Shown one piece after another: positions 1-38,360 of a DNA stretch of 38,360 nt. Below the pieces are notes generated by a model. The model saw nothing but the letters and a program-made list of their open reading frames with translations, was not told where the DNA came from and did not search any database. The stretch is from Caldifarciminota bacterium (GTDB lineage Bacteria; Hydrothermota; Tepidihabitantia; SM23-42; JAOAFX01), in assembly GCA_026416055.1 (NCBI GenBank), contig JAOAFX010000010.1, positions 1 to 38,360 on the forward strand, written 5' to 3'. Made by a program: the position numbers and the translations under genes. Within the stretch, counting starts at the first letter, position 1; each line of letters starts with the position of its first letter.

Positions 1-2
1 CT

Positions 3-275
3 GTAAATGATATGTCAGACATTGCAGAGTTTGCTCTTTCCCACCATGAGAGATGGGATGGAAAGGGTTATCCAAGGGGAATCGCTGGTGAACGAATTCC
101 GTTACAGGCAAGGATGATAGCAATTGCAGATGCCTATGATGCGATGACCACTGATCGACCCTACCGAAGGGCGTTGAGTAAAAAAGAGGCAATCCGTCGT
201 TTAAAAGAATGCAGTGGTACACAATTTGACCCAAAAGTAGTAAGGGCATTTTTAAAAGTCCTGGGCGCAAAATAA
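3..275 (+). CDS. HD-GYP domain protein, C-terminal end (partial)
   Basis: The reading frame is open to the left edge of the window, so the gene starts outside; the ATG at 12 is internal. The visible 91 residues are the C-terminal half of an HD-GYP domain: the signature HHERWDGKGYP is followed by IPLQARMIAIADAYDAMT, the standard continuation of the family. HD-GYP proteins are metal-dependent phosphodiesterases that mostly hydrolyse cyclic di-GMP (family knowledge). The first HD pair and any sensor or receiver domain lie upstream and cannot be seen. The stop codon TAA ends one base before the stop of the convergent M16 gene, so no room is left for a separate terminator. Family assignment is firm; substrate is inferred. 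Confidence 0.93.
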   Translation, partial: VNDMSDIAEFALSHHERWDGKGYPRGIAGERIPLQARMIAIADAYDAMTTDRPYRRALSKKEAIRRLKECSGTQFDPKVVRAFLKVLGAK

Positions 276-276
276 A

Positions 277-1605
277 TTATTTTACCCAGTCAAGACCTTC
301 AATACTTATTGATGATTCATCAATGTTTCCCACTATCACAAGGCAGAAATTATCTAACTTCATATATTTTTCCGCAGCGGCTTTTATATCTTCAATTTTT
401 ACTTTGTTTATTAATCTCTCATACCTCTCAGCATAATCGAGTCCAAGACCTTCAATCTCAACTCGGGTGACGAAGTTTGCCATCTCACGGTAAGTATCAA
501 AATTCAGGGGAAAATTTCCGGTGTAAAACCTTTTTGCTCGATTCAATTCTTCCTCTGTGATATCCTTCCTGATCCGGGAAATTTCTTTTATAATCAACTC
601 AACTGCTTCATTCGCTGATTCATTCTTGGTTTGCACACCAGCAATGAAGTAGCCACCATGGCAGAATCTATTGAAGTAAGAAAATACACTGTATGCGAGC
701 CCCCGTTTTTCACGAATCTCGGTTGCCAGTCTTGATGTCAAACCCGAGCCACCGAGGACATAATTCATCATCCTTGCTGGTATCCAGTCCACTGCCCTGT
801 TATCAGGACCATAAAAACCGAAAAATATATAGGACTGGGAAATATCCCTTTTTATCAATTTACCCTTTTTCCCATTTAATTCAGGGATCCTTAAGGAAAC
901 TTCCGGCACTTCCCTTTTCACCCAGGGGCTAAAATATTTTTCTACCATCATCTTCATTGAATCAGAATTAAAATCACCAACAATCACGATAAACGCATTA
1001 TTGGGTGCGTAGTAGGAAGTAAAAAAATTTTTCACATCGGTTATATCTATTTGGTTGACAGTGCTGTCAAAACCGGAGGGCTCATGGTTCAATGGATAAT
1101 CACTGAACAGCAATTTTCTGAAAGCAACCTCACCTGCATAAAAGGGGTCATCGAGCTGGCTCACTATTTGAGAATGCACCTGTCTCTGAAGTCGACTGAA
1201 TTCCTCAACCTTGAAGGAAGGTTTCTGGACACATTCTGCAAGCAATCCCAGTATCGTCTCTAAATCCTTACTCAACGACCGGGCCGCAATTTCCGCATAG
1301 TCTTCATAAACATTTGCGTTGATATTCGCACCTCGATATTCAATCTCTTCTAAAAATTCATCACCACTACGGGTTTCGGTTCCCCGCAGAAGCATTCGAA
1401 CAGTTAAATTTGCAAGACCTTCTTTTCCAGATGGGTCATAAAAACTGCCTGCCTTTACAATGAGTCTGACTTCCACCATCGGTATTTTATGTGCTTCACT
1501 GCTCAAAATTATCAGACCATTATCAAGCGAATCCCTATAAATAGTGAAGCCATTAAGTGTGCTGAGTAGAATCAAAAAATTGAATATTAAACCGATTTTT
1601 TTCAT
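277..1605 (-). CDS. M16 family peptidase-like protein, catalytically inactive partner
   Basis: A 442-residue protein with an N-terminal signal peptide (hydrophobic core at about residues 4-18) and the two-lobe M16 (insulinase/processing peptidase) fold. The HxxEH zinc motif is absent: the aligned position reads LANLTVRML. The C-terminal lobe keeps the family substrate motif R-x-x-x-Y (EIREKRGLAYSVFSYF, about residues 297-312). In bacteria such proteins pair with an active M16 subunit, as mitochondrial processing peptidase alpha pairs with beta; this is the probable role here, acting in the envelope. The gene lies one base after the stop of the active subunit, and its Shine-Dalgarno GGAGGTGAT sits in the last codons of that gene, so the two are translationally coupled. 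Family and inactivity are clear from sequence; the substrate is unknown. Confidence 0.93.
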   Translation of the reverse strand: MKKIGLIFNFLILLSTLNGFTIYRDSLDNGLIILSSEAHKIPMVEVRLIVKAGSFYDPSGKEGLANLTVRMLLRGTETRSGDEFLEEIEYRGANINANVYEDYAEIAARSLSKDLETILGLLAECVQKPSFKVEEFSRLQRQVHSQIVSQLDDPFYAGEVAFRKLLFSDYPLNHEPSGFDSTVNQIDITDVKNFFTSYYAPNNAFIVIVGDFNSDSMKMMVEKYFSPWVKREVPEVSLRIPELNGKKGKLIKRDISQSYIFFGFYGPDNRAVDWIPARMMNYVLGGSGLTSRLATEIREKRGLAYSVFSYFNRFCHGGYFIAGVQTKNESANEAVELIIKEISRIRKDITEEELNRAKRFYTGNFPLNFDTYREMANFVTRVEIEGLGLDYAERYERLINKVKIEDIKAAAEKYMKLDNFCLVIVGNIDESSISIEGLDWVK

Positions 1606-1606
1606 A

Positions 1607-2884
1607 TCACCTCCCGGGTAAAAGATACCCTACAGTCCTGTTTTCTTCTTTAAAATACTTGTTTGCAACCCTTTCGATATCTTCTTTCGTAACACGGAGA
1701 ATTCCTTCTGGATAAAGATTTATATTCCTCCATGAGCCAGTCAGAATCTCCCAATAACCAATTGCAAACCCCATTCCTGAAGGTGAATCCTGGCGAAATG
1801 TAAAATTGGTCAGGGTCTGATTCTTTGCCTTCTGTAGTTCTTCATCTGTTAAATCGCCTTTTTTCAGTCTCTCAATCTCTCCATAAATCTCTTTCTCAAG
1901 ACTTTCAATCGCAATACCAATCTGGGGAATAGCAAATATTGAAAATGTGCCGTCATATTTCAAAAGTGAAACATACGCATCAATATCCGCAGCCAGCCCT
2001 CTTTCGCGGATGAGTACTTTTTCAAACCGGGATGTCTTGCCTGAAGAAAGAATCATCCTGATGACCTCAAATACATATGCATCAGGGTGGTTTATATCCA
2101 CTGCCCGATAAGTAATAACCAGCGCAGGTTGACTCACATCCCTGATTAATTTGAAACGCCTCTCACCATTCTGGGGAGGTTCTGAATACACATTCTCCTT
2201 AACCAAAACCGATTTTATCCTTCCGAAATGCTTCTTCACAAGCCGGAGTGCCTCCTCTTTTTTCACATCACCACTGATAATTATCACTGCATTCGCAGGA
2301 TTATAGTAGTGCCGATACCAGTTATAGACATCTTCCCGTTTCATATTTTGTAAATCTGCCATATAACCAATCACGGGCTGACGATAAGGATGCTGGAGAT
2401 ATGTAATGTGGTCAGTTATTTCAAAAAATGTGCCATAAGGGTCATTTTCACCGAGACGACGTTCTTCCATCACAACCTGCTTTTCGGGAATGAATTCCTT
2501 TTCGGCAAGAACTAAATTCTGCATCCTGTCCGCTTCCAGCATCAATGCAAGTTCATAACGATCTTTGTAAAGATTTGCCCAGTAAACAGTCTGGTGGGTA
2601 GATGTGAAAGCATTCTCTTCACCACCGGCTTCGTCAATCATACGGTCATACTCCTTGGGTCCGAATTTTTTCGTTCCCCTGAACATCATGTGTTCTAAAA
2701 GATGAGAAATACCGGTGAGTCCTGAAGGTTCATTATAAGAACCCACCCGATAGCAGACCTGAACAGAAACGACCGGTGCAAAATGGTCTTCATATATTAA
2801 AACCTTGAGTCCATTATCAAGCTGGTACTCATAGACCTGAATTGGCTGGAAAGAAAAAGCAAGAAAAATAAAATTAATCATCAT
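1607..2884 (-). CDS. M16 family zinc peptidase, active subunit
   Basis: A 425-residue protein with a short hydrophobic N-terminus (residues 3-12, likely a signal peptide) and an intact M16 zinc site: H61-L-L-E64-H65 in HLLEHMMFRGT, and the distal glutamate in VVMEERR near residue 141, at the spacing expected for HxxEH-x76-E. The second lobe has the R-x-x-x-Y type motif region (RERGLAADIDAYVSLL). It should be an envelope endopeptidase working on unfolded peptides. It is first in a two-gene operon with the inactive partner. The start at 2884 is supported by AAAGGAG about 8 nt upstream and by a consensus promoter (2933-2906); the second codon is also ATG, so the start is uncertain by one codon. 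Confidence 0.94.
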   Translation of the reverse strand: MMINFIFLAFSFQPIQVYEYQLDNGLKVLIYEDHFAPVVSVQVCYRVGSYNEPSGLTGISHLLEHMMFRGTKKFGPKEYDRMIDEAGGEENAFTSTHQTVYWANLYKDRYELALMLEADRMQNLVLAEKEFIPEKQVVMEERRLGENDPYGTFFEITDHITYLQHPYRQPVIGYMADLQNMKREDVYNWYRHYYNPANAVIIISGDVKKEEALRLVKKHFGRIKSVLVKENVYSEPPQNGERRFKLIRDVSQPALVITYRAVDINHPDAYVFEVIRMILSSGKTSRFEKVLIRERGLAADIDAYVSLLKYDGTFSIFAIPQIGIAIESLEKEIYGEIERLKKGDLTDEELQKAKNQTLTNFTFRQDSPSGMGFAIGYWEILTGSWRNINLYPEGILRVTKEDIERVANKYFKEENRTVGYLLPGR

Positions 2885-2905
2885 TTTGCTCCTTTCATGA
2901 TATTG

Positions 2906-2933
2906 ATTATAGCAGAGAACTGAATGATGTCAA
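2906..2933 (-). promoter_or_regulatory. Sigma-70-type promoter for the M16 operon
   Basis: On the minus strand TTGACA (2933-2928) and TATAAT (2911-2906) are separated by exactly 16 bp. Both hexamers are perfect consensus. Transcription would start near 2899, giving a leader of about 15 nt that contains the Shine-Dalgarno AAAGGAG. Confidence 0.85.
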
Positions 2934-2957
2934 TATTGTTCATTCGCAGTTTTTAAT

Positions 2958-3100
2958 GCGAACCTGAAGGTTTACCCTATATTTTTTATGATTTCTAATG
3001 TTGGACAAGGCTTTAGCCTTGCAAGCGACGAGGCATCAAATGTAGGGCAAGGCTTTAGCCTTGCGTATTTTTTTTGAAATCTTAAGGTTTGCCCTACATT
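2958..3100. repeat. Double-hairpin intergenic repeat, about one and a half copies (copy A)
   Basis: Two palindrome types alternate: AACCTGAAGGTT-like (2961-2972 and, degenerate, about 3081-3090) and CAAGGCTTTAGCCTTG (3006-3021 and 3048-3063). The segment 3039-3100 is bounded by a perfect 12-bp inverted repeat, AATGTAGGGCAA and TTGCCCTACATT. The left segment 2958-3022 is homologous to the copy at 34111-34175, including the spacer resembling ATTTTTTATGATTTCT. A third copy lies at 23121-23176. This is a dispersed REP/MITE-like family filling the space between the divergent M16 and prenyl synthase promoters. The rest of the 352-base gap (3101-3192) holds nothing recognisable. Confidence 0.85.
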
Positions 3101-3192
3101 TTATGTCCGGCAGGAATATTCATAAAGCAAGATTGACCACTCCAATAACGGAATAAACTGTTGTGGCAGTCTACCATGCTGATTCTCTGCAC

Positions 3193-3220
3193 TTGACATT
3201 TTATTCTTTTTATTTAAAAT
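3193..3220 (+). promoter_or_regulatory. Sigma-70-type promoter for the prenyl synthase/dxs operon
   Basis: TTGACA (3193-3198), 16-bp spacer, TAAAAT (3215-3220). The start of transcription would be near 3227, only about 10 nt before the ATG at 3237, with no Shine-Dalgarno in between. Confidence 0.8.
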
Positions 3221-3236
3221 TAGACATCTTGCAGTC

Positions 3237-4100
3237 ATGAATATTGAAGATTATCTTGCTGAAAAGAAAAAACTCGTCGATGAGGCATTGAGAAAATACT
3301 TTTCTGATAACAATCCATTCTTTGAAGTAATGTATTATTCCATTGACCGTGGCAAGAGGATAAGGCCAATCCTCGCAATAGCAAGTTATGAAGCAAATGG
3401 TGGCACAAAGCTGGACGAAATATTGTCCGTGGCCTGCGGTCTTGAACTGATTCATACCTATTCTTTAATCCATGACGATCTTCCAGCAATGGATAATGAT
3501 GACTACCGCCGCGGCAAAGAATCAGCCCACAAAAAATTTGGCGAAGCCCTTGCAGTCCTTTCTGGAGATGGGCTCTTTGCTTATGCATTTGAATTATTTA
3601 CTGAGTCAGAGACCAATCTCAAGCAGCGATTCCGCGTAATAAAAGAAGTTAGTGAGGCAGTAGGACCAAAAGGTGTTGTTTATGGTCAGGTTCTTGATAT
3701 CCAGAAACACGAAGAAGCCAACCCCAAAACTCTTCGCCAGATCCATCTGAACAAAACCGCCAAATTCATATCTTTATCGATAAAAGTCGGCGCAATCATG
3801 GCCAGTGCGCCCGATGAAATAATAAAAGTCCTCGAAAAAGGAGGTATATATCTGGGGATATTATTCCAGTACACTGATGACATACTCGATGTGACGGGTA
3901 AAAAAGAAAAACTGGGTAAGACACCCCGGAAAGATATATTCCAGGAAAAACTCACTGCACCGAGGGTATATGGTCTTTCCGGAGCAAAATTCAGAGCGCA
4001 GAGATATGCTGCACTGGCAAAAAATACATTCCACAGGCTTGGTCCTAACTTTGAATTATTCAATGAAATCACCGATTATGTTCTTAATCGCACATTCTGA
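3237..4100 (+). CDS. Short-chain polyprenyl (farnesyl/geranylgeranyl) diphosphate synthase
   Basis: A 287-residue trans-prenyltransferase that condenses IPP with allylic diphosphates in the cytoplasm. Visible are the N-terminal GKRIRP diphosphate-binding motif, the first aspartate-rich motif DDLPAMD (about residues 81-87, in the long DDx4D form usual for bacterial FPP/GGPP synthases), GQ in VVYGQVLD, K-T in HLNKTAKF, and the second aspartate-rich motif YTDDILD. The residue five places before the first Asp is tyrosine; a bulky aromatic there normally limits products to C15-C20 (family knowledge). It is followed 32 bases later by dxs, which makes its precursor, so the two are probably cotranscribed. 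The start lies just behind a consensus promoter and lacks a Shine-Dalgarno. Exact chain length cannot be settled from sequence. Confidence 0.93.
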   Translation: MNIEDYLAEKKKLVDEALRKYFSDNNPFFEVMYYSIDRGKRIRPILAIASYEANGGTKLDEILSVACGLELIHTYSLIHDDLPAMDNDDYRRGKESAHKKFGEALAVLSGDGLFAYAFELFTESETNLKQRFRVIKEVSEAVGPKGVVYGQVLDIQKHEEANPKTLRQIHLNKTAKFISLSIKVGAIMASAPDEIIKVLEKGGIYLGILFQYTDDILDVTGKKEKLGKTPRKDIFQEKLTAPRVYGLSGAKFRAQRYAALAKNTFHRLGPNFELFNEITDYVLNRTF

Positions 4101-4132
4101 AATGTCATCATAAATTCTCAAAGGAATTTATA

Positions 4133-5992
4133 ATGGCTTTACTTGAAAAAATTAATAAACCAGACGATTTGAAAAAATATTCAGTAGAACAACTTCAGGT
4201 CCTTGCCCGTGAGATAAGGGAAGAAATTTTAAAGACAGTTTCTCGTAATGGCGGTCATCTCGCACCATCGCTTGGTGTGGTTGAACTTACCCTTGCCCTT
4301 TACCGCGTATTTGATGCAGAAAAAGACAAGATAATATGGGATGTGGGGCATCAGACCTATGCCCAGAAACTGATAACCGGAAGAAGGGATAAATTTCCCA
4401 CTTTGAGAACTTATAAAGGTATCAGCGGTTTTCCCAAGCGAGAAGAATCGAGGTATGATAGTTTTAATACCGGGCATTCCTCAACTTCGTTATCTGCAGC
4501 AGCCGGTTTTGCAATAGCACGCGATTTCAGAGGAGAAAAATACCACATCATCAGTGTAATTGGTGATGGTTCACTCGGTGCCGGTATGGCATTTGAAGCC
4601 CTCAATTACATCGGCCAGTTGAAAAAAGATGTAATTGTTATCCTGAATGACAATGAGCGTTCAATTGGTGAAACTGTTGGAGCACTTTCACAATACTTGA
4701 ACAGGATTATTACGACAAGAACCTATAATAGATTCCGGGACGACCTCTGGGTTTTTCTCGGCAGATTCCCACCGTATATCCGGGACCGGGCGCGCAATCT
4801 CGCTAAAAGAATCCAGGAAGGATTGAAAGGTTTATACTCTCCTTCAGTAATATTTGAAGAACTCGGTTTCCGTTACATCGGTCCATTAAACGGGCACCGT
4901 TTAAATGAATTGATCGATACATTTTCCCGGGTAAAAGAAATGCATGGACCGAGGCTTGTTCATGTAGTAACTAAAAAGGGGAAAGGATATAAGATTGCCG
5001 AGGATTCGCCAGAAAAATTTCACGGTATTGGCCCATTCGATTTAGAGACCGGTGAAGAACTATATAAATACAATTCTTACACAAAGGTCTTTGGTGATGC
5101 GTTAGTAAAATTTGCAGAGAAAAATAAAAAAATTGTTGCCCTAACTGCTGGTATGTGCCTGGGTACTGGTTTAAAGGAATTCTCATTAAAATTTCCTGAG
5201 AGATTTTTCGATGTAGGCATTTGTGAACAGCATGCAGTAACGATGGCAGCAGCCCTTGCCCTGGAAGGTTATATTCCAGTCTGTGCGATATATTCCACTT
5301 TTCTCCAGCGTGCTTATGACCAGATTATACATGATGTCTGTCTTCAGAATGCTCCGGTCATATTTGCCATTGACCGTGCAGGTCTGGTTGGTGAAGACGG
5401 ACCCACGCATCACGGTCCTTTTGACCTTTCCTATCTTAATTGTATACCGAATATCATAATAAGCGCACCAAAGGATGGTGATGAATTGGTGTCTCTTTTA
5501 AAAACTGCCATAGAATATCGCAATGGTCCCTTTGCGATTCGTTACCCCCGTGGAATCTGCGACCCACCCCGTAGTTTTCACACTGATACACTCGAAATCG
5601 GCAAGTGGGAAATTCTCAATCACGGCAAAGATATAGCTGTTATCTCCTGTGGTTCAATGGTTAAGCCGAGCCTTGAAATTTTGTCTCTATTAAAAAAGGA
5701 AAATATCAATCCATATGTTATCAATGCCCGTTTTGTAAAGCCGATTGATTTTACCCTGCTTGATGCAATTGTTTCTGATTTAAAATCAATCTTTGTTATT
5801 GAAGAAAACACCTTTATCGGCGGCCTAGGTAGTACGCTCGCTACGTATCTCACCAGTAAGAATCATGCAATAAAAGTTAAAATAATTGCTCTTCCGGATC
5901 GTTTTATACCACATGGTCCAAGGGATACCATTCTGGGTGAAGTCGGGCTTGACACAAGGGGTATCGCTGATAAAATTATAGGTTCTTTATGA
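4133..5992 (+). CDS. dxs: 1-deoxy-D-xylulose-5-phosphate synthase
   Basis: A 619-residue thiamine-diphosphate enzyme, full length for the family, catalysing pyruvate plus glyceraldehyde-3-phosphate to DXP, the first step of the MEP isoprenoid pathway. N-terminal domain: RNGGHLAPSLGVVEL with the conserved His, GHQTYAQKLITGR, then the ThDP/Mg motif GDGSLGAGMAFEALN...NDNERSIGETVGALS. Central pyrimidine domain: the catalytic glutamate in DVGICEQHAVTMAAALA. C-terminal domain: IIALPDRFIPHG. AAAGGA lies about 8 nt before the ATG. The gene sits between a prenyl synthase and sprA, the latter overlapping it by 4 bases (ATGA), so all three appear to be one transcript. Confidence 0.98.
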   Translation: MALLEKINKPDDLKKYSVEQLQVLAREIREEILKTVSRNGGHLAPSLGVVELTLALYRVFDAEKDKIIWDVGHQTYAQKLITGRRDKFPTLRTYKGISGFPKREESRYDSFNTGHSSTSLSAAAGFAIARDFRGEKYHIISVIGDGSLGAGMAFEALNYIGQLKKDVIVILNDNERSIGETVGALSQYLNRIITTRTYNRFRDDLWVFLGRFPPYIRDRARNLAKRIQEGLKGLYSPSVIFEELGFRYIGPLNGHRLNELIDTFSRVKEMHGPRLVHVVTKKGKGYKIAEDSPEKFHGIGPFDLETGEELYKYNSYTKVFGDALVKFAEKNKKIVALTAGMCLGTGLKEFSLKFPERFFDVGICEQHAVTMAAALALEGYIPVCAIYSTFLQRAYDQIIHDVCLQNAPVIFAIDRAGLVGEDGPTHHGPFDLSYLNCIPNIIISAPKDGDELVSLLKTAIEYRNGPFAIRYPRGICDPPRSFHTDTLEIGKWEILNHGKDIAVISCGSMVKPSLEILSLLKKENINPYVINARFVKPIDFTLLDAIVSDLKSIFVIEENTFIGGLGSTLATYLTSKNHAIKVKIIALPDRFIPHGPRDTILGEVGLDTRGIADKIIGSL

Positions 5993-8900
5993 CCGCAATA
6001 ATACTCTTCCTTTTCAATCAATTCACAATGCCCTATGAAACAAAAATTTTTACCACTACTGATGGCAAATACATCATATATGCCCGATTTTATCAAGGTG
6101 AGTTCATATGTATTGACAGTGTCATCCACGTCGATAGATATTTAGCAATTGGTTTAAAAAAGAAAAATCAAAAATTATTGCTAAAAGAATTACAGAGCGA
6201 CTTGATAAAAACAGGTGGATACGCAAATAAAGGATTGTTTGGAACCCTTGAGATACCACTGCCCAAAGGTGGCTTCAGCGATTTCATGGGTGAAACTGGA
6301 AAACTCGATGTAGGTGGTTATATCAAAATCACCCTCGGAGGAACTGAAACCTTCTATTCAAATCTTCCTCAGGAACAGCAGAGGACCGCGCTCCTGCCGG
6401 AATTAAAAATGGAACAGGAAATGGCTGTAAATCTTGATGGTGAAGTAGGTGAACGTATGCATGTATTCATCGACCACAATTCCACGAGGGTGGATGAAAC
6501 CCAGAATAAAATTCGTGTAACATACAAAGGAAAGGAAGATGAAATACTCCAGGAACTTGAGGGTGGTGATACACAGTTATCTATTCCAGGAACAAGTTAT
6601 ACTGGTGATATTCCATCACATCAAGGGCTATTTGGATTGAAATCAACCGCCAAGCTGGGACCTGTGGATATTGTGGCGATTGCATCGAGAGAACAGACAC
6701 AGTTTACTGAGCAGGAGATAACCGGAGGTACTGAAAGCGTGCCGGATACGAACTGGTCAAAGGATTATGCCAAGCGCCAGTTCTTCTGGCTGGGAACGAA
6801 TGATTCAATTATTGAACTCCGTGTTTATATAGATGATGGCAATAATATGAACAATAATACTGGTATCACCCGTTATGCTTATGCCTATCTTGACCTTAAT
6901 GACGACAACATACCCGACGATACCACTGAAAAAGAAGAAGGATATTTTACATTGAAGTATGAAGGGACTGATAAGGACTATCAGTTTTTTGGAAGAAGGG
7001 TGAATATCATTGAGTTAAAAACTGGACTTTATCATACAGTCGAAGCGCTGGGAGTTTACTATCGTAAAATAGGTAGTGATGGTCAGGAAGACACAGTGGG
7101 TTTCGTTGGTTCAGATACCCTCCGGTTAAAACTCATATGCCCCAGAACCTTCAGGCAAACCTCACTCACCTGGCGTTATTATGAGTTGAAAAATTATTAT
7201 CAAATAACCTCACCCGGCGGACAGATAGATACATTGAAAATTTTCCATAATGTAGCAAACGGTATCGATGAAGAAACTTATCAGGGCAGGACTATATTAT
7301 CTATACTCGGACTTGATAATGACAATGATAATAAAGTAGATCCATACGGGGGTTATGGTGGCGGTGGGTTTGACTTTAATCGCGGTCTTTTGATCTTTCC
7401 TGACCCGATGCCCTTTGTGAATAATGAACTTCCTGAACCTGACTCAGAAATATACACAGATCCATTCTATTCAATAGCGAGGGGCAAATATTATATCTAC
7501 ACAAAGTCCGTTCAGGTTAAAAAAACTTTCAATCTGCCCTTTAACACAAAAAGGGTCAAGGTCTTTTTGAACGATGTACTTTTAGATTCAACCCAGTATA
7601 CTGTTGATTATGAAGCTGGAAAACTTGAATTCCTGAGACCAATTTCAGCCACCGACCGCATTCGTATTCAGGCTGAGTACTCCACCCTTTTTTCTGCTGC
7701 TCAGAAAAATCTTGTGGGTTTGCGGGCAAGCTCAAAAATTTTTGGCCAAGGCAATGTAGGTTCATCATTTTTTTATCGAACTGAATCTTACCAGGTTGCT
7801 CCATATGAACATATCCGCCTCAATGAGGAACCCCATAGCCGGTTGGTCTGGGAAGCAGACTTTTCCATCCCCGGTAAGATTCCATATTTAACTGAATTCA
7901 TCGACAACCTGCCACTCATACAAACCGAGGCAGAATCAAAATTCAACATAAATTTTGAAGGCGCCTATTCTTTTTCGAATCTGAATTCACGAGGTGAAGT
8001 ATATCTTGACGACTTTGAAGCTACAACAATCTCCCATTCAGCAGTATTAACAAAAAGTTACTGGCATCCCTGTTCCAGACCGTTAACAAAAGATATTCAG
8101 AATTTTGCCCGAAAAAGAATAATCTGGTATAACCCATCAGGCAACAATGTGTTCAGGATGGAAGATATTTATAATAATCCAACAGACCCAAAAGGGATTG
8201 CTGAAGTTTTACAGATCCAGTTTTTTCCCGAAAATGTCCAATCCTTTGCCGGATTAACCCAGTATCTCACGAGCAAGAACCTTGATGAATGTGAGAATAT
8301 TGAATTGATCGTCAAAGGTACCGGTGGAATGATTCATATCGATGTTGCCGAGGAAATCAGTGAGGACCAGTTACGCCGGAATAAAAGTGGAGAGATTGTT
8401 GGAGTTGGTACTTTTGAGGATGAAGATAATAACCCCAGAAATTTCTCATGGGATGCAATAAATGAAGATAGAGGCCTTGATAACGTAGCTGGAAGAGATG
8501 GCGAAAATATCCCTGGTGATGATGGGAATGATGATTATGTAGAAAACGATTATTCTGGCGGCGGTGTTAATGGAACCGAGCTAAATAGAATCTGGGATAC
8601 AGAAGACATAGACAGAAACGGCATATTCAATCTGAGCAACAATATTTATTATAGTTTTTCCATCCATCTCGATTCCACGAGGTTCCTTGTTGAAGGTGGG
8701 CTGAAAAACGACTGGAAAATGTTTCGCATACCCTTAAAAGACTCACTGGCACAGGATACTACATTTGGTGTTCCTAACTGGAAAAATATAAAGTTTGTTC
8801 GTATCTGGTTTGATAATTTCACAACGCCGCAGACGATTTATCTTCACAAACTCAATTTCGCGGGTAGTCGCTGGAAAAACAAGGGTATCATATCGGGTGA

Positions 8901-11427
8901 TTCACTCAATCCTGTTGATTCCACCGAAAAATTTGTGATTACCCCTGTGAATACCGAAACCCATACATATTATAAACCACCTTATCCCCTACCCATCGAC
9001 CCATTTACAGGGAAGACAATAAACGAAGGTGGAATAGAACTGGCATTGAATAACATAAAAGAAGGGCATACCTGTATTGCCTACCGCCAGATAGAAAATC
9101 CTGAAGATTACCGTGGATATGATACGCTTGTATTTTATTTCCGGACCATCCGCTCCAACCCCCGTATTGCCCTGCGCTTTGGTTCTGATTCCAATTACTA
9201 TGAGTACCAGACTGACTATGAAGAAGGAATCTTAGGATATAACAACTGGCGCAGATATCAAATCGTGATGGCCAATTTTCCTGAATTAAAGAAAAAGACC
9301 AAAGGTATAGGAAAGATTACTGAAGGAAATTATACAGTTTCGGGAAATCCTTCGCTCCAGAATAACAGGTTTTTTGAAATCAGAATTACCAATAAATTTA
9401 CAACACCACTCTCCGATACAATGTGGTTCAATGACATCAAATTATCATCACCTAAGAATGAAACCGGTAGAATAATGAGGTCGAGTGGCACGGTGAATAT
9501 TGCGGATCTCTCTAATATAACTTTCTCTTATTCAGAATCGAACGGCAAGTTCAAGAGACTATCTGAAGCCAAAGGCATTTCAGAATCAGGATCTGGAAAA
9601 AACTTTGGTGTCAATACCAGCCTGGCTCTGGACAAGATTTTGCCCAAGCACTGGAATTTCAGCATTCCCCTCGGTCTCAGCTATAACAAAAACATCCAGG
9701 AACCAAGATATTCTTCTTTCATCGCCAGAGATGTAGAACTTGACGATGTTAGCCGTCCACTTGAGATGTCAACGAGCACAACGAAAGGTTATAATATAAG
9801 TTTTTCCAAAACTGGCTCAAAAAACTGGTTAATAAAAAATACACTCGATAGATTGAGACTATCACACGACCGCGCGATTGCCACCTCATATACTGCACCA
9901 AAAGTTGATACAACTGATTTAAGAAATTATCGTGGTGAATACAGTATTAATCCATCACTATCAGTAAAGCTCTTGAAACAGACGTTGCACCTGATACCAC
10001 AGACATTATCCTTCACCACTTCCTATACCGACAATTTAGCGAAATCGTACGAAAGGGATAGTCTCGGCGAGCCTTATACAATAAGTCCAAATTATCCTCA
10101 ACATCGCAAAACGCTAACACCGAGTTTTTCGGCAAGTTATTCGCCACATCAAATCTTATCGACATCTTATTCTTTTGCCCAGACCAGGGATTCAGTGTCC
10201 GAAAAATGGCGTCTTGGAGAAGAGGTAAGCCGTAACCAGTCATTCAATAGCCGTGTATCGAAAGATTTGTTGATTATCAACCCATCTCTACAATTCAGCT
10301 CAAGTTATAATGAAGACCATCGGTTTGAATTGCGTCGTCCCTATGACAGAAGAGGGATCAACAATAGTTCCAATATCAGCATTTCCACGACCACCGATAT
10401 CAAAAAAATTGTCAGATTTTTTACCCGATTGCGCGATGAATCGAAGGATAGTCTACAGATTCCTGGCTCCCCATTGTGGGTTTTGAAACAGATTGAAACC
10501 TTCGTTAACTTAATCCAGAATCCGAGTATCAGTTTTTCCCGTACAAGGTCATCGGGTTATTTCACCCTCGTCCGTCCTGATTTGAAATATCAGTGGGGTT
10601 TCATTGATACAATTCCAACGGATGAACTGGATCCCGGTAGTTATGGCAGCCGTGGTCTTTCTGATAATTTCAATGTAAATTCCGGAATTAACTATGCAAT
10701 ACTAAACTTAACAGGAAGTTACACCCGACAGACGACCAGAAGCTTTGGCTACAGTGGAATCGAAAACAGAACAATAAGCAGATCTTATCCTAACGCGAGT
10801 TTAAGGATTTCAAGGGTTGAAAATCTACCCATTTTGAAAGATTATGCTTATACATCTTCGGTAAATATGAGTTTTAACCAGGACTTTCAGGAATTTTACC
10901 AGGTTCATCTCGATACCACACCCAGGTTGATTTCGGATAGCAAAACAATGTCATTCAATCCGCTCCTAGGCTGGCAGGTCAACTGGAAGCGGGGTATTAC
11001 TACAAATGCCAGTGTCAATTACCTGGAGACAAACGGCCATCAGTATTCTGACCTGTTTATCAATCCTTCAAAATCTACAAACTGGGGTGCTTCAATTTCT
11101 TTTGGCTACACATTCAGCGCGCCCAGGGGACTTGCAATTCCTCTACTCCAGGGGATAAAATTCTCATCTAATCTTACTACTAATTTAACATACAGTTATA
11201 ATCGCAACACAACTTATGCCGCATCTATAGAAAATCCAAATGAACTTGATACTGACAACCCAGTCGTTGACAACGAAAATAGTAACATAGATATCAGTCT
11301 GAGTTATAACTTCTCAACAAGCATAACCGGTGGTGCAACCCTTAACTACTCCCGTAATCAGGACCGTGTATTCAACAATAATTATCGTCGGGTCTCGTTA
11401 AACATATGGGCAAACATCAACTTCTGA
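5989..11427 (+). CDS. sprA: SprA/Sov-family giant outer-membrane protein (T9SS translocon-like)
   Basis: An 1812-residue secreted protein. The SprA-family block is clear around residues 580-680: IRIQAEYS, then PLIQTEAESKFNINFEGAYSF and GEVYLDDFEATT, matching the FIQT...GxVYIDDFEG region of SprA. It ends in NIWANINF, with alternating polar/aromatic strands and a terminal Phe, the signature of a BAM-inserted outer-membrane beta-barrel. A short hydrophobic N-terminus (residues 3-10) may be a minimal signal peptide; the start could therefore be misplaced. In Bacteroidota, SprA is the huge barrel through which type IX secretion substrates cross the outer membrane (family knowledge). This copy is several hundred residues shorter than typical Flavobacterium SprA. 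No PorK/L/M/N genes are nearby. It overlaps dxs by 4 bases and the following M28-like gene by 22. Confidence 0.9.
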   Translation: MTAIILFLFNQFTMPYETKIFTTTDGKYIIYARFYQGEFICIDSVIHVDRYLAIGLKKKNQKLLLKELQSDLIKTGGYANKGLFGTLEIPLPKGGFSDFMGETGKLDVGGYIKITLGGTETFYSNLPQEQQRTALLPELKMEQEMAVNLDGEVGERMHVFIDHNSTRVDETQNKIRVTYKGKEDEILQELEGGDTQLSIPGTSYTGDIPSHQGLFGLKSTAKLGPVDIVAIASREQTQFTEQEITGGTESVPDTNWSKDYAKRQFFWLGTNDSIIELRVYIDDGNNMNNNTGITRYAYAYLDLNDDNIPDDTTEKEEGYFTLKYEGTDKDYQFFGRRVNIIELKTGLYHTVEALGVYYRKIGSDGQEDTVGFVGSDTLRLKLICPRTFRQTSLTWRYYELKNYYQITSPGGQIDTLKIFHNVANGIDEETYQGRTILSILGLDNDNDNKVDPYGGYGGGGFDFNRGLLIFPDPMPFVNNELPEPDSEIYTDPFYSIARGKYYIYTKSVQVKKTFNLPFNTKRVKVFLNDVLLDSTQYTVDYEAGKLEFLRPISATDRIRIQAEYSTLFSAAQKNLVGLRASSKIFGQGNVGSSFFYRTESYQVAPYEHIRLNEEPHSRLVWEADFSIPGKIPYLTEFIDNLPLIQTEAESKFNINFEGAYSFSNLNSRGEVYLDDFEATTISHSAVLTKSYWHPCSRPLTKDIQNFARKRIIWYNPSGNNVFRMEDIYNNPTDPKGIAEVLQIQFFPENVQSFAGLTQYLTSKNLDECENIELIVKGTGGMIHIDVAEEISEDQLRRNKSGEIVGVGTFEDEDNNPRNFSWDAINEDRGLDNVAGRDGENIPGDDGNDDYVENDYSGGGVNGTELNRIWDTEDIDRNGIFNLSNNIYYSFSIHLDSTRFLVEGGLKNDWKMFRIPLKDSLAQDTTFGVPNWKNIKFVRIWFDNFTTPQTIYLHKLNFAGSRWKNKGIISGDSLNPVDSTEKFVITPVNTETHTYYKPPYPLPIDPFTGKTINEGGIELALNNIKEGHTCIAYRQIENPEDYRGYDTLVFYFRTIRSNPRIALRFGSDSNYYEYQTDYEEGILGYNNWRRYQIVMANFPELKKKTKGIGKITEGNYTVSGNPSLQNNRFFEIRITNKFTTPLSDTMWFNDIKLSSPKNETGRIMRSSGTVNIADLSNITFSYSESNGKFKRLSEAKGISESGSGKNFGVNTSLALDKILPKHWNFSIPLGLSYNKNIQEPRYSSFIARDVELDDVSRPLEMSTSTTKGYNISFSKTGSKNWLIKNTLDRLRLSHDRAIATSYTAPKVDTTDLRNYRGEYSINPSLSVKLLKQTLHLIPQTLSFTTSYTDNLAKSYERDSLGEPYTISPNYPQHRKTLTPSFSASYSPHQILSTSYSFAQTRDSVSEKWRLGEEVSRNQSFNSRVSKDLLIINPSLQFSSSYNEDHRFELRRPYDRRGINNSSNISISTTTDIKKIVRFFTRLRDESKDSLQIPGSPLWVLKQIETFVNLIQNPSISFSRTRSSGYFTLVRPDLKYQWGFIDTIPTDELDPGSYGSRGLSDNFNVNSGINYAILNLTGSYTRQTTRSFGYSGIENRTISRSYPNASLRISRVENLPILKDYAYTSSVNMSFNQDFQEFYQVHLDTTPRLISDSKTMSFNPLLGWQVNWKRGITTNASVNYLETNGHQYSDLFINPSKSTNWGASISFGYTFSAPRGLAIPLLQGIKFSSNLTTNLTYSYNRNTTYAASIENPNELDTDNPVVDNENSNIDISLSYNFSTSITGGATLNYSRNQDRVFNNNYRRVSLNIWANINF

Positions 11428-12197
11428 AGTATTGTTTGATATTATCCTTCCTTTTCACCTGTCTGAATGCAAAAGAACCATATGATTATTTAGTGGAATT
11501 CAGTAAATTCGGCTGCCGGGCAATAGGGACTGACGGACACCGGAATGCATTAAAATACATCATTAAGAATTTAAAAAATCCCGAGATAGATTCCTTTACT
11601 GTTGATGGTATCTGGCTTTATAATATCTATCAGAAATTTCCCTCGGGCGAACCCCTTATTGGAATTGGTGCCCACTGGGATTCAGACCGTAACTGTCCGG
11701 GTGTAAATGATGGTGGTTCCGGTGTAGCATTGCTTTTGAAACTTGCTGATACCCTTACAAAAAATCCATCTGATGCGAGTATTCATCTTTTATTCTTTGA
11801 TGGCGAAGATGTTGAGCGAGCAGAACTTTATGGCTCTACCCATTTTGCCAGCAAATGCCTTGATCGGTATTCTTTTATTATAATCATTGACATGGTGGGC
11901 GATAAAAATCTGCAAATTTATAAAGAAGGCCATTCTACAAAATTTTTCCCTGCCCTTACGGATTCAATATGGCAGATTGGTATGGAGATTGCACCACATA
12001 TTTTCATTCCTGTTGTAAAATATTATATTATTGATGACCACATACCCCTGATTAAATACGGATTAAGGGCAATCAATATCATTGACTTTGATTACCAATA
12101 CTGGGACACTGTCTTTGATACACTCGATAAATGCAGTAAGGAAAGTCTCGATATTATGTATAAATTCCTTCTGAAAATAGTCTACCGGGAATATTGA
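11406..12197 (+). CDS. Secreted M28-family (glutaminyl cyclase/aminopeptidase-like) protein with an altered zinc ligand
   Basis: A 263-residue protein with a good signal peptide (hydrophobic residues 6-19, cleavage after LNA about residue 22), which also supports this start. Motifs in order: H90-W-D92, N101-D102-GGSG, FDGE134-D135, IDMVGD166, and DDH-IPL near 210-214, all typical of the M28/glutaminyl-peptide cyclotransferase fold. The last motif, normally Y-x-W-H-T-x-x-D-T with the final zinc-binding His, reads Y-W-D234-T-V-F-D-T here. Activity may therefore be altered or lost, although aspartate can also bind zinc. It overlaps the end of sprA by 22 bases and the next ORF by 4, so it is in the same operon. 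The role, and any link to SprA, are unknown. Confidence 0.85.
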   Translation: MGKHQLLKYCLILSFLFTCLNAKEPYDYLVEFSKFGCRAIGTDGHRNALKYIIKNLKNPEIDSFTVDGIWLYNIYQKFPSGEPLIGIGAHWDSDRNCPGVNDGGSGVALLLKLADTLTKNPSDASIHLLFFDGEDVERAELYGSTHFASKCLDRYSFIIIIDMVGDKNLQIYKEGHSTKFFPALTDSIWQIGMEIAPHIFIPVVKYYIIDDHIPLIKYGLRAINIIDFDYQYWDTVFDTLDKCSKESLDIMYKFLLKIVYREY

Positions 12198-12208
12198 TAG
12201 AGGATTCT

Positions 12209-12526
12209 ATGAGTCGGAAAGAATCGATTATACTAATTTTTTTAATCTTAATCTTTTCACTGATTAACATCTCCAATTATCTTGAGTCCAGGTCTAACAG
12301 TCGCTATTATCAACTAATCATCAAAGAAGAGGCAAAACAAATCTCTATAAATAGTGCAAGCCTTGAGGAAATTGAACTACTTCCTGGCATAGGACCTGCT
12401 TTAGCCCGCCGCATAATTGAATATCGTGAGAGAAATGGAGGATTTAAAGAAATTTCAGAAATCAAAAAAGTTAAGGGTATCGGCGAAAAATTGTTTGAAA
12501 AAATCAGGCCCTATATAAAACTGTAG
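12209..12526 (+). CDS. ComEA-like helix-hairpin-helix DNA-binding protein, membrane anchored
   Basis: About 105 residues: one N-terminal transmembrane segment (SIILIFLILIFSLINI) followed by a ComEA/competence-type tandem helix-hairpin-helix domain: INSASLEEIELLPGIGPALARRI and GIGEKLFEKIRPYIKL. ComEA binds incoming DNA at the outer face of the cytoplasmic membrane during transformation (family knowledge); many short HhH proteins of this form are of unknown use. I chose the ATG at 12209, preceded by AGAGGA, over the upstream TTG at 12194 that overlaps the M28-like stop codon. No other competence genes are in the window. Confidence 0.82.
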   Translation: MSRKESIILIFLILIFSLINISNYLESRSNSRYYQLIIKEEAKQISINSASLEEIELLPGIGPALARRIIEYRERNGGFKEISEIKKVKGIGEKLFEKIRPYIKL

Positions 12527-12542
12527 GAAAGGTGTTGAATTA

Positions 12543-12570
12543 TTGACAATTAAATTTATTTACTGATATC
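12543..12570 (+). promoter_or_regulatory. Possible promoter for the ABC permease pair
   Basis: TTGACA (12543-12548) is perfect, and at the 16-bp spacing used elsewhere the -10 position is GATATC, a poor match. The ATG at 12575 follows by only 4 nt. The pattern is suggestive but weak. Confidence 0.35.
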
Positions 12571-12574
12571 AAAA

Positions 12575-13507
12575 ATGAATAGAAGAATTGATAAAATTGC
12601 TTACCTTTTCCTCTTTCCAGCATTGATTGTAATTATAATCTTTAGATTCTATCCCATCGTACAGGCAATTGGAATGAGTCTCTATAACTGGTCAATAGCC
12701 GGACCTTTGAAATTTATTGGCTTTAAGAATTATTACCGGCTTTTTATCGACCCTAAATTTTACCAGTCACTTCTCAACACTTTCTGGTATCTTCTTGGTG
12801 TAGTTCCTGCAACAGTTGCCATTTCTATCTTTATTGCCTATCTTTTAAACCAGAAGATTAAGGGACAGGGTATATATCGGACAATCTATTTTTTACCTGT
12901 CGTCACCTCCATCGTTGCAATCAGTGTAGTATGGAAATGGATATTCAATCCGGACAGGGGGATACTAAACGCTGTGTTCCATCTTGCAGGATTAAAAGGA
13001 CTGAAATGGTTGAATGATTCAAGGGGAATTTTTGAGTTGTTATTCAATGCTGAACTGTCTGGATTCCTTGCCGGTCCTTCGATTGCACTTATAAGCTTGA
13101 TGATAATGACTATCTGGCACAATCTCGGTTACTGCATAGTGATCTGTCTTGCTGGACTTCAGAACATCCCTTCCCATTATTACGAGGCGGCAAGGATTGA
13201 TGGTGCCCAAAGATGGCAACTATTCTGGAAGATAACCATTCCACTTCTCTCACCGACTATATTCTACCTTCTGATAACCCAGTCCATAATTGCGTTTAAC
13301 ACCTTTACACCTGTATATGTCATGACCCAGCCTCCAGGCGGACCCCTTGGGACAACAAGCCTCGTTGTCTATTATCTGTATGAGCAGGCATTCCGGCTCT
13401 GGAATCTCGGCTATGCAAACGCCATTGCCTTTGTTGTGTTTATCATAATCTTCAGCCTGACAAAAATTCAGCAAAGATTTCTCGAGCAAAGGGTTCATTA
13501 TGAGTAG
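12575..13507 (+). CDS. ABC sugar transporter permease, MalF/UgpA type
   Basis: A 310-residue inner-membrane protein with six or so transmembrane helices and the cytoplasmic EAA loop YYEAARIDGAQRWQLFWKIT (about residues 202-221) that docks the ATPase. The opening helix followed by MSLYNWSIAGPLKFIGFKNYYRLF is typical of the first permease of CUT1 carbohydrate importers (family knowledge). It overlaps the second permease by 8 bases. No solute-binding protein or MalK-type ATPase is encoded within 12 kb either side, so partners must lie elsewhere. Substrate cannot be told. No clear Shine-Dalgarno precedes the ATG. Confidence 0.93.
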   Translation: MNRRIDKIAYLFLFPALIVIIIFRFYPIVQAIGMSLYNWSIAGPLKFIGFKNYYRLFIDPKFYQSLLNTFWYLLGVVPATVAISIFIAYLLNQKIKGQGIYRTIYFLPVVTSIVAISVVWKWIFNPDRGILNAVFHLAGLKGLKWLNDSRGIFELLFNAELSGFLAGPSIALISLMIMTIWHNLGYCIVICLAGLQNIPSHYYEAARIDGAQRWQLFWKITIPLLSPTIFYLLITQSIIAFNTFTPVYVMTQPPGGPLGTTSLVVYYLYEQAFRLWNLGYANAIAFVVFIIIFSLTKIQQRFLEQRVHYE

Positions 13508-14309
13508 AAAGTTCATCCACATGATTTTACTTATGGGTGCTCTGATAATGGTTTTACCATTTTTCTGGATGGTTTCTACTTCATTAAAAACCCTTGATGA
13601 ATCACTCCAGTTTCCACCCACCCTCTTTCCCAAGAAGATAGTATTTAATAATTTTTTAGAGGCATTTAAAGAAGTCAACTTCACGCGCTATTTTATCAAT
13701 ACTTTAATCATGACCACAGGTTCGGTCTTGCTTGTCTACCTCACATCTGTCCTTTCTGCATATGCATTCGCAAGGTTAAGATTTCCAGGACGGGAACTAT
13801 TTTTCACATTATTCCTTGCCATGATGATGATACCGATGCCTGTCTATCTCGCTCCTTCCTATGTAATATTGAGTAAATTTAAATTCATAGATACCTACTG
13901 GGCACTGATAATCCCATGGGGCGTCAACATTTTCGCCATCTTCCTTTTAAGACAGCATTTTAAATCTTTACCGCAGGAACTCTTCGATGCTGCAAAAATA
14001 GATGGCTTGAATCATCTCCAGATTATAAGATATATCGTCCTGCCCCTTTCCCGGCCGGTGATTGTCACCATCGGCATATTTGAAATCATTACTAACTGGA
14101 ATTCATTCCTCTGGCCTCTGATCGTTACCCACTCCGATTCAATGCGAACAATTCAGACCGGGCTCGCCTATTTTGCACAGGCAGAAGCCACCAATTACCC
14201 ACTTTTGTGTGCGGCATCCACCTTCACAACCCTCCCTTTAATAATCCTTTACTTCTTCGTCCAGCGTGAAATCATGGAGTCATTTGCCCGCAGTGGGCTC
14301 AAGGAATGA
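13500..14309 (+). CDS. ABC sugar transporter permease, MalG/UgpE type
   Basis: A 269-residue inner-membrane protein, the second half of a CUT1-type permease pair. Features are the N-terminal helix, MVSTSLKTLDESLQFPPTLFP (the periplasmic motif typical of MalG-like subunits), and the EAA loop ELFDAAKIDGLNHLQIIRYI (about residues 160-179), ending in QREIMESFARSGLKE, a common family terminus. It overlaps the preceding permease by 8 bases and is clearly cotranscribed. Binding protein and ATPase are missing locally. Confidence 0.93.
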   Translation: MSRKFIHMILLMGALIMVLPFFWMVSTSLKTLDESLQFPPTLFPKKIVFNNFLEAFKEVNFTRYFINTLIMTTGSVLLVYLTSVLSAYAFARLRFPGRELFFTLFLAMMMIPMPVYLAPSYVILSKFKFIDTYWALIIPWGVNIFAIFLLRQHFKSLPQELFDAAKIDGLNHLQIIRYIVLPLSRPVIVTIGIFEIITNWNSFLWPLIVTHSDSMRTIQTGLAYFAQAEATNYPLLCAASTFTTLPLIILYFFVQREIMESFARSGLKE

Positions 14310-14334
14310 TGGCCTTTTTTCAAAAGTGAAACCT

Positions 14335-14547
14335 ATGAAAGTTATAGAAGAAAAAGATGTGAAATGGCACTCAGGGAAAGATAATAAAACATATCCAAGG
14401 TGCGTAAAGGTGGATGGTGTCTGGCGTGAAGTATTCTCTTTTGAAAAAAAGATTTTTGAAGAATTTCCAACCCGGAAAAGATATATTATATTTCTGTGCC
14501 ATATCGGTGATAATGAAATTGTAAAAGTAAAATGTATTGAATATTGA
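14335..14547 (+). CDS. Small protein of unknown function
   Basis: About 70 residues, not recognised. The frame extends upstream into the permease end, but the ATG at 14335 (or an in-frame GTG at 14326) is the more likely start; no strong Shine-Dalgarno is visible. The protein is charged and aromatic-rich (VKWHSGKDNK, VDGVWREVFSFEKK, KRYIIFLCHIGDNEIVKVK), suggesting a small soluble beta-rich fold; no signal peptide or membrane helix. Its 3' end overlaps the promoter of tRNA-Val. Coding status is supported only by length, position and composition. Confidence 0.55.
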   Translation: MKVIEEKDVKWHSGKDNKTYPRCVKVDGVWREVFSFEKKIFEEFPTRKRYIIFLCHIGDNEIVKVKCIEY

Positions 14548-14571
14548 CTTATGGAAGATTTTAGTTATAAT
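14544..14571 (+). promoter_or_regulatory. Promoter of tRNA-Val
   Basis: TTGACT (14544-14549), 16-bp spacer, TATAAT (14566-14571). The tRNA begins 20 bases after the -10 box. The downstream CdsZ-like gene has no promoter of its own that I can see and may be read through from here. Confidence 0.85.
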
Positions 14572-14590
14572 AAAAACCGTTATGGAAAAT

Positions 14591-14666
14591 GGGCGGTTAG
14601 CTCAGTCCTGGTTAGAGCGTCTGCTTGACATGCAGGAGGTCACCCGTTCAAGTCGGGTACCGCCCA
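14591..14666 (+). tRNA. tRNA-Val (anticodon GAC)
   Basis: A complete cloverleaf. The acceptor arms are GGGCGGT and ACCGCCC; the D stem is GCTC/GAGC; the anticodon stem is TCTGC/GCAGG around loop TTGACAT, anticodon GAC; the T arm is ACCCG-TTCAAGT-CGGGT; the discriminator is A. The CCA end is not encoded and must be added enzymatically. Confidence 0.96.
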
Positions 14667-14801
14667 TCCCTGGATTGAGTTCAAGAAGCCCGGTACCAGA
14701 ATTCCAGACAATTTCGACCCAGAAGTCTTCGAGTAAGTATTTGTCCAGAATAAAACCGAATGGGATTCTGGCACAGGCAAAGATAAGGAAGGGTTAGATC
14801 G

Positions 14802-15503
14802 ATGGAAGAGGTCCTGGAAAGGCTGGCAAGGATAAAGGACCTTTCAGAGGAAATAAAAAAGAATGAAGTTATTTTAAAAAACATCCCTGAAACAATAGAC
14901 AGGTTAAAAAAGGAAATAGATCAAAAAAACAGGCAAGTTAATCAGATGAAAAATAGACTCATAGAAATAAAAAAATTGTATAAACTGAAAGAGGGTGACA
15001 TCGCCGATAATGAAAACAAAATAAATAAGTTAAACCAGCAAATCCATGCAGTGAAGACGAACGAAGAATACCGGGCAATTTTGAAGGAAATTGAATTTCT
15101 AAAAAATGCCCGTACCGCGATAGAAGATGAGATGATCAGCCTCCTTGAAGAAGAAGAGACCCTTAAACAATCGTTAGGCAATCTTGAAAGAGAAATTAAA
15201 GAATTCGTTGAACAAAAAAACAAGGAAATCCAGGATCTTGAACGACAAAAAGAACAAATCGCTCAAACCCAAGAAAAAAATAAATTTATCTTCCAGGATG
15301 AAATAAAAAAATTGCCTGAGGAAGTGAGGAAAATATATGAAAGGATTATAGCCGCAAGAGAAAGGGCAATCTGTGTTGTATCTGACGATGGGATATGCAC
15401 TGGTTGTTTTACAAATGTCACACCCCAGACACTCAATGAATTAAGAAAAAAAGACAGACTGGTCCTCTGTGATTCCTGCGGCAGAATTTTAATTTATGGT
15501 TGA
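14802..15503 (+). CDS. CdsZ-like coiled-coil protein with C4 zinc ribbon (COG1579)
   Basis: A 233-residue protein. Residues 1-165 are a long, charged antiparallel coiled coil rich in E/K/L heptads; the C-terminus is a C4 zinc ribbon, with C-x-x-C in ICTGC and a second C-x-x-C in LCDSCGRI. This is the COG1579 family (zf-RING_7). The next gene, RNase HI, overlaps it by 8 bases; the same pairing occurs in mycobacteria (Rv2229c-Rv2228c), which supports both calls. The molecular role of the family is poorly defined. AAGGAAGG lies upstream of the ATG. The 135 bases between tRNA-Val and this gene contain only a weak inverted repeat, CCAGAAT/ATTCTGG (14745-14771). Confidence 0.9.
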   Translation: MEEVLERLARIKDLSEEIKKNEVILKNIPETIDRLKKEIDQKNRQVNQMKNRLIEIKKLYKLKEGDIADNENKINKLNQQIHAVKTNEEYRAILKEIEFLKNARTAIEDEMISLLEEEETLKQSLGNLEREIKEFVEQKNKEIQDLERQKEQIAQTQEKNKFIFQDEIKKLPEEVRKIYERIIAARERAICVVSDDGICTGCFTNVTPQTLNELRKKDRLVLCDSCGRILIYG

Positions 15504-15927
15504 TGAAAATGTCGTCGTCTATATTGATGGTGCGTCCTGTGGTAATCCCGGACCTGCAGCCGTCGGCTTTGTGGTATACACAAAAGATAATCTGAAAGAA
15601 CCACTTGTCCGCTTTTCCCGCTATATAGGGGTCACAACCAACAATGTTGCTGAATACGAAGCACTCATCTCAGCCTTGAAATGGCTTCTTAAAAATCAAA
15701 TCCTGAAAGCTGAAATATATACTGACTCTGAACTCATCTATAAACAATTATGCGGCATATACCATTTAAAAACCGAGCATATAAAACAACTTGCAGAGCG
15801 TGCGCGAAGACTCCTCAATAGATTCAAAGAGGCAGATTTAAAGGTCATCAGCCGTGAAAACAATCGGGAGGCAAATAAACTGGCACAGGAGATAGTCCGA
15901 AAATACAAAAAACTGAAGCATGTTTAA
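15496..15927 (+). CDS. rnhA: Ribonuclease HI family protein
   Basis: A 143-residue RNase H fold protein degrading RNA in RNA-DNA hybrids. Catalytic carboxylates are D11 (YIDGASCGNPGP), E53 (TNNVAEYEAL) and D77 (IYTDSELI). The fourth, normally Asp in N-x-x-A-D-x-L-A, is Asn127 here (NREANKLA). In E. coli RNase HI this position is the most tolerant of the four, so activity is still likely. The type resembles the compact bacterial/archaeal RNase HI of the Rv2228c N-terminal domain rather than E. coli RnhA. It overlaps the zinc-ribbon gene and trkH by 8 bases each. Confidence 0.92.
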   Translation: MVDENVVVYIDGASCGNPGPAAVGFVVYTKDNLKEPLVRFSRYIGVTTNNVAEYEALISALKWLLKNQILKAEIYTDSELIYKQLCGIYHLKTEHIKQLAERARRLLNRFKEADLKVISRENNREANKLAQEIVRKYKKLKHV

Positions 15928-17269
15928 AAAGAAAGAAATAAATCCAGGAAGGCTGATTATACTGGGGTATGTCGCCATTGCCCTTGCTGGCACGATCCTG
16001 CTATCTTTGCCTTTTTCGACTACAAGTGGAATATCTATTATAGATGCCTTATTTACATCAACATCGGCGCTGTGTGTCACCGGCTTGACTGTAAAAAATA
16101 CCGCAACCGATTTTACATTCTGGGGAAAATTTATAATACTTTTGCTGATCCAGATTGGCGGTCTTGGTTACATGACACTCTCCACTGCCTTCTTTTTCTT
16201 TCTCGGTAAAAAAATTTCATTGCGTGACCGCATGTTATTCAAGGAATCAATAAATGTTTTAAGTTATGAAAACCTAATGCGTTTTGCCTGGAGAGTCTTA
16301 CGGATAACATTAATCGTAGAACTGATCGGAGCCCTGCTTTTTTATCTTTGTTTCATCCAGAGATTCAATCCAGTTATGGCGGCAGGCCATGCAATTTTCC
16401 ACTCAATATCGGCATTCTGCAATGCCGGTTTTTCTACTTTTTCAGAGAATCTATCGCTGTTTCACAACTCGTGGGTTGTTCCTCTGGCTGGAGCGCTGCT
16501 CATTATCACTGGTGGTATCGGATTCCTTGTGGTCTCGGATATATACTATGTAATAATCAAAAAAGAGAAAAAAGATTTTACCTTACACACCAAAATTGTT
16601 TTAAAAACAACACTGATTCTTTTAATTATCGGAACCGCATTTATATTTCTGTATGAAGGTAATAAAAGCCTTGTTCAATACCCACTACATTTAAAATTGA
16701 TCCACTCATTTTTTCATGCAGTAACACCAAGGACTGCTGGCTTCAATACCGTAAACATCGCCATGTTTTCACCTGTCACATTACTTTTAATACTCTTATT
16801 TATGTTCATCGGCGCCTCGCCCGGTGGCACAGGAGGTGGAGTGAAGACAACCACTTTTGCCCTCATTACAGTATGGGTTAAAGAATTATTATTGGGAAGG
16901 TATAAAAATGGTATCTCATTAATGAAAAAAAGAATTCCCGCAGAACAGGCAATGCGTTCATTCCTTCTCATATTCCTGTCCATATTTTTTATCCTGATCA
17001 CTATTTTCCTGATTCTCATGTTCAGTCCAGCCCATCCATTTAAATTAATTTTTGAAGTATTTTCAGCTTTCGGTACAGTGGGTCTCTCACTCGGCTCTGC
17101 TATGAACCCAAGCTGCAGTTATGCATGCGAACTTTCAACAGTGGGTAAACTCCTGATAATCATTTTGATGTTGGTGGGCAGGATAGGGACACTCACTATT
17201 GGTAGTGCTATAGTCCGACCACATGAAGTAGATTATTCATACCCTGAAGAACATATCGCGATAGGTTGA
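15920..17269 (+). CDS. trkH: Potassium uptake protein, TrkH/KtrB family
   Basis: A 449-residue membrane channel with four M1-P-M2 repeats. The four selectivity-filter loops are visible: TSALCVTGLTV, SAFCNAGFST, TPRTAGFNTV and SAFGTVGLSLG, each with the conserved glycine. It also has the family gate loop GASPGGTGGGVKTTT. The length is KtrB-like rather than that of longer TrkH proteins. It works with the RCK protein encoded 124 bases downstream, to import K+ across the cytoplasmic membrane. It overlaps RNase HI by 8 bases. The stop codon lies inside the -35 box of the next gene's promoter. Confidence 0.96.
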   Translation: MFKKKEINPGRLIILGYVAIALAGTILLSLPFSTTSGISIIDALFTSTSALCVTGLTVKNTATDFTFWGKFIILLLIQIGGLGYMTLSTAFFFFLGKKISLRDRMLFKESINVLSYENLMRFAWRVLRITLIVELIGALLFYLCFIQRFNPVMAAGHAIFHSISAFCNAGFSTFSENLSLFHNSWVVPLAGALLIITGGIGFLVVSDIYYVIIKKEKKDFTLHTKIVLKTTLILLIIGTAFIFLYEGNKSLVQYPLHLKLIHSFFHAVTPRTAGFNTVNIAMFSPVTLLLILLFMFIGASPGGTGGGVKTTTFALITVWVKELLLGRYKNGISLMKKRIPAEQAMRSFLLIFLSIFFILITIFLILMFSPAHPFKLIFEVFSAFGTVGLSLGSAMNPSCSYACELSTVGKLLIIILMLVGRIGTLTIGSAIVRPHEVDYSYPEEHIAIG

Positions 17270-17293
17270 CATTTCCCTAAAAATGTATATAAT
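17266..17293 (+). promoter_or_regulatory. Promoter upstream of trkA
   Basis: TTGACA (17266-17271), 16-bp spacer, TATAAT (17288-17293), a perfect consensus pair. The -35 box overlaps the trkH stop codon, so trkA can be expressed apart from trkH. Transcription should start at about 17300, leaving a 94-nt leader before trkA. Confidence 0.88.
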
Positions 17294-17299
17294 TAAGGC

Positions 17300-17386
17300 A
17301 TGTTCTGGCAACCAGAAGATTCAAACGGGGTTTATTTTTTATTGAGTTCTGCCCCGACAAATTTACTGTTTACTCATCTTAAATGA
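17300..17386 (+). CDS. Possible leaderless 28-codon upstream ORF of trkA
   Basis: An ATG lies 6 nt after the perfect -10 box, at the expected +1, and opens a 28-codon frame that ends with TGA at 17384, 7 nt before the trkA ATG. The peptide starts MFWQPEDSNG and ends in NLLFTHLK; it is not recognised. The same segment can form a hairpin TTCTGG-CAA-CCAGAA (17303-17317) and a CGGGG/CCCCG pairing (17325-17356). Either a leader peptide or a structured 5' region is possible; chance cannot be excluded for an ORF this short. Confidence 0.3.
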   Translation: MFWQPEDSNGVYFLLSSAPTNLLFTHLK

Positions 17387-17393
17387 TAAATCT

Positions 17394-18080
17394 ATGAAAC
17401 AATTTGTCGTCATCGGTCTGGGAAGATTTGGCTCCAGTATTGCCCGTGCCCTCTCTGAGAAAAACTTTGAAGTCCTGGCGATAGACCGGAGTGAAGAAAG
17501 GATCAAGGAGATTGGAGGAACGGTTTCTCAGGCCGTGGTCGTGGATGCCACTGATGAAAAGGCACTGAAAGAATTAGGTATAAAAGAATTCGATACTGCA
17601 ATCGTGAGCATCGGTGAAAATATTGAAGATAGTATTATGGTGACTCTTTTATTAAAGGAACTGGGAGTAAGACAGGTAATCGTTAAAGCCCATAATGAAC
17701 TCCATGCCAAAATACTTAGCAAAGTAGGTGCAGACAAAATAATCTTTCCAGAAAAAGAAATGGCTGAAAAGCTGGCAGAAAGTCTGGCAAGTCCAAAGAT
17801 ATTTGACTATATCGAACTTTCCACCGAATATGGTATTCTGGAAATAGTTGCGCCCAAAAAGTTCTGTGATAAAACACTCGGTGAATTGAAATTGAGGGAA
17901 AAATATGGGATAAGTGTTATGGCAATAAAGAGAAAAATGCCTTACACCAGGCCTGATGGTTCGCCTGATTTCAAAGAAGAGATAATCATCGGCCCTGGTG
18001 GGGCTGATGAAATACTCCAGGGCGATATCCTGGTAATCCTGGGAAGATATAAAGACCTGAATCGTATCGAAAAATTATGA
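17394..18080 (+). CDS. trkA: Potassium channel regulatory subunit, TrkA/KtrA (RCK) family
   Basis: A 228-residue single-RCK protein. The N-terminal Rossmann domain shows VIGLGRFGSSIARAL (nucleotide-binding G-x-G-x-x-G) and the acidic residue after beta2 in VLAIDRSEERI. RCK_C follows (about residues 135-228: EYGILEIVAPKKFCDKTLGELKLREKYGISVMAIKR). It forms a cytoplasmic ring that gates TrkH/KtrB in response to nucleotides (family knowledge). The single-RCK length fits the KtrA type. It has its own consensus promoter inside the trkH-trkA gap, and overlaps the next TPR gene by 4 bases. Confidence 0.95.
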   Translation: MKQFVVIGLGRFGSSIARALSEKNFEVLAIDRSEERIKEIGGTVSQAVVVDATDEKALKELGIKEFDTAIVSIGENIEDSIMVTLLLKELGVRQVIVKAHNELHAKILSKVGADKIIFPEKEMAEKLAESLASPKIFDYIELSTEYGILEIVAPKKFCDKTLGELKLREKYGISVMAIKRKMPYTRPDGSPDFKEEIIIGPGGADEILQGDILVILGRYKDLNRIEKL

Positions 18081-18334
18081 ATGATGATTTTCAGGACCTG
18101 CTTGAAATCTCAGAATTTTATATCCTTAGCCAGAAATATGAAGAGGCAATAAAGACCCTGAAAAAGGCCCAGAAAATCAATAATCGCGAACCAAAACTCT
18201 ATTATAATCTGGGCATTGCCTATGAAGCACTCAATGATCGTGATAAGGCGATAAATGCCTTCCGGCAAGCATTGTCTTTAGACCCTAATTTCCAATCAGC
18301 ACGTGAACATCTCGACCGTTTGATAAAAGGATGA
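18077..18334 (+). CDS. Small TPR-repeat protein
   Basis: An 85-residue protein made of two tetratricopeptide repeats (about residues 7-40 and 41-74, the second KLYYNLGIAYEALNDRDKAI with the canonical G/A-Y/A-A-P pattern). It has no signal peptide. It lies between trkA (4-base ATGA overlap) and a YtcJ-like amidohydrolase that starts on the base after its stop, so it is part of the same transcript. It is probably a protein-binding adaptor; the partner is unknown. Confidence 0.88.
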   Translation: MNDDFQDLLEISEFYILSQKYEEAIKTLKKAQKINNREPKLYYNLGIAYEALNDRDKAINAFRQALSLDPNFQSAREHLDRLIKG

Positions 18335-19843
18335 ATGCAATTTGTCTTTCTTAAAAATTGCAATTTAGTCCAGTTCACAAATAATAGAATTCAGAAATGC
18401 GATATTCTTGTATGTAATGGTCTAATTGCCAGGATAATTTTTCACAAGTCCATTTCGAGACAGATTATAAATCATTTCACGCGCAACTTTATTCACTTTA
18501 AAGTTCATGAACTCAAAGGTTGTTATGTGATTCCTGGATTCACTGATTCACACACTCATCTTCTTTCACGAGGCATAGAATTGCAGCGGATAGATTTAAG
18601 TGACTGTCGTTCCCCTGATGAATGTCTTGAAAAACTGAGTGTTGAAAGAAAAGAAAATATAATCTTCGGTATAGGCTGGGATGAATCTCATTGGATCAAG
18701 GGCAAAAAAGAAGATTTGAACCGTAGAATTCTTGATAAAATCTCGAAGAGCAAGCCAGTGATAATGCGCCGCATCTGTGGGCATTTTGCAGTATGTAACA
18801 CCAAGGCATTAGATTTTATTCCCAAAAAGTGGAAAATAGTGGATAGGGAAAGAGGCTATCTTTATGAGGATGCAGCGTTGTACCTGAGTAAAATCTTTAA
18901 ACCCGATTTTGAGATGTATGAAAGAGGGCTTAGAATGGCAATGTCCGAAGCGCACTCTCTGGGAATCACATCTATCCATGAGATTACTGACTTCAATGGT
19001 TTTAAAATTTACCAGTCTTTGAAGGGGCAATTGAGATTGCGTGTTGCGCTTTACCTCACCGACGAACTTTCTGAAATAGTCAATTCCGGGCTTCAATCTA
19101 ATTTCGGTGATGAGTTTTTGAAATTTGCAGGGAAAAAAATATTTATGGATGGGTCCATCGGTGCTCAGACCGCAGCCCTCAGGATACCCTATCAGCATTC
19201 AAAAAATTTAGGCAAACTCTTGCTCACAGAGGAAGAATTATCAGAGCTTATAAAACTCGCTGAAAAAAATTCAGTCCAGTTAATGATCCATTCAATCGGC
19301 GACCGTTCCACAGAAACGATTTTAAATGCCTTTAAATCAGCCCGTGTTGACAGGAATCAGCTCCGGCACCGACTTGAACATCTCGAAATTCTTAATGACA
19401 AATTAATAGCAGAAATTGCCCGGCTTGACTTGATTGCTTCAATGCAACCAAATTTCTTACGCTGGCAATATCCCGGTGGTCTCTATGAGAGGCATCTTGG
19501 ACCCAGATACCGGGATATGAATTGTTTCAAGAGAATAAAGAAAGCGGGTATAAAATTAATTTTCGGGTCAGACTGCATGCCCCTTGGTCCGTTTTACGGA
19601 ATAAATCTTGCGGTCAATCATCCATTCATAAAAAACCGACTCACACCCGCTGAAGCACTCCAGATGTATATTCAAAAACCACCAATTGCAACGTTCGATG
19701 AAAATAAAAAGGGGACAATTGCTGAAGGAAAATTTGCTGATTTTCTCGTCCTTGATAAAAATCCGCTAATAAAAGAAAATCTCAATAGTATAAAAATATT
19801 GAAAACATTTGTTGGTGGTAGTCTCGTATATCATTACAGGTAA
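18335..19843 (+). CDS. Amidohydrolase, YtcJ-like (amidohydrolase_3 family)
   Basis: A 502-residue metal-dependent hydrolase with a split beta-sandwich and TIM barrel. Motifs in order: VIPGFTDSHTHLLSRG (first H-x-H metal pair), GIGWDESHW, DGSIGAQTAAL (typical of YtcJ), IHSIGDRSTE (metal His), RHRLEHLEIL, and GSDCMPLGP (final metal Asp). The C-terminus returns to the sandwich (GTIAEGKFADFLVLDKNPL). Substrates of this family are mostly unknown. AAAAGGA precedes the ATG, which directly abuts the stop of the TPR gene. The N-terminal sandwich is unusually rich in Asn/Phe/Ile, but no feature of it changes the call. Confidence 0.92.
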   Translation: MQFVFLKNCNLVQFTNNRIQKCDILVCNGLIARIIFHKSISRQIINHFTRNFIHFKVHELKGCYVIPGFTDSHTHLLSRGIELQRIDLSDCRSPDECLEKLSVERKENIIFGIGWDESHWIKGKKEDLNRRILDKISKSKPVIMRRICGHFAVCNTKALDFIPKKWKIVDRERGYLYEDAALYLSKIFKPDFEMYERGLRMAMSEAHSLGITSIHEITDFNGFKIYQSLKGQLRLRVALYLTDELSEIVNSGLQSNFGDEFLKFAGKKIFMDGSIGAQTAALRIPYQHSKNLGKLLLTEEELSELIKLAEKNSVQLMIHSIGDRSTETILNAFKSARVDRNQLRHRLEHLEILNDKLIAEIARLDLIASMQPNFLRWQYPGGLYERHLGPRYRDMNCFKRIKKAGIKLIFGSDCMPLGPFYGINLAVNHPFIKNRLTPAEALQMYIQKPPIATFDENKKGTIAEGKFADFLVLDKNPLIKENLNSIKILKTFVGGSLVYHYR

Positions 19844-19867
19844 AAATAAATTTTCAATATTAAAGAA

Positions 19868-20662
19868 ATGAAAAACTTTTTCTGGTTGCTAAAAAAGGCA
19901 TATAATAAATTCAATACAGACCGCTGTCCTTTGCTTGCTTCGGCACTGGTGAACGCAGCGATATTCAGCCTCTTCCCACTGATACTCGGACTCTTATCAT
20001 TCTCTTTTTTTATCCTCGGTTCATCCCAGGGCATTATTGAAAAGATACTACCGGTTTTAAAACAGGTAATCCCTATCGGTCTTGATGAAATTATAAAGAA
20101 TATCAGGGCAATCCGGCATACATCAATCATAATAGGATTCATTGGCATGCTCGGTTTTCTGTGGGGCTCTGCAAGTATTTTTGGTGCGATTGAATCAAGT
20201 CTGAATGTAATATGGAAGGCAAAAAGAGACCGGTCTTTTATTAAAAAAAGCCTTATTGGTATGGCATGGGCATTCGTAGTCTGGATTATTTTGATTGCGA
20301 GCGTAGGTATTACTTTCTGGGCAAGCGCAATCGGTTTGAGGGGAATTGTTAAGTTATTACCAATCCTGAACATAATCATAAATACTTCTGCTTTTTGCCT
20401 CATATACCGCTTTTTTCCAAATCGCAAGGTTAAATTTAAGGATGTATTCATCGGTGCAATTTTTACCGGCATATCCTGGGAATTGGCCAAATTTCTTTTT
20501 ACCTTCTATGTTACAAGGGTTGTTGATTATTCTAAAATATTCGGTTCACTCTCCGCATTCATTCTACTCTTACTATGGCTATACTATTCTGCATTCATAT
20601 TCCTTTATGGTGCAGAACTGGGTTACGTCTATTCACGCAGGAAATTTTTAAAAAAAGAATAA
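19868..20662 (+). CDS. YihY/BrkB (UPF0761) family membrane protein
   Basis: A 264-residue inner-membrane protein with about six helices. The start KKAYNKFNTDRCPLLASALVNAAIFSLFPLIL matches the YihY/BrkB family opening (W-x-x-x-D-x-x-x-LAAxLAYxxxxSLFPLLL), and the end SFSFILLLLWLYYSAFIFLYGAELG-like segment (LLLLWLYYSAFIFLYGAEL) is the family hallmark. The function is not established; the old names virulence factor BrkB and RNase BN are not supported for this family. It is 24 bases after the amidohydrolase with no separate promoter seen, and converges on the TMTC-like gene with a hairpin in between. Confidence 0.92.
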   Translation: MKNFFWLLKKAYNKFNTDRCPLLASALVNAAIFSLFPLILGLLSFSFFILGSSQGIIEKILPVLKQVIPIGLDEIIKNIRAIRHTSIIIGFIGMLGFLWGSASIFGAIESSLNVIWKAKRDRSFIKKSLIGMAWAFVVWIILIASVGITFWASAIGLRGIVKLLPILNIIINTSAFCLIYRFFPNRKVKFKDVFIGAIFTGISWELAKFLFTFYVTRVVDYSKIFGSLSAFILLLLWLYYSAFIFLYGAELGYVYSRRKFLKKE

Positions 20663-20670
20663 ACATGAAT

Positions 20671-20714
20671 AACATCAAACTCCAAAAAATTTGGAGTGAT
20701 ACTACCTTGATGTT
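20671..20714. terminator. Nested inverted repeat between convergent genes, terminator-like
   Basis: An outer 8-bp stem, AACATCAA (20671-20678) with TTGATGTT (20707-20714), encloses an inner perfect 8-bp hairpin, ACTCCAAA-AAA-TTTGGAGT (20679-20697), with a 9-nt one-sided bulge. It lies exactly between the stop codons of the convergent yihY-like and TMTC-like genes. There is no clear U-tract on either strand, so intrinsic termination is an inference from position and symmetry. Confidence 0.55.
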
Positions 20715-20726
20715 GATCTGAACTGA

Positions 20727-22826
20727 TTATCTATCCTTTTTTCGCAGGGAATCAGAAATGCTTTTAAAAAATTCCGGGGGAACCTGCTGACCAAGGCTTT
20801 TGTATTTCATCAAATCTTTCAGTGCCTGTTCAAACTCTTTAATTAAAAAATAAGCAATTGCACGGTTATAGTACGTGTCGGTATAACTCGAATCAATACT
20901 CAGGGTCCTGGTGAAATCAGCAATTGCTTTGTCCAGCAATCCGATTGATGCATAAGCATTGCCACGATTATTATAAGCCTTAGCATCCCGGGGATTCAGT
21001 TCAATTGCCCGGTCAAAGTCAGCAATTGCCAGTTTATATTTGTTTTCGTAACAATAGAGGATGCCCCTGCTGTTATAAAGCTCTGCTAAATTTGGATTTA
21101 TTCTTATTGCTGTTGAGAGATCGGCAATTGCCAGCTGGTATTTCTTTAATTTGGTGTAAACTGTGGCGCGTAGATTGTATGCATCAATTAAAAAAGGATT
21201 GAGTTTAATTGCCCGGGATAAATCACTGAGTGCGTTGTCTAAACGATTTAAAGAAAGATAGCATCGGGCACGGTTAAGATAGGCATCTGCATAATCTCGA
21301 TTGAGCATGCATGCCTGTTCTAAGTCTTGAAGTGCCTTTTCAATATCACCGGTGAGAAAGAATGCATAGCCACGGTTGTTATAAAATTCCGGCTTATTTT
21401 TGTTTAGCTTTATTGCCTGGGTAAAATCAGCGATTGCCCTATCGTAATTCATAAGGGTGAGAAAAAGATACCCGCGGTTGTTATAGGTTTCAGCAAGATT
21501 GGGATTAAGGGAGATTGCTTTATTCAAATCATACAGGGCCTCCTCATATCTGCCATTCTGGGCATAAAGAATGCCGCGATTATTATACGGCTTTGCAAGT
21601 CCAGGATATTGTTTTATGACATCACTCCACAGAGTTATGCCATTTTGCCAGACCATGCACCTGTTTGCAGAAAGATATGAAAATATACCGATAACGAAAA
21701 TCAAACCCAATAGTAAAAAGATTTTCAGTATCTTCTGTACCCTTATAAACAACCCAAACCAGCCTTCGGCGAAAATATAGAATACACCGATCAGCGGGAC
21801 GTATGTATAGCGATCAGCGATTGACTGACCGATGGGAATGATTTGTAGCAACGGCAATATGGTAAATAAGAAAAACAGACTTCCAAAGATAATTTTGCGC
21901 GTGCTCTTACCTGATATTGCAACCAGAACGCCAGAAATAATAACTATCAGTGGAGCAAATAGGAAAACCGGGGATAACCACTGATGGATTGTTTCAGGAC
22001 CGGGATAGAGGCAGGAAAGATTGATGGGTAAAATTGTTTTGAATAAATAAAAAAGAAGTATACGCATGGCTATGACTATATTCTGTGGTAAGGTGGACAA
22101 AGAATTTGTCTGCACAGCACCGACTGAGCGCTGTCCAATAAATGCCAGTATTGTGAAAAGTAGAGTCAGAATAAAAAACGGTATCTTCATAATGAATTTA
22201 TTTTTATCCAGTTTTCCGTAATGAAAATAGTCAATCAACAGCAGTACAGCTGGCAGTGAAATTGCCGAAGGTTTAGAAAGAAGAGCCAGTAGAAAAATAA
22301 ATAAGCTTATGAAATAAAATTTCTTTTTTTCTTTCCTCAAATAAAAAATATAGACAATTAGTGAACTCAGAAAAAATAATGTATATAACACATCTTTTCT
22401 TTCAGTAATCCATGCTACTGATTCCACATGGAGAGGATGGATGCCAAATAAGAGGCTTGTTATTGCCGATACCGAACTTTTTTTTGTCAACAGAAAAATA
22501 AACCAGAAGACAAGTGTACAATTGATTAAATGAATGATAAGATTGGTAAGATGATAGGAGAAGGGATTACTCTGCGAAAAATAATAATTCAATGCAAAGG
22601 AGAGGATAGTAAGGGGAATATAGCCACCGTAGTAGTAAGAACTGAAGATAGTGAGTATACTATGGAGTGTTAACGAACGGATATGGATATTGTTAATCAC
22701 ATACACATCATCGTCCCAGTTGGTGAACCCGTTATTTATACATGGTAAAAGGGTAAAAAAAGTGATTATAATTACAACCGGAACGACAGAATATATTCTT
22801 ATTTTATTGAAGGATAATAACTTCAT
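20727..22826 (-). CDS. TMTC-like membrane protein with C-terminal TPR repeats
   Basis: A 699-residue protein. About residues 10-400 are polytopic membrane with the features of the TMTC/PMT-C superfamily: a first-loop acidic motif NWDDD (D38-D40) and GIHPLHVESVAWITERKD. About residues 410-690 are eight or nine 34-residue TPRs, each with the N-N-R-G...A-x-x-D-F/L...A-I-x-L-N-P pattern. Eukaryotic TMTC1-4 are O-mannosyltransferases with this same layout, using a lipid-linked mannose donor (family knowledge); many bacterial homologues exist and are uncharacterised. A role in extracytoplasmic glycosyl transfer is therefore inference. It is a single-gene unit with its own promoter and no Shine-Dalgarno. 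Confidence 0.88.
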   Translation of the reverse strand: MKLLSFNKIRIYSVVPVVIIITFFTLLPCINNGFTNWDDDVYVINNIHIRSLTLHSILTIFSSYYYGGYIPLTILSFALNYYFSQSNPFSYHLTNLIIHLINCTLVFWFIFLLTKKSSVSAITSLLFGIHPLHVESVAWITERKDVLYTLFFLSSLIVYIFYLRKEKKKFYFISLFIFLLALLSKPSAISLPAVLLLIDYFHYGKLDKNKFIMKIPFFILTLLFTILAFIGQRSVGAVQTNSLSTLPQNIVIAMRILLFYLFKTILPINLSCLYPGPETIHQWLSPVFLFAPLIVIISGVLVAISGKSTRKIIFGSLFFLFTILPLLQIIPIGQSIADRYTYVPLIGVFYIFAEGWFGLFIRVQKILKIFLLLGLIFVIGIFSYLSANRCMVWQNGITLWSDVIKQYPGLAKPYNNRGILYAQNGRYEEALYDLNKAISLNPNLAETYNNRGYLFLTLMNYDRAIADFTQAIKLNKNKPEFYNNRGYAFFLTGDIEKALQDLEQACMLNRDYADAYLNRARCYLSLNRLDNALSDLSRAIKLNPFLIDAYNLRATVYTKLKKYQLAIADLSTAIRINPNLAELYNSRGILYCYENKYKLAIADFDRAIELNPRDAKAYNNRGNAYASIGLLDKAIADFTRTLSIDSSYTDTYYNRAIAYFLIKEFEQALKDLMKYKSLGQQVPPEFFKSISDSLRKKDR

Positions 22827-22836
22827 CGTCTGAGAG

Positions 22837-22864
22837 ATTATATCTACAGGTGTTACTAAGTCAA
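22837..22864 (-). promoter_or_regulatory. Promoter of the TMTC-like gene
   Basis: On the minus strand TTGACT (22864-22859), 16-bp spacer, TATAAT (22842-22837). The ATG follows 10 nt after the -10 box, so the leader is only about 4 nt and has no ribosome binding site. Confidence 0.85.
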
Positions 22865-22966
22865 GTTTTACTCACAGGCAAAAGCCCGTGAATACCTCAG
22901 CCACTTCTTCACACGGAAAGTTCTTCTCTCGAAGGAAGAGAAAGTTAAGATAATGCTGACCATTTG

Positions 22967-23512
22967 TCTGACTCCTCTCCACTTTCTATGAATTGTAAAA
23001 TCAAGAATATCATTATTACATACCTGCATCCCTGCCCGTAAACCAATTATCATTCTATTCCAGTGGTCAAGCCTGCTTAACAAATATTCCAACTGAATAA
23101 TACTACAAAAAAATAAAAAACGTAGGGCAAACCTTCAGGTTTGCATTAAAACGCAGGGCTAAAGCCCTGCCCTACGAAAATATTAAAAAGGTAGCCGCAG
23201 GGTAAACCAGCAGGTATTCATTACCGAGTAAGCTCGGTCACTACAATTGACAAATTTTGCCGATTGAACTCTTGAAGTTTGTTTGCGGGGTAAATCCTGC
23301 ACTACAACTAAAACGGGATTTGCTTAAAAATGAATCATCCGCTGGGTGATGACGGCCTGCGTGCTGGAAATCCATTTTGTCAATGGATGAAACGGGCGAT
23401 TATCGGTTTGGAAGTTGCTCTGATAAATTGGATGTGATATTATCGCGATTGGGAATTCGCTCCTTCAGGAAAACAAAAAACCATTAAACTAAAAAAGTGG
23501 AGAGGACTCAGA
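22967..23512. mobile_element. MITE-like element, 546 bp, with terminal inverted repeats and target duplication
   Basis: The ends are 19-bp inverted repeats matching at 18 positions: TCTGACTCCTCTCCACTTT (22967-22985) and, reversed, TCTGAGTCCTCTCCACTTT (23512-23494). Directly outside both ends is the same 7-mer in direct orientation, CCATTTG (22960-22966 and 23513-23519), as expected of a target site duplication. No transposase is encoded inside. The interior carries repeat copy B (23121-23176), a hairpin ACCGAG-TAAG-CTCGGT (23223-23238) and another, ATCCATT/AATGGAT (23370-23388). It accounts for most of the non-coding stretch 22827-23560. Caveat: both ends can also be read as K-W-R-G-(V/L)-R, so two inverted gene fragments are an alternative, though that would not explain the direct 7-mers. 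Confidence 0.65.
23121..23176. repeat. Double-hairpin intergenic repeat (copy B)
   Basis: The copy begins CGTAGGGCA and ends TGCCCTACG, a 9-bp inverted terminus, and contains two perfect palindromic hairpins: GCAAACCT-TC-AGGTTTGC (23127-23144) and GCAGGGCT-AA-AGCCCTGC (23153-23170). It is the cleanest member of the family also seen at 2958-3100 and 34111-34175, and lies within the MITE-like element. Confidence 0.88.
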
Positions 23513-23523
23513 CCATTTGAATC

Positions 23524-23551
23524 TTGACTTTTTTAAAAATTTGTGGATAAT
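23524..23551 (+). promoter_or_regulatory. Promoter of the HD-glyQS-aspS-recO operon
   Basis: TTGACT (23524-23529), 16-bp spacer, GATAAT (23546-23551). It begins five bases after the right-hand target duplication of the MITE-like element. The ATG at 23561 is 9 nt after the -10 box, so the mRNA would be almost leaderless. Confidence 0.8.
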
Positions 23552-23560
23552 ATTTTACTT

Positions 23561-24106
23561 ATGAACCGGAATGATGCACTCAACCTTGTCTCAGAAAAGT
23601 TGAAAAACAAAAATCTTTTCAAACATTGTCTCGCCACCGAAGCATGCCTGCGTGAACTTGCCCGACATTTTGGTGAGGATGAAGAAAAATGGGGTCTTGC
23701 TGGATTACTACATGACATTGACTACGAGGAAACCATCAATGACCCGTCACGCCATGGTATAATAGGTGGTGACATCCTCGAGAAAAAAGGATTGGCACCA
23801 GAGATTGTATATGCAGTCAAAGTTCATGCCGGGCACTTTGCTCCGCAATCGCGCCTTGACTGGGCACTTTTTGCCACCGACCCACTCACCGGTTTGATAG
23901 TTGCATCTGCACTCATGCATCCAGACAAGAAATTGAACTCTCTTGATAAGGATTTTGTCCTGAGAAGATTCAAAGAAAAAAGATTTGCTGCAGGTGCAAA
24001 TCGTGATCAGATTCTTACATGCAAAAATCTCGGTTTAGAACTTGAAGAATTCGTTGAAATATGTCTCAGAGGGATGAAATCCATAAGTGAAGAACTCGGG
24101 CTATGA
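23561..24106 (+). CDS. HD-domain (HDIG) phosphohydrolase
   Basis: A 181-residue cytoplasmic HD-superfamily protein. Metal ligands are visible: H in [10 protein letters not shown] in [11 protein letters not shown], then HGIIGGDIL and VKVHAGHF, ending with the final D ([11 protein letters not shown]). The family hydrolyses phosphate esters such as nucleotides; the substrate here is unknown. I chose the ATG at 23561 because the upstream GTG at 23543 would lie before the predicted start of transcription. It leads the operon and overlaps glyQ by 4 bases (ATGA). HD proteins beside tRNA synthetase genes are common in this kind of genome, but a functional link is not shown. Confidence 0.88.
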
Positions 24107-24978
24107 GCAAAAAAATATTCACCTTTGAAAACCTGATTTTAAAATTAAAAAACTACTGGCAAGAAAAAGGCTGTTTGATCTTTGAGCCTTATAATTCCGA
24201 AGTTGGTGCCGGGACATTCAATCCTGCAACATTTTTACGAATTCTGGGGAAAAAACCATGGAATGTTGCTTATGTTGAACCATGCAGGAGACCACGGGAT
24301 GGCAGATATGGTGAAAATCCCAATCGTGTCCAGCAGTACTATCAATTTCAGGTGATCATGAAACCAGCCCCTTCTGATATCCAGCAGATTTACCTTGAAT
24401 CCCTCGAATCGATAGGATTTAAACTCAGTGAACACGAAATCAGGTTTGTTGAAGATGACTGGGAAAGTCCTACACTCGGCGCCTGGGGTATAGGATGGGA
24501 AGTCTGGCTCGATGGTCTGGAAATAACCCAGTTCACATATTTCCAGCAAGCTGGGGGGATTGATTTAGATGTCATACCTGTTGAGATCACTTACGGTCTG
24601 GAAAGAATCTGTATGAATATCCAGGGAGTCTCATCAATATTTGAAATAAAATGGAATGAAGAGACTACCTGGGGGGATATTTATCTCCAGAATGAAAAAG
24701 AGTTTTCAAGATATAACTTTGAAGAGTCTGACCCGAAACGGCTCATACTTTTATTCAATGAATTTGAAAGTGAAGCAAAGAATCTTTTAAAAAAAGAACT
24801 CGTCTATCCTGCGTATGATTACACGATCAAATGCTCACATATCTTCAATCTCATTGAGGCAAGGGGTGCAATAAGTGTTTCTGAACGCGCAAAGATGATC
24901 GCCCGGGTTCGCTCACTCGCTTCTGAAGCAGCAAGGCTGTATCTTGAAAAGATCGATGGTGGAGAAAGAAATGGTTGA
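24103..24978 (+). CDS. glyQ: Glycine-tRNA ligase, alpha subunit
   Basis: A 291-residue class II synthetase catalytic subunit of the bacterial alpha2beta2 GlyRS. Diagnostic segments are [50 protein letters not shown] (motif 2 region), [25 protein letters not shown] and the terminal YGLERICM (motif 3). It activates glycine and charges tRNA-Gly together with GlyS. It overlaps the HD gene by 4 and glyS by 8 bases. The length matches the family norm. Confidence 0.98.
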
Positions 24979-27046
24979 TTTCCTTCTGGAGATTGGTTTT
25001 GAGGAATTTCCCACAGGTTATATTAATAAAGCAGCAAGTGAACTCCTAGAGAAGGTAGAAGACCTTTTCAAACGGGAGAGGATATTTTATAGAACGATGC
25101 GCAAGATTTATACCAGCCGGAGGATAGGTGTCCTGGTTCTTGGTGTAGCAAAAAAACAGAAACCCCAGCCGATAGTTATCCAGGGACCACCCAAAAAATT
25201 CGCTTATGACGAGAATGGTAAACCAACCCAAACACTGGAAGGATTTTTGAACGCCCATGGTTTAAAGTTGAGTGATATAAAAATTGTAAAGACCGAAAAA
25301 GGTGAATATGTCATTGCGACAAAAGAAATGCCTGCGAAAGATACCGAAGATATTCTTTATTATGAAATCCCCAAGATAATCGCAAGTCTGGAATTTCCCA
25401 AAACAATGGTCTGGAATGGCAACAAAGTCCGTTTTCCCAGACCGATAAGGTGGATTGTTGGCTTGCTCGATAGAAAACCACTCCGTTTTAAATATGCAGG
25501 TCTGGAAGCAGAAAGATACACAATGCCCAATTTTCATTTTTCCTTTAAACCGATTCGTATGGAGAAACCACGCGAATATATGAATTTTTTAAGGCATGGT
25601 GGCGTCATCGCTGATCCTAACGAAAGAAGGAAAATTATAAAGAATCGAATCCATGAAAAAGCAAGAATCTTAAAAGGTGAGCCAGTCTATGACGAAAATA
25701 TGATTGAAGAAATAAACTGCACTGTGGAATACCCTGATGTCACATATGGTGAATTTGACCAGGAATTCTTGAAGTTACCCGAAGAAATCCTGCAATCAAC
25801 GCTCAGGGCACTGGGTAATCTCATCTGGATAAAAGGAACGAATAATTTTATCTGTATCTTCAACGGCAGAAAAAAAGCTGCCCAAAATGTTGGGCTTGGT
25901 TATGCCCGGGTTTTAAAATCAAGGCTCCAAGATGCGCTTTTCTATTACCAGAATGATTTAAAGCAGGGAATTGAAAAAATGCTTGAAGGAACAAAAGAAA
26001 TGGTATGGCTGGAAGGACTGGGGACTGTCTATGATAAATCAATCCGTCTTGTAAAATCGATAGAATACTTTGAATCAATACCTGATCTCGATATAAAATC
26101 GTTAAAAAGGGCAGCCGAATTGTGCAAAGCCGATTTATGCTCAAGTATGGTGCGGGAAAAAGAATTCACTGCACTCCAGGGCGTCATGGGTTATTATTAT
26201 GCAAGGGCGAGCGGTGAAAAAGAAAAGGTTGCAATTATCATAAAAGAACACTATCTACCCGCCTTCAGTGGGGATAGAATTCCCATCACAAAAGAAGGTG
26301 CTGTTCTGGCACTCATTGACCGGGTCGATAATATCCTCGGTGCATTACTCTCCGGGCAGCGACCTTCTGGTTCTTATGACCCATTGGGTGTAAGAAGGAA
26401 TGCTTATGGTATTTTTAATATCGTTGACCAGCATAAACTCGATATTGAATTGCTACCCATCTTCTGGGAACATCTCAAATTATTTAAAAAAGATATCGAT
26501 AAAAAAATGGTCCAGGAATTTCTTATTGAAAGAGCAGAAAGGTATCTTGAAGAACTTGGCTATCGTTATGATGAAGTCGATGCAACAATCTACAATACAA
26601 ATTTAAATCTTTATGATACCCGTCTTCGCTGTGAAGCATTGAAGGACTTCCGTGATAAAGAGGATTTTACAAAACTCGTCATCGGTCAGAAAAGGGTCCG
26701 CAATATCCTGAAGAATATAAAAGAAATTGGTGAAGTAAATCCTGAATTATTTGAAAAATCCGAAGAGAAAAATCTTTATGAACGTGGGCAGGAAGTAGAA
26801 AAGAAGATGACTCCCCTTTTTGCTGAAAAGAAGTATACCGAGATTTTGATACTTCTGCTCGGACTCAGAAAAGATATTGACCGATTTTTCGATGAGGTGC
26901 TCGTAATGTGTGAAGATAAAAATCTACAAAAAAACCGGCTTGCCCTTGTCAATTATATAAATCAACTATTCCTGAAGTTTGCAGATTTATCAAAGATTGT
27001 AATTGAAGGCGAAAAAGGGAAAGAAGATTCAAAACCAAAAACTTAA
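24971..27046 (+). CDS. glyS: Glycine-tRNA ligase, beta subunit
   Basis: A 691-residue subunit, normal for the family, that binds tRNA-Gly. The opening [20 protein letters not shown] and the blocks [20 protein letters not shown]-like ([11 protein letters not shown]), [20 protein letters not shown] and [11 protein letters not shown]-like ([14 protein letters not shown]) followed by [10 protein letters not shown] are diagnostic; the C-terminus is a DALR-type anticodon-binding helical domain. I chose the ATG at 24971 over the upstream TTG at 24944 because the protein start then fits the family and GGAGAAAG lies just upstream. It overlaps glyQ by 8 bases and is followed after 12 bases by aspS. Confidence 0.97.
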
Positions 27047-27058
27047 TCAGGAGGAGAG

Positions 27059-28765
27059 ATTAAAGAACTTTTTAATTCCTCAGTAAATAAGTCGCTGGTA
27101 AATAAAGAGATTGAGATTGCAGGGTGGGTATTTAGAATCCGGAACCTCGGTGGTTTGATATTTATCGATTTAAAAGACCGCACCGGTATCCTTCAGCTGG
27201 TGATAGACCCCAAAAAAATTCCAGAAGCTGATGGATTGAATCTACAGGACTGCATATCTGTAAAGGGAATTGTTCAGGAAAGACCCCAAAATCAGAAAAA
27301 TCCCGACCTTCCTACCGGAGAAGTGGAATTGAATGTAACAAAGTTGACAATCCTTTCCCGCTCCAAGACTCCGCCTTTTGTTGTAGAAGAAGAGATCAAA
27401 GCGAGTGAAGAATTGCGTTTGAAATACAGATACCTTGACCTAAGGCGTCTTACCATGCAGAGAATTATAATCATGCGCCACCAGATTGTGAATGCAATAC
27501 GGGAATATTTGAACAGTAGAGATTTCATTGAAATTGAAACTCCGATACTCACCCGTAGCATGCCCGAGGGTGCAAGAGATTATCTCGTCCCATCGCGACT
27601 ATATCCTGGGAAATTTTATGCCCTTGCCCAGTCTCCCCAGATGTATAAACAACTTTTGATGGTAGCGGGATTTGAACGATATTATCAGATTGCCCGCTGT
27701 ATGCGCGATGAAGATCCCAGACATGACCGTCAGCCCGAATTTACACAGTTAGACCTTGAGATGTCCTTTGTAACCGAAGAAGATATATATACCGTGATAG
27801 AAGGTCTTTTCCAGTATATATTTAAAAAAGTGATAAACCAGGATTTAAAAATCCCGTTTCCAAGATTAACCTTTGAAGAGGCGATAACAAAATATGGCAC
27901 AGACAAACCGGATATAAGTTTCGGGATGGAGATATCAGACCTTACCCGGACATTAAAAAATATCAATTTTCCGCCATTCACCGGAAAAGAAAAGATATGT
28001 GGAATCATCGTTTCGGGTGCCAAATCTATTTCAAGAAAACATATAGACAATTTTAATGAAGAGGCAAAGAAAGAAGGTTTTGGTGGTATATACTGGTTAA
28101 GAAAAGAAGGCGGATTGAGTGGTTCATTATCTAAATACATCGATGAAGGGATAATCGATAAAATTGGTTTAAAAGAAGGCGAACTTTTGCTTGTCTGTGC
28201 TGGAGACCGTAAGATTTATTATTTCCTTGGTGAATTGAGGCTCAGTATCGGTGATTTATTGAATCTACGTGGAAAAGGTTACCATTTTTTATGGGTCTAT
28301 GATTTTCCGTTATTTGAAATTGATGAAAAGACCGGTAAGATTAACCCCTGCCACCATCCTTTTACCCAGCCCAAACCCGAAGATATTCACCTTTTGGATA
28401 CCGAGCCTTTAAAGGTAAGGGGTAGACAATACGATTTGGTTCTCAATGGCAATGAAATCGCCTCGGGAAGTATTAGAAACCACGACCGGAGTTTACAGGA
28501 AAGGATATTCGAAATCCTCGGTGTGGACAGGGAGACAGCAGCCAAAAAATTTGGATTATTGCTTGAAGCCCTTGATTATGGTGCGCCACCACATGGCGGA
28601 ATAGCACCGGGTATTGAGAGAATCGTCATGCTCCTTGCCGGAGTTAAATCAATAAGGGATGTCATTGCCTTTCCCAAAACCACCCAGGCACAGGGACTAC
28701 TCGAAAATATCCCTGATTTTGTTGAACCCGAGCAGTTAAAGGAACTCCATTTAAAGATTGAATAA
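27059..28765 (+). CDS. aspS: Aspartate-tRNA ligase, apparently started at an ATT codon
   Basis: A 568-residue bacterial-type class IIb synthetase. It has the N-terminal OB fold (IEIAGWVFRIRNLGGLIFIDLKDRTGI), motif 1 region RYLDLRR, GARDYLVPSR, motif 2 YYQIARCMRDEDPRHDRQPEFTQ-type segment, a bacterial GAD insertion (about residues 300-420), and motif 3 GIAPGIERIVMLLAG followed by SIRDVIAFPKT. No ATG, GTG or TTG exists in frame before TTG 27155, which would cut the OB fold in half. The frame opens after the stop at 27044; the ATT at 27059 has the strong Shine-Dalgarno AGGAGG four bases upstream and gives a 20-residue lead before AGWV, as in other AspRS. A CTG at 27095 is a poorer option (no Shine-Dalgarno). 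Confidence 0.93.
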   Translation: MKELFNSSVNKSLVNKEIEIAGWVFRIRNLGGLIFIDLKDRTGILQLVIDPKKIPEADGLNLQDCISVKGIVQERPQNQKNPDLPTGEVELNVTKLTILSRSKTPPFVVEEEIKASEELRLKYRYLDLRRLTMQRIIIMRHQIVNAIREYLNSRDFIEIETPILTRSMPEGARDYLVPSRLYPGKFYALAQSPQMYKQLLMVAGFERYYQIARCMRDEDPRHDRQPEFTQLDLEMSFVTEEDIYTVIEGLFQYIFKKVINQDLKIPFPRLTFEEAITKYGTDKPDISFGMEISDLTRTLKNINFPPFTGKEKICGIIVSGAKSISRKHIDNFNEEAKKEGFGGIYWLRKEGGLSGSLSKYIDEGIIDKIGLKEGELLLVCAGDRKIYYFLGELRLSIGDLLNLRGKGYHFLWVYDFPLFEIDEKTGKINPCHHPFTQPKPEDIHLLDTEPLKVRGRQYDLVLNGNEIASGSIRNHDRSLQERIFEILGVDRETAAKKFGLLLEALDYGAPPHGGIAPGIERIVMLLAGVKSIRDVIAFPKTTQAQGLLENIPDFVEPEQLKELHLKIE

Positions 28766-28768
28766 AAA

Positions 28769-29509
28769 ATGCCCAATATTCTCAAAACCCCGGGGATTGT
28801 ACTCCGAAATCGTCCTTTTAAAGAATCAAGCCTTTTCTGTTCAATCTTCACAGAGAAATTCGGCAAACTGAGGCTCGCAGCAAAGGGTGCGCGCAGACCC
28901 AGGAGTAAATTCTGTGGTTCACTCGAGCCCTTTACCCATGTTGAGGTCATATTTTATAAAAGAGAATCGAAAGAGGTGTATACCCTCTCTGATGCCGTTA
29001 TTATCAGTGATTTCTCTGGCCTCCGCAATTCCCAGAATAAGTTTATCGCAGGGCAAGTAATCTGCGAATTCATCGACCAATTTACGGTCAGGGAAGAGCC
29101 AAACAGAAATCTTTATGATGAATTACTCCTCTCTCTGGGAAAAATTGCTTCAGGAGACGATGATATTGCCTGTTTCTGGTCCCTGCTTATGCTCTTCAGA
29201 CTACTTAAATATGCAGGAATAGAACCAAATTTAACCGATTGCATCTGCTGCCATAAGCCTGTTGCTGATAATACCATCATCAACTTCAGTATTGGCAGGG
29301 GTGGTTTAGTCTGTGAAGAGGATTTTGATGAGTCGGTTTTTAAACTGGATAAAGCGGCGTTCAAATTACTTATTGATTCCAGAAAAGGCATTTTCCCAAA
29401 GTCCTGTAATTTCAAGGCTTTTTTGACCTTAAGGAATCTGTTCGAAGCCTATATCTTTTATCATCTAAACGGTCTCAGTCTCAATAGCCTCAAATTGTTA
29501 AAATATTAA
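28769..29509 (+). CDS. recO: DNA repair protein RecO
   Basis: A 246-residue RecFOR-pathway mediator that loads RecA on SSB-coated DNA. The N-terminal OB fold is clear (TPGIVLRNRPFKESSLFCSIFTEKFGKLRLAAKGARR), then the helical domain. The zinc-finger region is incomplete: the first pair is present (C-I-C-C at about residues 153-156), while the second reads C-E-E-D, with Asp where the last Cys is expected. Zinc is dispensable in some RecO proteins, such as that of E. coli, which lacks the site. The gene starts 3 bases after aspS and ends the operon, just before the candidate sRNA gene on the other strand. Confidence 0.94.
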   Translation: MPNILKTPGIVLRNRPFKESSLFCSIFTEKFGKLRLAAKGARRPRSKFCGSLEPFTHVEVIFYKRESKEVYTLSDAVIISDFSGLRNSQNKFIAGQVICEFIDQFTVREEPNRNLYDELLLSLGKIASGDDDIACFWSLLMLFRLLKYAGIEPNLTDCICCHKPVADNTIINFSIGRGGLVCEEDFDESVFKLDKAAFKLLIDSRKGIFPKSCNFKAFLTLRNLFEAYIFYHLNGLSLNSLKLLKY

Positions 29510-29588
29510 ACCCCTCCGGCCGCAGCCCGAGGGCCACGACCGGGAGGGGAAAGATGATCTATTTTATTTGACACCAAAAGTTAATCTA
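29500..29588 (-). ncRNA. Candidate small RNA with a 17-bp terminal hairpin
   Basis: A perfect promoter (29622-29595, minus) lies in the gap between convergent recO and pepP-like genes and would start an RNA near 29588 that contains no ORF. About 40 nt downstream is a GC-rich hairpin (29549-29511), followed by a U-rich run, after which the RNA should end near 29500, just inside the recO stop. Length is about 85-90 nt. The single-stranded 5' half is AU-rich. I do not recognise the family: it lacks the SRP RNA core motif and is too short for 6S or tmRNA. An alternative is that the hairpin only terminates the murA operon and the RNA is its 3' UTR. Confidence 0.5.
29511..29549 (-). terminator. Strong strand-specific hairpin, terminator-like
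   Basis: On the minus strand an outer stem CCCCTCC/GGAGGGG (7 bp) and, after one bulged C, an inner stem GGTCGTGGCC/GGCTGCGGCC (10 bp, three of them G-U) close a CTCG loop. Downstream follows TTTAATATTTT. Three G-U pairs become A-C mismatches on the plus strand, so the fold fits only a minus-strand transcript. It may end the murA-ispG operon, the candidate sRNA, or both. Confidence 0.75.
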
Positions 29589-29594
29589 TGGTTT

Positions 29595-29622
29595 ATTATA
29601 TCCAGAATTTGAAAAATGTCAA
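29595..29622 (-). promoter_or_regulatory. Promoter of the candidate small RNA
   Basis: On the minus strand TTGACA (29622-29617), 16-bp spacer, TATAAT (29600-29595): both hexamers perfect, with the spacing seen at the gene and tRNA promoters. No gene start follows it. The remaining bases 29623-29754 hold nothing recognisable. Confidence 0.8.
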
Positions 29623-29754
29623 TACCTGAGATCAACCAGTGCTTAATAATATTAATCGATGTTAATTCAATGCGATTAGCTTATTTTGTTATCACTAACT
29701 AACAGGGATTAAATCTTTCTACAAAATTCGGTAAAAAAATCAACACTTATAATC

Positions 29755-30975
29755 TTACACCTCTATGACCAGTTCTCTGGGAAATTTTGTAAGATTGATA
29801 ATCTGTCCATTTTTATCAATATAAATCACATCTTCAAGCCTTATTCCATATCCTTTATCAGGATAATAAAGTCCAGGCTCAATTGTAAAGACCATTCCTT
29901 TTTCAAGTTTGTCGCGATTCGTTTTAAATAATCCAAAAGAAGGGCTTTCATGGACATTCAAACCAAGACCATGTCCCAGAGAATGGCAATATCCTATCTG
30001 GGTTTTTGGATTGGATAAAAATGTTGGATGGTTATGCTTCTCAAAATACTTGCAAACAGCAATCTCAACATCCCTTGTTCGTTTTCCAACTTCTAAATTT
30101 TCGAATGCAATATCCTGTGCCTGCCGGACGAGTTCATAATCCCTCTTGATATGATCTGGCGCATAACCAAAGCAGATTGTTCGGGTGAAGTCAAAATAAT
30201 AGCCACCTCCAATCTCCTGGGGAAAAATGTCAAAGACAATCGTTTTACCGAGTTTTACAGACTCATTGTTTTTTCCAGCATTATGGGGCACACCCGCATC
30301 CCTTGCCTGGGCAATAATCATCCCGCTTGAGCTGACCACCCCATCTTTAAATAGTTCGTATGAAATATTTTTCTTTAAATCCCCGATTGTCAGTTTTCGG
30401 TTCTTCTCTTTATATATCACACCATCTTTAATCTTCATTTTCCTTACCCATTCAGTCGTTCTGGTGAATGCCCTGACCACACTATTGCGAACCTTTTTGA
30501 TCCGCTCAATCTCAGTTTCGTCCTTGGTCATTCTCAATTCCATAATCAATGATTTTTCAGACTCATAGGCTATTTCCAGTGATTTATGGAATCTTCTCAA
30601 ATGCCTCAAAAAATTATAAGCATCGCCCATAGGCATATTGCCATAAAAAGCAATCCGACCTTTAATTTTTAAGTCCTTAAGAACTGTAGATAAAAATAAT
30701 GCATTTGCCTTTATCCGGTCGCGGTATTTATTGTATATCTCGTGAATGTTGTATTTGTTAAAACTCATTGTCTTCAAGCCGGTCTTCCGGGCTTCTTCTC
30801 GTTCTATCTCAGAATGTAAAACATATGCCGGACCATTATATTTCTTTATGTACCAGCCGTTGATGTTAACTCCATTTAAAAGATAGTACATCACTCCATC
30901 CCTACTCGGTGCTCCAATACCAACTATTGCACTTATACCTTTTTCTTTCATTAAATGGTCAAGGTCTTTTTTCAT
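29755..30975 (-). CDS. Xaa-Pro aminopeptidase-like M24 peptidase
   Basis: A 406-residue protein with an N-terminal creatinase-type domain (about 1-160) and a C-terminal pita-bread M24 domain. All five metal ligands are present: D in VFDIFP, D in YFDFTRT, H in GHGLGLNVHE, E in TIEPGLYYP and E in IRLEDVIYI. Removal of N-terminal residues next to proline is the usual activity; related prolidases share the motifs, so specificity is open. It is last in the murA-ispG-amidotransferase operon, 17 bases after the amidotransferase stop, with AAAAAAGGAG as Shine-Dalgarno. Cytoplasmic: no signal peptide. Confidence 0.93.
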   Translation of the reverse strand: MKKDLDHLMKEKGISAIVGIGAPSRDGVMYYLLNGVNINGWYIKKYNGPAYVLHSEIEREEARKTGLKTMSFNKYNIHEIYNKYRDRIKANALFLSTVLKDLKIKGRIAFYGNMPMGDAYNFLRHLRRFHKSLEIAYESEKSLIMELRMTKDETEIERIKKVRNSVVRAFTRTTEWVRKMKIKDGVIYKEKNRKLTIGDLKKNISYELFKDGVVSSSGMIIAQARDAGVPHNAGKNNESVKLGKTIVFDIFPQEIGGGYYFDFTRTICFGYAPDHIKRDYELVRQAQDIAFENLEVGKRTRDVEIAVCKYFEKHNHPTFLSNPKTQIGYCHSLGHGLGLNVHESPSFGLFKTNRDKLEKGMVFTIEPGLYYPDKGYGIRLEDVIYIDKNGQIINLTKFPRELVIEV

Positions 30976-30992
30976 TTAGACTCCTTTTTTAA

Positions 30993-31598
30993 TCATTTAA
31001 TATAAAAACTTGCGATTTTGAAAAAATTTTCAAGAATAATTTCACCTGCAGGATGTTTATCATCAAACCTTTCAGGATGAAACTGGACTCCATAAATGGG
31101 TAAGACCCTGTGCCTAATCGCTTCAATAGGACAGTTTGGTGATTCTGCAAGATGAATAAACTCATAAGGAAGATTCTTCACCATCTCTTCATGCCCTTCC
31201 ATAACCAGAAATTTCTCGGGCAAACCGTCAAAAAGTTCATCGTGATTGACCTTCTTCACCATATAATAACCTTCTATCTTTTGTCCCATAGGAACAATAT
31301 CTTCATAGTATGCCTTCGCTATCAATTGATGCCCAAAGCAAATACCGAGAATTGGTTTTTCGCATCTCTTTACTAATTCCGCAACATTCGCATATAGTTC
31401 AAACGTTCCTATCTCAGCAAGTTTTCGCTGGGAACCAGAGATTATTATTGCATTATATAATCTCACATCTTCCTCCACCCCGATGGATGAAGCATCTTTT
31501 ATCTCTACTACATCGGTTGTTATCTCACTTATCACTTTATAAAGATGCTCAATCTGGGGTGAATTGGGTAAATAACAGTCAATTATTAATGTTCTCAT
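30993..31598 (-). CDS. Stand-alone class I glutamine amidotransferase
   Basis: A 201-residue GATase1 domain. The triad is visible: C87 in GICFGHQ, H174 and E176 in VQFHPER. The N-terminus (TLIIDCYLPNSPQIEHLYKVI, then IIISGSQ) resembles the glutaminase half of GMP synthase and related proteins, but no synthetase domain is attached and none lies nearby. It could supply ammonia to an unlinked partner, or be a gamma-glutamyl hydrolase/deglycase-like member. GAGGTGAT precedes the ATG. It overlaps ispG by 20 bases and is followed by the M24 peptidase. Confidence 0.88.
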   Translation of the reverse strand: MRTLIIDCYLPNSPQIEHLYKVISEITTDVVEIKDASSIGVEEDVRLYNAIIISGSQRKLAEIGTFELYANVAELVKRCEKPILGICFGHQLIAKAYYEDIVPMGQKIEGYYMVKKVNHDELFDGLPEKFLVMEGHEEMVKNLPYEFIHLAESPNCPIEAIRHRVLPIYGVQFHPERFDDKHPAGEIILENFFKIASFYIK

Positions 31599-32634
31599 AA
31601 ATCACCTCAAACAATGTATCAATAAGTCTATTTTCTTTTACCCTTTTTATCTCTCTACCTTTTGCAAATATTGTTCCAATTCCCTTTCCACATGCAATAC
31701 CGAAATCAGCCTCTTTGGCCTCACCAGGACCATTTACTACACAACCCATCACTGCAATCGTGAGCGGTATTTTTATCTTTGTTAATTTTTTTTCCACTTC
31801 CCGGGCAATCTTTAATAAATCAACCTCACACCTTCCACAGGTCGGACATACAATCAATTTAGGACCATATTCCCTGAGATTTAATGCCTTGAGGATTTCA
31901 TATCCAGCGATTACCTCTTTTTCAGGTTTATCCGCAAGAGAAACACGGATTGTATCACCGATTCCCTTATATAGAAGGATTCCAATCCCGATTGCACTGC
32001 GGATGCTGCCGGAAAATAAAAGTCCGGACTCAGTTATCCCCAGATGCAATGGAAAATCATAACGATTATGAATTGTCTCATAAATTTCGACTGTCTTTAA
32101 AACATCAGGACATTTTGCAGATATCACGATATCTAAAAAATTGTTCTTATAGAATATCTCCAGAATCTCGTCGAGGGTATCCATCATCGCTTCGGTAGTT
32201 GGGTGGCGATATTTCTGAAGGATTTTTGGAGGCAGAGAACCAGAATTTATCCCTATTCTGATCGGTATCCCTTTATCCTTTGCCTTTTTTATCACTTCTG
32301 TAACCTTCCATTCCTCACCAATATTTCCAGGATTGATACGAATTTTATTCACTCCAGAATCTATTGCCTGAAGAGCAAGACGATAATCAAAATGGATATC
32401 TGCCACAAGTGGTATCTGAACATTTTTCTTTATCTCCTTTAAGGCATCAGCGTCAGCACGATTTAGTACCGCAAGTCTTACGATTTCGCAACCAACATTC
32501 TGAAGTCTTTTTATCTGAGCCACTGTTTTCCTTATATCCGAAGTTCTGGTCTTTGTCATGGATTGAACAACAATCGGGTGAGTACCCCCGATGAAAACAT
32601 TACCGACTTTTACGACCCTTTTTTCTCTTTTCAT
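31579..32634 (-). CDS. ispG: (E)-4-hydroxy-3-methylbut-2-enyl-diphosphate synthase (MEP pathway)
   Basis: A 351-residue 4Fe-4S enzyme, the compact bacterial form of IspG/GcpE, converting MEcPP to HMBPP. TIM-barrel segments are PIVVQSMTKTRTSDIRKTVAQI, PLVADIHFDYRLA and KIRINPGNIG; cluster ligands are in CPTCGRCEVD and in GCVVNGPGEA, followed by DFGIACGKGIG. It needs ferredoxin or flavodoxin as electron donor (family knowledge). With dxs and the prenyl synthase it forms part of the isoprenoid route encoded in two places in this window. It overlaps murA by 4 bases (ATGA). Confidence 0.97.
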   Translation of the reverse strand: MKREKRVVKVGNVFIGGTHPIVVQSMTKTRTSDIRKTVAQIKRLQNVGCEIVRLAVLNRADADALKEIKKNVQIPLVADIHFDYRLALQAIDSGVNKIRINPGNIGEEWKVTEVIKKAKDKGIPIRIGINSGSLPPKILQKYRHPTTEAMMDTLDEILEIFYKNNFLDIVISAKCPDVLKTVEIYETIHNRYDFPLHLGITESGLLFSGSIRSAIGIGILLYKGIGDTIRVSLADKPEKEVIAGYEILKALNLREYGPKLIVCPTCGRCEVDLLKIAREVEKKLTKIKIPLTIAVMGCVVNGPGEAKEADFGIACGKGIGTIFAKGREIKRVKENRLIDTLFEVIYENINN

Positions 32635-33899
32635 TCCTTTTCACGCCTTATGCGGGCACCAAGCTTTCTCAATTTTTTTTCAAATTTTTCATAACCACGG
32701 TCAAGATGGTATATCCGGCGGACATAGGTCTTCCCTTTTGCCGCAAGCCCGGCCAGAACAAGACAGGCCGATGCCCGCAGGTCTGAAGCCATCACATAAG
32801 TTCCGCTCAGGCTTTTTACTCCTTTTATCACTGCAGTATCGCCTTCCAGTGTTATATTGGCACCCATTCTGCTCAACTCAACTGCCTGCATAAATCTATT
32901 CTCAAATATCGTTTCTTTTATTGTGCTCGTTCCTGAAGCAAGAGAAAGCAATGCCATGAACTGCGCCTGCATATCTGTTGGAAAACCAGGATAAGGGGCA
33001 ACAAAAATATCGGTCGGATTTATTGGTCTATTGCCCCTCACAATAATTTCTTTATCTTTAACTTCAATAACAGCGCCGGTCTCCCGGAGTTTATCGATCA
33101 CTGCAGTAAGATGGTGGGGTTCACAATTCTTTATTTCAACATCACCCATGGTAATTGCAGAAGCCACAGCAAAAGTGCCGGTTTCAATCCGATCCGGAAT
33201 TATCCGATAGCGAACTTCTTCAGAACAAGAACAATTGCCACCAGTTATCTTTATCTGATTTGTACCGGCGCCCTCTATCTCTATACCGAGTTTCTTTAAA
33301 AAATTGGCAACATCAACGACCTCGGGCTCGCAGGCAGCAAAATTTATGGTCGTCACACCTTCGGCACCGGTTGCCGCGAGCATCACATTAATCGTGGCGC
33401 CAACCGATGTTCCTTTTGCTCCCTGGAGATTTATTTCTACCCCCTTTAATTTTTTGCTTTTGGCGACTATATACCCCTGTTCAATGTCAACATCACATCC
33501 CAGTGCCTTTATTCCTTTAATATGGAGGTCGACCGGTCTCGGTCCGATTGCACATCCTCCAGGCAAAGATACCTTTGCCTTTTTCTCCCGGGCAATAAGG
33601 GCGCCGAGTACATAGTAGGACGCCCTCATTTTTCTTACGATATTATAAGGTGCAATGATTCGCTTTATCTTGGGTGTGTAAATCTCAAGAATATTTCTTT
33701 TGAATTTAACTACAGAGCCAAGATATTCGACAAGTTGAATCATAGTATGGACATCCATCACATCCGGCACATTCTCAATAATAACTCTTTTATCGGTTAA
33801 AATTGATGCAGCTATGATTGGTAATGCTGAATTTTTCGCACCAGATATTTCTACAACTCCTGAAAGTCTTTTCCCACCTTCTATTACAAATCTATCCAT
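32631..33899 (-). CDS. murA: UDP-N-acetylglucosamine 1-carboxyvinyltransferase
   Basis: A 422-residue EPSP-synthase fold enzyme that transfers enolpyruvate to UDP-GlcNAc, the first committed step of peptidoglycan synthesis. Visible are the opening GGKRLSGVVEISGAKNSALP with Lys22, the active-site loop LPGGCAIGPRPVDLH with Cys116 (the fosfomycin-reactive Cys), and PGFPTDMQAQFMAL. Since Cys is present rather than Asp, fosfomycin sensitivity is expected from family knowledge. It leads an operon with ispG. The ATG lies 7 nt after its -10 box, so the message is likely leaderless. Confidence 0.97.
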   Translation of the reverse strand: MDRFVIEGGKRLSGVVEISGAKNSALPIIAASILTDKRVIIENVPDVMDVHTMIQLVEYLGSVVKFKRNILEIYTPKIKRIIAPYNIVRKMRASYYVLGALIAREKKAKVSLPGGCAIGPRPVDLHIKGIKALGCDVDIEQGYIVAKSKKLKGVEINLQGAKGTSVGATINVMLAATGAEGVTTINFAACEPEVVDVANFLKKLGIEIEGAGTNQIKITGGNCSCSEEVRYRIIPDRIETGTFAVASAITMGDVEIKNCEPHHLTAVIDKLRETGAVIEVKDKEIIVRGNRPINPTDIFVAPYPGFPTDMQAQFMALLSLASGTSTIKETIFENRFMQAVELSRMGANITLEGDTAVIKGVKSLSGTYVMASDLRASACLVLAGLAAKGKTYVRRIYHLDRGYEKFEKKLRKLGARIRREKE

Positions 33900-33906
33900 A
33901 AAAAAG

Positions 33907-33934
33907 ATTATAGTGATTTTTCTGAGAATGTCAA
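33907..33934 (-). promoter_or_regulatory. Promoter of the murA operon
   Basis: On the minus strand TTGACA (33934-33929), 16-bp spacer, TATAAT (33912-33907), both perfect. The ATG of murA begins 7 nt later, at the expected +1. It is divergent from the tRNA-Cys promoter; the two -35 boxes are 12 bp apart. Confidence 0.88.
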
Positions 33935-33946
33935 TAATACCGGCGC

Positions 33947-33974
33947 TTGACTTTATCGAGTTTTTAAATATACT
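33947..33974 (+). promoter_or_regulatory. Promoter of tRNA-Cys
   Basis: TTGACT (33947-33952), 16-bp spacer, TATACT (33969-33974). The tRNA starts 12 bases after the -10 box. Confidence 0.83.
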
Positions 33975-33985
33975 TTCAATAACAG

Positions 33986-34057
33986 GGCGGCATAGCCAAG
34001 TAGCAAGGCGGCGGTCTGCAAAACCGCTATTCGCCGGTGCAAATCCGGCTGCCGCCT
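33986..34057 (+). tRNA. tRNA-Cys (anticodon GCA)
   Basis: A complete cloverleaf: acceptor GGCGGCA/TGCCGCC, D stem GCC/GGC, anticodon stem GCGGT/ACCGC around loop CTGCAAA (anticodon GCA), and T arm GCCGG-TGCAAAT-CCGGC. The discriminator is T, the identity base of tRNA-Cys. CCA is not encoded. Confidence 0.96.
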
Positions 34058-34110
34058 CTATCTTTGATTAACCTGCAAAAACTATCAAAATGCACAATTT
34101 GATGCTGTAT

Positions 34111-34175
34111 CGCAAACCTGAAGGGTTGCCCTGCATTTTTATTATTTCTGATGTAGGGCAGGGCTTTAGGCCCGC
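34111..34175. repeat. Double-hairpin intergenic repeat (copy C)
   Basis: It has a degenerate GCAAACCTGAAGGGTTGC hairpin, a spacer like ATTTTTATTATTTCTGA, then GTAGGGCAGGGCTTTAGGCCCGC. Order and spacer match the left segment of copy A (2958-3022). It lies between tRNA-Cys and the end of tatC. Nothing else is recognisable in 34058-34110. Confidence 0.8.
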
Positions 34176-34232
34176 AAATCTAGGTCAAATACAGATTAGG
34201 GTCTCGTTTATCGTTTAAATTTAAAATTCAAA

Positions 34233-34252
34233 AGTTAAATGTGCTTTTAACT
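34233..34252 (-). terminator. AT-rich hairpin after tatC, terminator-like
   Basis: On the minus strand AGTTAAA and TTTAACT pair (7 bp, 6-nt loop) and are followed by TTTTGAATTTT. It starts 5 bases after the tatC stop codon, the right place to end the nnrD-tatC operon. The stem is weak. Confidence 0.5.
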
Positions 34253-34257
34253 ATTGA

Positions 34258-34974
34258 CTATTTTTTCTTACCACCGGTTATTCTTGCCAGTAGGATTCCC
34301 GTTTCAATTAATAGTATCAAAGGAATAGATATTAAAAGTAGCGTAAACATATCACCGGTCGGTGTGATTATTGCAGAAATGACCAGTACACCAACAATAA
34401 ATTCTGCTCGATGTCTGGTCAATGTTTTTGCGTCTACAATCCCCAATTTCACTAAAAAGAATACTATTAAAGGCAATTGAAAAAGAAAACCACTACCAAT
34501 TGCACACCAGAAGATAAATTCAAGAATTTTATTGATATTCATTATCGGTTTAATATTTTCGGTACCAAAAGAAAAGAAAAATTTCAAACCGAGGGGTATC
34601 AGGATAAAAAAAGCAAATGCAAGCCCAATTAAAAACAATATTATGCCAGAAATCAAGAAAGGTATTGAAACCTGTTGTTCTTTTCTGGTCAAACCCGGAC
34701 CGATGAATGCCCAGGTCTGATAGAGAATAATGGGAAAAGCAAGAAATACACCTGAAAATATTGCAACTTTTATATTTACCACAAATGCCTCAGTCGGCGA
34801 AAAGAAATAAGCGGTCTCGACATTTGTCCAGTCAATAATGAAACTTAAAATCTTGCGGGAAAAGAAAAAACTTATTATTGAAAAGATTAAAACAAAAAAA
34901 ATTGAAATCAAAATTCTTTTTCTTAGTTCTTCAAGATGTTCAATAAAGGGAGCCTGTTTTTCTTTCAGATACAC
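34258..34974 (-). CDS. tatC: Sec-independent protein translocase subunit TatC
   Basis: A 238-residue protein with six transmembrane helices, the twin-arginine signal receptor in the cytoplasmic membrane. Diagnostic are PFIEHLEELRKRILIS at the N-terminus, SPTEAFVVNIKVA, YQTWAFIGPGLTRKEQ and ISAIITPTGDMFTLLLISIPLILLIE. It starts at GTG, one base after the stop of the preceding gene, with only GAGG very close to the start; no better start is seen. No tatA/tatB lies within the window, so partners are elsewhere. It is last in the nnrD operon. Confidence 0.96.
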   Translation of the reverse strand: MYLKEKQAPFIEHLEELRKRILISIFFVLIFSIISFFFSRKILSFIIDWTNVETAYFFSPTEAFVVNIKVAIFSGVFLAFPIILYQTWAFIGPGLTRKEQQVSIPFLISGIILFLIGLAFAFFILIPLGLKFFFSFGTENIKPIMNINKILEFIFWCAIGSGFLFQLPLIVFFLVKLGIVDAKTLTRHRAEFIVGVLVISAIITPTGDMFTLLLISIPLILLIETGILLARITGGKKK

Positions 34975-34975
34975 C

Positions 34976-36457
34976 TCAGTCGCGATATTTTAGTGGAAGG
35001 CGATAAATTTTTTCATCTGAGATTGCGATAATATTCTCAGCCACGATCGCAACATAATCATATTTTATGCGTGGAAGATTATATACGGGATTATACGCCT
35101 GGGTCTCCGGATTGAAATAATTTATTCCTGAACCAGTTGCGCAGTATAAAACTTTACCATCAGAATCGATATCATAGATATTGAAGTAAGGCAAGGCGAT
35201 AGTCAGTGTATCATTCTCTTTACCGATTGAGTCATTAGGTATGGTGTATCTTATCAATTGATTTTCATGGGTGAGGAAATAAAAACTGGACTTCAGTGCA
35301 CATATATCTTTCGTGCCACAGGGCAATATTTGAAACCACCGGTCCAGTTTACGGTCAAATCTATATGTAGCAAACTCGCCGCCGACAAATATTTGTCCAT
35401 TTGAAGGATAAATAAAATATACTGGATAGCGGTCGGGTCCAAAAGGGAATGGCTCATCAGTTTCTTTAAGAATCTTATACATACCATTTTTTGTTCCCAC
35501 ATAAATGTACACTCCATCATGGTTAATCGTTATAATGTTATTTTTCAAATGCGTTATTGGTGTTGAAACTACACCACTCACCTTTGCGATTTGATTACCA
35601 AAAGAGATAAGAAACTCACCATCAAGAAACAGAAAATCCCCGGGTTTATTTAAAAGCCGGAAATAGCACCAATTTTTTCTGTCTCCAGTCGATAGAAAAG
35701 AGATGCCTGCCTCAGATATGAAATAGTAATCTGTTCCAATTTTTTTCAATCTTAAGTTACGGGTGGTGAGCGGACCGTAAATGATTCTTTCCTTTGTCAG
35801 GGATATTTTATTATATCTTAAAATTCCATACTGATCAGTGCCTACATATAGATACATTCCATCGTCATGCAGAGCGGTAATCTCATATTGGTGGAACGGA
35901 TTATTGGTTACCTTCAAATCGTCCTGATAAAAATAAGGGGTAAGAAATACATAGTTATTCAACTGTTTCTTATCAAAACACCTGTACCAGATGACATCTT
36001 CAGGGAAATTGGATACAACCTCTAAATTTCCACTGTTTCTTTCCAGCGCATATTTTTTCTGTGATGAAATGTACACACTCTCAGCAGTAAAACCAAGGCC
36101 ATTTATTATACTGTTAAACTTATATTCACGGACGCTACCAAGGCTAATATTATAACGAATGATTGTATTGACACTCGAAACCCAGAGTTCATCATAAAAT
36201 GGGTCATAGGCAACGAGTGAAATTTCCTGACTGAAATACGTAGTTCGTAACAAGTTAAAATTGTTTTTGTCAAATATCAAAAGATAGTTATCACTTATCG
36301 CGAAGATTTTATCTAAAGATGTGGCAATAGACTTAATCCGACCCAGAGGAGGGATTATTTCATAATGGTCTAAAAATATGTTCTTCGGATATATCTCAAG
36401 TGCCTGAAGATTGACTGTAATCAAAAATATAAAAGCCAAAGATATTTTCTTAACCAT
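34976..36457 (-). CDS. Secreted beta-propeller-like protein of unknown function
   Basis: About 493 residues with a signal peptide (KKISLAFIFLITVNLQA, cleavage near residue 19) and a body of repeated short strands of the type D-G-x-x-L/Y-Y-V/C-G-T/A-x-x-G-I/M-x-R/K (for example DDGMYLYVGTDQYGILRYNK, then YIYVGTKNGMYKI, and VLYCATGSGINYFN). This resembles the two-component-regulator/NHL-type propellers found in exported proteins. No catalytic motif is visible. The start is ATG at 36457, overlapping the nnrD stop (TGATG), or GTG at 36460. The position between nnrD and tatC looks like operon convenience rather than function. Confidence 0.75.
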   Translation of the reverse strand: MVKKISLAFIFLITVNLQALEIYPKNIFLDHYEIIPPLGRIKSIATSLDKIFAISDNYLLIFDKNNFNLLRTTYFSQEISLVAYDPFYDELWVSSVNTIIRYNISLGSVREYKFNSIINGLGFTAESVYISSQKKYALERNSGNLEVVSNFPEDVIWYRCFDKKQLNNYVFLTPYFYQDDLKVTNNPFHQYEITALHDDGMYLYVGTDQYGILRYNKISLTKERIIYGPLTTRNLRLKKIGTDYYFISEAGISFLSTGDRKNWCYFRLLNKPGDFLFLDGEFLISFGNQIAKVSGVVSTPITHLKNNIITINHDGVYIYVGTKNGMYKILKETDEPFPFGPDRYPVYFIYPSNGQIFVGGEFATYRFDRKLDRWFQILPCGTKDICALKSSFYFLTHENQLIRYTIPNDSIGKENDTLTIALPYFNIYDIDSDGKVLYCATGSGINYFNPETQAYNPVYNLPRIKYDYVAIVAENIIAISDEKIYRLPLKYRD

Positions 36458-38019
36458 CACATTTGTTCTTTTTCATATTCCCGATTTAAAATATAATTCA
36501 AACTCTTTGGAATATAATCAATCAAATCACCAGCAATTAGTGAATATTCATTGTATTCTTTAACAAAGAGGTCCGCAGAAAGACCATGAAGGAATACACC
36601 ACCGATTGCTGAAGAAATCGCTGTTAAACCCTGTGCAAGCAGACCACCGATCATCCCGACAAGGACATCGCCACTTCCTGCTGTCGCCAGACCCGAATTT
36701 CCTGTCGGGTTTACATAGACTTCTCCAAAAGGTGATGCAACGACTGTCGGTGCACCTTTCAAAATCAAAATTCCACCAAATTCTTTTGCATATCTCATTG
36801 CAATATCAATCCTTTCTTCGTTAATTTTCTGAATAGGTAGTCCGGTCAGTCTTGATAATTCGCCAGGATGCGGGGTCAGGATAAAATCAGTTTTGATTTT
36901 TTTAAATATTTTTGTATCCCGGCTGATGATATTGAGGGCATCGGCATCCACGATAATCGGAACCTTAATTTGCGGCAATAAATTCATCACAAACTGAGCA
37001 GTCTCATTATTTGTAGTCAACCCCGGACCGATTATCACCACATCAGTCTTGTCCATCAAAGAAAGGATTGTATCGATCGCTTCCACGCTTATGGTTTCTT
37101 CAGTGGTCTGCTTGAGTGGTACTTTTACAACTTCAAGAAGTTTTGCCTCAAGGCTGTCCATAATCCCTTCAGGTGCTGCAAGACGCACCAGACCCGCGCC
37201 GGTTCTTAAGCAGGATATTGAAGCCATTGCCGCCGCTCCAGAGAATCCCCGGGCACCAGCGATTATCAAAACCTGTCCAAAAGTACCTTTATTACCTGCG
37301 GGGTCACGGAAGGGCAAAAGACGATATACGTCATCAAAATCTACAATGCGTGGAAATCCTTTATCAATCAATTCATAGGGCACACCAATATCAATCAAAT
37401 AGATATCTCCACAAAATGCCCTGCCTGGATATAAATAATTCCCCCGTTTTGGTAGACACATTGTTGCCGTAGCATCAGCAATGACACAGGACTCTTCAAA
37501 CCTTCCTGTATCACCATTAATACCCGAAGGAATATCAACAGAAAAAACAAAGGCACCACTATTATTTATCAGCTTTATCGCTTCAAGAAAAATCCCTTCT
37601 GGCTTCCCTTTAAATCCTGTGCCAAAGATTGCGTCAACAACACAGTCATATCTGGCGTTTTGAAATATTTTTTTCAGTTTTGGGATAGAATTGACTTCAA
37701 TTATATCAAATTTTGCCTTTTTTATGATTTGATAATTCAAAAGTGCATCACCTTTAAGTTCATCTCCCCTGCCCAGCAATACTACTTTCACATTACTACC
37801 ATTATTTCTAAGATGCCTAGCAATAACAAACCCATCCCCACCATTATTTCCCTTTCCGCAAACAACCAGAACATTAAGTCCATTAAGGTCAAAGTATTCA
37901 CCCAGTACATCAACACTTCCCCTGCCTGCATTCTCCATTAATACCATCCCGGGAATTTTCAAAACTTCCTGCGCCCATTTATCTATCTTCTGCATTTCCT
38001 GATTATTTACCAGACGCAT
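36457..38019 (-). CDS. nnrD: Bifunctional NAD(P)H-hydrate epimerase / ADP-dependent dehydratase
   Basis: A 520-residue fusion repairing damaged NAD(P)H hydrates in the cytoplasm. N-terminal NnrE/YjeF_N domain (about 1-215): MDNxG-type opening (VLMENAGRGSVDVL), CGKGNNGGDGFVIARHL and VDAIFGTGFKG, then VDIPSGINGDTG. C-terminal NnrD/carbohydrate-kinase-like domain (about 225-510): GTFGQVLIIAGARGFSGAAAM, VIIGPGLTTN, DADALNII, LTPHPGELSRL and the catalytic-loop NSGLATAGSGDVLVGMIGGL. It is first in an operon with the propeller-like protein and tatC. The ATG is 6 nt after its -10 box, so the mRNA is probably leaderless. Confidence 0.96.
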   Translation of the reverse strand: MRLVNNQEMQKIDKWAQEVLKIPGMVLMENAGRGSVDVLGEYFDLNGLNVLVVCGKGNNGGDGFVIARHLRNNGSNVKVVLLGRGDELKGDALLNYQIIKKAKFDIIEVNSIPKLKKIFQNARYDCVVDAIFGTGFKGKPEGIFLEAIKLINNSGAFVFSVDIPSGINGDTGRFEESCVIADATATMCLPKRGNYLYPGRAFCGDIYLIDIGVPYELIDKGFPRIVDFDDVYRLLPFRDPAGNKGTFGQVLIIAGARGFSGAAAMASISCLRTGAGLVRLAAPEGIMDSLEAKLLEVVKVPLKQTTEETISVEAIDTILSLMDKTDVVIIGPGLTTNNETAQFVMNLLPQIKVPIIVDADALNIISRDTKIFKKIKTDFILTPHPGELSRLTGLPIQKINEERIDIAMRYAKEFGGILILKGAPTVVASPFGEVYVNPTGNSGLATAGSGDVLVGMIGGLLAQGLTAISSAIGGVFLHGLSADLFVKEYNEYSLIAGDLIDYIPKSLNYILNREYEKEQM

Positions 38020-38025
38020 AATTCA

Positions 38026-38053
38026 ATTTTATAAAAAAAAATAATAAAGTCAA
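38026..38053 (-). promoter_or_regulatory. Promoter of the nnrD-tatC operon
   Basis: On the minus strand TTGACT (38053-38048), 16-bp spacer, TAAAAT (38031-38026). Only 6 nt separate the -10 box from the ATG at 38019, which places the start codon at +1. Confidence 0.82.
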
Positions 38054-38238
38054 TACGTGGATTAATAAAATACAGGAGGGGCGTCCAGTGCTGAGGGAAT
38101 GTAGTGGCAGCGTTTATGCAATAATTTTTTTGAGTAAACTCGACTATTTTAGCCGGAGCCATTATACCTTTTTGCTTTTAATAAGGAGACGGACGATGGA
38201 CTATAAGAATCACTTCACACACACATCAATTCTGACCC

Positions 38239-38266
38239 TTGACTTTTTATTACCAACGATTAAAAT
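38239..38266 (+). promoter_or_regulatory. Promoter of the repeat-bearing gene at the right edge
   Basis: TTGACT (38239-38244), 16-bp spacer, TAAAAT (38261-38266). Transcription would start near 38273, at the Shine-Dalgarno AGGAG (38274-38278), and the ATG follows at 38284. Bases 38054-38238 hold no gene that I can support apart from a competing ATG at 38196 (see findings). Confidence 0.78.
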
Positions 38267-38283
38267 ATTATACAGGAGCGAGT

Positions 38284-38360
38284 ATGTCTTATCTTATCTT
38301 ATCTTATCTTATCTTATCTTATTTATCACCACCCATAAATCCGAAAATAATCATCGGCAA
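38284..38360 (+). CDS. Start of an unknown gene with a TCTTA repeat in its first codons (partial)
   Basis: The ATG is preceded by AGGAG with 5-nt spacing and a consensus promoter, and the frame stays open to the edge. It reads MSYLILSYLILSYLSPPINP: the first 35 bases after ATG are seven perfect TCTTA units, translated as the hydrophobic five-residue period SYLIL. The hydrophobic start could be a signal peptide. Since the unit is 5 bp, gain or loss of one unit shifts the frame. A different ATG at 38196, with AAGGAG 7 nt upstream, opens an overlapping frame that also crosses the repeat and stays open. Which frame is the gene cannot be decided from 77 bases. Confidence 0.45.
   Translation, partial: MSYLILSYLILSYLSPPINPKIIIG
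38287..38321 (+). repeat. Pentanucleotide tandem repeat (TCTTA)7
   Basis: Seven perfect, uninterrupted TCTTA units, starting at the codon after the ATG at 38284. None of the three plus-strand frames of the unit contains a stop, so the tract can be crossed in any frame. Confidence 0.97.

Follow-up and report, generated by a model that had tools for sequence, protein, structure and literature searches.

What is the insertion that lies immediately upstream of the glyQS operon in this stretch of DNA, what moves it, and is its closeness to a promoter incidental? The window (the whole stretch analysed, 38,360 nucleotides) corresponds to contig C11 in the 2.1-Mb draft genome (G000) of an uncultured WOR-3 bacterium. 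The analyses presented here strongly suggest that the insertion belongs to a mobile family, IS10-like and within the IS4 family, whose members enter the chromosome at a fixed distance upstream of host promoters.

The first-pass annotation had described a MITE-like insertion of 546 bp, with 19-bp inverted termini (TIRs) agreeing at 18 of 19 positions and with CCATTTG directly on both sides as a 7-bp duplication. The insertion is real, the inverted termini are present (22967–22985 and 23494–23512) and CCATTTG does stand at either side; the boundary, however, is off by one base. Among the copies of the family the first base of the 19-mer may be A, C, G or T, and is part of the target and not of the element. 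With the ends placed at CTGA, identity between the two flanks shows a sharp peak of 0.62 at 9 bp (four of them perfect), compared with 0.26–0.43 at lengths of 5–8 and 10–12 bp. Considering the variable first base and the peak at 9 bp, the window copy has CTGA...TCAG termini at 22968 and 23511, is 544 bp long and is flanked by ACCATTTGT and ACCATTTGA (Table 1); on the same two grounds the 7-bp duplication was dropped. Membership of the ISPepr1 subgroup, which has repeats of 7–8 bp (PMC2266710), was given up once the 9-bp target duplication (TSD) had emerged. Perfect 9-bp repeats surround MITEs and insertion sequence (IS) copies in this and other genomes (ACAATTCAG, GTAAGTTGT, GGCGGGTCC, CACGGAACC and others); that of the window is imperfect, at 8/9, and that of the IS copy on contig C20 (see below) agrees at 5/9.

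Table 1. Features of the insertion and of the operon downstream of it (window coordinates)
Feature	Position	Strand	Remarks
Left copy of 9-bp target duplication	22959..22967	.	ACCATTTGT
MITE, 544 bp	22968..23511	+	Ends CTGACTCC...GGACTCAG
Left TIR	22968..22985	+	CTGACTCCTCTCCACTTT; left-end module of the family extends to ~23017
Double-hairpin repeat	23103..23176 (approx.)	.	Also dispersed independently
Conserved right-end module of the family	23436..23511	+	Terminates in the right TIR
Right TIR	23494..23511	-	CTGAGTCCTCTCCACTTT, read on the - strand
Right copy of 9-bp target duplication	23512..23520	.	ACCATTTGA, 8/9 to left copy
-35 box TTGACT of the targeted host promoter	23524..23529	+	Starts at base 13 outside the element
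-10 box GATAAT	23546..23551	+	16-bp spacer; kept in element-free congeners G001 and G002
HD-domain-like gene (assigned by inspection), first in the targeted operon	23561..24106	+	
glyQ	24103..24978		Downstream of the HD-domain-like gene
glyS	24944..27046		Downstream of glyQ

A search of the genome with the 19-bp end, which the annotation had proposed, gave 41 matches with no more than three mismatches and none for a reversed-pattern control, so that chance does not account for them. BLAST of the genome with the whole element returned 73 pieces, and profile searches with both ends pointed to roughly 35–40 relatives, these own-genome counts being dependent on BLAST and pattern searches. Paired copies are about 137–647 bp long and their interiors vary; what is conserved is about 50 bp at the left end and about 90 bp at the right. 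Across the class, TIR matches occur in 17 of 65 genomes, with up to 66 per genome, against three control matches in all 65. The window copy is thus short, TIR-bounded, TSD-flanked, transposase-free and multicopy, with ends in common with an autonomous element, as is expected of a MITE. The double-hairpin repeat that had been reported inside it is indeed there (CGTAGGGC...GCCCTACG); this repeat also occurs alone, being scattered, independently of the MITE, among several genera of the order.

The absence of a transposase, correctly noted for this copy, is made good elsewhere in the genome. Contig C20 carries a 1,183-bp element with the termini of the MITE and a single ORF for an intact 365-aa DDE transposase, which matches DDE_Tnp_1 (PF01609) and the IS4 model NF033591 and bears the signature Y-(2)-R-(3)-E-(6)-K (YREK; YGRRMLIEEGFRDLKS) that is part of the definition of the IS4 family (PMC2266710). 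Its score against NF033591 (146.2 bits) is just below the cut-off of 152, which WOR-3 relatives in G001 and G008 pass with 159.9 and 154.8; NF033591 is also the best-matching model for IS10 from plasmid R100. The matches listed for the C20 protein are IS4-family models, with no Mutator-type model among them. In BLASTP it is about 25% identical to IS10R (E 7e-18), and in a tree whose deep forks are weakly supported the WOR-3 proteins stand beside, and outside, the clade formed by IS10 and its proteobacterial relatives. The family's IS copies are 1183, 1256 and 1260 bp long, with CTGA ends and 9-bp TSDs, in keeping with the 5'-CT ends, 9-bp direct repeats and 1200–1350 bp given for the IS10 subgroup (PMC2266710, Table 1), the C20 copy being slightly under that range. 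A decayed second copy lies on contig C44, and copies of the parent type with the same kind of ends are found in G001, G004, G008 and G027. On its sequence, the parent transposase is a member of the IS4 family distantly related to IS10. Since the likeness between the window MITE and the C20 element is limited to the TIR, the case for mobilization of the one by the other rests on the shared ends and the shared target rule. We accordingly assign the window insertion as a non-autonomous MITE passenger of an IS10-like, IS4-family WOR-3 insertion sequence. The earlier proposal that it would be moved by an element elsewhere is well supported by the relatives, the autonomous partner and the empty sites, all of which were found.

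The empty sites were sought in relatives, again as the annotation had suggested. The promoter of the HD-domain-like gene and glyQS is kept in two congeners, G001 and G002, both without the element; at this site orthology holds on the promoter side only, the left flank being non-orthologous. For the element on C141 (TSD CATTTTTTT), each of the two congeners shows a clean empty site in syntenic position; for that on C124 the two sides map to different contigs in congeners, which makes this site uninformative. The annotation had placed the right end of the insertion four bases from a -35 box, and the box itself (TTGACT, with GATAAT as -10) holds; its nearness is not incidental, and instead reflects a target rule of the whole family.

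This rule was found in 60 outward flanks from the window's own genome, where, counted from the element end, TTGACA stands at 13–18 and TATAAT at 35–40, and a -35 box of at least 5/6 starts at position 13 in 28 of the 60. It was then tested on 80 separately sampled ends from G001, G002, G003, G004, G025 and G027, unused in its discovery: TTGAC begins at position 13 in 32 of them, and at all other positions together in six. The 140 flanks pooled from the seven WOR-3 genomes include 61 with a -35 box (at least 5/6, at most one mismatch) starting at base 13, that is, after a gap of 12 bp made up of the 9 duplicated bases and three more. Such flanks carry a -10 of at least 4/6 in 61 of 61 cases and of at least 5/6 in 59, with a 16-bp spacer in 54. 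Since this spacer is also the commonest for promoters elsewhere in the own-genome DNA that was fetched (40 of 63, with a flat reversed-sequence control), the targeted promoters look like ordinary host promoters. That only about half of all flanks have a promoter follows from each element having two ends. Of the 22 elements with a TSD, 20 are flanked by a promoter on one side and not on the other; of the remaining two, one has promoters at both ends and the other, which lies within a tandem array, has none. Either end may face the promoter (right 16, left 13), and the rule is common to MITEs, autonomous IS copies, both ends and several host families. Almost all elements that have a good TSD face a sigma70 promoter, so the family amounts to a promoter map of WOR-3.

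Further observations concern individual sites. In G001, successive elements occupy one place with the same 9-mer between them (TTCACATTA, ATAACTCAG, AGACATAAA, CTTGACAAC), the pattern expected if a promoter determined where elements insert again and again. Two elements, G000:C163:153-326 and G000:C119:2789-3242, count against the rule: each lies between two promoters, both correctly spaced, and lacks a matching duplication. They are possibly products of recombination between two copies. G001 (L321) and G002 (L340) share an element end together with its flank (CTATCTTTA ctgcaat...); this insertion probably predates the split between them, and on its visible side the usual distance leads to no promoter. 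Some targets (L078, ~1138–1170; L152, upstream of the glyQS operon in G001; L131, in G004) are closely preceded by a motif resembling AGGGTGGATACCATCTCTTGAAATTCTGC; dispersed as it is in different WOR-3 genomes, it is possibly the end of another repeat. Finally, on 24 of 32 promoter sides a reading frame of 60 codons or more opens no further than 60 nt from the -10 box, often only 5–9 nt past it, as in the window (23546–23561) and several other copies; many WOR-3 genes adjoining the elements may therefore have leaderless mRNAs.

How would the element find such a site? RNA polymerase might not be needed at all if the transposase itself read the -35 box, CTTGAC resembling its own CTGAC end, as a pseudo-end. 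In line with this, the element ends start CTGAC, C is favoured and T never found at position 12, and TTGAC is almost invariant in promoter-side flanks, the last being partly a consequence of how these flanks were selected. Against it, a -10 box accompanies TTGAC in 36 of 38 element-adjacent cases, compared with 30 of 101 other intergenic and 20 of 281 coding occurrences, although purifying selection against insertions within genes could make part of this enrichment for promoters with a good -10 a matter of survivorship. Given the co-occurrence with the -10, TTGAC alone is disfavoured as the target; direct reading of CTTGAC stays a real rival, which we think possible if on the unlikely side.

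Selection might do more than remove insertions: elements could insert at random and be kept beside promoters because they or their ends regulate the gene, for example as an insulator or a fixed-distance binding site. In-gene insertions would indeed be lost, the elements carry hairpins, and a protein could bind to a TIR whose distance is constant. It is difficult to reconcile this with a distance that is constant to the single base across different host families, for either end and for full IS copies too, with the single 9-mer common to successive insertions at one site, or with perfect duplications, which mark recent events and have the same geometry; we regard it as improbable. Still less credible is that the promoter belongs to the element as an outward promoter past its apparent end. 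The constant distance from one end is what this would predict, and yet a 9-bp repeat intervenes between element and promoter, the spacer and downstream sequences vary among copies, either end faces the promoter, and the same promoters exist in congeners without the element; the empty sites and the use of either end led us to discard it. Lastly, the alternative raised by the annotation itself, that both ends come from one diverged gene for K-W-R-G-(V/L)-R, can be set aside almost entirely, for, although a 74-codon frame spans the left end, the tens of copies are flanked in many cases by duplications and vary in interior and length, keeping only their common ends.

Bringing together what was read from the sequences (the family, its ends, the 9-bp duplication, the cognate transposase, the promoter geometry across genomes, the empty sites and the repeated insertion at one place), we hold with considerable confidence that the window insertion is an IS10-like IS4 MITE served by a C20-type transposase, with a 9-bp stagger and fixed-distance promoter targeting. 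The transposase of a full-length copy, here that on C20, would bind the 18-bp CTGAC...CACTTT ends, excise the element and reinsert it through a 9-bp staggered cut, so that the 9 duplicated and three further bases separate the element, whichever way round it lies, from the -35 box of a sigma70-type promoter; we infer this cut-and-paste chemistry by analogy with the IS4 family. We put at about even the chance that it is promoter-bound RNA polymerase (through sigma region 4 and/or the alpha-CTD), and not TTGAC alone, that directs the transposase–end complex. We prefer this guidance in view of the excess of -10 boxes next to elements over other intergenic TTGAC, and since a transposase on its own would hardly detect a hexamer lying some 26 bp past its 9-bp cut site. 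With the transcription start placed ~7 nt past the -10, the duplicated 9-mer lies at about -46 to -38. In E. coli terms this is the proximal UP-element position, where the alpha C-terminal domain of RNA polymerase would sit. The element likely gains a safe landing site outside genes with the core promoter left intact; for the host, upstream regulatory DNA is repeatedly displaced by mobile DNA while the core promoter stays unbroken. That this IS10-like clade independently evolved polymerase-guided insertion at the proximal UP-element position, and that its MITEs spread through WOR-3 promoters in the same way, is a proposal for which we see the chances as evenly poised.

How does this compare with known systems? 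The WOR-3 elements resemble the IS10 subgroup (ISVsa5, Tn10) in their YREK DDE transposase, CTGA ends, 9-bp duplication, length of ~1.2–1.3 kb and match to NF033591, and differ in the low identity to IS10R and the separate clade described above. IS10 relatives with 9-bp TSDs from Legionella, Vibrio, Azotobacter and others have CTGA-like ends and no fixed TTGACA promoter at the site. In six IS10-like elements from Vibrio, Oceanimonas, Motilimonas and Oceanisphaera (L183, L195, L201, L206, L207, L213) the 9-bp duplication begins with CGCC, CGCT or CACC directly after TAA, a context that resembles integron attC sites; five others (L172, L185, L219, L227, L230) have AAAGG or AAGG on one side, adjoining the 9-bp duplication, which suggests yet another shared target. 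Each clade of the IS10 subgroup may have a target of its own. IS50/Tn5 shares the IS4 family and the YREK region, and its end (CTGACTC...) is similar in its first bases. It provides the only solved relatives found by sequence, marginally so (E 0.04), and its transposase has no significant full-length similarity to that of the WOR-3 elements; we know of no promoter rule for it.

Fixed-distance targeting of promoters has been reported as unusual and, in bacteria, confined to two Mutator-type lineages, which insert 15–17 bp upstream of the -35 of sigmaA promoters, with a contact to the polymerase proposed (Guerillot et al., PMC3942029). In addition, those members of TnGBS/ISLre2/ISKra4 (p-MULT 3 and 4) that have near-symmetric TIRs insert in either orientation (PMC3942029). 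The WOR-3 elements are likewise DDE elements that keep a constant distance from a -35 box downstream of them; since their transposase is of an unrelated superfamily and their distance is 12 bp (9 + 3), they are not members of these lineages. The target duplication also differs, being 8 bp in TnGBS/ISLre2/ISKra4 and 9 bp here. In the open library that we searched no promoter targeting by the IS4 family was found, and such targeting in an IS10-like IS4 clade, with a geometry different from that of the Mutator-type elements, appears to be newly found. If the transcription machinery guides the WOR-3 elements, a contact that we infer, they would also resemble the integrase of the yeast Ty3, an unrelated retroelement, which uses a fixed spot upstream of Pol III genes, an analogy drawn also for the earlier promoter-targeting elements (PMC3942029). 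Promoter targeting in this clade implies that promoters have been taken up as safe landing sites more than once, and this compact transposase family, as kin of the biochemically tractable IS10 and Tn5, may offer a system for asking how a transposase finds RNA polymerase.
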